Assembly: GCF_030581075.1 (NCBI RefSeq)
Contig: NZ_JAUQSW010000004.1
Coordinates: 62,001-126,000, forward strand
Source: Hymenobacter cheonanensis
GTDB lineage: Bacteria; Bacteroidota; Bacteroidia; Cytophagales; Hymenobacteraceae
Length of the DNA: 64,000 bases
Direction of reading: 5' to 3'
This document shows positions 1-64,000 of the stretch, piece after piece. A program made the translations under genes and the position numbers. Within the stretch, counting starts at the first letter, position 1. The number at the start of each line of letters is the position of its first letter. Below the pieces are notes generated by a model. That model saw nothing but the letters and a program-made list of their open reading frames with translations, was not told where the DNA came from and did not search any database.

Positions 1-101
1 CCTCGCCCCTCGAAGAAATCATCTTCTTCGACCATCCCAGCGGCCGCACCCGCGTGCAGTCGGCCATGCGCTGGAAAGCCGAGCACCTGGCCGACCACTA
101 G
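1..101 (+). CDS. C-terminal end of an unidentified protein (5' truncated by the window)
   Basis: An open frame enters from the left edge in frame 3 and stops at a TAG at 99-101. The readable tail is about 32 residues, containing EEIIFFDHPSGRTR and ending KAEHLADH. Codon use is GC-rich like the real genes further right, and a long inverted repeat follows the stop, as after several genes here. I do not recognise the family from this fragment and assign no function. Confidence 0.55.
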   Translation, partial: SPLEEIIFFDHPSGRTRVQSAMRWKAEHLADH

Positions 102-144
102 GCCCGCGTGTTGCGGGTTGCCCGCCTTGGCCGCCCGCACTCAG

Positions 145-222
145 CGCAAACGCAGGGCAGCAATCCCCCCAAAACGATACCCTGGCGAGTCGTTTTGAGG
201 CGGTTGCTGCCCTGCGTTTGCG
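145..222. repeat. Long intergenic inverted repeat, possible terminator
   Basis: The arms at 145-177 and 190-222 are 33 bases each with three mismatches and enclose a 12-base loop. The outer 19 bases (CGCAAACGCAGGGCAGCAA and its complement) pair perfectly. It lies between the left-edge gene and a convergent small gene, so it could terminate either transcript, but there is no clear T tract. The arm sequence differs from the GTCATGC family found elsewhere in the window. Confidence 0.8.
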
Positions 223-254
223 ATGATGGATTGCGGGCGGCGCCGGCTAGCTGC

Positions 255-509
255 CTAGCGCTTGGGCATGGTAGCGCGTGGCGGCCCCACCTTGATGACG
301 CCGCGCCGGGGGTGGGCCTTGGCGTAGCGGCGGTGGTAGCGCCAGCGCCCCAGAATGCCCATGCGGCGCCAGCGCTTGCGGGCGTCTCCCCGGTGCTTGT
401 AGGAGGCGTAGCGCGGGCGATGGCGGCCGGGGCGCGGGCGCGCTAGCCCGGGGCTGGCATCGGCCACGCTAAGCAGGACGCACAGTAAAAACAGGAAGAG
501 ACGAAGCAT
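255..509 (-). CDS. Small, very basic secreted or membrane-anchored protein
   Basis: The 84-residue product begins with a hydrophobic stretch (LRLFLFLLCVLLSVADAS) that looks like a signal peptide. The rest is dominated by Arg, Lys, His, Pro and Gly (for example RWRYHRRYAKAHPRR). I do not recognise a family. A 112-residue frame on the opposite strand overlaps it, but that one has no recognisable N-terminus, and the minus-strand frame with its signal peptide is the more credible gene. Function is unknown; the charge suggests binding to nucleic acid, polysaccharide or membrane, which is inference only. Confidence 0.5.
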   Translation of the reverse strand: MLRLFLFLLCVLLSVADASPGLARPRPGRHRPRYASYKHRGDARKRWRRMGILGRWRYHRRYAKAHPRRGVIKVGPPRATMPKR

Positions 510-797
510 AAGTGTGGTGAAAAATAGGGCGCATAGCTGCGGTAGCGTTGCTACAACGACTACTGCGGCGCTGGTAATACGCAGGATGTCCGGCCGATGG
601 CTAAAAGCCGAGAGCTATGCCTGCTGCCCGTGGCCAGAATAGCAGAATTTTGAGTAAGTGCTGCCGCCGCTCCGGTGGTAGGCTGCTTGCTTAATAAAGA
701 TTTCTCGGAGGCCGGCAGAGCATAAGCAACCTCCTGAGCGTTATGCGCTGCGTTATATCACCGTATCTTCACCCGGCTTTTTAGTAACTGGCTGGCT
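510..797. other. Intergenic stretch without a recognised gene
   Basis: About 290 bases between a divergent pair of genes. It presumably carries the promoters of the small basic protein (leftwards) and the beta-propeller protein (rightwards). I see no convincing open frame, RNA gene or strong hairpin. Confidence 0.4.
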
Positions 798-2612
798 ATG
801 GATATTTCTACACGTTTAACTGCTTTTCTGAAAGTTGGATTATTTCTACTGTTCGTAGCACGCCTGAGCCCCACGCTGGCGCAGAGCCGCTGGGCCCGGC
901 AGGCGGGCGCTGGCACCGGCGTAGAGCAGGTCGAAGACCTGGCCCTGGATGGTAGTGGCAACGCGTATGTCGTTGGCTATTTCGGGGGCGAGGCCCGCTT
1001 CGGCACCATTGCCCTGGGTAAGCCGGGGACGGCGATTACGGGCTTTATGGCCAAATACGATGCGCAGGGCAATGTGCTCTGGGCACAGGCCACGCCCGCC
1101 ACGTACCTCGCGGCTGCTACCGATGCCGCCGGCAATGTCTATGTACTGGGCCGCCTCACGGGGAGCGGCACCTTTGGCAGCAGCACGCTCACATCGCCCG
1201 GCAGCCAGGCCATGGTGCTTGTGAAGTACGACCCGCAGGGGCAGGTGCTGTGGGCCCGCCTCGGGGGCAGCCAGCTGGATGCTTATTCCCTGGCGGTCGA
1301 CGCGGCCGCCAACGTGTACGTAGGGGGCGTGTTGAGCGGCACGGCCAACCTGGGCGGCAGCACCAGCCCGATAGTGAGCGAAAGCGCCGGCAACCTGTTC
1401 ATAGCCAAGTACAACAGCCAGGGCGACCCGCAGTGGGCGCAGCGCAGCGGCGGCAAAAACGGCACGTGCAGCGTGAGTGCGCTAGGCCTCGATGCGGCCG
1501 GCAACCTCTACCTGGGTGGGGGCTACAGCGGCACGATAGTGCTGGGCAGCACTACGCTGGCTAGCCCCGTCAACGCCGGCAACCTGTTTATCGCCCGGTG
1601 CAGCAACACGGGCACCTTTGCGTGGGCCCGGAGCGAAGGCGGGTCTTCGTCGGTGGCCGACATTGCCGTCGATGCGCAGGGCAACAGCCTCATTACCGGC
1701 ATGCTGCAAGGTAGCACGGCCACGTTCGGGGCATCCGTATTTCAGGTGGGCGCGGCCGATGGCTACCTGGTAAAGCACGATGCCGATGGCAATATATTGT
1801 GGGCTAGCCAGATAGGCGGCAACAACACTGATTACGGCACCAGCGTGGCCTTCGACCCGGCCGGCAATGCCTACGTGGCGGGCGTATTCAGCTCGGCGCC
1901 CACTACCTGGAGCCCCAGCACCCAGCTACAACCCACGAGCGGCCACAAAAACGTATTTGCCGTCAAGTACGACGCCAGGGGCAAGGTGCTGGCCGCCCAG
2001 CGCGAGGGCACCTGCGGCAGCGCTTACTACCCCAGCCTGGAAGTAACGCCTGGCCAGGATATCTACCTGGCCGGCACCTTTGCCGAAACGGCGAGTTTCG
2101 TTTCTACCCTTTTTTCAAGTAATAACGGGCAGATTTTTGTCGCCCGCCTCGGCGATTTGTCTACGCCTTCCACCCCGGATAGCTTTTCCTGCACGGCGCC
2201 GCCAACACCTACGCCCACGCCCACACCGACGCCAATACCAACTCCCACACCGACGCCAACCCCGACACCCACGCCCACACCAACTCCTACACCCACGCCC
2301 GCCCCGACTCCTACACCCACGCCGACGCCGACCCCCACGCCTGCCCCGGCGCCCGCGCCAGTCGAGCTATCGGTGCCTAACATCATTACCCCTAATGGCG
2401 ATGGGCACAATGACCGGCTTAAAATAGCAGGCCTCGCCAACAAGGAATGGGCCATCATCATCTACAATCGCTGGGGGCGGGAGGTCTATCAGTCGTTGGC
2501 CTACGAGCAGGACTGGACTGCGGCGGGCCTGCCGGCCGGCACCTACTACTACCGGCTATGGCAGCCCACGAGCGCGCGGGCCTACACGGGTTGGCTTGAG
2601 GTAGTGCGCTAG
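798..2612 (+). CDS. Secreted beta-propeller-repeat protein with Pro-Thr linker and CHU_C type IX sorting domain
   Basis: This 604-residue protein starts with a signal peptide (residues 1-29, cleavage after LAQ). Residues about 30-460 hold repeated units such as DGSGNAYVVGYFGG, DAAGNVYVLGRLTG and DAAANVYVGGVLSG. These match the SBBP-type beta-propeller pattern, each unit followed by a segment like KYDAQGNVLWA. Residues about 470-520 form an almost pure Pro-Thr linker. Residues about 521-604 (VPNIITPNGDGHNDRLKI, YNRWGREVYQS) match the gliding-motility-associated CHU_C domain, known as a type IX secretion signal. The protein is therefore expected at the cell surface or released; its ligand is unknown. 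It converges with the MFS gene downstream, only 6 bases between the stops. Confidence 0.85.
   Translation: MDISTRLTAFLKVGLFLLFVARLSPTLAQSRWARQAGAGTGVEQVEDLALDGSGNAYVVGYFGGEARFGTIALGKPGTAITGFMAKYDAQGNVLWAQATPATYLAAATDAAGNVYVLGRLTGSGTFGSSTLTSPGSQAMVLVKYDPQGQVLWARLGGSQLDAYSLAVDAAANVYVGGVLSGTANLGGSTSPIVSESAGNLFIAKYNSQGDPQWAQRSGGKNGTCSVSALGLDAAGNLYLGGGYSGTIVLGSTTLASPVNAGNLFIARCSNTGTFAWARSEGGSSSVADIAVDAQGNSLITGMLQGSTATFGASVFQVGAADGYLVKHDADGNILWASQIGGNNTDYGTSVAFDPAGNAYVAGVFSSAPTTWSPSTQLQPTSGHKNVFAVKYDARGKVLAAQREGTCGSAYYPSLEVTPGQDIYLAGTFAETASFVSTLFSSNNGQIFVARLGDLSTPSTPDSFSCTAPPTPTPTPTPTPIPTPTPTPTPTPTPTPTPTPTPAPTPTPTPTPTPTPAPAPAPVELSVPNIITPNGDGHNDRLKIAGLANKEWAIIIYNRWGREVYQSLAYEQDWTAAGLPAGTYYYRLWQPTSARAYTGWLEVVR
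2205..2359 (+). repeat. In-frame low-complexity repeat coding for a Pro-Thr linker
   Basis: The DNA is a degenerate six-base repeat (ACNCCN units) coding for about 50 residues of alternating Pro and Thr, turning to Ala-Pro at its end. It joins the propeller to the sorting domain. Such tracts are prone to unit gain or loss; six-base steps would keep the frame and change only linker length. Confidence 0.85.
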
Positions 2613-2618
2613 CCCCCG

Positions 2619-4286
2619 CTACTGCGCGCTGCCGGCCACAGCCAGCGGCGGGGCAGCCACCTCCACATTGGCCGTGCGCGGGAAGGCCAGGAAGTGCGTC
2701 ACATGCGGTGGCGCGTCGCCCTGGTGAAAGCGGCGCACCTCGGCCTCCACCTGCTGGTCGTCGCGGGTGAAGCGGTGGTGCTGGCGCTCGTGCTCAGCCC
2801 AGGTGGCCACGTAAAAAAACTCGGTGATGCGCGCCGGCTGGGCCACATCGGTAAACACGCCGGCGCGCAGCGCCCCGTCGCGCAGGCGCAGGCGCGTGAG
2901 CTGCTGCGCCGCCAGCCGGAAGGCCGCGTGGTCGGCGGGGGCCACGTCGTAGTCTATCATCACCACCACGGGGCCATCGTCGGGGTCGATTTCTTCCTCC
3001 AGGGCGGGCAGCTGGTCGCTCCAGGGCTCGGCGGGGCTGAAGTCGAGGCCCTCGGGCTGGTGCATGGGGAAGGGCAGGGCGAGCGCCAGGCTGGCCAGCA
3101 TCCAGCCCGCCGCTATCAGCAGCGCCAGCGGGAGGTTGGCGCGGTCGGCCAGCTCGCCCCACACAATGCTGCCCAGGCTCATACCGGCCTGAAACACCAG
3201 CATGTACATGCTCACCACCCGCGCCTGCACCCATTTGGGCACGTGCAGCTGCACGCTCGTGTTAAAGCTCGTCATGGTGATGAGCCAGGCCGTGCCCGAC
3301 ACAAACATGATGGGAAACAGCCAGTACTCGCCCGGCACCAGGGCCAGCGCCAGGTTGGTGCCCACAAACACCAGCGAGCCCAGCAGCACCCGGCGGTTGA
3401 GGTTGAGCCGGTGGCCGATGCGGCCAATCAGAAACGCCCCCGACACCGCACCGGCCCCCAGCCACGATAGCATGACGGCGTAGGAGCCCGATTGCAGGTG
3501 CAGCCGCCGCGCCACCACCACGCTCAGCAGTGCCCACATGGCGCTGGCCCCAAACGCAAAGGCAAAGCACCGCACCAGCACCGCCACAATGGCCGGCGAG
3601 TACTGCACGTAGCGCACGCCGGCCCGCAGCGCCCCCGAAAAGTTTTCGGCCGGGCCGTTGTCGGCGCTCGCCGCGCGCTTCCAGTTATACACCACCAGCC
3701 AGGTGCCGATGAAGGATAACCCATTGAGCACAAACACCCAGCCCGGCCGGTAGTAGGCAATGATGAGCCCGCCCAGCGCCGGCCCGATGGCCCGGGCAAT
3801 GTTGTTGCTCACCCCATTGAGCGTGATGGCAAACGGCAGTACCGGCCGGGGCACCAGCTCGGTCGTCACCGTTTGCCAGATGGGACTATTCAGGGCCGAG
3901 CCCATGCCTAGCAAAAACGTGAAGCCCAGCACGTCGATGGCCCGAATGGCGCCCGACAGCGCAAAGGCCCCCAGCCCCAGCGCCACCACCGCCATAAAGC
4001 CCTGCGTAAACAGCAGCAGCCGGCGCCGGTCAATAAGGTCGCCGATGGCCCCGGCGGGCATACTCAGCAAGAAGGCCGGCAGGCTGGTGGCCGTTTGCAT
4101 CAGGGCTACAAGCAGGGCCGAGGTGGTGAGGGTAGTCACGAGCCACACGCCGGCCACGTTTTGCATCCAGGTGCCCACGTTGCTCACGAGCGAGGCAATC
4201 CAGATGGCCCGAAACAGGCTGTAGGTAAACGGCGTGCGCAGGCCGGGCCGGGGCTCGGCCGCTGGCAAGGAGGGCGTCGGGGTCAT
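2619..4286 (-). CDS. MFS exporter with C-terminal ABM-like domain (EntS/MFS_3 type)
   Basis: The 555-residue product has an N-terminal MFS core (residues about 20-430) with many hydrophobic helices. The start (FTYSLFRAIWIASLVSNVGTWMQ) and the internal motif GDLIDRRRLLL are typical of the MFS_3 family that includes enterobactin exporter EntS. From about residue 443 a soluble domain follows (VVVMIDYDVAPADHAAFRLA ... ITEFFYVATWAEHERQHHRF), resembling the antibiotic biosynthesis monooxygenase fold seen at the end of many members of this family. The substrate cannot be told; small-molecule efflux is likely. It converges with the beta-propeller gene, and nothing links it functionally to its neighbours. 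Confidence 0.85.
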   Translation of the reverse strand: MTPTPSLPAAEPRPGLRTPFTYSLFRAIWIASLVSNVGTWMQNVAGVWLVTTLTTSALLVALMQTATSLPAFLLSMPAGAIGDLIDRRRLLLFTQGFMAVVALGLGAFALSGAIRAIDVLGFTFLLGMGSALNSPIWQTVTTELVPRPVLPFAITLNGVSNNIARAIGPALGGLIIAYYRPGWVFVLNGLSFIGTWLVVYNWKRAASADNGPAENFSGALRAGVRYVQYSPAIVAVLVRCFAFAFGASAMWALLSVVVARRLHLQSGSYAVMLSWLGAGAVSGAFLIGRIGHRLNLNRRVLLGSLVFVGTNLALALVPGEYWLFPIMFVSGTAWLITMTSFNTSVQLHVPKWVQARVVSMYMLVFQAGMSLGSIVWGELADRANLPLALLIAAGWMLASLALALPFPMHQPEGLDFSPAEPWSDQLPALEEEIDPDDGPVVVMIDYDVAPADHAAFRLAAQQLTRLRLRDGALRAGVFTDVAQPARITEFFYVATWAEHERQHHRFTRDDQQVEAEVRRFHQGDAPPHVTHFLAFPRTANVEVAAPPLAVAGSAQ

Positions 4287-4344
4287 GGAGGGAAAATAAG
4301 CCTGCTACCCCTACGCTTTTTGGCCGGGCTAGGGTTGAGGCAGC

Positions 4345-4387
4345 GCGGGTAGGTTATTTTTCACTGACAAAAAAATAACCTACCCGC
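4345..4387 (-). terminator. Perfect 17-bp hairpin after the type IX secreted protein gene
   Basis: The arms GCGGGTAGGTTATTTTT and its exact complement enclose a 9-base loop. It lies just past the stop at 4402 of the minus-strand gene and before the upstream region of the MFS gene. The stem ends in an A/T run at the loop side rather than a classical U tail, so it may end transcription or protect the 3' end. Confidence 0.7.
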
Positions 4388-4401
4388 ACCAGGATGCTGG
4401 G

Positions 4402-5352
4402 CTACTTCACCACCAGCTGGCGCGTGAGCACGCCCTGCGGCGAGTCGAGGCGCAGCACGTAGAGGCCGGTTTGCAGGTTGCTCAGGTCAAGGTCGCGGGT
4501 GGGGCTAGCCGGGGTCAGTGCGGGCTGGCAAGCCACTACGCGCCCGGTAAGGTCGAGCACGGTATAGGGCGCCGAAGCCAGCGCGGGCTGGCCGGGCGCA
4601 CTCAGCCGGAAGCGCCCCGCCGGGCTGGGATTGGGGCTCACGGCCAGCTGGGCCTGGGTGCCGGCATCGGCCCGCGTGGCCAGCATGGGGGCCCCTAGCA
4701 GCGAAACGTCGTCGATGAGCAGCACTGAGCCGGCGGCAATCGTAGCCGCCGTGCCCGAGCTAAACTGCATCCGCACCGAGTCGGGCGTGGCGGTGGAAGT
4801 GTACGGAATGGTAACCAGCACCTGCTGATAGCCCCCTGTGGTGGGCGGCAGCGACAGCGTGCCGCCACCCAAAATAAGCGGCAGCCCGCCCGCCGGGTCT
4901 TTCTTGGTCAGCAAAAGCGTGGCCTCCGCCGCATCCGAAGCCGGGCCGGTCAGCTTGTAATAAAACTGCCACTGCGTGGGCCGCGCCGCATACGGAATAC
5001 CGCCAATAGGATAGCCACCATACGAAGCCTGGCCGCCCAGCTTCTGGCCCAGCACCAGCAAGCCCTCGAGCACGGTAGCCGTGGTGCCGCTGCCAAAGGC
5101 AATGTTGCTGAGCTGCGCGGCATAGGTGCCGCCGTGGGCATCGGTCGATTTGGTAACGGTGCCGGTGTTGAAGGTGTAGCCTGGGTAGTCGGCGGCCAGC
5201 ACATCGTCCTGCGTCAGCCAATTAGCCGGAGCCTCGGCGGTGCTGCGCGTGGCCCAGGTTTCGAAGGTGCCATTCGGAATGGCCTGCGCGGCGGCCTGGT
5301 GGCTAGCCAGCCCCAGCAGCAAAAAGCCGGCAGCGTACACAATCTTTTTCAT
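4402..5352 (-). CDS. Secreted protein with PCMD-like domain and type IX (Por) sorting tail
   Basis: The product has 316 residues. Residues 1-23 are a signal peptide ending in AAAQA. The body begins IPNGTFETWATRSTAEAP and resembles Bacteroidota domains thought to bind carbohydrate (PCMD-like), with a predicted beta-sandwich. The C-terminal 80 residues (VSPNPSPAGRF ... TGLYVLRLDSPQGV ... QLVVK) are a canonical Por secretion tail, so the protein should be exported through the Sec and type IX pathways and attached to or released from the surface. No catalytic motif was found; binding of extracellular glycans is inference. Confidence 0.8.
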   Translation of the reverse strand: MKKIVYAAGFLLLGLASHQAAAQAIPNGTFETWATRSTAEAPANWLTQDDVLAADYPGYTFNTGTVTKSTDAHGGTYAAQLSNIAFGSGTTATVLEGLLVLGQKLGGQASYGGYPIGGIPYAARPTQWQFYYKLTGPASDAAEATLLLTKKDPAGGLPLILGGGTLSLPPTTGGYQQVLVTIPYTSTATPDSVRMQFSSGTAATIAAGSVLLIDDVSLLGAPMLATRADAGTQAQLAVSPNPSPAGRFRLSAPGQPALASAPYTVLDLTGRVVACQPALTPASPTRDLDLSNLQTGLYVLRLDSPQGVLTRQLVVK

Positions 5353-5461
5353 AAGCTAGACAGTGGAAAAGGAAACGCGCCGGCCCACCCGGGCCGGACA
5401 CTTACAAGATAGCACCGGCGCCCGCCAATAATGTTTAACTCCTTGAGCAGCTTCATGCTGC

Positions 5462-6577
5462 CTACACCCACTGGCGCAAGTATTGATACACCTCGGCGTG
5501 GTAGAGCAGGCCGCCGTGGTGCTGCTGCCCAAACCTGGCGGTGCGCACCGAAGTGCCGGGCGGCAGCTCCGTTTCATCGCTGAAGAGCTGGCCCCGGCCG
5601 CTGGCCGCGCCCACCAGGCCATCGCCAAAATAGTCGCGCAGGGCCTGGGGGCGGCTGGCGCGCAGCCAGTCGCCCACCAGCACGTGGTAGCGCACGCCGG
5701 GCAGCAGCGGCACCACGGTGCGCGGCCGGGGCAGGGCCGGGTCGTCGGGCTGCTGCCAGTCCTCATCCACCAGCAAGGCCTGGCCCAGGTCCTTGATGCC
5801 GTTGGAGCGCCGGGCGATGGCATTGCTCAGAAAGCGCGTGGGAAACAAGTTGATGCGCCGCAGCAGGCGCTCAACCAGCAGGCCATTCTGCTCCAGATAC
5901 GAGCCCTCGTGGGGCACCCCTAGCAGAAATACCGCGCGCAGGTGGGCCAGCCAGGGCGCCTGTGGGGCTGGCAGCGAGGAAGTAGAAGACAAATTCTTTT
6001 TGGCAGGCCTCTTTTCGCCTTTCATCGCTGCGCTTTCACCGGCGGTAAGCGCGGCGTAGTAGCCCGCCGAGCGAATGAGCAGCCCGCCCATGCTGTGGCC
6101 CACCAGCACCAGCTCGCCGATGGCCGCCGGGTGGGCCTCTACCAGCGCGGTGAGCAGCTGGCTGAGGGCGCGGCCATTCTCAGAAATGTGCAGGCCCGAG
6201 TTGTAGCGCACGTACAGGCAGCGGCAGCCGGCCTCGGCGGCCAGGCGCGGGCCGTAGCGCGGGGGCCCGGCGGGGTCGTCCTGAAAGCCGGTTTGCCAGA
6301 TAAGCTCGTCGCCCATGAGCCCGTGCAGAAAGACGACGGTTTTCTGCTGCTGCTCGCTCAGGCGCAGCTCGGCCACCGGCACATCCTGGCCGCCGCGCCG
6401 AAAGCTCAGGGCAATGGTGCGCGGGTCGTGGCGCACGGCCAGCTGGTCGCCGAGCACGCCGTTGAGCACCGGCTGAAAAAAATGCTGGTGGGCCCGCCCC
6501 GCCTGGTACAGCAGGGTGGCCCCGCGCACGGGCAGCAGCGCCGTGCGGGCCAGGGTAGAAAGCGTGCGACGCAGCAT
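5462..6577 (-). CDS. Alpha/beta-hydrolase (lipase/esterase-like)
   Basis: The start at 6577 (MLRRTLSTLARTALL) gives 371 residues; a longer frame to 6682 would add 35 residues of poor N-terminal character. The sequence shows an oxyanion motif VVFLHGLMGDELIW near residue 80 and a nucleophile elbow LVGHSMGGLLIRSAGYY near residue 159, the usual arrangement of serine hydrolases. The region around VPHEGSYLEQNG resembles PGAP1/lecithin-acyltransferase-like lipases. It may act on a lipid or ester substrate; the substrate is not shown by sequence. It is divergent from the lipoprotein gene at 6758. Confidence 0.8.
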   Translation of the reverse strand: MLRRTLSTLARTALLPVRGATLLYQAGRAHQHFFQPVLNGVLGDQLAVRHDPRTIALSFRRGGQDVPVAELRLSEQQQKTVVFLHGLMGDELIWQTGFQDDPAGPPRYGPRLAAEAGCRCLYVRYNSGLHISENGRALSQLLTALVEAHPAAIGELVLVGHSMGGLLIRSAGYYAALTAGESAAMKGEKRPAKKNLSSTSSLPAPQAPWLAHLRAVFLLGVPHEGSYLEQNGLLVERLLRRINLFPTRFLSNAIARRSNGIKDLGQALLVDEDWQQPDDPALPRPRTVVPLLPGVRYHVLVGDWLRASRPQALRDYFGDGLVGAASGRGQLFSDETELPPGTSVRTARFGQQHHGGLLYHAEVYQYLRQWV

Positions 6578-6757
6578 GGGGCTAGGGCAAGTAAGAAGCA
6601 GCAGGGAGCAAACAGCAGCGCGCACCCGGCTCGTGCGCCCGGCTCGTCCCGGTGGGCCTAGTGCTCCAACGTGGGCAACCAAAATCTGGTTGGTACGTCC
6701 AAAGAGTATTGGCGGCCGGGCCGCATCTTTGTACTAGTAAACTCCCCCGCTTTCCGC

Positions 6758-7159
6758 ATGAACTTCTCTTTCCGCCCCGCCCTGGCCCTGTTGCTGCTGG
6801 GCAGCTCCGCTACCTTGCTCACCGCCTGCGACTATACTTCGCTCAGCCCCGGCGACAACCCGCAGTCCCGCGAGGGCTTCAGCAACCCGCCCGGCTACAC
6901 CAATGCCGATGTAAACCGCGACAGCATCAACTACAAGCAGACCGTGACCAAGCCCATTGGCAAGGGCTCGGCCACCGACATTAAGAACGGCAGCGCGCAG
7001 AATAAGCTCGACTCGGCGCCGGGCGGCAACAGCGCCACCTCGCCCCAGAGCGCCAGCGGCAAGATGGCCCCCACCGACCAGGCGCAGCCCAAAGCCACCG
7101 GCAGCACCAACGGCAGCGGCAACAGCAACGACGCCAGCGCCAAAAAAGGCAGCATGTAG
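6758..7159 (+). CDS. Small lipoprotein of unknown function
   Basis: The start at 6758 gives 133 residues. The first 24 residues form a lipoprotein signal with lipobox LTAC (Cys24); an upstream in-frame start would put 29 non-signal residues before it. The mature part is hydrophilic and low in complexity, rich in Ser, Asn, Gly, Ala and Lys, probably disordered. A box CATCTTTG at 6724-6731 resembles the Bacteroidota -7 element (7 of 8 positions) and fits a start about 20 bases downstream. No family is recognised. The gene ends at a strong bidirectional terminator shared with the flavin reductase gene. Confidence 0.75.
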   Translation: MNFSFRPALALLLLGSSATLLTACDYTSLSPGDNPQSREGFSNPPGYTNADVNRDSINYKQTVTKPIGKGSATDIKNGSAQNKLDSAPGGNSATSPQSASGKMAPTDQAQPKATGSTNGSGNSNDASAKKGSM

Positions 7160-7195
7160 GCCCGGCCGGCTAGCCACAGGCACTTATAAAAAGTA

Positions 7196-7233
7196 AAAAA
7201 GGCCCGCTGCAAGCACTTGCAGCGGGCCTTTTT
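7196..7233. terminator. Bidirectional intrinsic terminator
   Basis: The stem AAAAAGGCCCGCTGCA pairs with TGCAGCGGGCCTTTTT across a 6-base loop, with a T run on either strand. It separates the lipoprotein gene (plus) from the flavin reductase gene (minus), serving both. Confidence 0.93.
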
Positions 7234-7251
7234 GGCGTAGTGCGGGCTAGC

Positions 7252-7881
7252 CTACAGCGGCTGCGGAAACTGCCCCGGCCGGGCGTAGCCAAAGCGCACC
7301 GGCGGCCGCACTTCGTGGTAGCCATCGAGGCCCGAAATGGCCGCTTCGGCCAGGGCTACCAGGTCGAGGGTGCCGTCGGGGCGCAGGGCCTCTTCGCGCA
7401 GGTACACGTGCTCGACGGTGCCCACCAGCAGCACGGTGCCGTTGAAAATGGGGTGCTCTTCGCGCAGGCGCAGCCCGATGCTGAGCGGGCTCTCGGCCAC
7501 GTAGGGCGCCGGGAAGCCATCGCGAAAATCGGCCGTGAAGCCGCAGGCTTCGAACTCCGACACGTCCTCAAAATTGGCCGAGGTATAGTGGGCCTGCGCC
7601 ACCAGGCCCAGGGGCACGTGGTTGAGGGTGTAGGCGCCGCCGTTGTCCTTGATGTTCTGATAGGTATGGCGCGGCACGGTGGTGGGGCGCGTTACCATGC
7701 CCAGCACGGCCGGGTCGGAGCCCAGGTGCAGCACCGAGCTGAAAATAGCGAGGTTGGTGCGCCCATCGGGCGCAGCCGTGCCCACCAGGTTGGCTGGCTT
7801 GAAGCCCGGCAGGCCATTCACAAAATTGAGGCGGTATACTTTTTCAAAAGCCGTAATATCGGCGGCAGTAATGTGGCGCAT
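7252..7881 (-). CDS. Flavin reductase-like protein (FMN-binding split barrel)
   Basis: The 209-residue product fits the flavin reductase-like/FMN-binding split-barrel family in length and pattern. The segments NLVGTAAPDGRTNLAIFSSV, VTRPTTVPRHTYQNIKDNG and YTLNHVPLGLVAQAHYTSA follow the family's usual order: nucleotide-facing strand, SxxP-like turn, and NxxP region. Such proteins bind FMN and reduce flavin with NAD(P)H or act in flavin-dependent oxidations. The partner is unknown. The creatininase-like gene lies about 100 bases upstream on the same strand, but a palindrome between them argues against a tight operon. Confidence 0.8.
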   Translation of the reverse strand: MRHITAADITAFEKVYRLNFVNGLPGFKPANLVGTAAPDGRTNLAIFSSVLHLGSDPAVLGMVTRPTTVPRHTYQNIKDNGGAYTLNHVPLGLVAQAHYTSANFEDVSEFEACGFTADFRDGFPAPYVAESPLSIGLRLREEHPIFNGTVLLVGTVEHVYLREEALRPDGTLDLVALAEAAISGLDGYHEVRPPVRFGYARPGQFPQPL

Positions 7882-7955
7882 GGAATAAAACAGGGGAGAT
7901 AGGGGCTAGTGATAGCTGCCAGGGTACTTTTTGAACGTGCTCTGGCGCTAAGGCG

Positions 7956-7975
7956 GTGCCGGCCCGGGCCGGCAC
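7956..7975. repeat. Perfect 20-bp GC palindrome
   Basis: GTGCCGGCCCGGGCCGGCAC is a perfect palindrome, with a few more paired bases outside it. It sits just past the stop of the creatininase-like gene and could form a hairpin in its transcript. There is no T tract, so a terminator role is unproven. Confidence 0.7.
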
Positions 7976-7982
7976 TACCGGC

Positions 7983-8747
7983 TTATTCATACAAATCGTG
8001 CTGGTCGGCCGCCGCCAGCTCTACCAGAAACTGGCTCAGCTCCTGCGTTACAGCGGCCAGGAAGGCGGCGCCCTTGGCGGCCGTGGCGGCAGCCGGGTTG
8101 CCCACGCCCGTGTCGGCGCTCACCTGGCTCCACTCGCGCTGGGCCCAGGCCCAGCTGCGCAGCGCCCGGATGCGGAACTGTTTGCTGGCCCCCGCGCCGG
8201 CCTCAGCCAGCGGGCGCACCAGCCCGGGGGCCAGGTGCAGCATCATACTCGTTTCCATCTCATCGGCGTGGTCGCCGGGCGCCTCAAAAAACTTGCTGCG
8301 GTCGACGATGCGAAACAGGGTGGCGGTGCTGAGAAACACCTGCGGAAACTCGGCTTGCAGCTCGCGCAGCATCTGCCGGAAGTCGTTGCCGCCGTGGCCG
8401 TTCAGCACCACCAGCTTCGGGATGCCCTGGCGGGCCAGCACCTGCACCACATCGCGCAGGATGGCTAGCTGCGTGCTGGGGTTCAGGTTCATATCGAGGG
8501 TAATGTCGAGCTGCCCGGTATTCACCCCAAACGGGATGGTGGGCAGCACCACCACCTTGGCGCCCTGCGCCCAGGCGAGCCGGGCGGCCTCGGCGGCCAC
8601 GTAGTCGCACTGGTAGTTGTCGGTGCCGTAGGGCAGGTGGTAATTGTGGGCCTCGGTGGCGCCCCAAGGCAGGATAACGACTTCGAAGGCGGCGTCTTTC
8701 ACGGCCTGCCAGGTGGTTTCGGCCAGAATGTAAGGACGGGCGGACAT
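7983..8747 (-). CDS. Creatininase-family metal-dependent amidohydrolase
   Basis: The 254-residue product shows the creatininase family signature. WGATEAHNYHLPYGTDNYQ supplies the metal-binding Glu32, His34 and Asp43; LVVLNGHGGNDFRQML supplies the His of the GHGGN motif near residue 120; and DHADEMETS supplies the distal Glu. The family hydrolyses cyclic amides such as creatinine and also includes enzymes of flavin and riboflavin-related pathways (for example formamide hydrolases). The true substrate here is not evident. The flavin reductase gene downstream is suggestive, not proof, of a flavin link. Confidence 0.87.
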   Translation of the reverse strand: MSARPYILAETTWQAVKDAAFEVVILPWGATEAHNYHLPYGTDNYQCDYVAAEAARLAWAQGAKVVVLPTIPFGVNTGQLDITLDMNLNPSTQLAILRDVVQVLARQGIPKLVVLNGHGGNDFRQMLRELQAEFPQVFLSTATLFRIVDRSKFFEAPGDHADEMETSMMLHLAPGLVRPLAEAGAGASKQFRIRALRSWAWAQREWSQVSADTGVGNPAAATAAKGAAFLAAVTQELSQFLVELAAADQHDLYE

Positions 8748-8792
8748 GCGATTGAGGGTGGCGGCTAAGGAGTAACGGGTAGGACCAGGGCC

Positions 8793-10163
8793 TTACTCGG
8801 CCAGGGGCTCTGGCGGCGAGGGCACTGCTGCCACATACGTTTTTTGCGGCAGCCGCGCCGCCACCAGGGCAAATAAAACGAAATTTACCGCCATCAGTCC
8901 CACAAAAAACCAGTAGTAGCCAGCCCCCTGAAACCGGGCAAAAAAGCCGCCCCGCGCAATGCTGGCGTTCATGATGGCCAAAAAATAATTGCCCCCCGCA
9001 ATGGTGAGCAGCCACAGCGAAGTAGTAAGGCTCTTAAGGGCCGGGGGCGCGTGGGTGTAGGCATATTCGAGGCCCGTCACGGCCACCAGCAGCGTGCCGC
9101 CGGCCACCACAAAGTAGGCCAGCACCTGCCACCACACCGAGGGGCTGGCCCCCGCATCGAGCCGCTGCTGCACCCCGGCAATAATGCACATGGCCAGCGC
9201 CACCAGCACCATGCCCACGCCCATGCGCCGCCGCGGCGTGGCCCGGATGCCGCGCCGCGCCAGCGCCGGATAAATGCGGTAGGTAAGCAGCGGGTTGAGC
9301 CCGATGCCGAACACAATACCAAGTATTTGCAGCTGCTCGGGCAGCGGCGCGTAGCCGCCGGGCCACAGGTGGCGGTCGAGGTGGGCTGCCTGCAGCACCC
9401 ACTCCGACTCGCTCTGGTTGTAGAGCGCCCACAGCACCGGAATAAACAGGAAAATGGCGCCCACCCGGCGCAGCGCGGCGCGGCTCTCGCCGGGGCCCAG
9501 CGCCTGGCGCAGGCCGGCCAGCAGGCCCGTGGGCGGCACCCGCACGTAGTGCCGCCGCCCTAGCCAGAAGGTGAGCGCCGCCGTGCCCATCAGCAAGCCC
9601 GGCACGCCGAAGGCCCAGGCCGCGCCCGCGTAGGCATACAGCTCGGCAATGAGCGCCGTGGACACGGCCGCCCCGGCATCGATGGCCAGCTGAAACCACC
9701 CGTAGGCCTTGGGCAGCAGGTGGGCATTGGTCTGGTCGAACTGGTCGCCGAGGTTGGCCGTTACGCTCGATTTGATGCCGCCCATGCCGATGGCAATCAC
9801 CAGCAGCCCTGCCCGAAAGCCCGCCAGGTCGGTGGTATACAGGGCCAGCAGGGCGTGCCCCAGGCAGTAAAACAGCGATAAGTAGAGGATAACGCGGTAT
9901 TTGCCCAGCACCCAGTCGGCCAGCAGCGCGCCCACCACGGGCAGCGCGTAGCCCAGCGCCGCGAAGGAATGCACAAAGTCATTGGCCCTAGCCTCGGCCC
10001 CCGCCGTAAGCGCCGCGCTGTGGCCGGGGTTGAAAAACTGCGCCACCAGGAACGTGGGTAAAATGGCCCGCATCCCGTAGTAGCTGAAGCGCTCGGCCAC
10101 CTCGTTGCCAATAATAAACGGAACGGCGCGCGGAAAGCGCGCGGCAGGGCTGGAAAAAGGCAT
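8793..10163 (-). CDS. POT/PTR2-family proton-coupled oligopeptide transporter
   Basis: The 456-residue protein has about 12 hydrophobic helices. Its N-terminus carries the PTR2 signature region FIIGNEVAERFSYYGMRAIL (ERFSYYGM), and GMGGIKSSVTANLGDQFDQT matches the second conserved loop of the family. These carriers import di- and tripeptides with protons across the inner membrane. The gene stands alone on the minus strand between the creatininase-like and DoxX genes, with no sign of joint regulation. Confidence 0.9.
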   Translation of the reverse strand: MPFSSPAARFPRAVPFIIGNEVAERFSYYGMRAILPTFLVAQFFNPGHSAALTAGAEARANDFVHSFAALGYALPVVGALLADWVLGKYRVILYLSLFYCLGHALLALYTTDLAGFRAGLLVIAIGMGGIKSSVTANLGDQFDQTNAHLLPKAYGWFQLAIDAGAAVSTALIAELYAYAGAAWAFGVPGLLMGTAALTFWLGRRHYVRVPPTGLLAGLRQALGPGESRAALRRVGAIFLFIPVLWALYNQSESEWVLQAAHLDRHLWPGGYAPLPEQLQILGIVFGIGLNPLLTYRIYPALARRGIRATPRRRMGVGMVLVALAMCIIAGVQQRLDAGASPSVWWQVLAYFVVAGGTLLVAVTGLEYAYTHAPPALKSLTTSLWLLTIAGGNYFLAIMNASIARGGFFARFQGAGYYWFFVGLMAVNFVLFALVAARLPQKTYVAAVPSPPEPLAE

Positions 10164-10247
10164 GGGGCTGGCTGGGGCGCGGCACTGGCCGGGCTGCCCG
10201 GCCGCTCGCGAGCCGCCAAGGTAGCAGCCGCCGCCCTTATGCGTGTC

Positions 10248-10655
10248 CTACGCCGCCGCGGCCAGCGGGTCGAGGCACAGGCGGTTGCGCTGCAAATGCA
10301 GCACCAGCGTGATGATATACAGCCCGTACAGCAGTTGGTCGCCCACCAGGCTCCATTTTTCGAGCAGGCTGCTGCCAAACACCAGGCTCATTACTACCAG
10401 CATGGCCGCCACCAGCGCCGGCCGGGTAAACAGCCCTAGCACCAGCAGCAGCCCAATGCTGCCTTCTACAAAAGGCAGCGCCGTGGCATAGGCGCTCACG
10501 AGGGCGGGCGGCAGCGGCGCGGTGGCAAACTCCTTCATAATGCCCGCCCGAAATACGGGTAGCTTCGGAATGCGCACCAGGCCGTGCATCAGAAAGTTGA
10601 GGCCGAGCAGCAGGCGGCCCAGCACAAAGGCCAGCTCAAAATTATTGAGTTTCAT
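10248..10655 (-). CDS. DoxX-family small membrane protein
   Basis: The 135-residue product has four hydrophobic segments and the family pattern LGRLLLGLNFLMHGLVRIPKL near the N-terminus, followed by PFVEGSIGLLLVLGLFTRPA. DoxX proteins are small inner-membrane proteins of ill-defined role, some linked to thiol or quinone redox chemistry. It is divergent from the gluconolactonase gene, and I see no functional link to its neighbours. Confidence 0.83.
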   Translation of the reverse strand: MKLNNFELAFVLGRLLLGLNFLMHGLVRIPKLPVFRAGIMKEFATAPLPPALVSAYATALPFVEGSIGLLLVLGLFTRPALVAAMLVVMSLVFGSSLLEKWSLVGDQLLYGLYIITLVLHLQRNRLCLDPLAAAA

Positions 10656-10811
10656 AAGCCAGCTTTAACGGCAAAACCAGAGCGCCGGCCGAGTCTGACT
10701 GCCATTGGCTACCGCGTAGCCAGGCAGCCTGGCCAACGGTGAGCCACCAACTTGCGTCTACCAGGCTAGCCAAGCCCGGCGCGGCGCCCGCGCTTTCTTC
10801 CCCACCCATCC

Positions 10812-11753
10812 ATGAAAAACCTTGCTTTAGTTGCTGCCGCTGGCGCGCTGGCCACCTTGCTGGCTACCAGCGCCCGGGCCCAAACTCTTCCGGCTGCCGA
10901 GGCCGCTGCGCCGCTTTCAGCAGCCGGGCAGGCGCTGTTTGCCGGCGCGCCGGTGCCGCAACTCGTGGCCCGGCAATTTGCCTTCACCGAAGGGCCGGCC
11001 GTGGATAAGCGGGGCAATATTTTCTTCACCGACCAGCCCAACGACAAAATCTGGAAGTATGACACCCAGGGCAAGCTTAGCGTATTTCTGAGCCCGAGCG
11101 GGCGGGCCAACGGGCTGTATTTCGACAAAAAAGGCAACCTGCTGGCCTGCGCCGATGCCCAGGGTCAGCTGTGGTCCATAGCCCCTGGCGGCAAGACGAA
11201 CGTGCTGATTGACAAGGTGAACGGCCAGCAGCTCAACGGCCCCAACGACGTGTGGGCCAGCCCGCTGGGTGGTCTGTTTTTCACCGACCCCTACTACAAG
11301 CGCGACTACTGGCCCGCCACGCGCCCGGCGCCCATTGCCGAGTACGTGTACTACCTGGCGCCCGGCGCCGGGCAGCCGGTGGCCGTCGAAACCACCCTCA
11401 AAAAGCCCAATGGCCTCATCGGCTCGCCCGATGGCAAGCTGCTGTACGTGGCCGACATCGGGGCCAATAAAACCTTCCGCTACCGCCTCGGGCCCAAGGG
11501 CGAGCTGCTTGATAAGCAGCTGTTTGTGGAGCAGGGCTCCGACGGCATGACCCTCGACGAGCAAGGCAACGTGTACCTCACCGGCCGGGGCGTCACCATC
11601 TACAGCCCCGCCGGCCAGCGCCTGGCGCACCTCGACGTGCCCGCCGCCTGGACGGCCAACCTCTGCTTTGGCGGCAAAGACATGAAAACGCTGTTTATCA
11701 CCGCTTCGGAGGCGGTGTTTACGGTGCCCATGCGGGTGCGCGGCATCCGCTAG
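10812..11753 (+). CDS. Periplasmic SMP-30/gluconolactonase-type lactonase
   Basis: The 313-residue product has a Sec signal peptide (residues 1-23, ATSARAQ). The six-bladed propeller family motifs follow: FTEGPAVDKRGNIFFTD with the metal-binding Glu, GRANGLYFDKKGNLLACAD, LNGPNDVWASPLGGLFFTDP with the metal-binding Asn and Asp, and KPNGLIGSPDGKLLYVADIG. The family hydrolyses sugar lactones (gluconolactone type) with a divalent metal. The export signal places it in the periplasm, where it may help oxidise sugars. The downstream side is closed by a perfect 41-bp inverted repeat. Confidence 0.9.
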   Translation: MKNLALVAAAGALATLLATSARAQTLPAAEAAAPLSAAGQALFAGAPVPQLVARQFAFTEGPAVDKRGNIFFTDQPNDKIWKYDTQGKLSVFLSPSGRANGLYFDKKGNLLACADAQGQLWSIAPGGKTNVLIDKVNGQQLNGPNDVWASPLGGLFFTDPYYKRDYWPATRPAPIAEYVYYLAPGAGQPVAVETTLKKPNGLIGSPDGKLLYVADIGANKTFRYRLGPKGELLDKQLFVEQGSDGMTLDEQGNVYLTGRGVTIYSPAGQRLAHLDVPAAWTANLCFGGKDMKTLFITASEAVFTVPMRVRGIR

Positions 11754-11767
11754 GGGAACTGCCAAAA

Positions 11768-11869
11768 CGGTCGTCAGGCAGAGCGCAGCGAAGCATCTCG
11801 CTCGAATCGTTGGATTACTAACCCTAATGATTCGAGCGAGATGCTTCGCTGCGCTCTGCCTGACGACCG
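11768..11869. repeat. GTCATGC-family intergenic inverted repeat, copy 1 (perfect)
   Basis: The arms at 11768-11808 and 11829-11869 are 41 bases each and perfectly complementary. The core of the arm is GCAGCGAAGCATCTCGCTCG. The 20-base loop contains GGATTACTAACCCTAA. It lies between the convergent gluconolactonase and DUF885 genes. No T tract or target-site duplication is visible. Confidence 0.95.
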
Positions 11870-11896
11870 CCGTCTGGTTGGTATGTGGCTAGGGTC

Positions 11897-13711
11897 TTAT
11901 TTAACCCCAGCCGCCCAGGCGTCCATTTTCTGTTCCAGCACGGCCAGTGGCATCGAGCCATCCTTCAGCAGCTCATCGTGGAAGTCGCTGAGCCTGAACT
12001 TGCTACCGAGCTGCTTTTCGTACTTGGCTCGCAGCTCCCGGATTTTGAGCTGCCCGATTTTATACCCCAGCGCCTGGCCCGGAATGGCCATGTAGCGCTC
12101 AATGGCCGAAGTGGCTTCGTCGGGCGTGGTGCTCAGGTTAGCCAGCAGGTAGGCAATGGCCTGCTCGCGGGTCATCTGGCGCGAGTGAAGGCCGGTGTCT
12201 ACCACCAGGCGCACGGCGCGCAGCATCTCGTCGCCCATGGCGCCCATGCGCTGGTAGGGGTCTTTATAGAGGCCTAGCTCGGGACCCAGGCTTTCGCAAT
12301 ACAGGGCCCAGCCTTCCACGTAGGCGTTCTGGAAGCCGAAGCGACGGAACTTAGGCAGGCTGGTATTTTCCTGGGTGAGCGAAATCTGGTAGTGGTGGCC
12401 CGGGATGGCTTCGTGCAAAAACAGCGACTCCATACCCGAGGTGGTGGCGAATTTGGTGGCGTCGGGAATGGGCACGTAGAAAATGCCCGGCCGCGAGCCA
12501 TCCGGCGAGCCCTGGTTGTACTCGGCCGAGGCCGAGGCTTCGCGGAATTTCTCAGTTTCGCGAATCTCAAACGGCGTTTTGGGCGTGCGTCCGAACATCG
12601 TTTTCAGGTTGGGCATTATCCGCTGGTGAATGTCCTCAAACGCGGCTAGCACCTGCTGCGGCGTTTTGAAGGGCCGGAACTTGGGGTCGGTATTCAGGTA
12701 CTCAAAAAATGCCTTCAGGTCGCCCTTGAAGCCGACCTCGGTCTTAATCTGCTCCATCTGCGCCCGAATACGGGCCACTTCCGACAAGCCAATCCGGTAG
12801 ATTTCGGCCGGCGTTTTGTCGGTGGTGGTCATGTATTTCACGTCGTAGGCGTAGATGTCCTTGCCGCCCGGCACCGCGTCGATGCCGCTCGTGGCGCGCG
12901 CCTTGGGCAGGTACTCCGTCTGCATAAAAGTGCCCAGCTTTTTATACGCGGGCACCAGTTCGGTAAGAATAGCCTGCTTATAAGCGGCCGTCAGGCGGGT
13001 TTTGTCAGCCTCCGAAAAGCTCTTCGGGAAATTTGCTATCGGCCCGTAGTACAGGCTCTTAGTGGGGTCCGTCACCACAATATCCTTGGCCGACAGCTGC
13101 GGAATCATGCGCACCACCAGGGCGCGCGGCAGCACCACGCCCGCTTTCATGCCGGTGCGGAAGTTAGCGATGGCCGAGTCGGTCCAGGCCGTGAAGCCGT
13201 GCACCCGGCCCAGCCAGTTGTCGTAGTCCTGTACCGTTTTAAAAGGCTGAATGCCCTGCCCCGAGCCGTACTGCCCCAGCGTAATGGGCAGGCCATAAAA
13301 CTGGTTGGCCGGCAGCATCCAGGTGTTGAGCTTCGCTTCGGCTAGCCCCTGGTTCATGGTATAAGCGAAGATGTCGTAGCTCAGCTTATCGTTGGTATCC
13401 AGCTTATTGCGGTCAAATTTCTGGAGCCGCGTGAGGTAGCCCTGGTAGAAATTGCGCAGCGTGTCGCGGAAGGCGCGGGTCTGGTTATTCGGCAGCTGGT
13501 CGTTGTAGCGGTTATCGCCGTAGGCCGTGGCATCGAGCGGAAACAGCTGCGAGTTTTTCCCCCAGTAGCTGTCAAACAAGGTGTTAAGGTCCTTGTCGCC
13601 GCCGGGGCTAGCGGTAGTTTCGGCGCCGGCTTTGTCGGAAGTAGTGCCCGACTGGCAGCCCGCCAGCCACAGAGCCGCCGCCGCTAGGGCCGCGTGCGCA
13701 AAGTATTTCAT
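11897..13711 (-). CDS. DUF885-family lipoprotein, putative zinc carboxypeptidase-like hydrolase
   Basis: The 604-residue product begins with a lipoprotein signal (lipobox LAGC, Cys19). The remainder is alpha-helical in character and carries LFLHEAIPGHHYQISL near residue 432. This is the HExxPGHH hallmark of DUF885, a family related to M32-like metallopeptidases in which the His and Glu side chains hold a metal. A downstream YVEGWALYCESLG segment is also typical. It is likely a membrane-anchored peptidase facing the periplasm; the substrate is unknown. A -7-like box (TACCTTTA on the minus strand, 13741-13748) lies just upstream. Confidence 0.87.
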   Translation of the reverse strand: MKYFAHAALAAAALWLAGCQSGTTSDKAGAETTASPGGDKDLNTLFDSYWGKNSQLFPLDATAYGDNRYNDQLPNNQTRAFRDTLRNFYQGYLTRLQKFDRNKLDTNDKLSYDIFAYTMNQGLAEAKLNTWMLPANQFYGLPITLGQYGSGQGIQPFKTVQDYDNWLGRVHGFTAWTDSAIANFRTGMKAGVVLPRALVVRMIPQLSAKDIVVTDPTKSLYYGPIANFPKSFSEADKTRLTAAYKQAILTELVPAYKKLGTFMQTEYLPKARATSGIDAVPGGKDIYAYDVKYMTTTDKTPAEIYRIGLSEVARIRAQMEQIKTEVGFKGDLKAFFEYLNTDPKFRPFKTPQQVLAAFEDIHQRIMPNLKTMFGRTPKTPFEIRETEKFREASASAEYNQGSPDGSRPGIFYVPIPDATKFATTSGMESLFLHEAIPGHHYQISLTQENTSLPKFRRFGFQNAYVEGWALYCESLGPELGLYKDPYQRMGAMGDEMLRAVRLVVDTGLHSRQMTREQAIAYLLANLSTTPDEATSAIERYMAIPGQALGYKIGQLKIRELRAKYEKQLGSKFRLSDFHDELLKDGSMPLAVLEQKMDAWAAGVK

Positions 13712-13758
13712 CAGAAAAAAAGGGTGGGGTAGTGGTTTACTAAAGGTAAGTTAAGTTG

Positions 13759-13854
13759 AAAAACGGTTGTCATGCTGACGAAAGAGGCATCTCGACAGAC
13801 GGGGTTACGCGCCCCTGGCAAGATGCTTCCTTCGTCAGCATGACAACCGTTTTT
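13759..13854. repeat. GTCATGC-family intergenic inverted repeat, copy 2 (divergent loop)
   Basis: The arms at 13759-13792 and 13821-13854 are 34 bases with two mismatches; the outer part reads AAAAACGGTTGTCATGCTGA. The arm shares GTCATGCTGACGAA and GCATCT with the family, but its loop (GC-rich, no ACCCTA) differs. The outermost A5/T5 ends would give a U run after the hairpin, so it may terminate cphA transcription. Confidence 0.9.
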
Positions 13855-13864
13855 GGTGCCTGCT

Positions 13865-16507
13865 TTATAATGCGTTTTTCAGGCTGGCCTCATACTCATC
13901 GAGCTTTTTGAGCGTGCCACTGATGTTTTCCGTCAGCAGCACCACCACCGCGCCGTCGGGCGCCGTGGCCAGCACGTGGTCGATGGCATCCATCTCGTGC
14001 TCGATGTAGGTCACGGGCAGCTCGGGCTTATCCAGGCGCAGGCCGCGCGTCATTATCTCTTGCAGAAACTCGGCCGACTTGCCGCGCAAATCACGGTCCT
14101 GCCGCAGCACTACCTCATCAAAAATGCGCCCTGCAATGCGCGAGAAGCCTAGCGTATCCTCGTCGCGGCGGTCGCCCAGGCCACTCACCACGCCTATTTT
14201 GCGGGTGGCCGGCGTGGCGTTCATGAAGTCGGCAAATTTGCCGATGCCCGCCGTGTTGTGCGCATAGTCCACAATCACCTCGAAGCGCGGGAATTTGTAC
14301 ACGTTCATGCGGCCCGGCGTTTTGGTGGCCGAGGGCACGAAGGTGCGGAACGCCGTCTTAATCGTGTCCTTGTCGAAGCCCGCCAGGTAGCCGGCCAGGG
14401 CGGCGGCCAGCGAGTTTTCGATGTTGAACGTGGCCCGCCCGCCAAACGTAACCGGAAACTCGGCCGCCCGGTCGATGCGCAGCTTGTACGAGTTTTTGTA
14501 AATCGTAAGGTAGCCTTCCTCGTACACGGCCGCCACGCCGCCGGCCTCCACGTGCTCCTGAATGCGCGGATTCTGCTCATTCATTGAGAAATAGGCCACC
14601 TTGCAGTCGAGGTTGCGACCCATCTCGTACACCAGGTCGTCGTCGGCGTTGAGCACGGCCCAGCCCGACTTTTGCACCGTGCGGGGCAGCACGCCCTTCA
14701 CGGCCGCCATTTCCTCCACGGTATGGATGTCGCGCATACCCAGGTGGTCGGCCGCCACGTTGGTCACCACCGCAATGTCGCAGGTATGAAAGCCCAGGCC
14801 CGAGCGCAGCATACCGCCCCGCGCCGTTTCCAGCACCGCGTAGTTCACCGTAGGGTCGCGCAGCACAAACTCGGCGCTTTGGCCGCCGGTGCAGTCGCCT
14901 TTCTGTAGCTGAACGCCTTGGATATAAATGCCATCCGTAGTCGTAAAGCCGACCTTATAGCCAATGCTGCTCACCAAATGCGCGATGAGGCGCGTGGTGG
15001 TCGTCTTGCCATTGGTGCCCGTGACGGCGATAATCGGAATCCGCGCCGTGGAGCCGGCCGGAAATAGCATGTCAATCACCGGCGCCGCCACGTTGCGCGG
15101 CAGGCCGTCGGTGGGGGCAATGTGCATGCGGAAGCCCGGCGCCGCGTTTACCTCAATCACCGCGCCGCGCGTTTCATTCAGCGGAATGGCAATGTCGCTG
15201 GTTAGCAGGTCGATGCCGCAGATGTCGAGGCCCACGATGCCCGCCACGCGCTCGGCCAGCAGCAGGTTGTAGGGATGAATGAGGTCGGTTACGTCGGTGG
15301 CCGTGCCGCCGGTGCTGATGTTGGCGGTGCTCTTGAGGTACAGCGTTTCGCCAACTGGCAGCACCGAGTCCAGCGTCAGGTCGCGGCCCTTCAGAATGTC
15401 CAGTGTGTGCTGGTCGGCCTTGATGGAGGTAAGTACTTTCTCGTGGCCCACGCCCCGGCGCGGGTCGGTATTAACTTCGTCAATTAGCTGTTGGATAGTA
15501 TGCTGGCCATCGCCTTTCACGGCGGCGGGCGTACGCTTTGCGGCGGCAATGAGCTTGCCGTTCACCACCAGCAGGCGGTAATCGTCGCCCTGCACGAACT
15601 GCTCCACAATCACGGCCCGCGAGTACTCCTTGGCCGCCTTGAGGCCCTCCACGGCGTCCTCCCAATTGGTGATGCGGATGGTGGCGCCCTTGCCGTGGTT
15701 GCCGTCGAGCGGCTTGGTCACGATGGGAAAGCCTAGCTCCTCAATAGCGTCGCGCAGGCCATCTTCCGAATACACGGTGGTGCCGCGCGGCACCGGCACG
15801 CCGCCATCGGCCAGCATGGCCTTGGTGCGGTTCTTATTGCCGGCCACTTCCACGCCCGCGTGCGAGGTGAGGTTGGTGGTGGTGGCCCAGATGCGGCGCT
15901 GGTTTACGCCGTAGCCAAGCTGAATTATCGAGCTGTTTTTCAGCTGAATGTACGGGATGTTGCGCGAGGCGGCCTCGGCCACAATGCTCCAGGTGCTGGG
16001 CCCGAAAAACTCCTCCTCCCGGATGTCGTGCAGCTCATCGATTATGGGCTTGAGGTTGAAGCTCTCGCCCTTGCACAGCGCCTCTACCAAGTCCACGGCG
16101 GCCTCGGCGGCGTAGCGGCCGGCGCGCTCTTCCTGGTAGGCAAACACCACGTATTCAACACCTTCCTCGCGGGCGGGGTAGCTTTTGCCCCAGAAAACGG
16201 GCATGCCGGCCTGGCGCTGCAGCTCCAGCGCCACGTGCTGAATGACGTGCCCTAGCGGCTCGCCGTCGGCCAGCTGCTCCTGCGTGAGGGGCGGGTGCTT
16301 GGCGAGCTGCTTGCTCGAATGGCGGCCCGGCTCGTGGGGCTGGCCAATGCCGGGCAGCAGGGCCGTGAGGCGCTCGGCAAACCCGTCGAGGGTGTTGCTC
16401 CACTCGCCGGCAAACTCCTGTAAATCAACTTTGCATACAATCAGGCGGTAGTGCTTCACCGACCAGTAGCTCGGCCCGCGCATGGTGCGGAGGTCAATAA
16501 TCTTCAT
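13865..16507 (-). CDS. cphA: Cyanophycin synthetase
   Basis: The start at 16507 (MKIIDLRTMRGPSYWSV) gives 880 residues, the usual family length; a 42-residue upstream extension lacks family character. After an N-terminal domain, residues about 210-470 are an ATP-grasp module (AGVEVAGNKNRTKAML, FPIVTKPLDGNHGKG). From about residue 490 a Mur-ligase-like module follows with P-loop VTGTNGKTTTTRL. The enzyme builds cyanophycin, a poly-aspartate backbone with arginine side chains, as an intracellular nitrogen store. No cyanophycinase gene is visible next to it, though breakdown normally needs one. Storage would fit the nitrate-assimilation genes 10 kb away, but they are separate units. Confidence 0.96.
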   Translation of the reverse strand: MKIIDLRTMRGPSYWSVKHYRLIVCKVDLQEFAGEWSNTLDGFAERLTALLPGIGQPHEPGRHSSKQLAKHPPLTQEQLADGEPLGHVIQHVALELQRQAGMPVFWGKSYPAREEGVEYVVFAYQEERAGRYAAEAAVDLVEALCKGESFNLKPIIDELHDIREEEFFGPSTWSIVAEAASRNIPYIQLKNSSIIQLGYGVNQRRIWATTTNLTSHAGVEVAGNKNRTKAMLADGGVPVPRGTTVYSEDGLRDAIEELGFPIVTKPLDGNHGKGATIRITNWEDAVEGLKAAKEYSRAVIVEQFVQGDDYRLLVVNGKLIAAAKRTPAAVKGDGQHTIQQLIDEVNTDPRRGVGHEKVLTSIKADQHTLDILKGRDLTLDSVLPVGETLYLKSTANISTGGTATDVTDLIHPYNLLLAERVAGIVGLDICGIDLLTSDIAIPLNETRGAVIEVNAAPGFRMHIAPTDGLPRNVAAPVIDMLFPAGSTARIPIIAVTGTNGKTTTTRLIAHLVSSIGYKVGFTTTDGIYIQGVQLQKGDCTGGQSAEFVLRDPTVNYAVLETARGGMLRSGLGFHTCDIAVVTNVAADHLGMRDIHTVEEMAAVKGVLPRTVQKSGWAVLNADDDLVYEMGRNLDCKVAYFSMNEQNPRIQEHVEAGGVAAVYEEGYLTIYKNSYKLRIDRAAEFPVTFGGRATFNIENSLAAALAGYLAGFDKDTIKTAFRTFVPSATKTPGRMNVYKFPRFEVIVDYAHNTAGIGKFADFMNATPATRKIGVVSGLGDRRDEDTLGFSRIAGRIFDEVVLRQDRDLRGKSAEFLQEIMTRGLRLDKPELPVTYIEHEMDAIDHVLATAPDGAVVVLLTENISGTLKKLDEYEASLKNAL

Positions 16508-16603
16508 ATAGCCAAAACAAGGATAAAGGGCCGGCCCGGCCAGCAGTACGGCAAGGTAGGCAGTACGCCGCTTAATAGGCCCGCGTTGGGCAGGTAAGGC
16601 ACG

Positions 16604-16644
16604 AAAAAGCCCCCACCGCTTCAGGAGAAGCAATGGGGGCTTTT
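16604..16644 (-). terminator. Intrinsic terminator of the tRNA-Cys gene
   Basis: Read on the minus strand, directly after the tRNA, AAAAGCCCCCATTGCTT pairs with AAGCGGTGGGGGCTTTTT (two mismatches near the loop) and ends in a U run. Confidence 0.88.
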
Positions 16645-16645
16645 G

Positions 16646-16716
16646 AGGTAACGGGCGGATTCGAACCGCCGTAGGAGGTTTTGCAGACCTCTACCTAGCC
16701 GCTCGGTCACGTTACC
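16646..16716 (-). tRNA. tRNA-Cys (anticodon GCA)
   Basis: On the minus strand the acceptor arm GGTAACG pairs with CGTTACC, followed by discriminator base U, the cysteine identity base. The anticodon stem GAGGT/ACCTC encloses loop CTGCAAA with anticodon GCA. The T arm GGCGG-TTCGAAT-CCGCC is canonical. No CCA is encoded. The gene has its own TAnnTTTG promoter box and terminator, so it is a monocistronic unit. Confidence 0.96.
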
Positions 16717-16728
16717 GGCTTGGGCGGG

Positions 16729-16736
16729 CAAAGGTA
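16729..16736 (-). promoter_or_regulatory. -7 promoter box of tRNA-Cys
   Basis: TACCTTTG on the minus strand matches the Bacteroidota -7 consensus TAnnTTTG exactly and lies 13 bases before the tRNA 5' end. A good -33 TTTG is not obvious. Confidence 0.7.
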
Positions 16737-16788
16737 CGGAGCGGCGGCGATTTGACCAAGGCCAGCGGCAGTTTTCTGCGCCGGCTGG

Positions 16789-19700
16789 CTATTGTTTCAC
16801 GATTTTCAGGTGCTGGCGCTGGCCGTTTACCTCGGCCGTGAGTACGTATACGCCGGGGGCACAGGCGCGTAGCGCAGCGTTCAAGGCGTTGGTAGCGGTG
16901 GGTAGCGAGCCGGCGCCGGTTGCCAGTAGGGGCTGGCCTATCGCGTTGGTGAGGCCCAGGGCAACGGGTACGTTCGTGGGTAATCCGCTCAGCGTAACTG
17001 TGCCCGTAGTGGGGTTGGGGAACACGTTGAGGCCTAGCGCCGTATCGGCCGACTGGCTGACGTACACCACGGTGCTGTACTGGCTTCGGCCATCGGTATC
17101 GACCTGCCGCAGGCGGTAGTAGAAGGCACCGGCGGCCGCCTCATCGCGGAAAGCGTAGCTGTGAGCCAGGCCCGGGCCACCCGCGCAGGCCAGCGCGCCC
17201 ACGCGCTGAAATTGCCGGCCATCAACTGAGCGCTCCACTTCAAACTGCGCGCAATTGACCTCCGATGCCGTGGCCCAGTCCACAGCTACGGCCGCTGCCG
17301 CCGTGCGCTGCGCGCCGAAGCGCACTAGCGTGACGGGCAGCGGGCTAGCCGAACCCACGGCAAACGTGGAGAAGCTGCTCACGCTGGTGGCCGTCACCTG
17401 GTAGGGGTCGGTGCCGGTGAGGCCGGCACTAGGCAGCGCCATCCAGGTGCCGGTGCTGGTGTTATCGTTGTGATACACGCTGGCGCTAGCCCGCTGGAAA
17501 CTGGCATTTTCGGCCGAGGCCGGCCATTGCAGCGTCACATCAACCACGGCGCCGCTGGTGAGGGGCGAGATTTCCCAGGCCCGGTTCACGAAGCGGCTAG
17601 CGTTGGCATAGGGCGCGCCGCTGGTACCATGCTCTAGCAAGCTGCTGAAGGTGCGCACCTTAACATCGGCATCAGCCCCTTTATTGCTGAGCAATACGGG
17701 CGCGTAGCTGCTGCTGGTGCCCACCGGAAAGCTCACCGCTACGCCGCTGGCCGGCACCGCCCGGCGCACGTAGCCCAGGCCGGCCGGGTCGTCGCGGGTG
17801 ATGAGGTAGCGGCTGGCATCGGCCCCGGCGATGGTGGCCCCGGCTCCCAGCGTCAGCGCCTGGTTATCTACCACCAAGTGGCCGGTAGTCAGGGCCAGCG
17901 TATCGCTCACCGCAATGGGGCTGAGCAGCGTCACATCGGCCGCATTGGCAATGCGCAGGCTGTAAAAAGCCGTATTGCCGATGAGCGATTGCGCGCCGCT
18001 GCCATTAAACAATACCTGGCCAGCGCCGCTAAGCGTGCCCTGGTTGTTGAAGTTGCCGGCCACGCGCAGGCTGGTGCCAGGGGCTAGCGTCACGCTGGCA
18101 CCGGCCTCGATAGTGAGGTCGTGGGCGGCCAGCACACCGCTACCCAGGCTGGGCATGAGGGCCGCGCCGGCGGGCACGAGCACGTCGGTGGTGGCAGTGG
18201 GCGTCACGCCGTTTTCCCAGTTGCGGCAGTCGCTAGGGTCGGGGCTGTCGTCGTTGCCGGTCCAAATGGCCACGGTGTTGAGCGGCGCCGTAGCGCTGCG
18301 CGTATCTACGGCGGCGGGGGCGGTGTAAGTAGCCTTCACGAAGCAACGCTGGCCGGTATAGGTGGCGCTGGTATTCTGCGCTTTGAGGGCTAGCCAGCCG
18401 GTGTTGGCGGGCGTGTAAGTGCCGATGGCCGAAGCCGTGCCGCTGGCCGCGCTCAGGCGGTTGCCGCGCAGGTCATACAGGCCCACGCTGATGCTGTTGG
18501 CATTGCCACTAGCCTCCGGGTAAAGCTCGTAGGTGACGGGCTGGCCGGCCTGTACGTAGATTTTGCCCACCAGGCGGCGGTTGGTTGAATAGTCGGGCAG
18601 GCGGCCGCCCTGGCCCAGGCTCTGGCAGTTGCGGTCGCCGAGGTCGTCGGCCATCTCCCATTCCTGGCTCGTGGTAGCGGCGCGGGCCGGCGCGTAGGTA
18701 CTACTGCCCTGGCCCTCTGGGGCCCATACCGAGTAGCCACGCCGGCCGTAGGCGGCCGTGCCGTTGCAGGGCGGCGTGTTCACGTTCACGTAGGCATTGC
18801 CATCGTTGCCCCGAAACACCGTTTTCACGTCCGAGCCATTGGCGCCCGAGTAGTCCGTCAGTCGCGTGCCCACCGCAAAATCGGTGCGCACGGTGTTGTT
18901 TTGCCAGGTATCGTAGCTGTCGTTGATGCCGATAAGCGCCTTGGTGCTGCGCTCAATCACGAGGTGGTCGGGCGAGGTATAAGGCACTTTATAAGCCCCA
19001 TCCTTGAAATTGAGGTGCTGATGGCACCAGAGCAGGTTCACCAGGTCGTCGCGCGTGGGGAGGTCGGTGGTAGAGGTCGGCACGTGCGAGTAGCGCTTGC
19101 TCGTGCCGCCAATGTTAAACAGGTCCTCGAAGTAGATGTGCGGGTTGCCATCCACGGCAAACGCAATGGCGTAGGCCGCCGACAGGCGCGCGTCAAACGG
19201 GTCGATGTGCGCCGCTAGCTCGTCGCCGCTGTTCCAGCCGGTATAATTCCCATTGGCATCAAGCTGCGGCCGGAAAGTGTCGTGGTTATTCACGAAAGGC
19301 GCCGTGCGGTGCACGTAGGTGTTGGAGCCGCTGTAATACGCCACCCGCTGCCCCTGCTGCTGCCCCGGAATCTGACCTAGGTCATAACCGCCGTTGCCGC
19401 TTACCATGCCATAAATCGCCCCACGCAGGCTAAAGTCGAAAGTGCCCATCAGAAAGTCGGTGCCGCCGTTCTGGCCCTTCATCGTCGTGATGTAGTTATC
19501 CATGTCCGACGCACCGCCCACAAACTCGCCCACGTTGAACATCCGCTCGCCCGCGCTCGCCCAGCCCGCGTTGTATTTGAGGTTGTAGCTCAAATCCTGC
19601 TGTGTGTTGTAGCTGAAGTGCTTCACCGCATCCCAGCGAAAACCGTCCACGCCGGTTTGCTTCTTCATCCACACCACCCAGCTGCGGGCCTGGTTCTGGC

Positions 19701-20457
19701 TGTAGCCCTGGCTCTGGGTCGGGTTGTAAGCCCCCGGGTACAACGCTAAGTAGTTGGGGCTGAGCGGACCGTAGCCATCGTTGCCCCCGTCGTTGCCGTA
19801 GCAGAAGTCGGGGCCAAAATACGGCGCCGCCATGTCGCCGCTGCTGGTATTATGCCCCAGTTGCGGGTGGAAGTTGGGGTAGTTTTTCGGCCAGCGGCCC
19901 TGGCGGGCCGCGTAAGCCGCGCCGTTGTCGCCCACCTCGGGCACCGGCGTGCCAAATGAGCTGTAGCGGAAGGTTTTATAGCCACTATTCGTTTTCAGCG
20001 AATAGTCCGGCTCCGGGTCCTGGCCCGCCGAGCCATCTACGGTGCCCGCACCGTCGGTATGGTTCAGCACCACATCCTGAATTACCTCAATGCCATTGGC
20101 GTGCAGCACGGCCACCATGCGCAAAAACTCGTCTTTCGAGCCAAAGCGCGTGCGGGCCGACCCTTTCTGGTACTTATCGCCGAGGTCGTACTGGTCGAAG
20201 GGCGAATAGCCCACGTCATTGGTGGCGTTCTTGTTCTTGGGCGTGGGCGGAATCCAGACGGCATCCACGCCCATGGCCTTCAGGCGGGGGGCTAGCTCGG
20301 CCAGGTAGTCGGCCCACTTAAACGGGTAATTGCCGTTGTAGTAGTCCCACCAAAAGCCTTGCAGCACCACACGCTTCACGGTGGTTTGGGCGCCAGCCGC
20401 TAGGCCATTAAGCAGCAGCCCGGCCAGCAATAAACCCGTAGCGTATAATTTCTTCAT
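16789..20457 (-). CDS. Secreted GH13 alpha-amylase with sorting tail
   Basis: The start at 20457 (MKKLYATGLLLAGLLLNG) opens a signal peptide and gives 1222 residues, against about 450-500 for a bare amylase. The GH13 barrel occupies residues about 25-480. Visible are region I DVVLNHTDG (near 127), region II GFRWDAVKH with the nucleophile Asp (near 272), the acid Glu in FNVGEFVGG (near 309) and region IV FVNNHDTF (near 389). Further beta-rich parts follow, then a block starting WTGNDDSPDPSDCRNWENG (near 739) typical of long Bacteroidota surface proteins. The Por type IX tail (LNVFPNPTTGTVTLSG ... HLKIVKQ) fills the last 80 residues. It should hydrolyse starch or related alpha-glucans outside the cell. 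Confidence 0.93.
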   Translation of the reverse strand: MKKLYATGLLLAGLLLNGLAAGAQTTVKRVVLQGFWWDYYNGNYPFKWADYLAELAPRLKAMGVDAVWIPPTPKNKNATNDVGYSPFDQYDLGDKYQKGSARTRFGSKDEFLRMVAVLHANGIEVIQDVVLNHTDGAGTVDGSAGQDPEPDYSLKTNSGYKTFRYSSFGTPVPEVGDNGAAYAARQGRWPKNYPNFHPQLGHNTSSGDMAAPYFGPDFCYGNDGGNDGYGPLSPNYLALYPGAYNPTQSQGYSQNQARSWVVWMKKQTGVDGFRWDAVKHFSYNTQQDLSYNLKYNAGWASAGERMFNVGEFVGGASDMDNYITTMKGQNGGTDFLMGTFDFSLRGAIYGMVSGNGGYDLGQIPGQQQGQRVAYYSGSNTYVHRTAPFVNNHDTFRPQLDANGNYTGWNSGDELAAHIDPFDARLSAAYAIAFAVDGNPHIYFEDLFNIGGTSKRYSHVPTSTTDLPTRDDLVNLLWCHQHLNFKDGAYKVPYTSPDHLVIERSTKALIGINDSYDTWQNNTVRTDFAVGTRLTDYSGANGSDVKTVFRGNDGNAYVNVNTPPCNGTAAYGRRGYSVWAPEGQGSSTYAPARAATTSQEWEMADDLGDRNCQSLGQGGRLPDYSTNRRLVGKIYVQAGQPVTYELYPEASGNANSISVGLYDLRGNRLSAASGTASAIGTYTPANTGWLALKAQNTSATYTGQRCFVKATYTAPAAVDTRSATAPLNTVAIWTGNDDSPDPSDCRNWENGVTPTATTDVLVPAGAALMPSLGSGVLAAHDLTIEAGASVTLAPGTSLRVAGNFNNQGTLSGAGQVLFNGSGAQSLIGNTAFYSLRIANAADVTLLSPIAVSDTLALTTGHLVVDNQALTLGAGATIAGADASRYLITRDDPAGLGYVRRAVPASGVAVSFPVGTSSSYAPVLLSNKGADADVKVRTFSSLLEHGTSGAPYANASRFVNRAWEISPLTSGAVVDVTLQWPASAENASFQRASASVYHNDNTSTGTWMALPSAGLTGTDPYQVTATSVSSFSTFAVGSASPLPVTLVRFGAQRTAAAAVAVDWATASEVNCAQFEVERSVDGRQFQRVGALACAGGPGLAHSYAFRDEAAAGAFYYRLRQVDTDGRSQYSTVVYVSQSADTALGLNVFPNPTTGTVTLSGLPTNVPVALGLTNAIGQPLLATGAGSLPTATNALNAALRACAPGVYVLTAEVNGQRQHLKIVKQ

Positions 20458-20486
20458 CAAGTAAACAGGTGGGAGAAAGAGGATTA

Positions 20487-20494
20487 CAAATTTA
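20487..20494 (-). promoter_or_regulatory. -7 promoter box of the amylase gene
   Basis: TAAATTTG on the minus strand matches TAnnTTTG and lies 30 bases before the start codon, in a locally AT-rich leader. Confidence 0.6.
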
Positions 20495-20561
20495 ATTTCC
20501 CCACCTAGCCGGTGCAAGTGCCAATAGCTGGCTAGCCCGACAATTTGCTGAAAACGCGCAC

Positions 20562-20596
20562 AAAAAAGCCCCGACCTTGCGGCCGGGGCTTTTTGT
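20562..20596 (-). terminator. Intrinsic terminator of rpsA
   Basis: AAAAAGCCCCG and CGGGGCTTTTT pair over a short loop, with a U run when read on the minus strand after the rpsA stop at 20616. Confidence 0.93.
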
Positions 20597-20615
20597 TTCA
20601 ACCTGTGTCTAGCGT

Positions 20616-22499
20616 TTAGGCAATCTCCGCATTGTCGGGAGCAGCGCCAGCGGCGGGAGCATCCTGACGAGCCTTCAGCTTGTCTTCGCCAGCCTGGCGC
20701 TCGGCGCCAGCAAGCTGGTCGCGCAGCGCGCTCAGGGCGTCGAGGTCGCCGAGGGTGTTCTTCTCAGCGGGCTTCTTGAGGTCGCTCAATTTGCCTTCGC
20801 CTTGGGTAGCACCGCCAGCGGGGGCCTTCTTGGCAAACTTCGAGTTGGTGGTGCGGTTGCTTTCGTCCTCTTTGTTGTACACCGCGGTGTGCGAGAGCAC
20901 AATGCGACGGTCATCCTTCGAGAACTCCGTAACGCGGAAGTCCAGCTGCTCGCCGTTTTCGGCGTTCGAGCCATCTTCTTTCACCAAGCCTTTGGGGTAA
21001 GCGAAGCCCTCGATGCCGTAGGGCAATTCGAGCACTGCACCACGGTCCGACTTCTCGGTGATGGTAGCCTTGTGCACCGAGCCAGGGGTGAACACCGTCT
21101 GGAAGGTATCCCAGGGGTTTTCCTCCAGCTGCTTCACGCCCAGGGCCAGGCGGCGAGCGCTCATGTCCAGTTCCAGCACGACTACGTCGAGCTTGTCGCC
21201 AACCTTAACCACCTCTGAGGGGTGCTTAATTTTCTTGGTCCACGACAGGTCCGATACGTGCACGAGGCCATCTACACCTTCTTCCAACTCTACGAACAGG
21301 CCGAAGTTGGTCAGGTTGCGCACGGCACCGCTGTGCTTGGTGCCGACAGCAAACTTCTCAGCGAAGTCGCCGCGGGTCCACGGGTCTTCGGTCAGTTGCT
21401 TGATGCCCAGGCTCATCTTGCGGTCTTCGCGGTCGAGGGTCAGTACTACTGCCTCTACCGTGTCGCCCTGCTTGATGAAGTCCTGCGGGTTGCGCAGGTG
21501 CTGGCTCCAGCTCATTTCCGAAACGTGGATGAGGCCTTCAACGCCCGGTACCACTTCCATAAACGCGCCGTAGTCGGCTACGTTCACGATGCGGCCCTGT
21601 ACGCGCGAGCCGGGGCCGAGGTCGGCCGGCAGCGAATCCCATGGGTGAGGCGTCAGCTGCTTCAAGCCCAGCGAAATACGCTTCTTGGCTTCGTCGAAGT
21701 CCAGCACCACCACGTTGAGTTTCTGGTCGAGCTGCAGTGCTTCGCTCGGGTGAGCGATGCGGCCCCACGAAATATCCGTGATATGCAGCAGACCATCGAC
21801 ACCGCCGAGGTCGATGAACACGCCGAAGTTGGTCATGTTCTTGATGTTGCCTTCCAGAATCTGACCTTTTTCGAGGTTGTTCAGGATGGCTTCGCGCTGC
21901 TGCTCGAGGTCCTTCTCGATGAGGACTTTGTGCGAAACAACCACGTTGTCGAAAGCGGCATTGATTTTCACCACTTTCACTTCCATGCGGCGACCAACAT
22001 AAATGTCAAAGTCGCGGATGGGCTTCACGTCAATCTGCGAGCCGGGGAGGAAGGCCTCTACGCCATCCATCTCCATGATGAGGCCGCCTTTGGTGCGGCG
22101 CTTCACCACGCCTTCCAGCACGGTATCATTCTCCAGAGCCGCGTAAATAGCGTTCCAGGCCTGCTTGATTTTAGCTTTCTTACGGCTCAGGATGAGCTGG
22201 CCGTTGGCATCCTCCTGGTCTTCGATGAATACGTCAACCTCGTCACCAACCTTCAGGTCGGGCAGGTCACGGAATTCGCTCAGTGGCACGAGGCCATCCG
22301 ATTTGAAGCCGATGTTCAGGATAACATCGCGGTCGGTGATGCCCACCACGGTGCCTTTAATTACCTCTTCCTCCTGTACGGTGGTGAGGGTGTCGCCGTA
22401 AAGCTTTTCCAGCTCGGCGCGCTGCTCGGCGTTGTAGTTACCGCCAAAGCCGCTGGCTCCGACATTGTCCCAGTCGAAATCGTCAACCAATTCTGCCAT
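20616..22499 (-). CDS. rpsA: 30S ribosomal protein S1
   Basis: The 627-residue product begins with an acidic region (MAELVDDFDWDNVG) and then shows six S1/OB-fold repeats, with recognisable turns such as GTVVGITDRDVILNIGFKSDG, GNIKNMTNFGVFIDLGGVDG, GRIVNVADYGAFMEVVPGVEG and GAVRNLTNFGLFVELEEGVDG. S1 binds mRNA at the 30S subunit and helps initiation, which matters in Bacteroidota because many mRNAs lack a strong Shine-Dalgarno site. The C-terminal tail after residue about 550 is charged and rich in Ala and Lys. A TAnnTTTG box lies about 110 bases upstream. Confidence 0.97.
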   Translation of the reverse strand: MAELVDDFDWDNVGASGFGGNYNAEQRAELEKLYGDTLTTVQEEEVIKGTVVGITDRDVILNIGFKSDGLVPLSEFRDLPDLKVGDEVDVFIEDQEDANGQLILSRKKAKIKQAWNAIYAALENDTVLEGVVKRRTKGGLIMEMDGVEAFLPGSQIDVKPIRDFDIYVGRRMEVKVVKINAAFDNVVVSHKVLIEKDLEQQREAILNNLEKGQILEGNIKNMTNFGVFIDLGGVDGLLHITDISWGRIAHPSEALQLDQKLNVVVLDFDEAKKRISLGLKQLTPHPWDSLPADLGPGSRVQGRIVNVADYGAFMEVVPGVEGLIHVSEMSWSQHLRNPQDFIKQGDTVEAVVLTLDREDRKMSLGIKQLTEDPWTRGDFAEKFAVGTKHSGAVRNLTNFGLFVELEEGVDGLVHVSDLSWTKKIKHPSEVVKVGDKLDVVVLELDMSARRLALGVKQLEENPWDTFQTVFTPGSVHKATITEKSDRGAVLELPYGIEGFAYPKGLVKEDGSNAENGEQLDFRVTEFSKDDRRIVLSHTAVYNKEDESNRTTNSKFAKKAPAGGATQGEGKLSDLKKPAEKNTLGDLDALSALRDQLAGAERQAGEDKLKARQDAPAAGAAPDNAEIA

Positions 22500-22609
22500 G
22501 TAGTGCGGGTTCCTAAACTACTGAACGCCACCGCCGGAACCCAGGGCGGAGCGCATTTTGGGTTGGTTCCGAAGGCCCTAGCCCCCGACCTGCCGCCTTG
22601 ACAGGGCCG

Positions 22610-22617
22610 CAAAGGTA
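22610..22617 (-). promoter_or_regulatory. -7 promoter box of rpsA
   Basis: TACCTTTG on the minus strand, exact match to TAnnTTTG, predicts a leader of about 100 bases before the rpsA start. The surrounding CCGTACCTTTGC is shared with the tRNA-Cys box. Confidence 0.7.
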
Positions 22618-22935
22618 CGGAGTATCAGGCAGAAAAACTATTGCTCAGCATGTTTCAACGAAACAGCACCCGCCCTGATTCGGCATTCGCAAACAGGAGC
22701 GTGTTGCTGGCAAGTGTTGAGATAAGCGCAATTGCTTTAAAATTTTAATTATTATAATTGTAAATATTTATAAAAATTAATTAATGAGTGTTTAGGAGAA
22801 ATTTTATTTAGCGGCAATTCGGATACTTTGCTGCCTGACTTCAAATTTCACTTTTAAGTGCTTACATTTCCCGTAAAATTCTCATTTCCCGCTAATGGGA
22901 GTTTCTGCTCTGAGTAAATAAAATACTATACTTAT
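22618..22935. other. AT-rich intergenic region before the glycosyltransferase genes
   Basis: From about 22730 the composition drops sharply, with runs such as AAAATTTTAATTATTATAAT. The stretch probably carries the promoter of the glycosyltransferase; AATAAAATACTATACTTATA just before its start could hold it. No open frame or RNA gene is seen. The AT-rich composition continues through the next gene, which suggests acquired DNA. Confidence 0.5.
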
Positions 22936-24030
22936 ATGATACAAACTACTGACTGTTCGACTGCTACGGAGCCGAATCATAAAGATTTCGAGGCTCCACG
23001 TGAGCGAATCCCTAGCACGCCACCTGTAATTAATACTGTTCCGAAAAATATTAGCCGACCTCTATGGTCAGTTATGATTCCGGTATATAATTGCATAAAT
23101 TATTTGCGGGAAACGTTGGAATGCGTTTTGAAGCAGGATGCTGGTCCTGAGCAAATGCAGATTGCGGTTATCGACGACTGTAGCACGGACGGTGATATTG
23201 AGGCATTAGTAAGGGAAATAGCAGGAGACAGAATAGAGTACTACCGCCAGTCTGAAAACCAGGGTAGCCTGCGCAATTTTGAAACCTGCCTGAATCGCTC
23301 AGTTGGGCATTTAGTGCATTTGCTGCACGGGGATGACCAGATAATGCCCGGCTTTTATGCCGAGATAAACCAGCTTTTCAATAAATTTCCCGAAGCGGGA
23401 GCCGCCTTTACGAATATAGCTCATGTGCAAAGCGACGGCAAGCTTATGTATTTGCACAAGAAACTTAGTGCCGACACATGTATTTTGGATGATTTTCTTG
23501 TTCAAAATGCCAAGCAGCTGCTTGTGCAGCCACCAGCAATTGTGGTAAAACGTAGTGTTTATGAACAACTTGGTGGGTTTTACGCAGTTCACTATGGCGA
23601 GGATAGGGAAATGTGGACCAGAATTTCGGCGCATTTCCCGATTGCTTATTCGCCACGCTACTTCGCAAAATACAGATACTATACGGAAAACAGTATTACA
23701 AAACAATCTATTCTAACCGGGCGTAATATATACGACGTTATTAAAATAATTGATATAATGCAGTCGTATTTACCCGCAGAAAAACGCGTAGAAGTAAAGC
23801 GGGAATCCAGGTTGGAATACGCTCTGTATTGTGTGGCGCTGGCGGGCTCCCTATATCGCACCAATCGTAGCGCAGCCATAATTCAAGCAAAGGGCGCGCT
23901 GCTCATGAGCAATGATATAAGAGTTTACAAGGAGCTTGCTAAATTTCTCCTACGGGGTTTTGGGCGCTATGAAAAAATTAAAACAGCCCTGGTGCGCTTG
24001 AGAAGAACTTTTTTACTCAGCCATGAATAA
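22936..24030 (+). CDS. Family 2 glycosyltransferase, AT-rich
   Basis: The 364-residue product has a GT-A fold beginning near residue 45: WSVMIPVYNCINYLRETL, then IAVIDDCSTDGDIEAL, and the metal-binding HGDDQ motif near residue 135. GEDREMWTRIS matches the later conserved acidic region (usually ED). It should transfer a sugar from a nucleotide donor to a surface polysaccharide or lipid-linked acceptor in the cytoplasm. The first 45 residues are an odd hydrophilic extension (TEPNHKDFEAPRERIPSTPP). Codon use is clearly AT-rich compared with the flanking rpsA, pointing to acquisition from another genome. A hairpin overlaps the stop codon. Confidence 0.88.
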   Translation: MIQTTDCSTATEPNHKDFEAPRERIPSTPPVINTVPKNISRPLWSVMIPVYNCINYLRETLECVLKQDAGPEQMQIAVIDDCSTDGDIEALVREIAGDRIEYYRQSENQGSLRNFETCLNRSVGHLVHLLHGDDQIMPGFYAEINQLFNKFPEAGAAFTNIAHVQSDGKLMYLHKKLSADTCILDDFLVQNAKQLLVQPPAIVVKRSVYEQLGGFYAVHYGEDREMWTRISAHFPIAYSPRYFAKYRYYTENSITKQSILTGRNIYDVIKIIDIMQSYLPAEKRVEVKRESRLEYALYCVALAGSLYRTNRSAAIIQAKGALLMSNDIRVYKELAKFLLRGFGRYEKIKTALVRLRRTFLLSHE

Positions 24031-24053
24031 GAATTTTATTTATGGCTGAGTAA
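24013..24053 (+). terminator. Hairpin overlapping the glycosyltransferase stop codon
   Basis: TTACTCAGCCAT and ATGGCTGAGTAA pair across an A/T-rich middle that holds the TAA stop at 24028-24030. It is probably a 3' hairpin or terminator; the last codons (SHE, stop) are part of the stem. Confidence 0.75.
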
Positions 24054-24235
24054 TTAGTATAGCAAAAATACCTGGCTGCTTCATGAATTAAATTTTGAGC
24101 GAGCAAATAAACTGTGTAGGTGAATTAAATATGGCTCACCTTTAAAGCAGAATAAATTAGCGATTTTTTTAACTGAATGGTTATTTTACCAAATCTGGCT
24201 GTAGTGACCTATTTATCTTTTGAGTAAAATTTGCT

Positions 24236-25861
24236 ATGTCTTTTGCCCCTGAAATGCCGGTAGTGGCAGTTGTTATACCCTGCTTTAATTATGGGCATTT
24301 TCTGGCCCAAGCTATTGACAGCGTATTGCAGCAAACGTATCAGGCAATTGAAATAGTAGTTGTAGACGATGGCTCAACTGATAACACTCAAGAAATAGCA
24401 AGGCGTTATCCGCAAGTCAGGTATGTATATCAAAAAAACCAAGGGCTTTCGGCTGCTCGCAATAGGGGCATTGCCCAAAGCACTGGTGAATATCTGGTTT
24501 TTTTGGATGCTGATGATTGGCTTCTTCCGGAAGCATTGGCAATTAATGCGGCGCTTCTACAACAGCACCCCGAATGGGCTTTCTGCTATGGTGCGTATGT
24601 GGCTGCGCGGGAAAATGGCAAACAGGTAACTATGTTGCCGCCGCCTTCCGACAAGCCTTATTTGGATTTACTCGCTAAAGGCAATTTCATTGCAATGATT
24701 GCAACGGTAATGTTTCGGAGGTGGGTAATGACTGATTTCGCCTTCGATACATCTTTGCATACTTGCGAAGATTATGATTTATACTTAAGAATCGCGTATC
24801 ATCATCCGGTTGGGCAGCATAAGCAGCCGCTGGCCGCTTACCGTATTCATACGGCGGGCATGTCGGCTGCCATCCCTGCTATGCTAGGCGGGGCATTGCA
24901 GGTGCTGGGCCGCCAGCGAGCAGCACTGCGAAACCCAGCAGAAAAGGAGGCCTACTACAACGGCGTGCACTTTTGGAAGGCCTATTACAGCGCTGAGCTG
25001 CGGGCGGCCCTAGCAGCAAGCAGGTCAATGGCTTATTGGCCCGCCATGTTGTTCTTTGCGAAGTACTCACCCCGGGCTGGCATTGGCTATAATACAGGTA
25101 TTATGAAAGCTGCCGTAAAAGCAACCCTGAAAAAAATGCTGCCGACGGCGGCAGTCCGTAGCTTACGGCGCCTCAGCCCCCACACGTATTGGGTGCCACC
25201 AGTTGGGGAGGTGGAGGGAGGAGATTTTCGTCGCCTCCAGCCTTTCAGCCGGGATTTTGGCTATAGCCGGGGCGGCCCGGTAGACCGCTACTATATCGAG
25301 CGCTTTTTGGCTCGTGAGGCGCCTAGCATTCGGGGGCGGGTGCTGGAAATAGGGGACAATGCCTATACTACGCAGTACGGGGCTGCCGGAGGGTACACCA
25401 GCGATATTCTGCACATCGATGACACAAATCCGCGGGCCACGTTTGTGGGAGATTTGAGCGCCGCCCCGCAGCTGCCCGATGGTGCGTTTGACTGCATTAT
25501 CCTTACTCAAACCTTGCACCTCATTTATGATTTTCGCGGGGCCCTGGCTACGTGCTACCGGATTTTGAAGCCCGACGGCACTTTGCTGCTTACTGCCCCG
25601 GGCCTGACGCCCATTGACCGCGACGAATGGGGCGCTACCTGGTATTGGTCGTTTACGGATAAAGTGCTTAAGCGGCTTATGGGGGAGTTTTTTGCCGATG
25701 CAGAAATTACCGTTGGTTCCTTTGGCAACGTATGGGCGGCAACTGCCTTTCTCTACGGCATGGGGCTTTCCGAAGTAAAGCAGGAAGAGCTGGATTACTA
25801 CGACCCACAGTTTCAGGTAATTAATACGATTAAGGCCGTGAAGCCCCGCGCGAATGCTTAG
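24236..25861 (+). CDS. Fusion of a family 2 glycosyltransferase and a SAM-dependent methyltransferase
   Basis: Residues about 1-250 are a GT2 domain: VAVVIPCFNYGHFLAQAIDS, VVVDDGSTDNTQE, the LDADDW metal site near residue 98, and CEDYDLYLRI. After a link around residues 280-330, residues about 365-500 form a class I methyltransferase: GRVLEIGDN at the SAM-binding turn, ILHIDDTNP, FDCIILTQTLHLIYD, and RILKPDGTLLLTAPG. One polypeptide probably adds a sugar and methylates it or a neighbouring residue. Base composition changes within the gene: the first half is AT-rich like its upstream neighbour, the second is GC-rich like the genome. The deacetylase gene overlaps its end by 8 bases. Confidence 0.9.
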   Translation: MSFAPEMPVVAVVIPCFNYGHFLAQAIDSVLQQTYQAIEIVVVDDGSTDNTQEIARRYPQVRYVYQKNQGLSAARNRGIAQSTGEYLVFLDADDWLLPEALAINAALLQQHPEWAFCYGAYVAARENGKQVTMLPPPSDKPYLDLLAKGNFIAMIATVMFRRWVMTDFAFDTSLHTCEDYDLYLRIAYHHPVGQHKQPLAAYRIHTAGMSAAIPAMLGGALQVLGRQRAALRNPAEKEAYYNGVHFWKAYYSAELRAALAASRSMAYWPAMLFFAKYSPRAGIGYNTGIMKAAVKATLKKMLPTAAVRSLRRLSPHTYWVPPVGEVEGGDFRRLQPFSRDFGYSRGGPVDRYYIERFLAREAPSIRGRVLEIGDNAYTTQYGAAGGYTSDILHIDDTNPRATFVGDLSAAPQLPDGAFDCIILTQTLHLIYDFRGALATCYRILKPDGTLLLTAPGLTPIDRDEWGATWYWSFTDKVLKRLMGEFFADAEITVGSFGNVWAATAFLYGMGLSEVKQEELDYYDPQFQVINTIKAVKPRANA

Positions 25862-26867
25862 GGCGGCTCTGCGGCGCCTGCGTACCTACACGGAGGCCCG
25901 GGCGCTGGTACTGATGTATCATCGGGTGGCTGAGCCGGAAACGGATGTGTGGGACCTGGCCGTGAGCCCAGCCAACTTTGAGCAGCAGCTACGGGTGCTA
26001 CGGCAAACCGGCCTCGTTATTCCGGCCGGGCACCTGGTGGCGCAGCTGGCGCAAAAAAACCTGAAGCGGCGCAGCATCGTCGTCACGTTTGACGATGGGT
26101 ATTGCGATAACTATCGGGTAGCCAAGCCCTTGCTGGAGCGCTACCAGCTGCCGGCTACCTTCTTCATTCCGACTGGCCATCTGGGGCAGGCCCGGGAGTT
26201 TTGGTGGGATGAGCTGGAGGCTATTTTTTTGCTACAGGAGCACCTGCCCAGGCAGTTAGCGGTAAGCATCGACGGGCAGCAGGTGGCAGGCGACTTGCAG
26301 GAGGAAGCACACCTTGCCAGCAGCTTGCGGCAGCGCCACCGCCAGTGGCGAGTGGGTACGGGCGCGCCGCCTTCGCGGCGCGCTGCCTTGTTTTACGAAA
26401 TATGGCGCCGGCTGAAAGTGCTGCCCGACGCCCGGCAGCAGCACCTGCTGCGGCAGCTTAATATCTGGGCCGGCCGGCCGGCCACTGCCCGCCCGGCCTA
26501 CCAGATGATGTCGGCAGCGCAAGTGAGCGACCTGGGCCGCACGCCGCTGCTCAGTATTGGCGCTCACACGGTTACGCATCCGGCCCTGAGCAGCCAGCCG
26601 CTGGCTGTGCAAAGAAATGAGCTGCTGCATAACCGGCAGGCGCTCAGCCAGCTAGCCAGGCCGCTGCCCTTATTAGCCTATCCATACGGCGACTATGCCG
26701 CTGAAACCAGCGCCTTGGCGGCGGAGCTGGGGTTTGAGGCGGCATTCACTACCAGCGGCAGCGTGGTAACGGCCCGGTCAGATATGCACCAACTCAGTAG
26801 GTTTCAGGTAAATAACTGGGGAAGCAACGAGTTTAGCCAACGTCTGCAACGTTGGTTCAGGCAATAG
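25854..26867 (+). CDS. Polysaccharide deacetylase-family protein (NodB domain)
   Basis: The 337-residue product starts inside the end of the previous gene (8-base overlap), a sign of translational coupling. VLMYHRVAEPE and the NodB motif VVTFDDGYCDNYRVAKP (near residue 78) carry the Asp-Asp metal and base positions. The second motif appears as SIGAHTVTHPALS, and LAYPYGDYAAETSA is the later conserved motif. There is no signal peptide, so it likely acts in the cytoplasm on the growing or lipid-linked glycan, removing N- or O-acetyl groups. With the fusion protein it forms a two-gene glycan-tailoring unit. Confidence 0.88.
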   Translation: MLRAALRRLRTYTEARALVLMYHRVAEPETDVWDLAVSPANFEQQLRVLRQTGLVIPAGHLVAQLAQKNLKRRSIVVTFDDGYCDNYRVAKPLLERYQLPATFFIPTGHLGQAREFWWDELEAIFLLQEHLPRQLAVSIDGQQVAGDLQEEAHLASSLRQRHRQWRVGTGAPPSRRAALFYEIWRRLKVLPDARQQHLLRQLNIWAGRPATARPAYQMMSAAQVSDLGRTPLLSIGAHTVTHPALSSQPLAVQRNELLHNRQALSQLARPLPLLAYPYGDYAAETSALAAELGFEAAFTTSGSVVTARSDMHQLSRFQVNNWGSNEFSQRLQRWFRQ

Positions 26868-26869
26868 CT

Positions 26870-26918
26870 CTTCGCCAGGCCCTGGCGAGCTGGCAAAGTC
26901 CGCCAGGGCCTGGCGAAG
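26870..26918. terminator. Perfect 18-bp hairpin between convergent genes
   Basis: CTTCGCCAGGCCCTGGCG and its exact complement enclose a 13-base loop. It starts 3 bases after the deacetylase stop and lies before the convergent siroheme gene. There is no U tail; end protection or termination is possible in both directions. Confidence 0.75.
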
Positions 26919-26949
26919 TTAGCTCGGCAGGGCAAGGGGGTAGCACAGG

Positions 26950-27645
26950 CTATGCTTGGGGCTTTTTTGCGGGCTCCCATTGCCTTGCCAGCAGGGTGCC
27001 CGTAGCCAGCAGGGCCCCCAGGGCCACCCACCGCCAGCGCCGGGTAGCCGGCGCCTCATACGCCCGGCCGCCGGCTAGCCCGGCCGTAACGGCGTTGAGG
27101 GCCTTGACCTTGGCGGCAAAGTCGCCGGCCAGCCGCCCCCGGATAACGGTCATTTGCTGCAACACCGCATCCAACTCATCGGGCAGGGCTTCTTCGAGCA
27201 CGGCGCGCACGCGCTTGGCCACGGTGGGCGACTTGCCGTTGGTGGAGATGGCGACTTTGAGCTGGCCCTTCTGCACCACTGAGGAAAGGTAGAAGTCGCA
27301 GAGGTCGGGCGTGTCGGCCACGTTCACGAGCAGGCGCCGGGCGCGGGCGGCGGCCTTGATGCGGCGGTGCAGGGCCGGGTCGTCGGTGGCGGCAAAGACG
27401 ATATCGGCGGCGTCGAGGTCAGTTTCGAGCCAGCCGCGCTCGATGAGCCGGAGGCGGGAGTGGCTGGCGGCTAGGGCCCGCAGCTCGGGCAGGAACGAAA
27501 AGCTGACTACCGTAACGGCCGTTTGGGGGCTGCTGCGCAGGATGGCGGTGAGTTTTTCGAGCCCCACGTTGCCGCCGCCCACGAGCAGCACGCGTAGGTT
27601 TTCGAGCTTGAGAAAGGCGGGGAAAAGGGGGTTCTGGTCGGGCAT
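26950..27645 (-). CDS. Precorrin-2 dehydrogenase/sirohydrochlorin ferrochelatase-like, with C-terminal membrane segment
   Basis: The 231-residue product begins FPAFLKLENLRVLLVGGGNVG, the Rossmann NAD-binding motif of the Met8p/CysG N-terminal domain. FAATDDPALHRRI and VNVADTPDLCDFYLSSVV, with VAISTNGKSPTVAKRVR, complete the family pattern. It oxidises precorrin-2 with NAD and inserts iron to make siroheme, the cofactor of NirB. Together with the cobA gene at 37803 it covers both steps that CysG does alone in enteric bacteria. Oddly, it ends with a hydrophobic stretch, WRWVALGALLATGTLLAR (residues about 205-222), that could tether it to the membrane. It is the last gene of the nitrate cluster. 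Confidence 0.9.
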   Translation of the reverse strand: MPDQNPLFPAFLKLENLRVLLVGGGNVGLEKLTAILRSSPQTAVTVVSFSFLPELRALAASHSRLRLIERGWLETDLDAADIVFAATDDPALHRRIKAAARARRLLVNVADTPDLCDFYLSSVVQKGQLKVAISTNGKSPTVAKRVRAVLEEALPDELDAVLQQMTVIRGRLAGDFAAKVKALNAVTAGLAGGRAYEAPATRRWRWVALGALLATGTLLARQWEPAKKPQA

Positions 27646-27671
27646 CTTGAGGCGGGAAGTAATACTTCACC

Positions 27672-27777
27672 AAAGAACGTCATGCAGAGCGCAGCGAAGC
27701 ATCTCGCTTGTGTGTTTGAATTACCTACCCTAGTAATGCGAGCGAGATGCTTCGCTGCGCTCAGCATGACGTTCTTT
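27672..27777. repeat. GTCATGC-family intergenic inverted repeat, copy 3
   Basis: The arms at 27672-27708 and 27741-27777 are 37 bases with a single mismatch; the arm core is GCAGCGAAGCATCTCGCT. The 32-base loop holds GAATTACCTACCCTAG. It sits inside the nitrate cluster, between the rubredoxin gene and the siroheme gene. Confidence 0.95.
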
Positions 27778-27787
27778 CCTTTATTCC

Positions 27788-29290
27788 CTAGTCAAGAGGA
27801 AACGCGCTGAGTTGAAAATGCGGAGCGCGCACCGCTACAAAGAAATCGGCTGGTGCCTCGCAGGTCGGACAATGATAACTGGCTAGCGCCGCGAACAGCG
27901 TGCCGGGCGCAATAGCTTGGGCAGCATCACCATACGCAGTATCGTAAACGGTGAAGCAGCGGCGGCACTGGTGCAGGGCCGGCGGTTCGGGCAGGGCGGT
28001 AGGAGTGGGGCTAGCCACGTCGCTGGGCGGGGCGGCGGGCAGGCTGGCGGCGGCCTGCTGCTCGTAAAACTGGTCGCAGAGCTGGGTGAGGTACCAGGGT
28101 AGGTTTTCGCGACTCACTTTTTTGCGGAAGCTGAGGAAATCCTTGCTGTTAGGGTTGAAATCGCGGGTGTGCAGGATTTCGTACTGCTCGGCGTGCAGGC
28201 CGGTTTGGGTGAGGCTGTCGAAATGGCGGCGCACTACGATGGAGCCGAAGAGGCCGGTTTTGGGCTGCGTTTTGATGGCGAAGCAGAGCTGAAACGTGCG
28301 CACATCTTCCTCGTTGAAATAGCGCACCAGCTCGTGCTTGAGGGCCAGGCCGTGGGCGCAGTGGTCTTCAACCTGCCAATTGAGTTCGTTGGCGGCGTGG
28401 CGCACGTTGATGCGGTGGCGGCGCAGCACAGCATCCCAGGGCGGGCGGTCGGCTAGGGCAATGCCCTTGATGATGAGCGACTTCCAGGGCGTGGTGCAGA
28501 GCTGGCCGAGGCGCGTGTGCAGGCACACCTGGCACACGTCTTTGAGAAAAGCTACCGAAAACTGCTCATCGCGCCGGTAGATGCCCAGCCACAGCTTGCT
28601 GCCGTAGCGGTTGAAGCCTTCGTAGTAAGGCAGCGTAAAATCGGGCAGGCTGAGCGGCGCGGGAAGGGGCTGCGTGCTAAAGCGTTGGCTGGCGCTCACG
28701 AGGCGGTGCAGCAGCGCGCCATCGGCCGCCGGCTGGTCATAAAATTTATCCTTATTCGCAAAAATGGCCCATTCCACGGCCCGGCTCAGGCCCGGAATAT
28801 CCTCCGAGTACACGAGGCTGGGCCAGCAATACACGGCGTTGGTTTGGGGGAAGCGCAGGGAGAGGTACCAATAATTGGGAACGTCGGAGGTGATGAAGTT
28901 GAGGTTGCCGGTGAAGAACGGAATGAACGTCTGGTGCCGGTCGATGAGGTTGATTTTCAGCTGCGGCTGGTAGTCGAAGAGGTCCAGAATGTCGCGGTAC
29001 ACGCCCTCGCGCAGCCAGGCCGTATTGTGAAACACCTCTTCCACCACGTAGGAGCTGCTGATATTGGGGTACTTATCGGCATCGACCTCGCACGCAAGGC
29101 CCGCCTGGCCCAGCGTGTGCAGCAGCCCGCGCCGGTACTCAGCGCCCACCTCAAAAAAGAGCTGCTGGCGGTTGCCGAACTGCACCTGCTCGACCTGCGC
29201 GCGCTCGGCCGCTTCCAGGATGGTGAGCAAATCGCCGGCCGACACAATGCCGCCGGGCAGGTTTATCTTGACAAGGTGGGTGTTGGACAT
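27788..29290 (-). CDS. Large rubredoxin-domain protein of the nitrate reductase cluster
   Basis: The last part of this 500-residue product (residues about 430-490) is a rubredoxin module, with HQCRRCFTVYDTAYGD and later YHCPTCEAP giving the four-Cys iron site. The first 400 residues contain CQVCLHTRLGQLCTTPWKSL and IIKGI, faintly like the nitrite/sulfite reductase half-domain, but the full siroheme-Fe4S cysteine set is not seen. Encoded 25 bases downstream of the nitrate reductase gene, it is probably its redox partner or an assembly factor. A single-domain rubredoxin has about 55 residues, so the large N-terminal part is the unknown. The function is inference from context. Confidence 0.7.
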   Translation of the reverse strand: MSNTHLVKINLPGGIVSAGDLLTILEAAERAQVEQVQFGNRQQLFFEVGAEYRRGLLHTLGQAGLACEVDADKYPNISSSYVVEEVFHNTAWLREGVYRDILDLFDYQPQLKINLIDRHQTFIPFFTGNLNFITSDVPNYWYLSLRFPQTNAVYCWPSLVYSEDIPGLSRAVEWAIFANKDKFYDQPAADGALLHRLVSASQRFSTQPLPAPLSLPDFTLPYYEGFNRYGSKLWLGIYRRDEQFSVAFLKDVCQVCLHTRLGQLCTTPWKSLIIKGIALADRPPWDAVLRRHRINVRHAANELNWQVEDHCAHGLALKHELVRYFNEEDVRTFQLCFAIKTQPKTGLFGSIVVRRHFDSLTQTGLHAEQYEILHTRDFNPNSKDFLSFRKKVSRENLPWYLTQLCDQFYEQQAAASLPAAPPSDVASPTPTALPEPPALHQCRRCFTVYDTAYGDAAQAIAPGTLFAALASYHCPTCEAPADFFVAVRAPHFQLSAFPLD

Positions 29291-29315
29291 GAAGTAAACG
29301 ATTTTTGGCGCAGGG

Positions 29316-32300
29316 CTAGCTCACCGTTACCAAGCTTTCTTCCAGCAGGCGCTGCACCTCGGGGCGGCACGAGCCGCAGCCGGTGCCCGCGCCGGTGCTG
29401 GCGCACAGCTCCTTGAGCGAGTTGCAACCGCCGGCAATGGCCTGGCGCAGGTTGTCGGCGCCCACGCCGTTGCAGCTGCACACCAGCTTGCCGAGCACGG
29501 GCGTGGCTGGCCCGCCGCTGCGTAGCAGCTGGAGGCGCTTCTCGCTCAGCTCGGTGCGGTTGGCAATGAGGTCGCGGTATTCCTGAAACTCGTTTTTATC
29601 GCCGATGAGGATGGCGCCCACCAGGCGGTCCTGATGGATAATGCATTTCTTGTAGTAGCGCTTGGCCTTGTCGATAAAGACAATTTCTTCGTAATCAGTG
29701 CTGTTAGGGCATTCGGGCAGGCCGATGCTGCACAGGTCGAAGCCGTGAATCTTGATGATGTTCATAAACGTGCTGCCGCGGTACTGGCTCGCCACGTCGC
29801 CGCTGAGGTAGCGCGCCAGCACGGCCGCCTGCTGCTCGGCGGCCGCCGTGATGCCGTAGAGCACGCCCCTAAACTCGGCAATTTCGCCCAGCGCAAACAC
29901 GCTCGGGTCGCTGGTTTGCAGGTGGGCATTCACCACTACGCCACGCTGGCAGGCTAGCCCGCTTTCGCGGGCCAGCTCGCTATTAGGCACGGTGCCGATG
30001 GCCAGAATAAGGGCGTCGCAGGCGAGGCGGCGGCCGCTTTTGAGGCCCACGCCAGTGAGGCGGGCGCGGCCGTAGTACAGCTCCACCTCGTCGTTGAAGT
30101 AAAGGTCGCAGCCCTGGTCCACCATTTCTTCCTGCAAAAGCTGGCTGCCCAGCGCATCGAGCTGCCGGTCGAGAAAGCGCGAAATGCGCTGGATAATGGT
30201 GACCCGCGTGCCGGCCTCGCGCAACGAAGCGGCCATTTCGAGGCCTAGCAGGCCGCCGCCCACTATCACCACGTGCGCCTGCCCGGGCAGGTGCTGCCTG
30301 AAGCTGTCGGCATCGGCGCGGCTGCGCATGGTGAAGATGCCGGGCAGCGTGGGCACGCCGCGCGGCACCGCCGCCCGGCTGCCGGTGGCCAGGATAAGCA
30401 CGTCGTAGGCAGTGCGCTGGCCCAGCGAGTCAACCACGTATTTCTCGGCGCGGTTGACCTCCGTCACGTGCACGCCGCGCCGCAGGGCTATGGCGTGGGC
30501 CGGCTCCTCGTGGTCCTGCATTTTAATCAGCTGCGCCCAGCTTTGGTGGCCGCTGATGTAGTCGGGCAGCATCACGCGGTTGTAAAACGGCTGGTCTTCC
30601 TTGCTGAAAATGGTGATGGTATCGTCTTGATTGACTTCGCGATACGAGCGCACGAAGCCGTGCGCCCCCGCGCCCGCCCCAACGATAACTATGCGCTGCC
30701 GGGGCTTGGCATACTTGGCCACCTGCACGGCGCAAAACTTAAAATCGGGCTCCTTGGAAACGGGGTCGAGCGCGCCGGCGGTCACGTTGTTAGCCCGGTT
30801 CAAATCGGAGCCTAGCTGCTTGCCCCAGTGCATGGGCAGAAACACCATGCCCGGCCGGATGCCTGCCGAGAGCCGCGCCGCCACGCGCACCTCGCCCCGG
30901 CGCGACTGCACCGTTACCAGGTCGCCCTCGGCCACGCCCAGCGCCGCCGCATCGTGCGGGTGCAGCTCTACAAAAGCCTGCGGGCTGTGCTGGTTGAGCT
31001 TGCTGACTTTGCCCGTTTTGGTCATCGTGTGCCACTGGTCGCGGATGCGGCCGGTAGTGAGGATGAAGGGAAAATCCTCGTCGGGCGCTTCGCTGCGAAA
31101 CGCGGCCTGCACCGGGTGAATGACGGCCCGGCGCGAGGGCGTATAAAACTGCCGGTCGGTAAACAATCGGGCCGTATCGGGCACGGGCTGGCTGGCCCGG
31201 TAGGGCCACTGCACCGAGCCGCGCTCCTGCAAAATGCGGTAAGTCAGCCCCGAAATATCGAGCGTGGTGCCGGCCGTGAGGCGCGCATGTTCCTCATAGA
31301 TAGCCGCCGGGCTAGGGTAGTCGAAGCCGCTAAAGCCCATGGCCCGCGCAAAGCGGCAGATAATTTCGGCATCGGGCAAGGCCTCGCCGGGCGCGGCTAC
31401 CACCTTGGCCAGGTGGCTGATGCGGCGCTCCGAGTTGGTCATGGTGCCTTCCTTTTCGGCCCAGGCGGCGGCGGGCAGGATAACGTCGGCATAAGCCAGC
31501 GTTTCGGGCTGGTTGCTGATTTCCTGTACCACCACGAATTTGGCCTTGGCCAGGGCCGCTTCGGCCTGGCGCGCATTGGGCAGGCTGGTGAGCGGGTTGG
31601 TGCAGAGTATCCAGATGGCTTTGAGGCGGCCATCGGCCAGGGCCTCAAACATTTCGGTGGCCGTGTAGCCGGGCGTGGCGGCCAGCGGCCCGCTGCCCCA
31701 GAACTGCTGCACCTCGGCGCGGTGGGCGGGGCTAGCCAGGTTGCGGTGCGCGGGCAGCAGGTTGCTGAGGCCGCCCACCTCGCGCCCGCCCATGGCATTG
31801 GGCTGGCCCGTGAGCGAGAGCGGCCCCGCGCCGGGCCGCCCAATCTGGCCCGTGATGAGGTGCAGATTTAACAGCGCCAGGTTTTTATCAACGCCCACGG
31901 CGCTCTGGTTCAGCCCCATCGTCCACATCGAGAGGAAGGCTTTGGCACCGCCGAGGTAGCTGGCAGCCAAGTGGATAGTTGCCTCCGGCACGCCGCACAG
32001 CTGGGCCGACTCGGCCAGCGGGCGCGCCAGCACGATGTCGCGGTAAGCTTCGAAGCCCTCGGCGTGCTGCCCGATAAACGCCAGGTCGATATCGCCGTTT
32101 TCAATGAGCACCCTGGCCAGGGCTTGCAGCAGCACCACGTCGGTGCCGGGGATGAGCTGCAAATGCACGTCGGCCAGCGCCGTAGAGTCGGTGGCGCGCG
32201 GGTCGATAACGATGATTTTGGTGGCCGGGTTTGCGGCCTTGTGGGCCTCCACGCGGCGCCACAAAATGGGGTGGCACCAGGCGGGGTTGGCGCCGGCCAC

Positions 32301-32816
32301 CAGCAGGCAGTCGGCCAGCTCAAGGTCGTCGTAGCACACGGGCACGCTGTCTTCGCCCAGCGCCATTTTGTAGCCCACCACGGCGCTGCTCATGCACAGG
32401 CGCGAGTTGGTATCGAGGTTATTGCTGCCAATAAAGCCCTTCATGAGCTTATTGAGCACGTAATACTCCTCGGTAAGGCACTGGCCCGAGGCGTAAAACG
32501 CCACCGAATCGGGCCCGTATTGGTCGATGAACGTCTTGAACACCGCCGCCGTGCGCGCCAGGGCCTCGTCCCAGCTCACGCGCTGCAAGGGGTGGTTTTT
32601 GCCGTAGCGCATCTGCGGGTGCAGCAGGCGGTCCGAGCGGTCGTTGACGGTGTATTGCAGGTTCAGGCCCTTGCTGCACAGCGCACCTTTATTGACCGGG
32701 TAAGCAGGGTTGCCGGTTACCGTTACGTCGCCGTTCTTTTCGGGCTGCACCAGCACCCCGCAGCCTACCCCGCAGTAGCAGCAGATGGATGGCGAGGCGG
32801 CGGACGAGGTGGACAT
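29316..32816 (-). CDS. Assimilatory nitrate reductase fused to an FAD oxidoreductase and BFD [2Fe-2S] domain
   Basis: The 1166-residue product is a three-part enzyme. Residues 1-~690 are a molybdopterin oxidoreductase: Cys12-x2-Cys15-x3-Cys19 and the later GALCSKG form the N-terminal [4Fe-4S] site, and NSRLCMSSAV near residue 142 holds the likely Mo-ligand Cys. Residues about 700-1080 are an NAD(P)/FAD oxidoreductase (RIVIVGAGAGAHGFVRS, VVIVGGGLLGLEMAASL, VFALGEIAEFRG). The end (CSCNGVGADNL ... TGAGTGCGSC) is a BFD-like [2Fe-2S] domain. It should reduce nitrate to nitrite in the cytoplasm with electrons entering through its own flavin module. The fused module resembles the front half of the NirB encoded in the same operon. 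Confidence 0.93.
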   Translation of the reverse strand: MSTSSAASPSICCYCGVGCGVLVQPEKNGDVTVTGNPAYPVNKGALCSKGLNLQYTVNDRSDRLLHPQMRYGKNHPLQRVSWDEALARTAAVFKTFIDQYGPDSVAFYASGQCLTEEYYVLNKLMKGFIGSNNLDTNSRLCMSSAVVGYKMALGEDSVPVCYDDLELADCLLVAGANPAWCHPILWRRVEAHKAANPATKIIVIDPRATDSTALADVHLQLIPGTDVVLLQALARVLIENGDIDLAFIGQHAEGFEAYRDIVLARPLAESAQLCGVPEATIHLAASYLGGAKAFLSMWTMGLNQSAVGVDKNLALLNLHLITGQIGRPGAGPLSLTGQPNAMGGREVGGLSNLLPAHRNLASPAHRAEVQQFWGSGPLAATPGYTATEMFEALADGRLKAIWILCTNPLTSLPNARQAEAALAKAKFVVVQEISNQPETLAYADVILPAAAWAEKEGTMTNSERRISHLAKVVAAPGEALPDAEIICRFARAMGFSGFDYPSPAAIYEEHARLTAGTTLDISGLTYRILQERGSVQWPYRASQPVPDTARLFTDRQFYTPSRRAVIHPVQAAFRSEAPDEDFPFILTTGRIRDQWHTMTKTGKVSKLNQHSPQAFVELHPHDAAALGVAEGDLVTVQSRRGEVRVAARLSAGIRPGMVFLPMHWGKQLGSDLNRANNVTAGALDPVSKEPDFKFCAVQVAKYAKPRQRIVIVGAGAGAHGFVRSYREVNQDDTITIFSKEDQPFYNRVMLPDYISGHQSWAQLIKMQDHEEPAHAIALRRGVHVTEVNRAEKYVVDSLGQRTAYDVLILATGSRAAVPRGVPTLPGIFTMRSRADADSFRQHLPGQAHVVIVGGGLLGLEMAASLREAGTRVTIIQRISRFLDRQLDALGSQLLQEEMVDQGCDLYFNDEVELYYGRARLTGVGLKSGRRLACDALILAIGTVPNSELARESGLACQRGVVVNAHLQTSDPSVFALGEIAEFRGVLYGITAAAEQQAAVLARYLSGDVASQYRGSTFMNIIKIHGFDLCSIGLPECPNSTDYEEIVFIDKAKRYYKKCIIHQDRLVGAILIGDKNEFQEYRDLIANRTELSEKRLQLLRSGGPATPVLGKLVCSCNGVGADNLRQAIAGGCNSLKELCASTGAGTGCGSCRPEVQRLLEESLVTVS

Positions 32817-32886
32817 AACAGGAAAATTGGTGGTTTATAAGGGAGTTTCCTGACCTGCACAGACAGTAGCGATTTATATTAATCGT

Positions 32887-32984
32887 CTGTCATGCAGAGC
32901 GTAGCGAAGCATCTCGCGTGCTAACGTTAGGGTTGATTAATCCACTGAAGCGAGCGAGATGCTTCGCTGCGCTCTGCATGACAG
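32887..32984. repeat. GTCATGC-family intergenic inverted repeat, copy 4 (loop reversed)
   Basis: The arms at 32887-32917 and 32954-32984 are 31 bases with one mismatch (T against C). The loop, read on the minus strand, holds GGATTAATCAACCCTAAC, so this copy is inserted in the opposite orientation to the others. It lies between the nitrate transporter and nitrate reductase genes. Confidence 0.95.
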
Positions 32985-33001
32985 CCTTTTACCTTTGAGC
33001 C

Positions 33002-34321
33002 CTAGGCCCCGGCCAGGGCTAGCGGCGCTTCGGCCGGCGCCTCGCCCGCTTCTTTCACTACCAGGCGCACCAGCAGCACCAGCGCACCCACGGCCGCCAC
33101 GCCAAAGCCAATGTAGAGAAACGCCGTGCTGTAGCTGATTTCCTTGGACTTGAAAAGGAAGCCGACCAGCATGGCGCCCAGGTTGCCGCCCGCGCCCACA
33201 ATGCCGCTCACGCTGCCGATGGCCTGCTTGTTCACAAACGGCACGATGGAGTAGGTGCAGCCGTTGGCCATTTTCAAAAACAGGGCAAACACCAGCATCG
33301 ATACGATGGCCAGCGTGAGGCTGGGGGCGAGCGAGAAAAACGCAATGCCAATGCCTTCGAGCACCAGAAAGACGCTCAGCAGCACCCACTTGCCCTTGAG
33401 GCCGTAGGCCCGGCCGGTGCGGTCGGCCACGATGCCGCCCAGGCCCCTGGCAAAGATGTTCATGAAGCCGAAGATGCCGGCCAGCAGGCCCGCCGCCACC
33501 AGCGTGGCGCCAAAGTGGTCGACGAAGTACACGGCGGCCACGTTGTCAATGGTGATTTCAATGCCGAAGCAGGCGCCGTAGGCCAGCGCCAACAGCCAGG
33601 TGCGGTAGTCGCGCAGGGCTAGCAGGAAGGTGCCTTTCTTTTTGGTCGTGGCGTCGCGCTGAATGCTGGCGTAGTTGCCGCGCGGGGTGTCTTCGGTATA
33701 CTTGTAATACAACACGGCCATTATCAAGAGGATAACGCCGGGCACTACCATCGCCAGCCGCCACGAATTGGCTTTGTCCACGTAGCCCAGGCTTACGAAG
33801 GCAGCGGCCACCAGCGGCATCACCATGTTGGCAATGCCACCGCCGAGGTTGCCCCAGCCGCCGCCCACGGCGTTGGCCGTGCCCACCACGTTGGGCGCAA
33901 ACATCATCGAGGTGTGAAACTGCGTGATGACGAACGACGCGCCGATAATGCCGATGGCTAGCCGGAATAATAGGAAAGTTTCATAGCTGTTGCTCAGACC
34001 GATAAGCATCACCGGCACGGCGCCCACCGCCAGCAGCAGCGTGTAGGCCAGCCGGGGCCCGATGGTGTCGCAAAGCTTGCCCATGAGCAGGCGCGCCAGG
34101 ATGGTGGCCGACACCGAGGCAATGACAATATTGCCCACCTGCCCCTTATCGAGGTGCAACTGCTCGCGCACCAGCGGCATGAGCGGCGCAATGCCAAACC
34201 ACCCAAAAAAGCAGAAGAAAAACGTGAGCCACGTGAGATGAAACGTGCGCATCTGCACACCTTTGGCGGCGAAGATGTTGAGCCGGGTCAGCGGCTGCTG
34301 GGCGGTAGTGGTGGCATCCAT
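33002..34321 (-). CDS. Nitrate/nitrite MFS transporter (NNP/NarK family)
   Basis: The start at 34321 (MDATTTAQQPLTRL) gives 439 residues; a longer start would run through a hairpin element. About 12 membrane helices are visible. The nitrate signature appears twice in Gly-rich form, GGGWGNLGGGIANM and GIVGAGGNLGAM, and the conserved Arg-bearing region LFRLAIGIIGASFVITQFH is present. It should import nitrate (and perhaps exchange nitrite) across the inner membrane, feeding the reductases of the same cluster. It lies between nirD upstream and the nitrate reductase downstream, with an inverted repeat on each side. Confidence 0.93.
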   Translation of the reverse strand: MDATTTAQQPLTRLNIFAAKGVQMRTFHLTWLTFFFCFFGWFGIAPLMPLVREQLHLDKGQVGNIVIASVSATILARLLMGKLCDTIGPRLAYTLLLAVGAVPVMLIGLSNSYETFLLFRLAIGIIGASFVITQFHTSMMFAPNVVGTANAVGGGWGNLGGGIANMVMPLVAAAFVSLGYVDKANSWRLAMVVPGVILLIMAVLYYKYTEDTPRGNYASIQRDATTKKKGTFLLALRDYRTWLLALAYGACFGIEITIDNVAAVYFVDHFGATLVAAGLLAGIFGFMNIFARGLGGIVADRTGRAYGLKGKWVLLSVFLVLEGIGIAFFSLAPSLTLAIVSMLVFALFLKMANGCTYSIVPFVNKQAIGSVSGIVGAGGNLGAMLVGFLFKSKEISYSTAFLYIGFGVAAVGALVLLVRLVVKEAGEAPAEAPLALAGA

Positions 34322-34343
34322 AAGCAAGTGATTTAGTGCGAAG

Positions 34344-34406
34344 TAGCGCGGGCTTTTAGTCCGCATGTGAAAAGCGATGCGAACGCGGATTACAAAGTCC
34401 GCGCTA
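34344..34406. repeat. Inverted repeat of a different family between nirD and the nitrate transporter
   Basis: The arms at 34344-34364 and 34385-34406 pair with a few mismatches. The outer part reads TAGCGCGGGCTTTTAGTCCG and its partner ends AAAGTCCGCGCTA. It begins 3 bases after the nirD stop in transcription order. It is unrelated in sequence to the GTCATGC family. Confidence 0.8.
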
Positions 34407-34408
34407 GA

Positions 34409-34759
34409 TTAAGCCCAGCCGATATACACAGTATCATTCTCTACCCGAACGGGATACGTCTGAATAGCGCACTCGTCGGCGTTCAGGCACTCGCCGGTGA
34501 GCAGCGAAAACGTGCGCTTGTGGTAAGGGCAGGCCACCTTGGGTTCGCAGGCTTCGCCGGTGCTGCCAATCATGCCCCTGGCCAGTATCATCTGCTGCTT
34601 GTGGGGGCACAGGTTTTGGGTGGCGTACCACTCGCCGCGCCGGGCAAAGTTGAAGATGGCCACCTGCTCGCCCTCTACCAGGGCACAGGCCCCGCCATCG
34701 GCGGGCACGTCGGCGGTCTGGCACACGGGGAGCCAGGTAGCTGCGGTCAGCGTTTCCAT
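34409..34759 (-). CDS. nirD: Nitrite reductase small subunit (Rieske type)
   Basis: The 116-residue product has a complete Rieske [2Fe-2S] site: Cys51-x-His53 in LCPHKQQM and Cys77-x2-His80 in CPYHKRTF. Many NirD proteins have lost these ligands, so this copy likely binds a cluster. It partners NirB in the cytoplasmic NAD(P)H nitrite reductase that makes ammonium. It follows nirB by about 200 bases, most of which is a compound foldback. Confidence 0.92.
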   Translation of the reverse strand: METLTAATWLPVCQTADVPADGGACALVEGEQVAIFNFARRGEWYATQNLCPHKQQMILARGMIGSTGEACEPKVACPYHKRTFSLLTGECLNADECAIQTYPVRVENDTVYIGWA

Positions 34760-34788
34760 AAACGGCTATTTGTTAATTGATTGTATGG

Positions 34789-34938
34789 GATGGCGCGGGG
34801 CTCTGCCCCGCGCCGTCTAGTTGCCGGCCTTTGGCCGGCGCGTCTGCAAGCGTTGTTGGGGCTGGTTTTGCCAGCGTGCCCTGGCGTGCGGGCCAGAGGC
34901 CCGCAAATAGTTGGCACAAGGCAGAGCCTCGCGCCATC
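34789..34938. repeat. Compound foldback element between nirB and nirD
   Basis: The outer arms GATGGCGCGGGGCTCTGCC (34789-34807) and GGCAGAGCCTCGCGCCATC (34920-34938) pair with one mismatch. Inside are smaller hairpins, such as GCGCGGGGC/GCCCCGCGC and GCCGGCC/GGCCGGC near 34823-34839 and GGGCC/GGCCC near 34890. The whole 150-base unit could fold as a branched structure in the nirBD message. Confidence 0.8.
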
Positions 34939-34965
34939 GGGTCATTGCCGTTCGGGCTAATGGGT

Positions 34966-37470
34966 TTACCAGGCTTTAGATATCTTTTGCCCGCGCATCT
35001 CGGCAAATTCCATGGTGGGGTCTTTCACCTGGGGCGCGTTCACGAAGTGCGTGAACTGCTTGCGCAACTCTGGGTTTTCAACCACTTCCTTCCACTCACA
35101 ATGGTAGTTTTTGATGAGCAGCGAAATTTCGGCCTCCAGGTCGGCGCAAATGCCGAGGCTGTCGTTGATGACCACGTTGCGGAGGTAGGCCATGCCGCCG
35201 TCGAGCTTGTTGAGCCAGGTGGCGGTGCGCATCAGCGGGTCGGCCGTCTTGATGTAGAACATCAGGAAGCGGTCGAGGTACTTGAGTAGGGTTTCTTTAT
35301 CAAGGTCGGCGGCTAGCAGCTGCGCGTGCTGGGGCTTGGCGCCGCCGTTGCCGCACACGTAGAGGTTCCAGCCTTTTTCGGTAGCGATTACCCCGAAGTC
35401 TTTGGCTTGGGCCTCAGCGCATTCGCGCACGCAGCCGCTTACGCCACTTTTCATTTTGTGGGGCGAGCGAATACCCTTGTACCGGTTCTCAATTTCGATG
35501 GCAAAGCTCACGCTGTCGTGCAGGCCGTAGCGGCACCAGGTGCTGCCCACGCAGCTTTTCACGGTGCGCAGGCTCTTGCCGTAAGCGTGCCCGCTCTCGA
35601 AGCCTTCGGCAATCAGCTCCTCCCAGATATTGGGCAAGTCGCTGACGTGCGCCCCAAACATATCGATGCGCTGGCCCCCCGTAATCTTAGTGTAGAGCTG
35701 GTACTTCTCCGCGATGCGGCCGATGGCCATCAGCTGCTGCGGCGACACCTCGCCGCCCGCCATGCGCGGCATCACCGAGTAGCTGCCGCCCTTCTGGATG
35801 TTGGCCAGGTAGCGGTCATTGGTATCCTGAATGGTGTTTTGCTTGACAATCAGCTCATTCCACAATCCCGACAGGATGCTGCCCACAGCAGGCTTGCACA
35901 CCTCGCATCCATCGCCGGTGCCGAAGTGGTCGAGTGCCGCGCCATAAGTGCGAATGTCGTTGATTTTCAGTAGGTCAAATAGCTCTTGGCGCGAGTAGTC
36001 GAAGTGCTCGCACAGCACGTTTTTGATGTAGGCGCCCTGCGCCGTGAGCGTGCCGTTGATAAGGTCCTTCACCATGGGTACGCAGCCGCCGCAGCCGGTG
36101 CCGGCCTTGTTGCACTTCTTCATGGCGTCCACGCTGGTGGCGCCTAGCCCGGTCACGGCGTCGCAAATCATGCCCTTGGTCACGGCCTCGCACGAGCACA
36201 CCAAGGCTTCATTGGGCAGGCTCATTACGCCAGCGCCCTCGCTGGCCTCGCCGCCGCGGGCACCCAGAATCAGGTCTTCGGGGTGCGGCGGCAGGGCCAG
36301 CTTGTTGTTGACGGTTTGCAGCAGCATGTTGTAGGCCTCCGCATCGCCAATAAGCACGCCGCCAAGCAGATACTTACCGTCGGGGCTGATATTGATGCGC
36401 TTATACACCCCGCTGTGCGCGTCCTCGAACACGATGCTGCGGCTGTGCGGCTCCGCAATAAACGGGTCGCCGAAGCTAGCCACGTCTACCCCAATCAGCT
36501 TGAGCTTGCTGCTCATGTCGTAGCCGGTGAAGGCGCGGGCGCCTTGTTGCAACTGGCTCACTACCACTTCGGCCATGTCGTAGCCGGGCGCCACGAGGCC
36601 GTAAATCATGCCGCCGTGCAGCGCGCACTCGCCGATGGCGAAGATGCTGGGGTCGCTGGTACGCATCTCGTCGTTGACCACGATGCCGCCGCGCATGCCC
36701 ACTTCCAGGCCGGCTAGCTTGGCTAGCTCGTCGCGCGGCCGGATGCCGGCCGAAATCACCAGCATATCTACTTCCAGAATGGAGCCGTCGCCGAAGTGCA
36801 GGGCGTCTATCTTACCCTCACCGCCAATGTGCGAGGTAGCCTTGCTGAGGTGAATTTTCAGCCCTAGCGCCTCCAGCTTGGCTTGCAGCATGGCGCTGCC
36901 GGCCGCGTCTATCTGCCTGGGCATGAGGCGCGGGGCAAATTCTACCACGTGGGCGTCGGCCACGCCGAGGTCGAGCAGGGCTTTGGCGGCTTCGAGGCCT
37001 AGCAGGCCGCCGCCGAGCACGGCGCCGCTGCGGGCGGTGGCCGCGTAGGCTTTTATCTCGTCGAGGTCCTCGATGGTGCGGTACACCATCACGCCCTGCT
37101 TCTCCACGCCCGGCACATCGGGCACGAAGGCCGACGAGCCGGTAGCCAGCACCAGGTAGTCGTAGGGCTGCACGAGGCCGCTGCGGGCGTGCACCGTGCG
37201 GCTGGCCCGGTCGATTTCCTGCACGGCATCGCCGAGGTGCAGCACGATGCCATTGTCGTGGTACCACTGCCGGGGGGCCATTAGCAGGTCGTCGGCGGTT
37301 TTGCCGCCGAAATACTCGCTCAGGTGCACGCGGTCGTAGGCCACGCGGGGCTCTTCGCCGAATACTACGAGGTTAAAAGCGGTCGACTTGGCGAGGAGCT
37401 TCTCGCAAAATTTGTAGCCGACCATGCCGTTGCCGATAACAACGACGGTTGGTTTTCCCTGCGGTGCCAT
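34966..37470 (-). CDS. nirB: NAD(P)H nitrite reductase, large subunit
   Basis: The 834-residue product has the full NirB order. An FAD/NAD domain comes first (VVVIGNGMVGYKFCEKL, the second Rossmann motif GAVLGGGLLGLEAAKAL, and SIFAIGECALHGG). BFD-type [2Fe-2S] Cys motifs follow (VCSCEAVTKGM ... NKAGTGCGGCVPM) near residues 420-460. The C-terminal siroheme-[4Fe-4S] domain has SCVGSTWCRYG and SGVSGCVRECAEAQ as the four-Cys cluster ligands. It reduces nitrite to ammonium with six electrons from NAD(P)H, using siroheme made by the cobA and precorrin-2 dehydrogenase genes. It is the first gene of the nitrate cluster and shares a divergent promoter region with cobA. Confidence 0.97.
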   Translation of the reverse strand: MAPQGKPTVVVIGNGMVGYKFCEKLLAKSTAFNLVVFGEEPRVAYDRVHLSEYFGGKTADDLLMAPRQWYHDNGIVLHLGDAVQEIDRASRTVHARSGLVQPYDYLVLATGSSAFVPDVPGVEKQGVMVYRTIEDLDEIKAYAATARSGAVLGGGLLGLEAAKALLDLGVADAHVVEFAPRLMPRQIDAAGSAMLQAKLEALGLKIHLSKATSHIGGEGKIDALHFGDGSILEVDMLVISAGIRPRDELAKLAGLEVGMRGGIVVNDEMRTSDPSIFAIGECALHGGMIYGLVAPGYDMAEVVVSQLQQGARAFTGYDMSSKLKLIGVDVASFGDPFIAEPHSRSIVFEDAHSGVYKRINISPDGKYLLGGVLIGDAEAYNMLLQTVNNKLALPPHPEDLILGARGGEASEGAGVMSLPNEALVCSCEAVTKGMICDAVTGLGATSVDAMKKCNKAGTGCGGCVPMVKDLINGTLTAQGAYIKNVLCEHFDYSRQELFDLLKINDIRTYGAALDHFGTGDGCEVCKPAVGSILSGLWNELIVKQNTIQDTNDRYLANIQKGGSYSVMPRMAGGEVSPQQLMAIGRIAEKYQLYTKITGGQRIDMFGAHVSDLPNIWEELIAEGFESGHAYGKSLRTVKSCVGSTWCRYGLHDSVSFAIEIENRYKGIRSPHKMKSGVSGCVRECAEAQAKDFGVIATEKGWNLYVCGNGGAKPQHAQLLAADLDKETLLKYLDRFLMFYIKTADPLMRTATWLNKLDGGMAYLRNVVINDSLGICADLEAEISLLIKNYHCEWKEVVENPELRKQFTHFVNAPQVKDPTMEFAEMRGQKISKAW

Positions 37471-37802
37471 ACTAACCAGTGAGGTATAGATAGAAAATGA
37501 GTTGGCAAAATCGAGGGGTGGGGAGGGGGAGGAGGATGGGAATTAAAATAAAGATGATTTCACTAAGGCCCTTTATTAAGGGGTGTTGTACATCTTATTC
37601 AGCAAACTTAAACAAAAATGACCCTCTATCAAATAGGTAGTTTCAAAAATAAAGGTTAATTTTTCTTAGCAATACCCTAAATTTAACAGGTAGTCCTAGC
37701 TGCTCGGTTGCTCATAGCCAACATGGGGCTGTTATTTTGCCAGGCAGCTAGTAGCGTTTCTTTGTTAGCTACTTGGGCTAGCCCTTTGTTGTATCTGCCG
37801 TC
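37471..37802. promoter_or_regulatory. AT-rich divergent promoter region between nirB and cobA
   Basis: About 330 bases, clearly richer in A and T than the flanks, drive nirB leftwards and cobA rightwards. A dyad CCCTT-TATT-AAGGG at 37569-37582 and a smaller CTATCAAATAG at about 37625 could be operator sites. TTTG near 37760 followed by TAGCCCTTTG near 37788 loosely resembles a -33/-7 pair for cobA. No regulator gene lies in the window's nitrate cluster, so the controlling protein is unknown. Confidence 0.5.
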
Positions 37803-38552
37803 ATGTCCATGACCCGTTTGCCCATTGTTCCCGAACTGTATGTAGTAGGTGCCGGCCCCGGCGACCCCGAGTTGCTGACCCTGAAAGCGCACCGCATTCT
37901 GCAAACGGCCGACGTAATTCTCTACGACAACCTAGCCAACCAGGAGCTGCTGGCCCTAGCCCCCACCGCCTGCGAATGCATCTATGTGGGCAAAAAACCC
38001 TACGGCGAGTACACGCCCCAAGATGTTATTCACGCACTAATCCGCGAGAAGGCCCTGGCCAAGGGGCGCGTTATTCGCCTGAAGGGCGGCGACCCGTTCA
38101 TCTTCGGGCGGGGCTTCGAGGAAATGCTGTTTGCCCGCAGCCACGGCATTGCGGCGCACTACGTGCCAGGTATTTCGAGTATGCAGGCCGTTGGCTTTGA
38201 AGATATTCCGCTCACGCACCGGCAGGTGAGCGAAGGCATCTGGGTGCTGACGGGTACCAAAAAAGACGGCTCGCTCTCGGCCGATTTGCGGCTAGCCATG
38301 CAAAGCAACTCGACGGTGGTTATCTACATGGGCATGAAGAAACTGCCCGAAATCGCCGCCACCTATGTAGCCGAAGGCCGCGGCCACACGCCGGCCGCCG
38401 CCGTAATGCACGCTTCGCTGCCGCAGCGCAAAGTGGTGGTAGGCCGTGTGCAAGAGCTACCCCAGCTGGTAGTTGCGGCGGGCATCACGTACCCGGCCAT
38501 CATCTTTATTGGCGACGTAGTGGGCGTGGGCCGCACGATGGATGAGGGGTAA
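37803..38552 (+). CDS. cobA: Uroporphyrinogen-III C-methyltransferase (SUMT)
   Basis: The 249-residue product carries the SUMT motifs: LYVVGAGPGDPELLTLKA at the N-terminus, VIRLKGGDPFIFGRGFEE in the middle, VPGISSMQAV and LTGTKKDG later. It methylates uroporphyrinogen III twice with SAM to precorrin-2, which the dehydrogenase/ferrochelatase at 26950 then turns into siroheme. Two in-frame ATGs (37803 and 37809) are possible starts. Its placement divergent from nirB fits a siroheme role rather than cobalamin synthesis. Confidence 0.94.
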   Translation: MSMTRLPIVPELYVVGAGPGDPELLTLKAHRILQTADVILYDNLANQELLALAPTACECIYVGKKPYGEYTPQDVIHALIREKALAKGRVIRLKGGDPFIFGRGFEEMLFARSHGIAAHYVPGISSMQAVGFEDIPLTHRQVSEGIWVLTGTKKDGSLSADLRLAMQSNSTVVIYMGMKKLPEIAATYVAEGRGHTPAAAVMHASLPQRKVVVGRVQELPQLVVAAGITYPAIIFIGDVVGVGRTMDEG

Positions 38553-38561
38553 CGCTCTTGG

Positions 38562-39161
38562 CTAGTTACTGCCCAGCGCCTTTGTTATCAGGGCTAGCGC
38601 CTCGGGTGTGAAGGGTAGTTGCAGGGCTAGCGCGTGGCCGCGCTCGGTCATCTTCGGCCAGGTTTTCTGCACTATTTCAAGCACCTTTGCCTCGGGGTGC
38701 TGGGCGGCGAAGGGCAGGAAATAATACTCCAAAAACACCAGGCAAATGACGTCTTCCAGCAGCTGCACCTCGGGGTCGTCTTTCAGGCGCAGCTTCTGCA
38801 CCAGTTCCTGCACACGGGTTATCATTTCGGGCGCGTAGCCAGCCTGGGCCAGCAGCTGGCCGGCTAGCTCGGCGTGGTATTTCTTGAGCGTGTTGCGCCA
38901 CTGGTGGTAGCCGGGGCGCGTCATGGGAAAATCGGTGCGCGGAATGCTCCAGCGCCGGATGTGCTGGCAGCGGGCGGCTAGCTGCACGGCCTCGGGCGCA
39001 TTGGGCGCCACGCGGGCCAGGCAGGCGCTCATGCGCTGGGCATACAGCACTTCTTTGGGCACCAGTTCGCCCGCTTCGTTAGGTTCGAGGTTGGGGTCTT
39101 CGCTGTTGGCCGCGTCGAACAGGCGGAAGGCTTCGGCTAAGTGGGGGAAGTCAGGCATCAT
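38562..39161 (-). CDS. DUF4202-family protein
   Basis: The 199-residue product is alpha-helical in character. The segments AFRLFDAANSEDPN, RCQHIRRWSIPRTDFPMTRP, WRNTLKKYHAELAG and LLEDVICLVFLEYYF match DUF4202, which I know as a family often next to nitrate or nitrite assimilation genes; its activity is not established. His and Asp residues at those places recall HD-domain hydrolases, which is inference. It converges with cobA at a distance of 9 bases. Confidence 0.8.
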   Translation of the reverse strand: MMPDFPHLAEAFRLFDAANSEDPNLEPNEAGELVPKEVLYAQRMSACLARVAPNAPEAVQLAARCQHIRRWSIPRTDFPMTRPGYHQWRNTLKKYHAELAGQLLAQAGYAPEMITRVQELVQKLRLKDDPEVQLLEDVICLVFLEYYFLPFAAQHPEAKVLEIVQKTWPKMTERGHALALQLPFTPEALALITKALGSN

Positions 39162-39205
39162 AAAGTGAAATAGCGAAGCGCTGGTGGCAGTACAACAAAA
39201 AATAG

Positions 39206-40453
39206 CTACCGGCCTGCTGGCCCAGAAGTAGAAACCAGGGCTGCCGCGGCCGGCAGCGGCAGCCCATCGCGCAGCAGCGGCCGAATTTTGGCCAGCGGCA
39301 AAAATACCCGTACCTCGCCCTGCGCATACGACGCAATTTCGTAGGGCTGGTAGATGAATACAGCCCCGCCGGTGGTCAGATATACGTTGTGCGTCACGGG
39401 CATCTGCTTCACAAAGAGCTGCTTATCGAGCGGGTCGGTGGCGGCCAGGCCCACCAGCGGGCGCACGGCCTGGCCTAGCAGCGCGGGCAGCTGCACTGCC
39501 GCATCGGGCCGAAAAATATCGGCGTAGCGCAGGCGCTGGCCGGTGCGCAGGTCGTAGCTAGCCCCCGTCGAGCCATACGAGCCGTGCGCGCCCCCGCTAA
39601 AATTGTAGTGAAAAAAGGCCAGGCTCAGCAGATTGGTCTGGCGGTAGAGCACGTAGGTATTCGTCTGGTCTTCGTAGCTGAGGCCCGGCGCGTAGGCCCC
39701 CATGCCCGCCGTATCGGCCGGGGCGGGTCGGCTATCGGCGGCATCCTCGCGGTATTCCTTGAAAAACTGCTGGCGTTGCTGCTTATACAGGGCCGTGAGG
39801 TCTACCGGCGGCAAGCCATCGAGGGTGTCGCCACGCAGGCATAGCAAGATGTTATCCGTCAGGCGCTCGCGCAAACCAGCCTCGCCCCCAATGGGCACCA
39901 GTGCCTGCAAGCTGATATGCCCGCGCGGCGATTGCACTTCCTTCGGAAAGGCGGCGGCCGAGTCGGCAAAGTAGCGCACGGCAAACGTGAGCGCGCCGGC
40001 CGCCGGCTGCACCAGGCGCAGCCGGGTAGGCTGCCCGCCCACCGTGCCGGCCAGGTCGCCGCGGCCCGGCTGGCGGCGCAGGCGCCAGTACAGGCTGGGC
40101 CCATTGGGGTCGATAGCTTTTTCGGGGCTCGTTTCGAACAGCACCACGCTGTCGGGGGCTGCGCTAGGCTGGCCCTGCAGGGTGTAGGGGTGGCCGTCGA
40201 GGCCGTAGTAGCTGCCGAAGTGGCCGGTAGCCGTGGCATCAAAGCTGCGCGGGGCCTCCACCAGGTGCAGGGTAATGCTGTCGGCCTGGCCGGGTAGCAG
40301 GGCGCGGTACACGTGGTAGGAGGTGCCGGGCGAGCTGGCCACCGGTGGTGGGGGGCTAGCCGCGCCTGTTTTGGTAGTGGCAGTAGTGGCAGGTTGGTTG
40401 TTGCAGGCCGCCAGGCCAAGTAATCCCAGCAGCGCGTACAGAGAGCATTTCAT
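39206..40453 (-). CDS. Lipoprotein with DUF3298/RsiV-like C-terminal domain
   Basis: The start at 40453 gives 415 residues and a lipoprotein signal with lipobox LAAC (Cys17). A Pro/Thr/Ser-rich spacer follows. The C-terminal half (THNVYLTTGGAVFIYQPY, EIASYAQGEVRVFLP) and the segment GQRLRYADIF match the DUF4163/DUF3298 module known from RsiV and peptidoglycan deacetylase PdaC. RsiV-like domains bind lysozyme, but that role is not shown here. The protein should sit in the outer or inner membrane facing the periplasm. Confidence 0.78.
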   Translation of the reverse strand: MKCSLYALLGLLGLAACNNQPATTATTKTGAASPPPPVASSPGTSYHVYRALLPGQADSITLHLVEAPRSFDATATGHFGSYYGLDGHPYTLQGQPSAAPDSVVLFETSPEKAIDPNGPSLYWRLRRQPGRGDLAGTVGGQPTRLRLVQPAAGALTFAVRYFADSAAAFPKEVQSPRGHISLQALVPIGGEAGLRERLTDNILLCLRGDTLDGLPPVDLTALYKQQRQQFFKEYREDAADSRPAPADTAGMGAYAPGLSYEDQTNTYVLYRQTNLLSLAFFHYNFSGGAHGSYGSTGASYDLRTGQRLRYADIFRPDAAVQLPALLGQAVRPLVGLAATDPLDKQLFVKQMPVTHNVYLTTGGAVFIYQPYEIASYAQGEVRVFLPLAKIRPLLRDGLPLPAAAALVSTSGPAGR

Positions 40454-40647
40454 GCCGCAAAAGACGGTTAAAAACACTTGTGGTTTGCTAAGGCCAATAA
40501 ATCTGCTAGTTGAAAGGGATGTACGCTTCGGCTTAATAGCCAGCGCGCTAGCTCTGGTAACATAAAAATTATGTCATTCGTCATCCCTGGCAGTCAGCTT
40601 TGCGTAATTCTGAAGAGAATCTTCCCATTCACTCTTCCTTTTCCCTT

Positions 40648-41553
40648 ATGAACCTCATCAAAGCAGGCAGCGATGCCGCCGGTAAGCCCATTGAAATCAA
40701 TTACGTAGATTATGGCCAGGGCAACCCCGTCGTGCTCATCCACGGCTGGCCGCTCGACCTCCAATCCTGGGAATTTCAACTAGCCGAGCTGCCGCTACAC
40801 GGCGTGCGCGTGGTGGCCTACGACCGCCGTGGCTTCGGCAAGTCGTCGAAGCCCTGGGATGGCTATGGCTACGACACCCTAGCCGACGACCTGAAGGCCG
40901 TGCTTGATGGTCTCGATTTGCAAAACGTGACCCTAGTAGGCTTCTCGATGGGCGGTGGCGAAGTAGCCCGCTACATGAGCCGCCACCAGGGTGCGCGCGT
41001 AAGCAAGGTGGTCTTTATCAGCTCCGTAACGCCTTATTTGCTCAAGACAGAGGATAACCCCGACGGCGTAGACAAGTCGACGTTCGACGATATGCTGAAA
41101 AACATTGGCAAAGACCGCCCCGACTTTCTGGCCACGTTCGGCAAAGGCTTCTACGGCGTGGGTCCCATCAGCCACCCCGTGAGCCAGGCCACCCTCGACT
41201 GGAGCCAGAGCATTGCCCTGCAGGCCACCCCCCGCGCTACCACCGAGTGCGTGAAAGCCTTCAGCGCCACTGACTTCCGTCAGGATTTGAAAGGTATTAA
41301 AGTGCCGGCCCTGTTTATCCACGGCGACGCCGACAAAACGGTACCCCTCGACAACAGTGCCAAGCGCGCCGTAGAGCTGGTGCCCGGGGCTCAGCTGGTA
41401 GTGTACGAGGGCGAAGCCCACGGCCTCAACGTAACGGCTGCCGACCGCCTTAACCGCGACCTGCTCACGTTTATCAGCGGCCAGCCGGTTTCGGAAGACT
41501 ATTCCGAAGGTGAGGCCTACCCGGCCGGCGCAGCCGAGGCAACCACTTACTAG
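40648..41553 (+). CDS. Alpha/beta-hydrolase, non-heme chloroperoxidase/arylesterase-like
   Basis: The start at 40648 gives 301 residues. The catalytic triad is visible: Ser100 in LVGFSMGGGE, Asp in FIHGDADKTVP (near residue 230) and His in EGEAHGLN (near 259). The oxyanion region is VVLIHGWPLDLQSWE. The motif set fits the cofactor-free haloperoxidase/arylesterase group of ester hydrolases. There is no signal peptide, so it acts in the cytoplasm. The last 25 residues (SEDYSEGEAYPAGAAEATTY) are a low-complexity tail beyond the hydrolase fold. There is no obvious Shine-Dalgarno sequence. Confidence 0.9.
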   Translation: MNLIKAGSDAAGKPIEINYVDYGQGNPVVLIHGWPLDLQSWEFQLAELPLHGVRVVAYDRRGFGKSSKPWDGYGYDTLADDLKAVLDGLDLQNVTLVGFSMGGGEVARYMSRHQGARVSKVVFISSVTPYLLKTEDNPDGVDKSTFDDMLKNIGKDRPDFLATFGKGFYGVGPISHPVSQATLDWSQSIALQATPRATTECVKAFSATDFRQDLKGIKVPALFIHGDADKTVPLDNSAKRAVELVPGAQLVVYEGEAHGLNVTAADRLNRDLLTFISGQPVSEDYSEGEAYPAGAAEATTY

Positions 41554-41570
41554 CCAGCCTCTGGCATAAC

Positions 41571-41606
41571 AAAAAAGCTCCCTGCCAGCCGGCGAGGAGC
41601 TTTTTT
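41571..41606. terminator. Bidirectional intrinsic terminator
   Basis: AAAAAAGCTCC and GGAGCTTTTTT pair over a 14-base loop, with A/T runs on both sides. It separates the convergent hydrolase and HNH genes. Confidence 0.92.
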
Positions 41607-41628
41607 GTTGGTGTTGGGTAAAAGAGTG

Positions 41629-42123
41629 CTAGCCCAGGTAGGCGTGCCAGTTCTGGTCGAGCGTGCCCGCCGACAGCTTGAGGAAGCCGGCCAGGGTTGG
41701 CTTTTTGGGCTGAGTGCGCAGCGGCATGTTAGCCTCCGAGGGCGTGCGCTGGCCCTTGGCATGGTTGCAGCGCGAGCAGGCAGCCACAAGGTTGGTCCAG
41801 CCCGAGTCGCCGCCGCGCGAGCGGGGCATCACGTGGTCAAGGGTCAGGCTTTTGGTCGAGCCGCAGTACTGGCACTCGTACTGGTCGCGCTTGAAAATAT
41901 TATGGCGGCTGAGAGCAATGCCCTTGTAAGGCACGCGCACGTAGCGCGCCAGGCGGATGATACTGGGCTTGGGAAACGCCTGCGAGATAGTACGCAGCAC
42001 GCCCTGGTCCGACTTTGCTACCATTTCCGCCTTATCCAGAAACAACAATACAAACGCCTTTTGCACACTGCATAAGGTGATGGCGGTGTAATCGCCATTG
42101 AGTACAAGCACTTTTTGGTCCAT
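41629..42123 (-). CDS. HNH endonuclease-family protein
   Basis: The start at 42123 (MDQKVLVLNGDYTAITL) gives 164 residues; 19 upstream in-frame residues are not family-like. The HNH core is complete: YECQYCGSTKSLTLDHVMPR, SRGGDSGWTNLVAACSRCN and HAKGQRTP, with Cys pairs for zinc and the catalytic His. The family is widespread in Bacteroidota chromosomes as a stand-alone gene, so this is probably a resident DNA nuclease rather than a phage remnant; its target is unknown. Confidence 0.88.
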   Translation of the reverse strand: MDQKVLVLNGDYTAITLCSVQKAFVLLFLDKAEMVAKSDQGVLRTISQAFPKPSIIRLARYVRVPYKGIALSRHNIFKRDQYECQYCGSTKSLTLDHVMPRSRGGDSGWTNLVAACSRCNHAKGQRTPSEANMPLRTQPKKPTLAGFLKLSAGTLDQNWHAYLG

Positions 42124-42223
42124 ATACGAGAGGCGAAAACTAGTTGAGCGCAAGCTACTAGATTTCACCCATATGAACAAAAAATTCCGGCCGAATGATT
42201 CCAGCCGAAACGCGGCGCATAAC

Positions 42224-42277
42224 GAAGAAGGGGGCGTGAAAAATTACTGCCAGGTAATTTTTCACGCCCCCTTCTTC
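42224..42277. terminator. Perfect 24-bp hairpin downstream of lepB
   Basis: GAAGAAGGGGGCGTGAAAAA TTAC and its exact complement pair across the 6-base loop TGCCAG. It lies 15 bases past the lepB stop and before the HNH promoter region. It is a long, perfect stem with no U tail. Confidence 0.88.
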
Positions 42278-42291
42278 TGCCTGCGTACCCT

Positions 42292-43470
42292 CTAGTCGAT
42301 GGTATGAAACAGGCGGCCCCAACGCACTTTGTGCGTGGCGTCGCCAAATGGGTCGAGCGAGAGCCAGATAAGCACGGCCTTGCCCACGATATGGTCTTCG
42401 GGCACAAAGCCCCAGAAGCGCGAGTCTTCGGAGTTGTGGCGGTTGTCGCCCATCATGAAGTAGTAGTTCTGCTTGATAGTGTAGCTCGTGAGCGGCTTAC
42501 CATCTTGCAGAATCATGCCGGTGTTGGCGTCCCAAGTTACATTTTTGTTACGCTCGTACTGGCTCACTATTTTGTAGTAAATGCCGGCATTGGCGGGCGA
42601 AAGAGCAATGGTCTGACCTTTTTTAGGCACCGGCAGCGGGCCGTAGTTGTCGAGGGTCCAGCCGCGCTTGGTGGCGCTCTGGCCCCCTAGCAGCTGCATG
42701 CCGTCGGCGTAATGCAGGTCCACGGCATCGGGGAAGAGCGAGGCGCCCACGGCATCGCTGGCGGGCGTCAACGACACCACGTAGGGCTGGTGGCGGAAGT
42801 AGTCGGCCACGCTGGCCGTGCACTCGATGCTATAGCCGAGCTGCCCATCGGCGCCGGTTTCGGCCGAGGGCAGGCCGTCGGGGGTGCGGTAGCTCACCAC
42901 GCCCTGGTCGTGCAGGGCCTGGCGCACCTCGTCGTTCAGTTCCTTCACCTGCATAAAGTAGCGGGTCTGCGGCTGGCCGGCAATCACGCCCGGCTTGCCG
43001 TTGATAAATACCTGCCGGTCCTTAATGGTAAGCGTATCGCCCGCAATGGCAATGCAGCGCTTGATGTAGTTGGTGCGCAGGTCGGCCGGGTACTGCGTTT
43101 CGTGCGGCACGTGAAACACCACCACGTCGTTGCGCTTCACCGAGCTAAAGCCCGGCAGGCGGTACGTGGGCAATTGAATAAGGTCGGAGTAGCTCTTGAT
43201 GCCAAAAACCGGCAGCGTCTGGTGCGTGAGGGGCACCTGCAGGGGCGTTTGGGGGGTAATGGGCCCGTAGTGCAGCTTGCTCACAAACAAGTAGTCGCCT
43301 ACCAGCAGCGAGTGCTCCATGCTCTCCGACGGGATGACGTAGGCCTCGAACGTGGCCCAGCGAATGAGCGTAGCCGCAATAACTGCAAACAGCAACGAAT
43401 CGACCCACTCCCGGCCTTTGCCTTTCGGCGGTTTGGGCGGAGCGTTCGGGTCAGTTTTACGAAAGAGCAT
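42292..43470 (-). CDS. lepB: Signal peptidase I
   Basis: The start at 43470 (MLFRKTDPNAPPKPPK) gives 392 residues. A membrane segment (WVDSLLFAVIAATLIRW) is followed by IPSESMEHSLLVGDYLFV with the catalytic Ser near residue 52, then TNYIKRCIAIAGDTL with the catalytic Lys near 137. The C-terminal box is FMMGDNRHNSEDSRFWG. Compared with enterobacterial LepB there is a large insertion around residues 170-330, common in Bacteroidota. It cleaves Sec signal peptides at the periplasmic face, including those of the type IX cargo genes in this window. It is downstream of dapB. Confidence 0.96.
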   Translation of the reverse strand: MLFRKTDPNAPPKPPKGKGREWVDSLLFAVIAATLIRWATFEAYVIPSESMEHSLLVGDYLFVSKLHYGPITPQTPLQVPLTHQTLPVFGIKSYSDLIQLPTYRLPGFSSVKRNDVVVFHVPHETQYPADLRTNYIKRCIAIAGDTLTIKDRQVFINGKPGVIAGQPQTRYFMQVKELNDEVRQALHDQGVVSYRTPDGLPSAETGADGQLGYSIECTASVADYFRHQPYVVSLTPASDAVGASLFPDAVDLHYADGMQLLGGQSATKRGWTLDNYGPLPVPKKGQTIALSPANAGIYYKIVSQYERNKNVTWDANTGMILQDGKPLTSYTIKQNYYFMMGDNRHNSEDSRFWGFVPEDHIVGKAVLIWLSLDPFGDATHKVRWGRLFHTID

Positions 43471-43523
43471 GAAACAAGAGCGGGAGCGCAAGCTCCCCAA
43501 AAGAATAGTTAAGCAAATAAACA

Positions 43524-43563
43524 ACGCCGGCCGGCATTGCAAGAAAGCCATGCCGGCCGGCGT
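43524..43563 (-). terminator. GC-rich hairpin after dapB
   Basis: ACGCCGGCCGGCAT and ATGCCGGCCGGCGT pair over a 12-base loop just past the dapB stop. The U tail on the minus strand is weak. Confidence 0.7.
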
Positions 43564-43569
43564 CTTACT

Positions 43570-44292
43570 CTACAGCCCCAGTAGCTCCTTCATGCCAAAC
43601 ACGCCGTGGCGGCCGGGCAGCCACTCGGCGGCCAGCAGCGCCCCTAGCGCAAAGCCCTCGCGCGAGTGGGCCTCGTGGCGCAGCTCAATGGTGTCGGCGC
43701 TCGACACGTAGCGCACCTCGTGGGTGCCCACCACCTCGCCGCGCCGCTCGCTCAGCACCGCCAGCTCGTGCGGAGCCTGGGCAGGCGCGTTGCGCCAGGT
43801 GGTTTTGGCCGGGAAATTGGCGATAATGCCTTCGGCGGCCGTGAGGGCCGTGCCGCTCGGCTGGTCTACTTTGTGGATGTGGTGAATCTCGGTCATCTGC
43901 ACATCGTAGCCGGCTGCAAACTGGTTCATCTTGGCCGCGATGTACTCGTTGAAGTGGAAAAACAGGTTCACGCCCACGCTGTAGTTGGAGGCGTAGAACA
44001 GGGCGCCGTTGGTTTCGGCAGCTAGCTGGCTAGCCTCCTCAAAGTGGTGCAGCCAGCCCGTAGAGCCGCACACCACCGGCAGGCCCTGGCGCAGGCAGGC
44101 CGCTACATTGCCAAACGCCGCCTCGGGGTGCGTAAACTCGATGGCCACATCGACCTGGCCAGGCGTAAAGTCCTCGATGCGCTGCCCCGAGGTCTGGTGG
44201 TCGACGATGCCCGCAATTTCGTGGCCCCGGCTGGCGGCCAGGCCCGCTATCGTCTGGCCCATTTTGCCGTAGCCGATAAGAAGAATTTTCAT
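43570..44292 (-). CDS. dapB: 4-hydroxy-tetrahydrodipicolinate reductase
   Basis: The start at 44292 (MKILLIGYGKMGQTIAGLA) is an ATG and gives 240 residues; a TTG five codons upstream is possible. The Rossmann motif GYGKMGQ binds NAD(P)H, and EIHHIHKVDQPSGTALTAAE is the catalytic signature of DapB. The enzyme works in the diaminopimelate/lysine pathway and thus feeds peptidoglycan. Gene order with DUF5683 and parB upstream and lepB downstream is the usual Bacteroidota arrangement. Confidence 0.96.
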   Translation of the reverse strand: MKILLIGYGKMGQTIAGLAASRGHEIAGIVDHQTSGQRIEDFTPGQVDVAIEFTHPEAAFGNVAACLRQGLPVVCGSTGWLHHFEEASQLAAETNGALFYASNYSVGVNLFFHFNEYIAAKMNQFAAGYDVQMTEIHHIHKVDQPSGTALTAAEGIIANFPAKTTWRNAPAQAPHELAVLSERRGEVVGTHEVRYVSSADTIELRHEAHSREGFALGALLAAEWLPGRHGVFGMKELLGL

Positions 44293-44320
44293 AGAATTGA
44301 TTTTCAACTGGCTAGCCCAG

Positions 44321-45070
44321 CTATCGGGCGTGCAGCGTCAGGGTCAGGCCCGGCGTGAAGGCCGCCTGTCCCGGCACCGGCACCATGGCCGGCTGCCAGT
44401 TCAGCGAGAGGTTGTCGCTCACGTCGAAGTCGTGCAGGTGGGCATCCACCACGGCATCCAGAATGGTCAAAGAATACCCTAGCGCGCCAATGAGCACCGC
44501 CAAATCGCGGTAGCTGCGGTAGCCGGTGAAGTTGTTATAGATATTGGTGAGCGACGTTTCGCGCCGGGCGTTCGGAAAGTCAGTCTCATTCAGGTAGTCG
44601 GCGGGAGTGACAGCAGTAGTTGTCGTTGGGATGTCGCGTATTATATAGTACGCCTTTTTATACTCAATATAACGAGTCTGCTGAAAATATATCCAGTACC
44701 CCAGCCCGCCCACCATGCCGTACACAATGGGCAGCTTCCAGTAGCGCTTGTTGTAAATCTGCCCGCCGCTCGGAATCAGCGCCAGAATACCCGCCTTCTC
44801 GGGCCGGGTCAGGCGCAGGCCAAAGAGCCGCTCGGTGCGCTTGGCCGAGTCGGCGGCGTGCTGGGCGCGCTTCTCTTTCCTCGTGATTTTGCGCACGGTA
44901 GCCGTGTCGGGCCGCGTCATTTGCGGCGCCGCCGGGTTCACATCATACGGGTTGGTAGAGGTCGGCACCTGGGCCAGCGCCGGCCGCGCCCCGGCCAGCA
45001 ACACCACTACGGCCAGCCGCCAGCCGGGGCTGGCCAGCCCCCGGGCAAGTAAAAGCACGAAGTTTCTCAT
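44321..45070 (-). CDS. DUF5683-family membrane protein
   Basis: The 249-residue product starts with a signal peptide (ending near residue 33, RPALAQ). KKYKR-like basic segments and AGILALIPSGGQIYNKRYWKLPIVYG, with two membrane segments, match DUF5683, a Bacteroidota family usually sitting between parB and dapB. Its role is not established; the constant gene order suggests a link to envelope growth or chromosome segregation. Confidence 0.85.
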   Translation of the reverse strand: MRNFVLLLARGLASPGWRLAVVVLLAGARPALAQVPTSTNPYDVNPAAPQMTRPDTATVRKITRKEKRAQHAADSAKRTERLFGLRLTRPEKAGILALIPSGGQIYNKRYWKLPIVYGMVGGLGYWIYFQQTRYIEYKKAYYIIRDIPTTTTAVTPADYLNETDFPNARRETSLTNIYNNFTGYRSYRDLAVLIGALGYSLTILDAVVDAHLHDFDVSDNLSLNWQPAMVPVPGQAAFTPGLTLTLHAR

Positions 45071-45113
45071 CAGTAAGCCGCTAGCGCCGACCGGCGCAGA
45101 GTAAGTGCGGTAC

Positions 45114-46097
45114 TTACGCAGGTTGCAAAATGTGCAGAATGCGTTGCATATCCTCCACCGAATCGAAGGAAATCTTGATTTCGCCGCGCCCCTGTGGGCT
45201 GGGCCGCAGCTGCACCTTCGAGCCGAAGTAGTCGGTGAGCTGGCGCTCGGTGCGGCGCAGCTCGGCCACGGGCACTACAGGCGTGGCCGGGGGGGCAGGG
45301 CTAGCGGCGGCCGGGCTGCCCTCGGGGCGGGCGTAGCCATTGCGCACCAGCTCCTCTACGCGGCGCACCGACAGGTCTTCGGCCACAATGCGGCGGTAGA
45401 GGTCTACCTGCTGCTGCGGGTCTTCGATGTTGATGAGCGCCCTAGCGTGGCCCATGCCAATCACCGAGTCGCGCAGGCCAATCTGGATGCTGGGCGGCAG
45501 CTTCAGCAGGCGCAGGTAGTTGGTCACGGTCGAGCGGTTTTTGCCCACGCGCTCGCCCAGGTCTTCCTGTCGCAGCTGGCATTCGCTCAGCAAGCGCTGG
45601 TAGCTGAGGGCGATTTCGATGGCATTCAGGTTTTCGCGCTGAATGTTCTCGATGAGCGCCATTTCCAGCATCTGCTGGTCGTCGGCCTTGCGCACGTAGG
45701 CCGGAATGGTGTCCAGGCCGGCCAGCTTGCTGGCTTGCAGGCGGCGCTCGCCCGAGATGAGCTGGTACGAGTTGGTGCCCAGCTGGCGCACCGTTACGGG
45801 CTGAATAATGCCCTGAATCTTAATGCTATCGGCCAGCTCGGCCAGGGCTTCCTGGTCGAAGTGCGTGCGCGGCTGGTAGGGGTTGGCCTCAATGTGGCCC
45901 ACCGGAATCAGGCCCACCGTGCTCACGGGGTTAGGCGTGGCCGTAAGCACGCGCTCGCTGGGCTTGTCGTAGCTGCCCTCAATAAGCGCGTTGAGGCCCC
46001 GGCCCAGGCCGCCGATGCGGCGCTTGGCGGCGCCCGCCACGCCGGGGTTGGCGTTGAGGGCAGCCTGGATTTTTTCTTCGTTCTTCTCTGCGGACAT
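45114..46097 (-). CDS. parB: Chromosome-partitioning protein ParB (Spo0J)
   Basis: The start at 46097 (MSAEKNEEKIQAAL) gives 327 residues. Conserved blocks are GLGRGLNALI near the N-terminus (ParA-stimulating region), NPYQPRTHFDQEALAEL, the CTP-binding GERRLQASKLAGL, ENIQRENLNAIE and the helix-turn-helix VGKNRSTVTNYLRLLKLP. ParB spreads from parS sites as a CTP-loaded clamp. I found no canonical parS sequence (TGTTNCACGTGNAACA type) in the window. Two unrelated small genes separate it from parA, which normally sits directly upstream. Confidence 0.96.
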   Translation of the reverse strand: MSAEKNEEKIQAALNANPGVAGAAKRRIGGLGRGLNALIEGSYDKPSERVLTATPNPVSTVGLIPVGHIEANPYQPRTHFDQEALAELADSIKIQGIIQPVTVRQLGTNSYQLISGERRLQASKLAGLDTIPAYVRKADDQQMLEMALIENIQRENLNAIEIALSYQRLLSECQLRQEDLGERVGKNRSTVTNYLRLLKLPPSIQIGLRDSVIGMGHARALINIEDPQQQVDLYRRIVAEDLSVRRVEELVRNGYARPEGSPAAASPAPPATPVVPVAELRRTERQLTDYFGSKVQLRPSPQGRGEIKISFDSVEDMQRILHILQPA

Positions 46098-46244
46098 CTT
46101 GGCTAGGGTCTGGGGGCCGAATGGCCGGCCCGCCCAGAACTTCAAAATTACGGACTAGGGGGCGAAGGGCAAGCTGGGGGCCCAGCGGTCGCAGTTCTAT
46201 TCGATACTTCTCGTCCAGCCTTCGGGGCTTGTCAGCAGCAATTA

Positions 46245-46475
46245 TCAGCTAGCAGTGCGTGGTCGGCGCGGCTGCCGCTTGGTTGGCGCATTTACACTTA
46301 CCACTTTATCACCCTTCATCACAATGCGATGGCCGCCGCGGGCGATAGTGCGTAACTGCTCGCCAATATTATCGAGCAACGCGTTGTAGCTAGCTGTTGA
46401 GCCCGTGAGAGCCAGCAGTTCTGCTTTAATTTCCGATGGTTCTTCGGCGGTAGTGATGGTCTTTTTCATACGCAT
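46245..46475 (-). CDS. Small protein of the par-operon cassette, unknown
   Basis: The 76-residue product has a helical middle (YNALLDNIGEQLRTIARGGH), a short beta-like segment (RIVMKGDKVVSVNAP) and a basic tail (KRQPRRPRTAS). I do not recognise a family. It starts 8 bases after the stop of the 120-residue upstream gene, so the two are almost surely co-transcribed. Size and pairing are compatible with an antitoxin or accessory partner, which is inference only. GC content looks lower than in parA and parB. Confidence 0.6.
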   Translation of the reverse strand: MRMKKTITTAEEPSEIKAELLALTGSTASYNALLDNIGEQLRTIARGGHRIVMKGDKVVSVNAPTKRQPRRPRTAS

Positions 46476-46483
46476 AGCACAAG

Positions 46484-46846
46484 TTAAATGGCTTTTACCA
46501 AGCGCACTAAATCGTTATCGGCGATGTGGCTGGTCTTGATAATGCAGCGCTTGTGTGGTTGGATTAAGAACACGCATAGAATCTGATGAAGTTTCCCTTT
46601 AAACTCAAACAGCCCCACGTAGCGCAACTGATTCTTGGTACTATACTGAGTTAGCTCTACCCAAATAGTGCTCGGGTCCACGGCAGCTTGCGCAACTTCT
46701 TTGAATCCAGCCCCCCGATGCGAGTGGTGGTTTTTACGGTCTTCAAGATGATTGACGTAGGCTGTCTGCCAAAATAATTCAAACCCCCGTCGGCGGTCAT
46801 TGAGAAAAGGATAAACTTTTTCGTTGGAAGTATAATAAGCAGACAT
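46484..46846 (-). CDS. Small protein of the par-operon cassette, possible BECR-like nuclease
   Basis: The 120-residue product is not from a family I can name with confidence. The middle runs AYVNHLEDRKNHHSHRG, then VAQAAVDPSTIWVELTQYS, QLRYVGLFEFKGKLHQILCV and RCIIKTSHIADND. The order (His-rich start, DPxxI, strand with a Tyr, strand ending in IIKTSH) recalls the barnase-EndoU-colicin-RelE-like (BECR) nuclease pattern of phage and toxin proteins. It is the first gene of a two-gene cassette lying between parA (upstream) and parB (downstream). Codon composition looks less GC-rich than its neighbours, as in acquired DNA. Confidence 0.6.
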   Translation of the reverse strand: MSAYYTSNEKVYPFLNDRRRGFELFWQTAYVNHLEDRKNHHSHRGAGFKEVAQAAVDPSTIWVELTQYSTKNQLRYVGLFEFKGKLHQILCVFLIQPHKRCIIKTSHIADNDLVRLVKAI

Positions 46847-46911
46847 GTAGGCTGTAGAATTTGAGCAGGTATAGACGCAGCTTACAGCTTATCAGTATCC
46901 GGCAACTGGCC

Positions 46912-47721
46912 TTACACCAGCTCATCCTCCGGCGCCTCTTCGGGCCTAGCCTCTACACTATTTTTCTCCACTATTTCGCGGGCCAGGTTGAGGTAGCTCA
47001 CGGCGCCTTTACTCTCGGCGTCGTGCAGGATGACGGGAATGCCGAAGCTCGGCGACTCGCTCAACTTCACGTTGCGCGGGATGATGGTGTCGAACACGAG
47101 CTGCTGGAAATGCAGCTGCACTTCCTCCACCACCTGGTTGCTGAGGCGCAGGCGCACGTCGTACATCGTGAGCAGAATGCCCTCGATTTCGAGGTCAGTA
47201 TTGAGGCGGCTCTGAATTATCTTAATGGTATTCAAGAGCTTGCCCAGACCTTCGAGGGCGAAGTACTCGCACTGCACCGGAATAATAACCGAGTGCGCCG
47301 CCGTGAGGGCGTTCACTGTGATGAGGCCCAGCGAGGGCGAGCAGTCGATGATGATGAAGTCGTACTGGTCGGCCAGGGGGCGCAGGGCCTCCTTCATTTT
47401 CTCCTCGCGGTTGGGCAGGTTTATCATCTCCACCTCGGCGCCCACCAGGTCGATGTGCGAGGGCATGAGGTCGAGGTGCGGCAGGATGTTGGTTTGCAAG
47501 ATGATATCCTGCGGAGCAATGCCATCGACCATGCACTCGTACACGCTGTTTTCGATGTCTTTGGGGTCGAAGCCCACGCCCGAGGTGGCGTTGGCCTGCG
47601 GGTCGGCGTCTACTAGCAGGGTGCGGTAGTCCAGGGCCGCCAAGGAGGCGGCCAGGTTGATGGCCGAGGTGGTTTTGCCGACGCCACCTTTCTGGTTGGC
47701 TACCGCGATAATTTTGCCCAT
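46912..47721 (-). CDS. parA: Chromosome-partitioning ATPase ParA (Soj)
   Basis: The 269-residue product opens with the deviant Walker A motif [19 protein letters not shown], then [14 protein letters not shown] and [15 protein letters not shown] as the other nucleotide-binding parts. It forms ATP-dependent gradients on the nucleoid and works with ParB in chromosome segregation. In related genomes parB follows directly; here two extra genes intervene. Confidence 0.96.
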
Positions 47722-47851
47722 AACAACAAACGAAATAACTAAGAAACGCGCCGCGGATAGGAAGTAAGTCCGCCGAAGCCGGCGCTGTTTAACTTACAAA
47801 ATAAGGCTAAAAAAAATGGATTCGCCAAGCGCTGGGCCGCAACCACCCTCA

Positions 47852-47978
47852 TTTGTCCTTGCGAGCGCAACGAAGTGAAGCGCGGTACTCTTTCCTTTGT
47901 CGCCTGCATCAAGGGGTTACTAGCCCAGCGGGAAGGGAAGAGTACCGCGCTCCATTTCGTTGCGCTCGCAAGGGCAAA
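47852..47978. repeat. Long inverted repeat between the metal-dependent hydrolase and parA genes
   Basis: The arms at about 47852-47898 and 47931-47978 pair with few mismatches. The outer part reads CCTTGCGAGCGCAACGAA and the inner part GAGCGCGGTACTCTT-like sequence. It resembles in style the CATTGCGAGGAGGAACGAAG element at 61485, with the shared idea TTGCGAG...AACGAAG. It starts about 130 bases upstream of the parA start. Confidence 0.9.
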
Positions 47979-47982
47979 AAAA

Positions 47983-48669
47983 TTACAGCTCCACCGTTTC
48001 GCCGATGCGCAGCAGGCGCAGATTTTTGCCAGCGGCTTTAGCCTCGGCCAGGGCCGCCTCGTGGTTGATGGCGATAACGGGGAAGGTATCGTAGTGCATG
48101 CCGATGATTTCGGTGGTGCCCACCCAGTCGGCGGCCACCAGGGCATCGGTGAGGCCCATGGTGTAGTTGTCGCCGATGGGCAGCAGGGCCACGTCTACCT
48201 TGTGGCGCTCGCCGATGAGCTTAATATCATAGGTCAGGGCCGTATCGCCGGCGAAGTACAGCGTTTTGGCCGAGCCATCATTGGCCTTAACCACGAAACC
48301 CATCGCCACACCAGCATACGAGCCGTCGGGAAACGACGAGCTGTGGGCGGCGGCCACGCAATGCACCGTGCCGAAGGGCAGCACGACCTTGCCGCCCAGG
48401 TTGGTGCCAATTACCTCAATACCCTTGGCGCCGAAGTAGCCGGCTATCTCGGCGATGGCCACGATTTTGGCGCCCGTGCGCTTGGCAATGGCCTCGGCGT
48501 CGGCAATGTGGTCGCCGTGGCCGTGCGAAATCAAAATGTAGTCGGCTTCAATAGCGTTCACATTGATGTCTTTGGCTAGGGGGTTGGGGCTGATGAAGGG
48601 GTCGAACAGCACGCGCACGCCGCCGATGGTGGCCAGAAAGCTGGCGTGGCCGAAATAGGTAAGCTGCAT
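47983..48669 (-). CDS. UPF0173-type metal-dependent hydrolase (beta-lactamase fold)
   Basis: The start at 48669 (MQLTYFGHASFLATIGG) gives 228 residues; a longer frame adds 21 unlikely residues. SHGHGDHIAD (His49, His51, Asp53, His54) is the metallo-beta-lactamase metal site, and AAHSSSFPDGSYAG, LYFAGDTALTYD and GMHYDTFPVI complete the UPF0173 pattern. It is a predicted cytoplasmic metal-dependent hydrolase of unknown substrate. It lies divergent to the peptide-binding lipoprotein gene, whose promoter box is 46 bases away. Confidence 0.9.
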   Translation of the reverse strand: MQLTYFGHASFLATIGGVRVLFDPFISPNPLAKDINVNAIEADYILISHGHGDHIADAEAIAKRTGAKIVAIAEIAGYFGAKGIEVIGTNLGGKVVLPFGTVHCVAAAHSSSFPDGSYAGVAMGFVVKANDGSAKTLYFAGDTALTYDIKLIGERHKVDVALLPIGDNYTMGLTDALVAADWVGTTEIIGMHYDTFPVIAINHEAALAEAKAAGKNLRLLRIGETVEL

Positions 48670-48714
48670 AAAACAGAGGGAAAAGGAGCGAAAAAATGGG
48701 GCCGGTGCGGCCCC

Positions 48715-48722
48715 TACCTTTG
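48715..48722 (+). promoter_or_regulatory. -7 promoter box of the peptide-binding lipoprotein gene
   Basis: TACCTTTG matches TAnnTTTG exactly and lies 20 bases before the start codon at 48742. Confidence 0.7.
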
Positions 48723-48741
48723 CAACCGACACCCCAAACCG

Positions 48742-50430
48742 ATGTTTCTACCTACCTCGCGTTTTCGCTGGCTCGCCGGGCTAGCCACCGTAGCCAGCCT
48801 GGCGCTGCTGGCCGCCTGCTCGGGCGCCGGCCCCTCGGCGGCCGATGAGCGGCGCGTGTTTCGCTACAACCAGCCCGAGGCGCTCACTTCGCTCGACCCC
48901 GCCTTTGCCCGCAACCAGGCTAATAGCTGGGCCGTGGCGCAGCTGTATAACGGCCTGCTAGAGCTGGATTCGACCTTGCAGCCCGCGCCGGCCCTGGCCC
49001 GCCGGTACCAGATTTCGCCCGACGGGCTCACGTACACGTTCTGGCTGCGGCGCGGGGCGCGTTTCCAAAACAGCGAAGCCTTTGCCGACAGCAAAGGGCG
49101 GGAAGTGCTGGCCAGCGATTTTGTGTACTCCTTTCGACGCTTGCTTGATGCGGGCACGGCCTCGCCGGGCGGCTGGATATTCCGGGGCAAAGTGCTGGAA
49201 GACAGCAAAGGCAACATCAGCGATACCTGCTTTGTGGCGGCCAACGACTCGACGCTGCGCATTCACCTCAAGGCGCCGTTTATTCCGTTTCTGAGTTTGC
49301 TCACCATGCCCTACACCTACGTGGTGCCGCACGAGGCGGTGGCGAAATATGGCAAGGACTTTCGAGAGCACCCGGTGGGCACCGGGCCGTTTCAATTCAA
49401 GGTCTGGGATGAGGGCAACGTGCTACTCTACCACCGCAACCCCGATTACTGGCGCCACGATGCGCAGGGCCGACAACTGCCTTATTTAGATGCAGTTGCC
49501 ATCAGCTTTATTGCCGACCGCAAGACCGAGTTTCTCACCTTTCTGCAAGGCAAGCTGGATTTTTTGAGTGGTATCCGCGAGGGCTCGCGCGACCTTATTC
49601 TGAACCCCGACGGCTCGGTGCGGGCCGATTTTCAGGGGCGCTTCAATTTGCAGAAAGCGCCTTATCTCAACACCGAATACCTGGGCTTTCAGCTCGACTC
49701 GGCCAAGCTCACCGGCGAGCAGGCCAGCCAGGGCCGCGCTTTGCGCGATGTGCGCGTGCGCCAGGCGCTGAGCTACGCCATCAACCGGCCCGAGATGCTG
49801 GCTTACGTGCTCAACCACGTGGGACGGCCCGGCGAGTCGGGCTTTGTGCCGGCGGCGCTGCCGTCATTTTCGCCCGCTAGGGTGCCCGGCTACACCTATC
49901 AGCCCCAAAAGGCGCGGGCGTTGCTCAGGGCCGCTGGCTATGGGGCTGGCCGGCCGCTACAATTGCGCCTGAGCACCGTGGCCGAGCGCAAGGCCGTGGC
50001 CGAATACCTCCAGAAAAACTGGGCCGACGTGGGCGTGCAGGTGCAGATTGACGTGAACCAGTCGGCCGCCCAGCAGGAGTTGGTGGATAATGGCCGCGCC
50101 GCATTTTTCAGCAAAAGCTGGCTCGGCGACTACCCCGACGCCGAAAACTACCTGGCACTGTTCTACTCACCTAATTTCAGCCCCGCCGGTCCCGATAAAA
50201 CGCACTATAAATCAGCGGAGTACGACCAGCTCTACACCCAGGCCATTCGGGAGCAGGACGCCGCCCGGCGCACCGCGCTTTACCAGGCAATGGATAGGCT
50301 AGTGGTGCGCGACCAGCCGGTGATTTCGCTGTACTACGACGAAATAATTCGCCTCACGCAGCGCAACGTGCGCGGCCTGGCACCCAACCCCATGAACCAG
50401 CTGCTGCTGGAGCGGGTGCACAAAGACTAG
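48742..50430 (+). CDS. Oligopeptide-binding lipoprotein of an ABC importer (SBP_bac_5)
   Basis: The start at 48742 gives 562 residues with lipobox LAAC in the signal (near residue 26). The family's landmarks are visible: RYQISPDGLTYTFWLRRGARF (near 95), ASDFVYSFRRLLD, HPVGTGPFQFKVWDEG, RQALSYAINRPEML and QNWADVGV-like LQKNWADVGVQVQI. It binds a peptide or nickel-type ligand at the periplasmic side for an ABC permease. No permease or ATPase gene is adjacent, so it is either an orphan or its partner is elsewhere. It converges with the DUF6438 gene (9 bases between stops). Confidence 0.9.
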   Translation: MFLPTSRFRWLAGLATVASLALLAACSGAGPSAADERRVFRYNQPEALTSLDPAFARNQANSWAVAQLYNGLLELDSTLQPAPALARRYQISPDGLTYTFWLRRGARFQNSEAFADSKGREVLASDFVYSFRRLLDAGTASPGGWIFRGKVLEDSKGNISDTCFVAANDSTLRIHLKAPFIPFLSLLTMPYTYVVPHEAVAKYGKDFREHPVGTGPFQFKVWDEGNVLLYHRNPDYWRHDAQGRQLPYLDAVAISFIADRKTEFLTFLQGKLDFLSGIREGSRDLILNPDGSVRADFQGRFNLQKAPYLNTEYLGFQLDSAKLTGEQASQGRALRDVRVRQALSYAINRPEMLAYVLNHVGRPGESGFVPAALPSFSPARVPGYTYQPQKARALLRAAGYGAGRPLQLRLSTVAERKAVAEYLQKNWADVGVQVQIDVNQSAAQQELVDNGRAAFFSKSWLGDYPDAENYLALFYSPNFSPAGPDKTHYKSAEYDQLYTQAIREQDAARRTALYQAMDRLVVRDQPVISLYYDEIIRLTQRNVRGLAPNPMNQLLLERVHKD

Positions 50431-50439
50431 CCAGCCAGG

Positions 50440-50940
50440 CTATTCCGTGGGGTTAACGCCCGCCAGCGGGTCGAGACGGCCGTTGAGGTAGTTGATGTAG
50501 CCCTGCAGGTTTTCGGGAATATTTTCGGAGGCGTACACCGCGTGCAGGGGCTGGCCGGCCGGATGCACGGTGATGATGCTGGCTGGCAGGTCGGAGGTAT
50601 TGCCCGCGTAGCGCTCAGCCAAGCCCGCAAAATTGATGCGCTTGGCCTCGGCCAGCAGCGCGGCCACGGTGGCGGGCGGCAGGTTCAGGGTGTGCTTGCC
50701 GAGCAGCGGCACAAAGCGCTGGCCATCATACTCTACCCGGCCGTCGGCAAAAATGGTGGCGGTGTAGGCGGGGCAGCGGCCGTAGCAGGGCGTGCGCTGG
50801 TACACCAGCACGGGCTCCTGGGTTTTGGGCGCGGCGGCAATGGGGGTCGTTTTGGTCGTCTTGGCTTTGCGGGGCGCCTTGCGCTGTGCGCAAGCGGGCA
50901 GGGCTAGCGAAAAGACGAGTAGCCAGAAAAGGTAGCGCAT
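50440..50940 (-). CDS. DUF6438-like secreted protein
   Basis: The 166-residue product has a signal sequence (residues about 1-18) with a lipobox-like LPAC. A Lys/Thr-rich spacer follows. The core begins LVYQRTPCYGRCPAYTATIF (two Cys), then ADGRVEYDGQRFVPLLG, matching a Bacteroidota family I recall as DUF6438. Function is unknown. It is followed by the oppositely oriented peptide-binding gene. Confidence 0.7.
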   Translation of the reverse strand: MRYLFWLLVFSLALPACAQRKAPRKAKTTKTTPIAAAPKTQEPVLVYQRTPCYGRCPAYTATIFADGRVEYDGQRFVPLLGKHTLNLPPATVAALLAEAKRINFAGLAERYAGNTSDLPASIITVHPAGQPLHAVYASENIPENLQGYINYLNGRLDPLAGVNPTE

Positions 50941-51023
50941 AAGTAAAAGGGACTAGGGGGAAAGGCGACGCAAAAGTGCACCCGCATCCTAAAACGAAAA
51001 CCGGGCCAGCCCAGGATATAAAA

Positions 51024-51060
51024 AAAGCGTTCGGCAGTGCCAGGCACCACCGAACGCTTT
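51024..51060 (-). terminator. Intrinsic terminator of yidC
   Basis: AAAGCGTTCGG and CCGAACGCTTT pair over a 15-base loop; read on the minus strand it ends in a U run. It lies 21 bases past the yidC stop. Confidence 0.9.
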
Positions 51061-51081
51061 CCCAGCAACTGCCAATACGGG

Positions 51082-52872
51082 CTAGGCCTTGCCGGGCGAT
51101 TTCTTGGCCTGGGCTTCGCGCTCTTGGGCGGTTTTCATGGCTTCGGCCAGGCGGGCCTGGAAGCCGCCGGGCTTCTTGTCCTTGTTTTTTACCTTGTTGG
51201 CTTCGAGCTGGGCGCGAATCTTGGTGTCATCCACAAACGAGCGGGTAAGGGCCTGCTGCGCCAGCGTTACGACGTTGGAAACCAGGTAGTACCACGTCAG
51301 GCCCGAGGCGAAGCTGTTCAGCACGAAGAAGAAAATCAGCGGCATGAGGTAGCTGTAAAACTTCATCGGGCCCTGCATGGCGGCCGTGTTCATCTGGTTG
51401 CTCTGGTAGGTCATGAAGAGCGTCGAGATGGTCATCAGCACCGTAAACAAGCTGATGTGATTGCCCAGATACGGCAGCGTAAAGGGCAGCAGAATCGGGT
51501 TGTCGTAGGTGCTCAGGTCGTGGGCCCACAGGAAGGGCTGCTGGCGCAGCTCAATCGCGTTGGGGAAGAACTGGAACATGGCAAACAGAATCGGCAGCGT
51601 AAGCAGCGTGGGCACGCAGCCGCTGAGCGGCGACACCCCAAACTGCGAGTACAGCTTCATCGTCTCCTGCTGGGTCTTGGTGGCATCGTCGGGGTACTTG
51701 GCCTTAATCTCGTCCAGCTCTGGCTTCAGCACTTTCATGCGGGCCTGGCTCTCGTAAGTCTTATAGGTTAAGGGCCACGTTACGAGCTTGATAAGCACCA
51801 CGAGCAGCAGAATGATAATCCCGTAGTTGCTGATATATTGTTGAAGGAAGTTGAACGTGGGAATGACGAGAAAACGGTTTACCAATCGAAACGGCCCAAA
51901 ACCCAAGAATACGTTCTTATCGAAATCCGGGGCTGTGCTCTTAAGCAGATTAAACTGGTTGGGGCCGAAGAAGTAGCGGTAATTGGCACCTTGCGCGCCG
52001 GTTACAGCCGCCACAGGAATACTCAATTGAGTACTTAACCCTTTGATGAAGGTTGAATCGGCTAGGTTCACGTTGGCGTTAAACTGACCGTTGGCGAAGG
52101 GCTGCGAATCGGCAATGAAACCTGCCACAAAGAAATCGTGCTTGTCGGCAACCCAGGTCAGCGGCTCAGACACCTTGGTTTCCTCGGGTTTCTCACTGGC
52201 TTCGGCCAGGTTATCCTGCTTGCCATCGGCCCGGTAGTGGTTGATGGTGGTGTGGTTACGGTTTTGCTTGATGTCTTGCTCGGTCTGGCGCACGTTGTCC
52301 ACGAAGCTCCAGCTCAGCGGCTGGGTAGTAGCCACCCCGCTGAGCTTGAGGTTATACTTCACCTCGTAGCCCGCCTTGGGCAGCGTGTAGGTCTGGGTCA
52401 CGGTGCCGCCACCCACCGGGGCGGTAAAGGCCAGCTGCTGGCCGCCGTCGGCCGTGGCCGTGGGCGCATCGGCCCGGAAATTGAGGCTGGCGAAGTCTAT
52501 CGTTTGGCCGCCCGTAGTGGTCAGCTTGGTATTGTAGCGGGCACTTTGGGCGTCGAACAGGTCGAGCGGCTTGCCGAAGAACGTCTTGTAGTTGTTGAGG
52601 CGCGCGGCCACCACGCGGCCGCCCTGGGTCGAGAAATTCAGCGTAAGCTCGGGATTTTTCAGCTCGATGGTGCGCACCGGGCCGGCGGCCGTGTCGGTGG
52701 GCAGGGCCTCGGGGGCTAGCGCGGGGGCGGCCCCCACGGGCTTGGTGGCGGCGGCGGTAGTGGTGGTCTGGGGCTTGTTTTGCTCCGGCTCTTTCTTAGG
52801 CGAGAAGAAAAACAGGTACACCAGGAGCAAGGCCGAAATTAGAAAAAGGCCAGTCGCTTGATTGCGGTCCAT
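51082..52872 (-). CDS. yidC: Membrane protein insertase YidC
   Basis: The 596-residue product starts MDRNQATGLFLISALLLVYL (first membrane helix), followed by a low-complexity Thr/Ala/Pro-rich spacer and a periplasmic beta-sandwich domain (residues about 65-350). The conserved insertase core follows with helices YGIIILLLVVLIKLVTWPLTY and PLSGCVPTLLTLPILFAMF. The basic C-terminal tail (AKKSPGKA) is typical. It inserts inner-membrane proteins alone or with Sec. A TAnnTTTG box lies just upstream, and the pyrG gene precedes it on the same strand with a long inverted repeat between. Confidence 0.96.
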   Translation of the reverse strand: MDRNQATGLFLISALLLVYLFFFSPKKEPEQNKPQTTTTAAATKPVGAAPALAPEALPTDTAAGPVRTIELKNPELTLNFSTQGGRVVAARLNNYKTFFGKPLDLFDAQSARYNTKLTTTGGQTIDFASLNFRADAPTATADGGQQLAFTAPVGGGTVTQTYTLPKAGYEVKYNLKLSGVATTQPLSWSFVDNVRQTEQDIKQNRNHTTINHYRADGKQDNLAEASEKPEETKVSEPLTWVADKHDFFVAGFIADSQPFANGQFNANVNLADSTFIKGLSTQLSIPVAAVTGAQGANYRYFFGPNQFNLLKSTAPDFDKNVFLGFGPFRLVNRFLVIPTFNFLQQYISNYGIIILLLVVLIKLVTWPLTYKTYESQARMKVLKPELDEIKAKYPDDATKTQQETMKLYSQFGVSPLSGCVPTLLTLPILFAMFQFFPNAIELRQQPFLWAHDLSTYDNPILLPFTLPYLGNHISLFTVLMTISTLFMTYQSNQMNTAAMQGPMKFYSYLMPLIFFFVLNSFASGLTWYYLVSNVVTLAQQALTRSFVDDTKIRAQLEANKVKNKDKKPGGFQARLAEAMKTAQEREAQAKKSPGKA

Positions 52873-52896
52873 TTACAATAAAAAGAATACGAAGGA

Positions 52897-52904
52897 CAAA
52901 GGTA
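52897..52904 (-). promoter_or_regulatory. -7 promoter box of yidC
   Basis: TACCTTTG on the minus strand, exact TAnnTTTG match, 25 bases before the yidC start. It suggests yidC has its own promoter rather than reading only from pyrG. Confidence 0.68.
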
Positions 52905-52937
52905 CGGCGGGGCGGGGCAGGGGCGCTTAACAAAAAA

Positions 52938-53059
52938 AGAACGCCAGGCTGAGCTGGCGCCCGCCTGCCGAAGCCGCTCGCTTGCACCGTTGGAGCAGTA
53001 ACCCTAACGGCGCAAGCGAGTGGCTTCGGCAGGCGGACGCCAGTTGAGCCTGACGTTCT
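52938..53059. repeat. GTCATGC-family-related inverted repeat, copy 5 (long arms)
   Basis: The arms at 52938-52985 and 53012-53059 are 48 bases with five mismatches, the longest here. The arm has CAGGCTGAGC and GCCGAAGCCGCTCGC where other copies have CATGCTGAGC and GCGAAGCATCTCGC. The loop GGAGCAGTAACCCTAACG keeps the family's core. It sits between pyrG and yidC. Confidence 0.93.
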
Positions 53060-53080
53060 ATCGGCGCTTTTACTTCCGCA

Positions 53081-54817
<1,737 letters not shown>

Positions 54818-54853
54818 CTACCCAAGACAGCAAGGCCGGTGTAATTTGCTGGC

Positions 54854-55783
54854 ATGAACCCTCCTGCCTTGCCCCTGGTTTCGGTCGTCGTCTCGTTTCT
54901 GAACACAGAACAATTTCTGGTCGAAACAATTGAGAGCGTGCTTCAGCAGGAATATCCTGCCTGGGAGCTGGTGCTGATAGACGATGGCTCGACCGACGGC
55001 AGCACGGCCATCTCAAAGCGCTACGCTGCGCAGCACCCCGGCCGCATCCGCTACTACGAGCACGCGGGCCACCAAAACCTGGGCTCCAGCGCCAGCCGCA
55101 ATGTAGGCGTGCACCACAGCGCCGGGGAGCTGATTGCCCTGCTCGATGCCGACGATGTCTGGCTGCCAACTTACCTGGCAGCGCAAGTAGCGCTGTTACA
55201 AGAAAATAAGCCGGCCGCGATGGTACTGGAGGCAACCCTTTATTGGTACAGCTGGGCTAGTCCCGCACGGCCGGATGAAATTATTGCTGTGGGGGCGCCA
55301 GCGGGGCAGCTGTACCAGCCCCCGGCCCTGTCGGCCCTGCTTTACCCGCTAGGGCCGGGGGCTGCTCCCTGCACCTGCGGGCTGGTGGTAACCCGGCAGG
55401 CCTACCTGGCAGTAGGCGGCTTCGAAGCCTCGTTTCGTGCGTTGTATGAGGACCAGGCTTTCCTGGCCAAAATGTACCTGCACCACGCCGTGTACGTGAG
55501 TGCGGCCTGCCACAACAAGTACCGGCAGCGGGCGGGCTCCATTATGCACACCATCCAGGGCGAAGCGCACTACCACCAGGTGCGGCGGCAGTTTCTGGAA
55601 TGGCTTAAAAGCTACCTGCGGGCCACAGGCTACGTGCAGGTGGGGGCCGGGCAGCTGGTAAGTAGGGCGCTGCGCCCTTATCAGTACCCGCGCCTGTGGC
55701 GCTTGGCGGCCAAAGCCCGGGCGCTACCCGGCCGCTTGCGGCGGCTACCCGGGCGGCTGTGGCAGCGGCTGGCGGCCAGGTAG
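54854..55783 (+). CDS. Family 2 glycosyltransferase
   Basis: The 309-residue product shows the GT-A motifs SVVVSFLNTEQFLVETIES, LIDDGSTDGSTA and the metal site LLDADDVWLP near residue 98. YEDQAFLAKM matches the later acidic motif. It is GC-rich, unlike the glycosyltransferase at 22.9 kb. The C-terminal 60 residues are strongly basic (LPGRLRRLPGRLWQRLAAR), perhaps for membrane contact. It presumably works on a surface glycan; its genomic neighbours (a beta-helix protein and a GH5 glucanase downstream) also handle sugars. Confidence 0.9.
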   Translation: MNPPALPLVSVVVSFLNTEQFLVETIESVLQQEYPAWELVLIDDGSTDGSTAISKRYAAQHPGRIRYYEHAGHQNLGSSASRNVGVHHSAGELIALLDADDVWLPTYLAAQVALLQENKPAAMVLEATLYWYSWASPARPDEIIAVGAPAGQLYQPPALSALLYPLGPGAAPCTCGLVVTRQAYLAVGGFEASFRALYEDQAFLAKMYLHHAVYVSAACHNKYRQRAGSIMHTIQGEAHYHQVRRQFLEWLKSYLRATGYVQVGAGQLVSRALRPYQYPRLWRLAAKARALPGRLRRLPGRLWQRLAAR

Positions 55784-55898
55784 GGTAGGGGCCCCGCGCG
55801 CTTCTTTTTGAAAAGCGAGGCAAGAAAATTGCCGGGCAGCCAGTTGTTCGGCTTGGCGCGGCAGCGGGGCCGGTGGTACGATAAATTAAGCTGGGTTT

Positions 55899-57782
55899 AT
55901 GAAGAAAGTACGTATCTATTGGCTGGTTTGGCTGGCATGGCTGGCGGGTGGGGCGCCGGTAGCGGCGTCTGCGCAAGCGCTGCTGGCCAAAGACCTGAAA
56001 AAGGATTTTGGGGCCGTTGGCGATGGTAGAACCAACGATGAGGCCGCGTTTGCCAAAGCGGCCGATTTTTTCAACAAGCGCGCCCAAACGCCGGCCGGCG
56101 CCGCGCCGGCCGTGCTGGCCATCCCGAAGGGCGTGTACCTGGTGGGCCGCCAAAACCCGCTCGGCAACGACGGCATCGAGGTGCTGAAGCTGGTGGGCTG
56201 CCGCAATCTTACCATTCAGGGGGCCGACAGCGCCAGCACCGAGATTCGCTACGCCAGCGGCCTGCGCTACGGGGCCTTCGACCCGGCCGCCCAAAAGCCT
56301 TTTGAGGCGCCCAGCGCCTTTTTTGTAGACCGCAAGTATGCGGCCATCGTGGGTACGTGCCTGGTGCTGCAAAACTGTGAGAACGTGACGGTAGCGGGCC
56401 TGGCCATCAACGGCAGCGTGGGCCAGGCCGTGGTGGGCGGGCACTGGGGCGACACCGGCATTCAGCTCAACTACGACGGCATTTTCGTGGCCGAATCGCG
56501 CCGCATCACGCTGCGCGGGCTGGCGCTGCACCACTTCGGCCGCGACGGCATTCAGGTGCTCAACCACTTGGCCAAGAGCCTCGACGATGCCCAGGCCGAC
56601 AACATTGTGCTCGAAAACCTGACCTGCAACTACAACGGCCGCCAGGGGCTGTCCGTTACGGGCGCGAGCGGCCTGCGGGCCACCAATTGCAGCTTCAGCC
56701 ACACCGGCCGGGTCGTGATTCCGGCCCTGGGCAAGGCGCTGTTCTCGAACCCCGGCGCGGGCGTAGACCTGGAGCCCGAGAATGGCTTCGTCAAAAACGT
56801 GCGCCTCGACAATTGCCGCCTCGTCGATAATGCCGGCCAGGCCCTGGTATCGGACCGGCCGGCCGGCACCCACCCCGAAACCACCAAAAACATCGTGGTA
56901 GCCAACAGCCTGCTGTGGGGCACCACCAACTGGTCGGCCTGGGTTACGCAGCCCGATTTTTTGTTCAGCAACTGCCGCATCTACGGGGCCTTTGTGCACG
57001 GCTGCCGCGCCACCAGGCCTGGCGAGGCCACGCGCTTTGTGGGCTGCACCTTCGAGGACCGGCCCTACCACGGCCAGGCGGCCTACGGCCCGTTTACGAT
57101 GCACTCCGACGGTGCGGCGCGCTACATGAGCTTCACCGACTGCCGGTTTTTGGGCACCAACAGCTACCTCATCTGGGCCATCGTGAGCAAGCCCGCCGAT
57201 GGCGGAAACCCCGATACGGCGAGCTTTTTTCACCTGCGGCGGTGCACGTTTCTCTACGATTATGCCAGGCCCACGCAGGGCTCTTACGACAACCTGCAGG
57301 GCGCCGTATTCACGGGCACCACTACCTTCCGCGACGGGCCGCACCGCACCAGTATGCACCATACCAACGTGACCCTGGGCAACGGCGCAGCCTCGGGCTC
57401 TACGGTGGTGCGGGCGCCGGGCAGCCTCCGGCTGCTGGCTACCAACTGCTTCTACACCGTGGTGGCGGGCCTTGATATTGGCCGCAGTCCGGCGCACAAG
57501 CGCGACTCGGCCAGCGTGGTGCTTGGCCCCGGCAATGGCATGGTCATCAATGATTTGGGCTGGACGGTGACCGAACTATACATTGGGCCCACCTCCCGGC
57601 TGGTCATCAAAAAAGGGGCTTCGCTGGAAGTGCGGGCCCATACCAAAGTCACCATTGCCGGCCAGCTGCTTGTAGAGGATGGGGCCTATTTCTACGTTGA
57701 CCCCGCCACGCCCGTCACTATGGTGGGCCGGGGCCAGCTGCGGCTGGCTCCCAAAGCCATCAGAGGCCGGCGCCCGGGCTAG
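55899..57782 (+). CDS. Secreted right-handed beta-helix protein (pectate lyase-like)
   Basis: The 627-residue product has a signal peptide (residues 1-26, ending AASAQA). The N-terminal segment KKDFGAVGDGRTNDEAAFAKA is the typical start of the pectate-lyase/GH28/GH55 beta-helix superfamily. Repeated coils follow, such as RNLTIQGADS, ENVTVAGLAINGS, RRITLRGLALHHFG and NIVLENLTCNYN, with Asn ladders, through about residue 400. No Por tail is visible, so it is probably periplasmic or secreted by another route. The substrate is unknown; polysaccharide lyase or hydrolase activity is inferred. A 630-residue frame on the opposite strand is an artefact. Confidence 0.85.
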   Translation: MKKVRIYWLVWLAWLAGGAPVAASAQALLAKDLKKDFGAVGDGRTNDEAAFAKAADFFNKRAQTPAGAAPAVLAIPKGVYLVGRQNPLGNDGIEVLKLVGCRNLTIQGADSASTEIRYASGLRYGAFDPAAQKPFEAPSAFFVDRKYAAIVGTCLVLQNCENVTVAGLAINGSVGQAVVGGHWGDTGIQLNYDGIFVAESRRITLRGLALHHFGRDGIQVLNHLAKSLDDAQADNIVLENLTCNYNGRQGLSVTGASGLRATNCSFSHTGRVVIPALGKALFSNPGAGVDLEPENGFVKNVRLDNCRLVDNAGQALVSDRPAGTHPETTKNIVVANSLLWGTTNWSAWVTQPDFLFSNCRIYGAFVHGCRATRPGEATRFVGCTFEDRPYHGQAAYGPFTMHSDGAARYMSFTDCRFLGTNSYLIWAIVSKPADGGNPDTASFFHLRRCTFLYDYARPTQGSYDNLQGAVFTGTTTFRDGPHRTSMHHTNVTLGNGAASGSTVVRAPGSLRLLATNCFYTVVAGLDIGRSPAHKRDSASVVLGPGNGMVINDLGWTVTELYIGPTSRLVIKKGASLEVRAHTKVTIAGQLLVEDGAYFYVDPATPVTMVGRGQLRLAPKAIRGRRPG

Positions 57783-57971
57783 CCCGCCGGCCGCACGGGC
57801 AGCCGTTTTTTGCTGCAATTATCCAATAAGAAAGCGCAGAAAGTCGGCGACATAAAAATATTTTATGCCAAGGACTAAGGGGGAAGGTGCTTAGCGGTGT
57901 AGTATTGAGTAGCCGGACCACAAACGTTTGCGGTTCGGATGCTCCTTTTCCACCTCCTTTTCCCACCCCTT

Positions 57972-60011
57972 ATGCCCAATTTTATTGGCCGCGCCGCCGT
58001 GCGCGTGCTGGCGCAGCGCCTGCTGGCCAGCCTTACCCTCCTAGTTGCCTGCTTCGGCTGGCAAGTATCTTTTGCCCAGAGCTTTCTGCAAGCCAGCGGC
58101 CCCAAGATAGTGAACGCCAGCAGCCAGGAGGTTATCCTGAAAGGCGTGAACCTCGGCGGCTGGCAGGTGCAGGAAGGCTACATGATGAAGCCCGGCTACA
58201 GCGGCACCCAGGGCTCCATCAAGCAATACCTCTACAGCCAGGGCCAGAGCGACGGCCAGGTAGAGAGCTTTTACCAGCAGTGGCGCGACAATTTCTTCAC
58301 GAAAGCCGACATCGACTATCTTAAGGACAAGGGCTTTAACTGCGTGCGGCTGCCCTTGCACTATGAGTTGTTTCTGACGGCTAGCCAGCGCGCCGTACGC
58401 ACCGGCGTGAGCAAGGGCAGCACGAGCTACGGCGACTACCTCAACTCGCTGCGTAGCTGGTATACTAACAATCAGCTCTTTACCGACCCTACGCAGCAGG
58501 AAGGCGTGCGCCTCATCGACGAGGTGCTGAGCTGGTGCGGCGCCAACGGCATGTACGTGGTGCTTGACCTGCACGCCGCGCCCGGCGCCCAGGGCAGCGA
58601 TACCAACATCTCGGATGCCCTAGTTAGCGGCGGCAACGACTTCTGGAACAACCAGATAAACCAGGACATTGCCGTGCGCCTCTGGAGCACGCTTTCGAAC
58701 CGCTACAAGGGCGACCCGCGCGTGGCCATGTACGACGTGCTCAATGAGCCCAACAACATCCCCAACACGTCGTCGCAGAATGGCAACCAGCGCCTGCACG
58801 ATGTGATGCAGCGCTTCATCAACACCATTCGGGGCAATAGCGACAACCACCTTATCCTGCTGGAAGGCAACGGGTTTGGCAACGACTACAACTGGATGGA
58901 GAAGCGCACCTTCACCAACACGGCCAACCTCGTGTACAACTCGCACCGCTACAGCGGCAGCGGCTACGAGATTGACAACAACCCCAACTCGGTAGACGGC
59001 AACAACCCCAACAGCCTGCGCCTCATCGGCAACCTCACGCGCTTCCGCTCCGACAACAACGTGCCCATTTGGGTAGGCGAAACCGGCGAAAACTCGGCCC
59101 AGTGGATGCAGGATGCCGCCAATGGCCTCAACAGCGTGGGCATCGGCTACTGCCACTGGACTTACAAGCGCTTCGAAAACGGCGCCAACGCCGCGCTTTT
59201 CCACATCAACCCGCCGTATCTGGTCGATGGCGCCGGCAACATCCCGGCCGTGCTGCAAAACATCAAGTTTGCCAACTGCGTCTCGAACGCCGGCACGCTC
59301 AATGCCGTGGCGCCCAACCCCGGCGGTGCGGTACGCAATACCCGCGCGCCCATCGGCAGCCTCATCACGCTGCGCGCCGTGAGCAACAACGCCTACCTCT
59401 CGGGCGAAAACGGTGCCCAGGCCGTGACCTGCACCCGCACCGCCGCTGGCACCTGGGAGCAGTTTGCGGTAGTTGATGCCGGCAACGGCAAGGTAGCGCT
59501 GCGCAGCCAGGGGAAGTACGTGTCGTGCGAAAATGGCACCCAGGCCATCACCTGCAACCGCACCAGCTTCGGCTGGTGGGAAACCTTCGACTGGATTGTG
59601 AACGCCGACGGCACCATCAGCCTGGGCGGCTACAACGGCCGCTACATTTCCAGCGAAAACGGCCAGCAAGCCGTGACCTGCAACCGCATGACCATCTCGG
59701 GCTGGGAAGCCTTCCGCTACACCGTGGTGGGCACCGCCCGCCTGGCCGCCCCGCTAGCCACCGCTGGCAAGGCCGAGCTGACTATTTATCCTAACCCGGT
59801 AGTAGGCCTGCTCACCTACTCGCTGCCTGCCGGCACGCAGGCCCACACCCTCACCGTGGCCGATGCCACCGGCCGCACTGTGCTTACGCGCAGCTACGGC
59901 GACACGGGCGCGCAAAACGTGTTCGACGCCTCGGGCCTGGCTAGCGGCCTCTACGTGGTGCGCCTCACGGGGGCCGATTTCACCCAGGCGTTTAAAGTGA
60001 CGAAGGAGTAG
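57972..60011 (+). CDS. Secreted GH5-family glucanase with beta-trefoil domain and type IX tail
   Basis: The start at 57972 (MPNFIGRAAVRVLAQ) gives 679 residues and a signal peptide ending SFAQS. Residues about 40-445 form a GH5 barrel: GVNLGGWQVQEGYM, MYVVLDLHAAPGAQ, the acid/base Glu in YDVLNEPNN (near 257) and the nucleophile Glu in IWVGETGEN (near 370). This order resembles exo-1,3-beta-glucanases. Residues about 461-590 are three fascin-like beta-trefoil repeats, each with NNAYLSGENGAQAVTC, GKYVSCENGTQAITC or GRYISSENGQQAVTC. The last 80 residues (LTIYPNPVVGLLTYSL ... FKVTKE) are a Por sorting tail. It should degrade extracellular beta-glucan. Confidence 0.93.
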   Translation: MPNFIGRAAVRVLAQRLLASLTLLVACFGWQVSFAQSFLQASGPKIVNASSQEVILKGVNLGGWQVQEGYMMKPGYSGTQGSIKQYLYSQGQSDGQVESFYQQWRDNFFTKADIDYLKDKGFNCVRLPLHYELFLTASQRAVRTGVSKGSTSYGDYLNSLRSWYTNNQLFTDPTQQEGVRLIDEVLSWCGANGMYVVLDLHAAPGAQGSDTNISDALVSGGNDFWNNQINQDIAVRLWSTLSNRYKGDPRVAMYDVLNEPNNIPNTSSQNGNQRLHDVMQRFINTIRGNSDNHLILLEGNGFGNDYNWMEKRTFTNTANLVYNSHRYSGSGYEIDNNPNSVDGNNPNSLRLIGNLTRFRSDNNVPIWVGETGENSAQWMQDAANGLNSVGIGYCHWTYKRFENGANAALFHINPPYLVDGAGNIPAVLQNIKFANCVSNAGTLNAVAPNPGGAVRNTRAPIGSLITLRAVSNNAYLSGENGAQAVTCTRTAAGTWEQFAVVDAGNGKVALRSQGKYVSCENGTQAITCNRTSFGWWETFDWIVNADGTISLGGYNGRYISSENGQQAVTCNRMTISGWEAFRYTVVGTARLAAPLATAGKAELTIYPNPVVGLLTYSLPAGTQAHTLTVADATGRTVLTRSYGDTGAQNVFDASGLASGLYVVRLTGADFTQAFKVTKE

Positions 60012-60024
60012 CAACATCGCCCTG

Positions 60025-60134
60025 AAAACAGCCCGTCATGCTGAGCTTGTCGAAGCAGCTCGCCCGAGTCGTTAGGAAGTACCCTAGCGGCGCAGGTAAG
60101 CTGCTTTGACAAGCTCAGCATGACGGGCTGTTTT
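60025..60134. repeat. GTCATGC-family intergenic inverted repeat, copy 6
   Basis: The arms at 60025-60060 and 60099-60134 are 36 bases with one mismatch; they read GTCATGCTGAGCTTGTCGAA inside AAAACAGCCC ends. The 38-base loop holds AGGAAGTACCCTAGCG. It lies between the convergent GH5 and ilvA genes; the outer A4/T4 ends might aid termination. Confidence 0.95.
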
Positions 60135-60174
60135 GTTATATACTATACATAAATGTTGATTTTGGCTGACTTTC

Positions 60175-61449
60175 TCACACTAGCAAGCTTAGGAAATCCT
60201 GCTGCCCATTGAGGTACTCAAACCCGAAGCCCTCGGCGGCCATGCGGGCCATAATGCCGGCCTCGTCGCCGCGCTGGCGCACTTCTACCCCGATGAAAAC
60301 GGGCCCTTTTTCCTTGTTATTTTTCTTGATGTATTGAAACTGAATGATGTCCTCGCCCTCGGCCAGCACGTTGTTCACGAAGCGGCGCAGCGCCCCCGGC
60401 GCCTGGTTGAAGCGCACCATAAAGTAGTGCTTGAGGCCCTGGTGGCGCTGGGCGCGCTCCTTGATGTCCTCCATGCGCGTGATGTCGTTGTTGGAGCCGC
60501 TTACTACGCATACCACCGTTTTGCCCCGTATCTGGTCGGCGTAGGCGTGCAGGGCTGAGATGGCCAGGGTGCCGGCGGGCTCCAGCACCATGCCTTCCTC
60601 GTTGTACATCTTCAGCAGGTCTTCGCACACCTGGCCCTCGGGCACGAGGTGCACCTCATCGAGCAGCGCCTGGCAAATGTCGAACGTAAGCTCGCCGGGG
60701 CACTTCACGGCCGCGCCGTCCACGAAGGTGTCGAGGCTAGCCAGCGCCTGCCGCTGGCCGGCCGCCAGGGCATCGTGCATGCTGGGTGCCCCTAGCGGCT
60801 GCACGCCAATGAGCCTGGTGTGCGGGCTCAGCTGCCGAAACACGCTGGCCAGCCCCGAGGCCAGCCCGCCCCCGCCGATGGGCATAAAGCAAAAATCAAT
60901 CGGCGTGTGGTGCGCCTCTTTCAGGATTTCCAGCCCCACCGTGGCCTGGCCTTCCACAATCGCCAAATCATCAAACGGGTGCACGAACGTGCTGCCGCGC
61001 TCGTCGCAAAACGCCTGCGCCGCGTGGTAGCAGTCGTCGAAGGTGCGGCCCGTGAGGTGCACTCTCACCCTGTTTTTGCCGAACAGGCGCACCTTGTCCA
61101 CCTTCTGGGCGGGCGTTTGGGCGGGCATGAAAATGTCGCCCTGCAAGCCCAGCAATTGGCAGGCGTAGGCCACGCCCTGGGCGTGGTTGCCGGCGCTGGC
61201 GCACACAATCTGGCGGCTGGGCACGGTAGTGGGCAGCGCGGCAATCTTGTTGTAAGCCCCCCGGATTTTATAGGAGCGCACCACCTGCAAATCTTCCCGC
61301 TTGAGCAGAATGGTGGCGTCGTAGCTGCGCGAAAGCCCCAGATTCAGCACCAGGGGTGTCTTGGTAATCACGCCTTTGAGGCGGCGGGCGGCGGCCTCCA
61401 CGTTTTCCAGGGTAACGGCGGTGGCCGCCGGGGCTAGCAGGTCGGGCAT
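60175..61449 (-). CDS. ilvA: Threonine ammonia-lyase
   Basis: The start at 61449 (MPDLLAPAATAVTLENV) gives 424 residues. REDLQVVRSYKIRGAYNK holds the PLP-binding Lys near residue 58; CASAGNHAQGVAYAC and PIGGGGLASGL are the other PLP-contact motifs. A single ACT-like C-terminal domain (HYFMVRFNQAPGALRRFVN) fits the short type of IlvA. It deaminates threonine to 2-oxobutanoate, the first step to isoleucine. It is the last gene of the ilv operon, after ilvC and a perfect inverted repeat. Confidence 0.96.
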   Translation of the reverse strand: MPDLLAPAATAVTLENVEAAARRLKGVITKTPLVLNLGLSRSYDATILLKREDLQVVRSYKIRGAYNKIAALPTTVPSRQIVCASAGNHAQGVAYACQLLGLQGDIFMPAQTPAQKVDKVRLFGKNRVRVHLTGRTFDDCYHAAQAFCDERGSTFVHPFDDLAIVEGQATVGLEILKEAHHTPIDFCFMPIGGGGLASGLASVFRQLSPHTRLIGVQPLGAPSMHDALAAGQRQALASLDTFVDGAAVKCPGELTFDICQALLDEVHLVPEGQVCEDLLKMYNEEGMVLEPAGTLAISALHAYADQIRGKTVVCVVSGSNNDITRMEDIKERAQRHQGLKHYFMVRFNQAPGALRRFVNNVLAEGEDIIQFQYIKKNNKEKGPVFIGVEVRQRGDEAGIMARMAAEGFGFEYLNGQQDFLSLLV

Positions 61450-61484
61450 GGGGATTCGGGGATAATTGGTACAGCTACAAACCA

Positions 61485-61599
61485 CCTGTCATTGCGAGGA
61501 GGAACGACGAAGCAATCGCACCAGAACGGCTACCCCAATACGAGGCGAGCGCTACTGTTCTGATGCGATTGCTTCGTCGTTCCTCCTCGCAATGACAGG
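61485..61599. repeat. Perfect inverted repeat between ilvC and ilvA (CATTGCGAGG family)
   Basis: The arms at 61485-61520 and 61564-61599 are 36 bases and perfectly complementary; the arm reads TCATTGCGAGGAGGAACGAC then GAAGCAATCGCA. The loop contains CAGAAC...GTTCTG, which can extend the stem. It belongs to a motif type different from the GTCATGC family but built in the same way. Confidence 0.95.
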
Positions 61600-61607
61600 C
61601 GTTGAGG

Positions 61608-62669
61608 TTACGCTTCTACATTCTCGCTGCTGCGCGAGCGCAGCTCGCGCACGGTGGCGCCGGTCTGCCACAGCTCCGACTCGCGCACTTCTTTCAGCTC
61701 GGCTTCCAGCTCGGCGCGGTAGTTGGGGGTGCTGCCGCGTTCGATGGTGCGGCGGGCTTCCTCGCCGCTAGCCACGCTGTCGTAGAGGTCGTTGAGCACG
61801 GGCAGGGTGGCGTCGCGGAACTTGCCTTTCCAGTCGAGTGCGCCGCGCTGGGCCGTTACCGAGCAGTTGCCAAACATCCAGTCCATGCCGTTTTCGCCCA
61901 CTAGGGGCACGAGGCTCTGGGTCAGCTCTTCCACCGTTTCGTTGAAAGCCTCGGAGGGCGAGTGGCCGCGCTGGCGCAGCACCTGGTACTGGGCCTCGAT
62001 GATGCCGGCCAGCGCGCCCATCAGCACGCCGCGCTCGCCGGTGAGGTCGGAGTATACTTCCTTCTTAAAATCAGTCTCGAACAGGTAGCCCGAGCCCACG
62101 CCGATGCCCATGGCAATGGCCTTTTCCCAGGCCTTGCCGCTAGCATCCTGGTACACGGCGAAGGAAGAATTCAAGCCGCCGCCGGCCACAAACAAGCGGC
62201 GCAGGCTGGTGCCGCTGCCCTTGGGAGCCACCAAAATCACGTCGATATCCTTGGCCGGGATGATATTGGTTTGCTCATTAAATGTGATGCCGAAGCCGTG
62301 CGAGAAATACAGCGTTTTGCCCGGCGTGAGGTACTTCTGGAGCGTGGGCCACAGCGCAATCTGGCCCGCGTCGCTCAGCAGGTTGCAGATGATGGTGCCC
62401 TTATCGGCAGCTTCCTCAATGCTGAAAAGCGACTCGCCCGGTACCCAGCCATCCTTCAGGGCGCGGTCCCACGAGGGCGTGCCCTCGCGCTGGCCCACAA
62501 TGACATGGAAGCCGTTGTCGCGCATGTTCAGCGCCTGGCCGGGGCCCTGCACGCCGTAGCCGATTACGGCAATGGTGTCATTTTTCAGGAAATCAAGCGC
62601 CTTTTGGAGCGGAAATTCGTCGCGGGTAATTACGGTTTCGGGTACGCCGCCAAAGTTGATGGTTGCCAT
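61608..62669 (-). CDS. ilvC: Ketol-acid reductoisomerase
   Basis: The 353-residue product has the Rossmann motif IAVIGYGVQGPGQALNMRD and the catalytic-region motifs HGFGITFNEQTNIIPAKD and VGSGYLFETDFKKEVYSDLTGERG. It converts acetolactate-type acids to dihydroxy acids with NAD(P)H and magnesium in the valine, leucine and isoleucine pathway. The gene lies between ilvN and ilvA with inverted repeats on both sides. Confidence 0.97.
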   Translation of the reverse strand: MATINFGGVPETVITRDEFPLQKALDFLKNDTIAVIGYGVQGPGQALNMRDNGFHVIVGQREGTPSWDRALKDGWVPGESLFSIEEAADKGTIICNLLSDAGQIALWPTLQKYLTPGKTLYFSHGFGITFNEQTNIIPAKDIDVILVAPKGSGTSLRRLFVAGGGLNSSFAVYQDASGKAWEKAIAMGIGVGSGYLFETDFKKEVYSDLTGERGVLMGALAGIIEAQYQVLRQRGHSPSEAFNETVEELTQSLVPLVGENGMDWMFGNCSVTAQRGALDWKGKFRDATLPVLNDLYDSVASGEEARRTIERGSTPNYRAELEAELKEVRESELWQTGATVRELRSRSSENVEA

Positions 62670-62683
62670 TGGTTGGGAAGGTT

Positions 62684-62827
62684 AGCCCCACCCCCCGGCC
62701 CCCTCCCCTGCGGGGGAGGGGGAGCCTAACGGGAGCAAGGAAGTGGTTAAAAGAGGTTTATTAAGATTCTTAGCTAAAAGGCTGTCTTGCTTCCCTCCCC
62801 GGCAGGGGAGGGGTTGGAGGTGGGGCT
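62684..62827. repeat. GC-rich inverted repeat between ilvN and ilvC
   Basis: AGCCCCACC at 62684 pairs with GGTGGGGCT ending 62827. Inside, CCCCTCCCCTGCGGGGGAGG near 62700-62720 is a local palindrome, and CCCTCCCCGGCAGGGGAGGGG near 62794-62813 another. The structure resembles two nested hairpins and fills nearly the whole gap between the two genes. Confidence 0.8.
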
Positions 62828-62828
62828 G

Positions 62829-63434
62829 TTACATGGTAAATACCTGCTCGCGGTCGTTCAAAAACTCGTTTTCGGCCACTTCCTCGCCCGGCTCGCGGCG
62901 CTCAAACTCCTGGAGCTTGTGGTGGAAGCCATCGCTGGCCTTGATGATGGCAATGCGCGCCGACCGCACAAACTCAATGAGCCCGTAAGGCTGCAAAGCC
63001 TTGATTAAGTTGTCGGTTTCTTCGCGGTGGCCGGTAGTCTCAAACACCGTGTAGTCCTTGCGAATCACGACGGCCCTAGCCCCGTTTTCGCGTAGCAAGC
63101 GCTCCACGAGCACTTTCTCGGCAATGATGTCGGTGGGCACTTTATAGAGTGCCATCTCCTGCCAAATCACGTCTTCGTTAGGGTTGAAGTACACTTTGAG
63201 CACCTCCACCTGCTTTTCGATTTGCTTGGCGAGCTTTTCCACCACCTCCTCCGTTTCCACAATCACGATGTTGAAGCGGTGAATGCCCTCAATCTCCGAA
63301 GGCGACACGTTGAGGCTTTCGATATTGATTTTGCGGCGCGAAAAAATGATGGCAATGCGGTTGAGCAAACCCACCTGGTTTTCGGTGTACGCGGTGATGT
63401 TGTATTCCTGGCGGTCGGCGGGTTCGGGACTCAT
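62829..63434 (-). CDS. ilvN: Acetolactate synthase small subunit
   Basis: I chose the ATG at 63434 (MSPEPADRQEYNITAY), 201 residues, because earlier in-frame starts lie in or at the edge of the hairpin at 63454-63481. An ACT domain (NQVGLLNRIAIIFSRRKINI, ESLNVSPSE) occupies the first 80 residues, and the C-terminal part (LRENGARAVVIRKDYTV) is the ilvN/ilvH extension. It controls feedback inhibition of IlvB by branched-chain amino acids. It lies downstream of ilvB, separated by a short hairpin. Confidence 0.94.
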   Translation of the reverse strand: MSPEPADRQEYNITAYTENQVGLLNRIAIIFSRRKINIESLNVSPSEIEGIHRFNIVIVETEEVVEKLAKQIEKQVEVLKVYFNPNEDVIWQEMALYKVPTDIIAEKVLVERLLRENGARAVVIRKDYTVFETTGHREETDNLIKALQPYGLIEFVRSARIAIIKASDGFHHKLQEFERREPGEEVAENEFLNDREQVFTM

Positions 63435-63453
63435 AATCAATAAGTTTAAATCA

Positions 63454-63481
63454 GTCGTCATGCTAAGCACAGCATGACGAC
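63454..63481. repeat. Short GTCATGC hairpin between ilvB and ilvN
   Basis: GTCGTCATGCT and AGCATGACGAC pair perfectly over a 6-base loop. It carries the GTCATGCT core of the family but lacks the long arm and the ACCCTA loop, as if it were the tip of a degraded copy. Confidence 0.85.
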
Positions 63482-63505
63482 CTTATTCAGTATCCTGCCA
63501 GATAA

Positions 63506-64000
63506 TTACCGCAGCCGGATTTCCGCCACGCTGCACCCCTGCGGTACCATCGGGAAGATGTTGTTTTCCTTCGTCACCATCACTTCGAGCAGGAAAGAGC
63601 CAGGATGCGCCAGCATCTTTTCGAGCGCTGGACGTAGCGCGTCACGCGCGTCCACGCGCTGGCCCGCAATGCGGTAGCCAGCCGCTACGGCCACAAAATC
63701 AGGACTTTGGATATCCACAAACGAGTAGCGGCGCTGGTGAAACAGCTCCTGCCACTGCCGCACCATGCCCAAAAACTGGTTGTTGAGGATGATGATTTTC
63801 ACGTCCACGCCCGTCTGCATTATCGTGCCCAGCTCCTGGATGGTCATCTGGAAGCCGCCGTCGCCAATCACGGCCACTACCGGCCGGTGCGGCGCGCCAA
63901 ACTTGGCCCCAATGGCGGCCGGCAGCGCGAAGCCCATCGTGCCCAGCCCGCCGCTCGTAACGTGGCTGCGCGACTGGTTTTGCCGCGCGTAGCGGCAGGC
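63506..64000 (-). CDS. ilvB: Acetolactate synthase large subunit, C-terminal part (5' end outside the window)
   Basis: About 164 residues are visible, entering from the right edge. TSGGLGTMGFALPAAIGAKF and the thiamine diphosphate motif VIGDGGFQMTIQELGT ... IIILNNQFLG are canonical for IlvB. The end is CSVAEIRLR. The enzyme joins two pyruvates, or pyruvate and 2-oxobutanoate, to acetohydroxy acids with thiamine diphosphate and FAD. It is the first visible gene of the ilv operon. Confidence 0.95.
   Translation of the reverse strand, partial: ACRYARQNQSRSHVTSGGLGTMGFALPAAIGAKFGAPHRPVVAVIGDGGFQMTIQELGTIMQTGVDVKIIILNNQFLGMVRQWQELFHQRRYSFVDIQSPDFVAVAAGYRIAGQRVDARDALRPALEKMLAHPGSFLLEVMVTKENNIFPMVPQGCSVAEIRLR

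Follow-up and report, generated by a model that had tools for sequence, protein, structure and literature searches.

NEMIS, RUP and ERIC are examples of bacterial MITEs. Elements of this kind measure ~100 bp and are non-coding, palindromic and intergenic, with hairpins that can be transcribed (PMC3733652). Closer in build to the elements described here are the CGTC-tagged REP sequences, a class reported from Bacteroidetes (Di Nocera et al. 2013, PMC3733652). Their units carry a terminal CGTC tag, often TGTC, with A-T as the first two stem positions, and consist of an 8-9 bp stem, a loop of 4-5 nt and a short unpaired tail, most fitting CCA; the units are arranged mostly as head-to-head dimers, and no transposase gene is flanked by them (PMC3733652). 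No paper on REP repeats in Hymenobacter was found in the open-access literature, which is weak evidence of absence.

The present analysis concerns a window of 64,000 nucleotides from Hymenobacter cheonanensis, i.e., the whole stretch of DNA that was analysed, in which a nitrate cluster is interspersed with palindromes. The junctions of this cluster are probably occupied by several genome-wide palindromic families, GTCAT foremost, which are CGTC-REP-like, collect at gene 3' ends and have no dedicated role in nitrate metabolism. The genes and features are as follows (strand is given for genes only):

34966-37470, minus strand: nirB, large subunit of NAD(P)H nitrite reductase (Pfam Pyr_redox_2, Fer2_BFD, NIR_SIR)
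34789-34938: compound palindrome of the nirB-nirD gap, with outer 54-nt arms and two inner hairpins
34409-34759, minus strand: nirD, Rieske-type small subunit (PF13806)
34344-34406: TAGCGCGG(A/G)CTTT palindrome of the nirD-narK gap
33002-34321, minus strand: MFS nitrate transporter, NarK/NasA-type (PF07690; start from the gene caller)
32880-32991 (core 32887-32984): GTCATGC head-to-head palindrome of the transporter-nitrate reductase gap
29316-32816, minus strand: assimilatory nitrate reductase (nasA) fused to an FAD/BFD reductase part, 1166 aa (PF00384, PF01568, PF07992, PF18267, PF04324)
29291-29315: nasA-rubredoxin gap, 25 bp, without a stem
27788-29290, minus strand: protein with a rubredoxin domain at the C-terminus and a NIR/SIR half domain at the N-terminus (PF00301, PF03460)
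27672-27777: GTCATGC head-to-head palindrome with outer stem AAAGAAC/GTTCTTT, rubredoxin-siroheme gap
26950-27645, minus strand: siroheme synthase N-terminal (precorrin-2 dehydrogenase-type) gene (PF13241, PF14824)
26870-26918: 18-bp perfect inverted repeat in a convergent gap, beside the stop codon of a deacetylase gene

The original prediction, in which inverted repeats of several families filled the same-direction gaps of this cluster, is borne out: four of the five gaps carry one, every named stem lies where it had been placed, and GTCATGC elements, the TAGCGCGG palindrome and the compound palindrome are represented among them. The gene identities hold by their Pfam domains, and the 25-bp nasA-rubredoxin gap indeed yields no fold. 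The distinction drawn between a forward and a reversed GTCATGC copy falls away, since, on the plus strand, each copy has GTCATGC as its left end and GCATGAC as its right. The stems differ in strength. At 27672-27777, the 37-nt arms match at 97% (fold z -11.6), and the 32880-32991 element folds at z -10.1, with no T-tract on its sense side; the 54-nt arms of the compound palindrome are 80% complementary (-98.4 kcal/mol, z -9.2). The 34344-34406 palindrome has a weak arm score of 10, which shuffles also reach; its fold (z -3.1) is equalled in none of 200 shuffles, and its arm has 37 matches across the genome vs 7 for the reversed control. A fifth stem, 26870-26918, lies within the same interval and had gone unmentioned (z -5.5). 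A generic terminator scan of the cluster returned 14 candidates vs 11.5 expected, i.e., no excess, under an 8-nt loop limit that excludes GTCAT-type elements.

A genome survey of inverted repeats, based on a 1.6-Mb sample taken as stretches, places these junctions in context. It contains 321 strong inverted repeats, vs 0 in dinucleotide-preserving shuffles, of which 300 (93%) are intergenic. At the genome-wide rate of ~23% for comparable gaps, the occupation of at least three of five gaps has a probability of about 0.08. The nitrate cluster is thus an ordinary sample of genome-wide elements, and the idea of a nitrate-specific pattern is not sustained.

The GTCAT superfamily, to which the GTCATGC elements belong, accounts for 97 of the 321 repeats. 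The genome holds 121 arms of this family with at most three mismatches (reversed control, 0), and 75 of 81 Hymenobacter genomes carry the family, with 0-188 forward copies each. A typical element of ~92 bp consists of two [C/T]GTC-AT... units placed head to head with the tags outward and a spacer of ~33 nt, usually enclosed by a further outer stem of 3-10 bp, which an A-tract precedes and a T-tract follows. This outer pairing reaches 5 bp or more in 45% of copies vs 3% with re-dealt flanks. A T- or A-tract stands in 61-73% of outer flanks against a background of 20%, so that the family as a whole presents the stem followed by a T-tract of intrinsic terminators; the excess of T-tracts on the sense side is slight (p 0.03). 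Many copies show intrinsic-terminator architecture, from which termination itself is predicted. Further members in the window are listed below, with the corresponding junctions of two relatives, G040 (Hymenobacter sp. BT559) and G065, where these are informative:

11768-11869: GTCAGGC member of the GTCAT superfamily (same junction in G065: plain terminator)
13759-13854: GTCAT element whose outer stem, AAAAACGGTT/AACCGTTTTT, is terminator-like (outer stem in G040: ACGTTT/AAACGT)
47852-47978: GTCCTTGCG member of the superfamily
52938-53059: GCCAGGC member of the superfamily
60025-60134: GTCAT element whose outer stem, AAAACAGCCC/GGGCTGTTTT, is terminator-like (same junction in G040: short, collapsed terminator-like hairpin)
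61485-61599: GTCATTGCG member of the superfamily

Copies are dispersed and almost wholly intergenic, gathered after stop codons and in convergent gaps, and rare in divergent gaps. Stems occupy 99 of 198 convergent gaps (50%), 158 of 792 same-direction gaps (20%) and 14 of 192 divergent gaps (7%). With element-free gap length in the model, the effect of orientation remains strong (likelihood ratio 97.9, 2 df) and the length coefficient is ~0; stems are thus not proportional to intergenic length alone. Stems lie a median of 22 bp from the upstream stop codon and 53 bp from the start that follows (p 4e-12). Part of the reason why the stemless nasA-rubredoxin gap is short is that longer gaps consist mostly of the elements themselves.

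Within a copy the arms remain matched, even though their sequence varies between copies and species: arm agreement is 0.94 within a copy vs 0.56 between copies, and 18 pairs of elements from the same junction show 127 positions altered in both arms vs 47 in one. RNA-level selection is not demonstrated, because stem mismatches in the sense RNA show no significant excess of G-U over A-C (40 vs 28, p 0.18). The matched changes offer a natural system in which template switching may be separated from RNA-level compensation. Insertion of elements into pre-existing terminators, considered as the origin of the outer stems, is weakened by the observation that the outer stem often changes along with the subfamily at the same junction.

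Across 20 relatives, the corresponding nitrate gaps are empty, contain relics or hold unrelated palindromes; copies at these sites come and go between species, collapse or give way to others. Among 12 relatives with an extracted gap, the compound palindrome is common only to G065 and was not found in the nirB-nirD gap of G040 or G021. The 34344-34406 palindrome is kept in G040 and G021 with paired changes, and the 32880-32991 element is a collapsed relic in G040 and absent in G065. At the rubredoxin-siroheme junction, G040 carries another subfamily inside the same outer stem AAAGAAC/GTTCTTT, and G065 retains a truncated scar. Clean empty sites or target duplications were not seen, since the intergenic DNA is too diverged between the species compared. 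After length adjustment, junctions occupied in one species tend to be occupied in its relatives too, sometimes by a different family (odds ratio 4.8-6.7).

These data bear on the claim that stems mark sites of the nitrate operon where expression may differ and that their absence marks equal amounts. Placement at gene 3' ends beyond the effect of length and the shared occupancy of junctions speak for it, as do the ribosomal and RNA polymerase gene clusters examined, in which 0 GTCAT or CCCC elements were found (small numbers). The link between a stemless gap and equal amounts fails, however, in H. coccineus, H. polaris and H. cavernae (L154, L164, L222), where the nasA-rubredoxin gap bears a stem; in many relatives that have this gene order, the remaining nitrate gaps hold no stem. 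Expression was predicted from two codon indices, one self-trained and one built from four translation and RNA polymerase genes, and the absolute difference across same-direction gaps does not depend on whether a stem is present (p 0.72). Across stems there is only a small signed difference, with the upstream gene above the downstream one; it is most evident at ordinary terminators (p 0.007) and falls short of significance at GTCAT elements (p 0.11), and both indices agree that the signed difference is present and the absolute one absent. Gene pairs separated by stems are conserved as neighbours, a proxy for operons, no less than others. Of the claim that stems mark expression boundaries, the placement and shared occupancy stand and the larger steps do not, and the reading is unlikely overall. 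Nitrate-specific RNA regulators in the intergenic regions, such as a riboswitch, an attenuator or a protein site, would agree with the strong folds, yet the same elements occur genome-wide and are not conserved in orthologous gaps, and the sole Rfam match in the window is a tRNA, which leaves this explanation with hardly any probability. Only slightly more credit is due to DNA-uptake-sequence-like motifs whose inverted pairs would terminate transcription, a use known from Neisseria and Haemophilus. The position of the inverted pairs at gene ends and their T-tracts fit this idea; uptake words are expected to be common as singles, also within genes. GTCAT-type words are rarely single (149 of 168 belong to inverted pairs whose tags point outward, and just 4 fall in coding DNA), and uptake words were rejected on these grounds.

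A purely selfish or neutral origin, in which palindromes accumulate at any site where their insertion is harmless, have no effect on expression and their position near stop codons reflects only the avoidance of promoters and coding DNA, is possible, though we doubt it. Fast turnover with family swapping, the lack of a G-U excess and the range of 0 to 188 forward copies within one genus are in its favor. However, the outer A- and T-tracts, the terminator-like derivatives at some junctions, the high convergent occupancy and the re-occupation of the same junctions by unrelated families suggest that the palindromes either serve as hairpins at 3' ends or have a target preference in common. In the favored account of genome-wide, CGTC-REP-like families, copies would spread through a putative mobilising activity, and their arms may owe their likeness to template switching during replication or to exchange for other copies, and not to gradual compensatory mutation. 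Transcribed copies would form long 3' hairpins; a T-tract next to the hairpin in the sense direction would make it a terminator, and hairpins lacking one would be barriers at mRNA 3' ends or attenuators. Copies would be tolerated at gene 3' ends, and perhaps even recruited there. As a tentative extension, the junction rather than the sequence might be conserved as a hairpin site, at which fast-evolving, unrelated, arm-homogenised mobile palindromes swap and supply terminators and operon-internal attenuators. A nitrate-specific regulatory story is replaced by a testable genome-wide one, in which corresponding gene ends carry palindromic repeats of terminator architecture across related species, with turnover of the repeat sequences. 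If copies end or attenuate transcription, the repeat family would be a continuing source of operon punctuation in the genus.

Compared with known systems, the Hymenobacter elements share with MITEs a length of ~100 bp, a non-coding, palindromic, intergenic nature and hairpins that can be transcribed; in contrast to MITEs, neither a parent insertion sequence nor a terminal repeat or target duplication was identified for GTCAT elements. Paired palindromes in high copy recall the RAYT/REPIN system of GTAG REPs, but the palindromes on either side of the genome's only Y1_Tnp gene belong to another family. No Y1_Tnp match exists in four genomes that carry 55-104 forward copies, and copy number shows no clear dependence on Y1_Tnp across genomes; a RAYT as mobiliser is thus unsupported. 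Bidirectional intrinsic terminators likewise combine an A-tract, a GC-containing stem and a T-tract in convergent gaps, but are short unique hairpins, whereas the GTCAT stem of 35-50 bp is repeat-derived with a loop of ~33 nt. The likeness to CGTC-tagged REPs extends further: the [C/T]GTC tag is present in 166 of 170 arms and is followed by AT in 137, units stand head to head with outward tags and a recurring spacer, many subfamilies show matched arm changes, elements lie after genes and in convergent gaps, and no transposase is flanked by GTCAT units. In contrast, the tails are mostly CTTG or CTCG rather than CCA (CTTG 27, CTCG 22 and CGCA 19; n=145), ATGC units fold into 5 bp, a tandem G-A mismatch and 1-2 bp instead of an 8-9 bp stem, and a copy-specific outer stem ending in A- and T-tracts is added. 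Judged by sequence, the junction elements of Hymenobacter are best read as a variant of this known CGTC-REP-like kind, set apart by their tail, unit hairpin and outer stem.

The window corresponds to bases 62001-126000 of contig C17 in a Hymenobacter genome of 5.36 Mb, and Pfam domains place on its minus strand a nitrate cluster of nirB, nirD, an MFS transporter (narK), a fused nitrate reductase (nasA), a rubredoxin-domain protein and a siroheme synthase N-terminal domain. The original prediction of inverted repeats at the junctions of this cluster is borne out at the positions proposed, and a further stem, absent from that prediction, is found at the edge of the interval:

34789, nirB-nirD gap: compound element
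34344, nirD-narK gap: weaker element
32887, transporter-nitrate reductase gap: GTCATGC element
27672, rubredoxin-siroheme gap: GTCAT superfamily element
26870-26918, convergent gap: additional stem

The nitrate reductase (29316-32816, minus strand, 1166 aa) is a fusion of catalytic and electron-transfer parts: one chain comprises a molybdopterin domain, a pyridine nucleotide-disulphide reductase domain, Rubredoxin_C and BFD. In four of the five stems, the fold is far more stable than in dinucleotide shuffles, with z between -5.5 and -11.6; the fold at 34344 is weaker (z -3.1), and the inverted-repeat score of this element, just 10, lies below the count threshold of 14. Its family gave 37 arm matches, compared with 7 for the control, and the element is retained with paired changes in two relatives, Hymenobacter sp. 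BT559 (G040) and G021. The nasA-rubredoxin gap, with 25 bp, is without a fold.

A 1.6-Mb sample of the genome (C17 whole, 700 kb of C11 and 400 kb of C16) contains 321 inverted repeats scoring at least 14, against 0 in shuffled sequence; 300 of them are intergenic by a home-made hexamer model, which misses some genes and places starts approximately. Arm clustering revealed a single dominant superfamily, GTCAT, with 97 of the 321 repeats (in the window, those at 27672, 32887, 11768, 13759, 47852, 52938, 60025 and 61485), alongside a second family of CCCCTCTCC type, numerous A-tract/T-tract terminators and numerous singletons. A perfect 24-bp palindrome, GAAGAAGGGGGCGTGAAAAATTAC, is present at 42224-42277, a junction that holds an AGCGCG-type palindrome in the nearest relative, G065.

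A GTCAT element consists of two [C/T]GTC-AT units, tags outward, around a spacer of mostly ~33 nt whose sequence recurs between copies. Pairing extends outward for another 3-10 bp of copy-specific sequence, an uninterrupted run of five or more outer pairs being present in 45% of copies but in only 3% after re-dealing of the flanks, and the outer flanks show an A-tract on the left and a T-tract on the right (61-73% versus 20% background). Arm positions match in 94% of cases within a copy and in 56% between copies. Among the stem mismatches, G-U does not significantly outnumber A-C, which lends no support to selection at the RNA level. Collapsed elements of 26-27 bp (GTCATGCTTCGC..GCTCAGCATGAC) occur at C17:2819-2844, C11:89375-89401, C11:569180-569206 and in the narK-nasA gap of locus L043; their form suggests one recurrent deletion reaching from the ATGC word of one arm to that of the other, and some retain the outer A/T-tract stem, resembling plain terminators.

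Stems occupy 50% of convergent, 20% of same-direction and 7% of divergent gaps in the 1.6-Mb sample, and GTCAT elements alone number 64, 23 and 4 in same-direction, convergent and divergent gaps, respectively. Orientation keeps its effect when the model includes element-free length (likelihood ratio 97.9, 2 df), whose own effect is slight, and the median distance of a stem is 22 bp from the upstream stop and 53 bp from the next start. Stems are thus not simply proportional to intergenic length, the outcome that would have spoken against the original prediction. The CGTC REPs of other bacteria are placed in the same way (PMC3733652).

The idea that stems mark expression steps fared differently. 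Expression was approximated, not measured, by a codon index derived from four genes for translation and RNA polymerase. On this proxy, the presence of a stem in a same-direction gap made no difference to the absolute step in the index (p 0.72). Upstream genes scored slightly higher than downstream ones across all stems taken together (p 0.002) and across plain terminators (p 0.007); across GTCAT elements the signed difference was not significant (p 0.11). The sampled ribosomal and RNA polymerase clusters, with few and often short gaps, hold no GTCAT or CCCC elements, which fits with tolerance of elements.

Twenty further Hymenobacter nitrate loci were compared. The transporter-nitrate reductase gap holds a GTCATGC element in the own genome and, with different flanks, in G019, a collapsed relic of it in G040, and CCCCTCTCC palindromes in G021 and G034; it is empty in G065, whose transporter is 97% identical, and elsewhere it is occupied by one of two or more further, unrelated palindromes or measures 24-41 bp. 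Among 12 relatives whose nirB-nirD gap was extracted, G065 alone shares the compound element. In H. coccineus, a stem whose arm includes the GTCAT-family word AGCGAAGCATCT occupies the nasA-rubredoxin gap, and H. polaris and H. cavernae have CCCC-type stems there. Since the nitrate gaps differ in this manner among loci, stem presence at these junctions is lineage-specific; at the genome rate of ~23% per comparable gap, at least three stems in five gaps have a probability of 0.08. In several loci (L046, L049, L053, L055), the nirD-narK gap spans ~1.4 kb and apparently contains an extra gene in place of a stem, and the transporter orthologue of L058 (genome G071) contains an in-frame TAG and is possibly a pseudogene.

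Stem occupancy is correlated between species at gene pairs retained in G065 and G040, with same-direction odds ratios of 8.8 and 16.1 (p 8.5e-7 and 5e-14 after adjustment for element-free length). At about half of the sites occupied in both species the two stems share no 10-mer, and odds ratios of 4.8 (p 0.01) and 6.7 (p 7e-5) persist with same-family pairs removed, a sorting by simple word patterns in which at least one listed pair, CCGTCATGCTGACG versus TCATGCTGAGC, is probably one family after all. Eighteen junctions are occupied by GTCAT elements in the two species compared; there, changes on both arms (127 positions) outnumber those on a single arm (47), frequently because the entire subfamily was switched, and the outer stem usually switched as well. 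This pattern can be produced by recurrent insertion at favoured sites, by conversion by other copies, by template switching between the arms, which is a documented mechanism (PMC8794818), or by selection for a hairpin at the junction, and the present data do not separate the four.

In the proposed mode of action, read-through RNA of the upstream gene would fold as a long hairpin directly after the stop codon. Followed by a T-tract in the sense direction, such a hairpin could end transcription; those lacking a sense-side T-tract, such as 32887, may do no more than delay 3' decay or make the polymerase pause. For the nitrate operon, this model predicts effects that are modest and differ by lineage, without regulation specific to nitrate.

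The GTCAT family is well represented in Hymenobacter but sparse outside it: the subfamily word matched in 10 of 198 Bacteroidota genomes, three of them Hymenobacter, own genome included, and all plasmid matches are from Hymenobacter. In G129 and G265, from another family of the same order, a form with one unit, GTCATGCTGAGC..GAAGCATGAC, bears GTC/GAC tags on both ends and is possibly the monomer of the repeat. A Y1_Tnp (RAYT-like) protein is not supported as the mobiliser, as the only such gene of the genome is bracketed on both sides by a different palindrome and four genomes rich in GTCAT copies are without any. The bracketing compound palindromes, ~220 bp (GGCGCGAGTTTAGGCG...), have further partial copies elsewhere in the 1.6-Mb sample, and together with the gene they form a REPtron- or TIRtron-like unit (locus L032, 1250-1797, minus strand; C11:49261-49485).

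The nearest described class for the GTCAT elements is the head-to-head dimer of CGTC-tagged REPs, already reported in Bacteroidetes (PMC3733652). Because they have neither a unit stem of 8-9 bp nor a CCA tail as these REPs do, the GTCAT elements are described as a new variant of the class and not as a member; they share with it the tag, the A-T start, the dimer form, the placement and the absence of a flanking transposase, and would work like it.

Follow-up and report, generated by a model that had tools for sequence, protein, structure and literature searches.

A candidate toxin-antitoxin module in a variable slot between parA and parB of Hymenobacter

Type II toxin-antitoxin systems of the HigBA and RelBE kinds, whose toxins belong to the RelE/ParE superfamily and have the BECR fold, join a small toxin-sized protein to a small partner, and in higBA the toxin gene comes first. 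In chromosomal hotspots and in the toxin-antitoxin cassette arrays of superintegrons, small codirectional cassettes are exchanged at one fixed site. The active sites of BECR proteins have been described as comprising an N-terminal helix with a catalytic His, a sheet of four to five strands and a C-terminal Thr or Ser (PMC5512222), and experiments in Synechocystis have established an unrelated pair, PIN-COG2442, as a toxin-antitoxin system (PMC3834315).

The locus considered here lies in a stretch of 64,000 nucleotides from Hymenobacter cheonanensis (the window), in which two small genes, orf120 and orf76, stand between parA and parB. They share with HigBA and RelBE the combination of a toxin-sized protein and a small partner, and with higBA the order in which the putative toxin gene comes first. 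Unlike the toxins of those systems, orf120 has no match to RelE/HigB or other BECR toxin families in Pfam, and for none of the 13 members of its own family do the Pfam matches at E<=10 include a BECR toxin family known from type II systems. The site in which the genes lie likewise exchanges small codirectional cassettes; unlike a superintegron it contains no integrase gene, and recombination-site-like repeats were not noticed on a non-systematic inspection. We estimate at roughly 0.6 the probability that orf120-orf76 is a horizontally acquired module, probably of type II toxin-antitoxin character with a BECR-layout toxin encoded first, residing in an exchangeable slot. The features on which the argument turns are as follows.

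46912 to 47721, minus strand: parA (Pfam AAA_31, E 1.4e-67); the stop codon marks where the variable slot is bounded on the left
46484 to 46846, minus strand: orf120, candidate toxin; 120-aa open reading frame with conserved H33, H43 and T/S105
46245 to 46475, minus strand: orf76, candidate antitoxin or partner; 76-aa open reading frame with a basic C-terminal tail
46173 to 46911, minus strand: variable slot, with apparent wholesale DNA exchange between closely related species
46143 to 46172, minus strand: parB promoter-like element, TTG-N19-TAATTTTG, of the Bacteroidota -33/-7 type
45114 to 46097, minus strand: parB (Pfam ParB_N, E 9.5e-35; HTH_ParB, E 2.9e-34; ParB_C)

The gene pair and its setting

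The flanking genes are, by their domain content, the chromosomal parA and parB, and a parA match is present in all 120 same-genus genomes searched. Between them, on the same minus strand and 8 nt apart, orf120 and orf76 occupy exactly the positions that a first-pass annotation had assigned to a two-gene cassette. That annotation had also judged the pair to be lower in GC than its flanks, and the composition bears this out: the GC fraction is 0.455 for orf120 and 0.537 for orf76 against 0.591 for parA and 0.647 for parB, and at third codon positions it is 0.51 and 0.545 against 0.83 and 0.84. The composition looks foreign, and the pair is probably a horizontally acquired two-gene module. Both are real coding genes; the possibility that they are chance open reading frames is ruled out by the conservation of a homologous pair in H. 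coccineus with a coding type of substitution. The two orf120 homologs differ at codon positions 1, 2 and 3 with frequencies of 0.24, 0.20 and 0.60 (dN 0.23, dS saturated), and orf76 is homologous to the H. coccineus partner (39% identity over 44 aa, E 3e-8).

Promoters of Bacteroidota follow a -33/-7 pattern, and the element upstream of parB, which in the window reads TTGCCCTTCG...TAATTTTG, resembles it. Its part TAnnTTTG is found upstream of parB in 106 of 107 Hymenobacter genomes, against a mean of 4.1 in mononucleotide shuffles, and the full motif in 48 of the 107 against a shuffled mean of 0.5. The mechanically called parB frame begins at an upstream TTG inside this element; the ATG at 46097 (MSAEK), which lies downstream of the element, is the more probable true start. 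The element probably provides parB with a separate promoter beyond the downstream end of the slot, and the tolerance of cargo there would be accounted for in this way. No counterpart of the element was seen ahead of orf120, so transcripts of the pair probably come from parA.

The orf120 family and the nuclease question

Single-sequence searches were insufficient to define the family of orf120, with one search of 99 related genomes returning just one relative, another of 395 genomes of the class returning none besides the gene of the window itself, and scans of genome and viral contigs, together with tblastn of plasmids and phages, returning none. Profile searches gathered 13 usable members, mostly from Hymenobacter with a few elsewhere in the same order, and the full profile found no further ones in a phylum-wide genome sample. 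The closest relative, 72% identical, lies directly downstream of a Rep3 replication initiator gene on a 6.5-kb H. coccineus contig that also encodes a MobA-type relaxase and a NikA/MobC-like mobilisation protein, and which is therefore probably a small mobilizable plasmid. Other members are found in unrelated contexts away from parAB, one of them between nuoN-like and vanX-like genes.

Directly after the first gene, all 13 loci carry a short same-strand open reading frame (58 to 113 aa) that overlaps the stop of the first gene or begins within 12 nt of it. A partner ATG lies within -30 to +25 nt of that stop at 12 of the 13 loci, compared with 1 of 41 long open reading frames in the window; at the thirteenth the start is a GTG or TTG, or an ATG slightly farther upstream. 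Leave-one-out partner profiles placed the true sequence in the top 2% of shuffles for 4 of 12 and gave nothing for several. Common ancestry of all partners is on this basis a tentative suggestion, and those beyond the window and H. coccineus pair appear to diverge fast. Profile searches of the PDB with either the toxin family or the partner family gave nothing significant, and the candidate family is absent from the libraries searched. Two small, closely spaced genes of which the second evolves fast, with a scattered distribution and in one case an apparent plasmid location, resemble a toxin-antitoxin module. The pair displays both the conserved two-gene arrangement of small proteins that marks type II systems (13 of 13 loci, as a predicted operon) and their patchy, mobile distribution including plasmids (1 of 107 genomes at the parA-parB site; the Rep3/relaxase contig).

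The first-pass annotation had seen in orf120 a resemblance to the BECR nuclease pattern, and the evidence divides on this point. In its favor, residues 34-103 of orf120 show a sub-threshold match to PBECR2 (PF18810), a phage BECR-like nuclease domain, with 18.3 bits (E 0.0028). Against it, this score is below the curated cut-off of 27.1 bits, the window member is the only one of the 13 to match, and its 72% identical H. coccineus homolog has no Pfam match; moreover, an HMM-HMM comparison of the family with PBECR2 sequences in hhalign scored 13.2, a value reached by 12/100 and 7/100 column-shuffled controls. A profile-profile similarity obtained with three sequences (E 0.031) was accordingly discarded, as the better set did no better than shuffled columns. 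Two AlphaFold runs on a three-sequence alignment gave models of low confidence (pLDDT 59 and 46), which agree on a helix, a second helix, four strands and a final helix, with a first strand added in one run, and when they were compared by Foldseek with the PDB and with viral models, no match was significant. In the family alignment H33 and T/S105 are each conserved in 13 of 13 members. By the low-confidence model, the invariant His33 would belong to the first of the long helices and Thr/Ser105 to the final strand, a placement that fits BECR active sites as described in the literature (PMC5512222), and the predicted order of elements is near the RelE topology (PMC11980606). Taken as a BECR-type RNase, orf120 would be credited with a function to which we assign slightly less than even odds. 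PBECR2 proper, as it occurs in the genus, sits at the end of large proteins, whereas orf120 is a stand-alone gene with a partner; in the genomes designated L033, L034 and L035 the true domains form the C-terminus of large, prophage-looking proteins, and related copies are present in viral contigs.

The parA-parB gap across the genus

That parA and parB normally abut, as had been supposed, is true of the sampled genomes from other families of the order, in which the gap measures -11 to 103 bp (11 measurable genomes, start codons being approximate), and fails for Hymenobacter, in which it extends from 157 to >2900 bp. Among the 107 Hymenobacter genomes with both genes on the fetched stretch (those with parB beyond about 3.4 kb or beyond a contig end being excluded), the gap is <=350 bp in 42, between 350 and 500 bp in 5, and >500 bp in 60; gaps above 350 bp thus number 65/107 here against 5/82 for the next intergene, from parB to the following gene. 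In seven genomes (L082, L089, L091, L093, L094, L102 and L122) the stretch of about 3.4 kb that follows parA yielded no parB.

When the window is compared with 11 close relatives, no clear similarity is seen from the parA stop to the promoter-like element, and similarity resumes at the start of that element, 77-82 bp before the parB ATG. The exchangeable stretch runs between these two points, so that a cassette can lie within it without necessarily interfering with the expression of parB. Different cassettes occur even in species whose parA genes are 97-99% identical. At this site orf120-orf76 is present in 1 of 107 genomes, the closest species carrying others, so that the sharp presence/absence pattern expected of an inserted element is observed and lineage-wide conservation of both genes in this order is not. 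The proposal that the pair rides in an essential segregation operon is weakened, both by the conserved promoter-like element that separates the cassette from parB and by the nature of the slot, an insertion site peculiar to the genus that takes up other cargo besides toxin-antitoxin genes.

Most of the gaps above 350 bp hold cassettes, and these are of varied kinds. The inserts fall into about ten families, and each of the 95 copies detected runs in the same direction as parA, a count that includes related species and hence copies that are not independent events. DUF433 occurs in 23 genomes, 7 of which also carry DUF5615, forming VapBC-type pairs. We take DUF433 to be equivalent to COG2442, and on that assumption the DUF433-DUF5615 pair is a PIN-COG2442 system of the VapBC10 type in the same slot of 7 other Hymenobacter species; its proteins are unrelated to orf120 and orf76, and its antitoxin gene comes first. 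Another 110-130 aa family, present in 23 genomes (for example L069, L066 and L085), bears the motif EEGGRKTPxxQxIRWDF and is fused to DUF433 in the close relatives L004, L007, L010 and L011; the pieces scanned had no Pfam match outside DUF433 and no PDB match, and a suspected resemblance to an EF-Tu domain was not confirmed. The slot further holds an S1-domain-like family in 13 genomes (ribosomal protein S1 match, E 5.7e-15), a family of 87-90 aa in 6, large secreted proteins, provisionally named PA14-like, in 6, and in one genome (L043), as the first open reading frame of the gap, a homolog of the contact-dependent inhibition immunity protein CdiI_3 (E 5.5e-13). The PA14-like secreted and S1-like cassettes are not known toxin-antitoxin components.

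Readings of the pair and of the slot

In the scheme we favor, orf120, the first gene, would encode the toxin, a small endoribonuclease laid out in the RelE/HigB-like (BECR) manner, and orf76 a rapidly diverging antitoxin; the two would be transcribed by read-through from parA, and small cassettes would be swapped into the slot between the parA stop and parB's own promoter, leaving parB undisturbed. The toxin-partner pair envisaged by the first-pass annotation finds support in the small downstream partner at 13 of 13 loci, the scattered contexts and the one member that lies next to rep on a probable plasmid contig, while toxicity, neutralisation, RNase activity, promoter function and read-through transcription are what we infer. 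The same two genes might instead serve defence or inter-element competition rather than addiction, as an effector that resembles a nuclease, or an enzyme of phage origin, accompanied by a small regulator or immunity partner. The sole family match of orf120 is after all to a phage nuclease domain, and in one relative the slot holds a CdiI_3-like immunity protein; nevertheless, PADLOC yielded no meaningful match, searches of viral contigs and phage records found no relative, and a tight bicistron of such size is typical of toxin-antitoxin modules, and we regard a conflict role as unlikely. The codirectional position between parA and parB might also suggest that the pair assists chromosome segregation in this lineage alone, through ParA, ParB or parS, yet the pair is at the site in a single one of 107 genomes, its relatives lie away from parAB with one on a plasmid contig, and unrelated proteins fill the slot in other species, which together make such a role very improbable.

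An explanation of a different order deals with the site and leaves orf120-orf76 free to be a toxin-antitoxin module: the slot may be a neutral, tolerant intergene in which, given the parB promoter, any small DNA can land and the type of cargo is without meaning. The heterogeneity of the cargo, which includes large secreted proteins and short inverted repeats, and the 42 of 107 gaps of <=350 bp without a recognised cassette are in keeping with this, but the 95 copies detected share the direction of parA without exception and a few small families recur across many species, for which random insertion alone is not readily sufficient; we consider neutrality a serious possibility that falls short of being the better bet. 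Equally tentative is the more ambitious view that the slot is a dedicated exchange site in which toxin-antitoxin and other conflict genes replace one another repeatedly and are tied to the expression of segregation genes, with orf120-orf76 the first member to be described of a new toxin-antitoxin family. The window pair exemplifies a broader pattern: within the parAB locus the genus has a cassette slot of its own. A search of one literature library found no description of such a slot in Hymenobacter, which does not in itself prove novelty. The implications are twofold. The pair is a candidate toxin-antitoxin family that is directly testable as toxin and antitoxin, and the locus would constitute a genus-wide hotspot for small foreign cassettes within parAB, from which parB is apparently insulated by having a promoter to itself. 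This raises the question of whether modules gain persistence where their deletion risks damage to segregation genes.

Full parS sites are absent from the parA-parB gaps and from the window. The gaps of 26 of the 107 genomes, among them L044, L040 and L107 and not that of the window, contain a split palindrome, GTTCCACG-N10..13-CGTGGAAC, that resembles a pair of parS half-sites set apart by a T-rich loop and in most of the 26 is located some 92-124 bp ahead of the parB start; it possibly serves ParB autoregulation or acts as a terminator. REP-like inverted repeats, CGTCATGCTGA...TCAGCATGACG, occur in the gaps of L015, L012, L006 and L016, either where no gene is apparent or beside a single gene.
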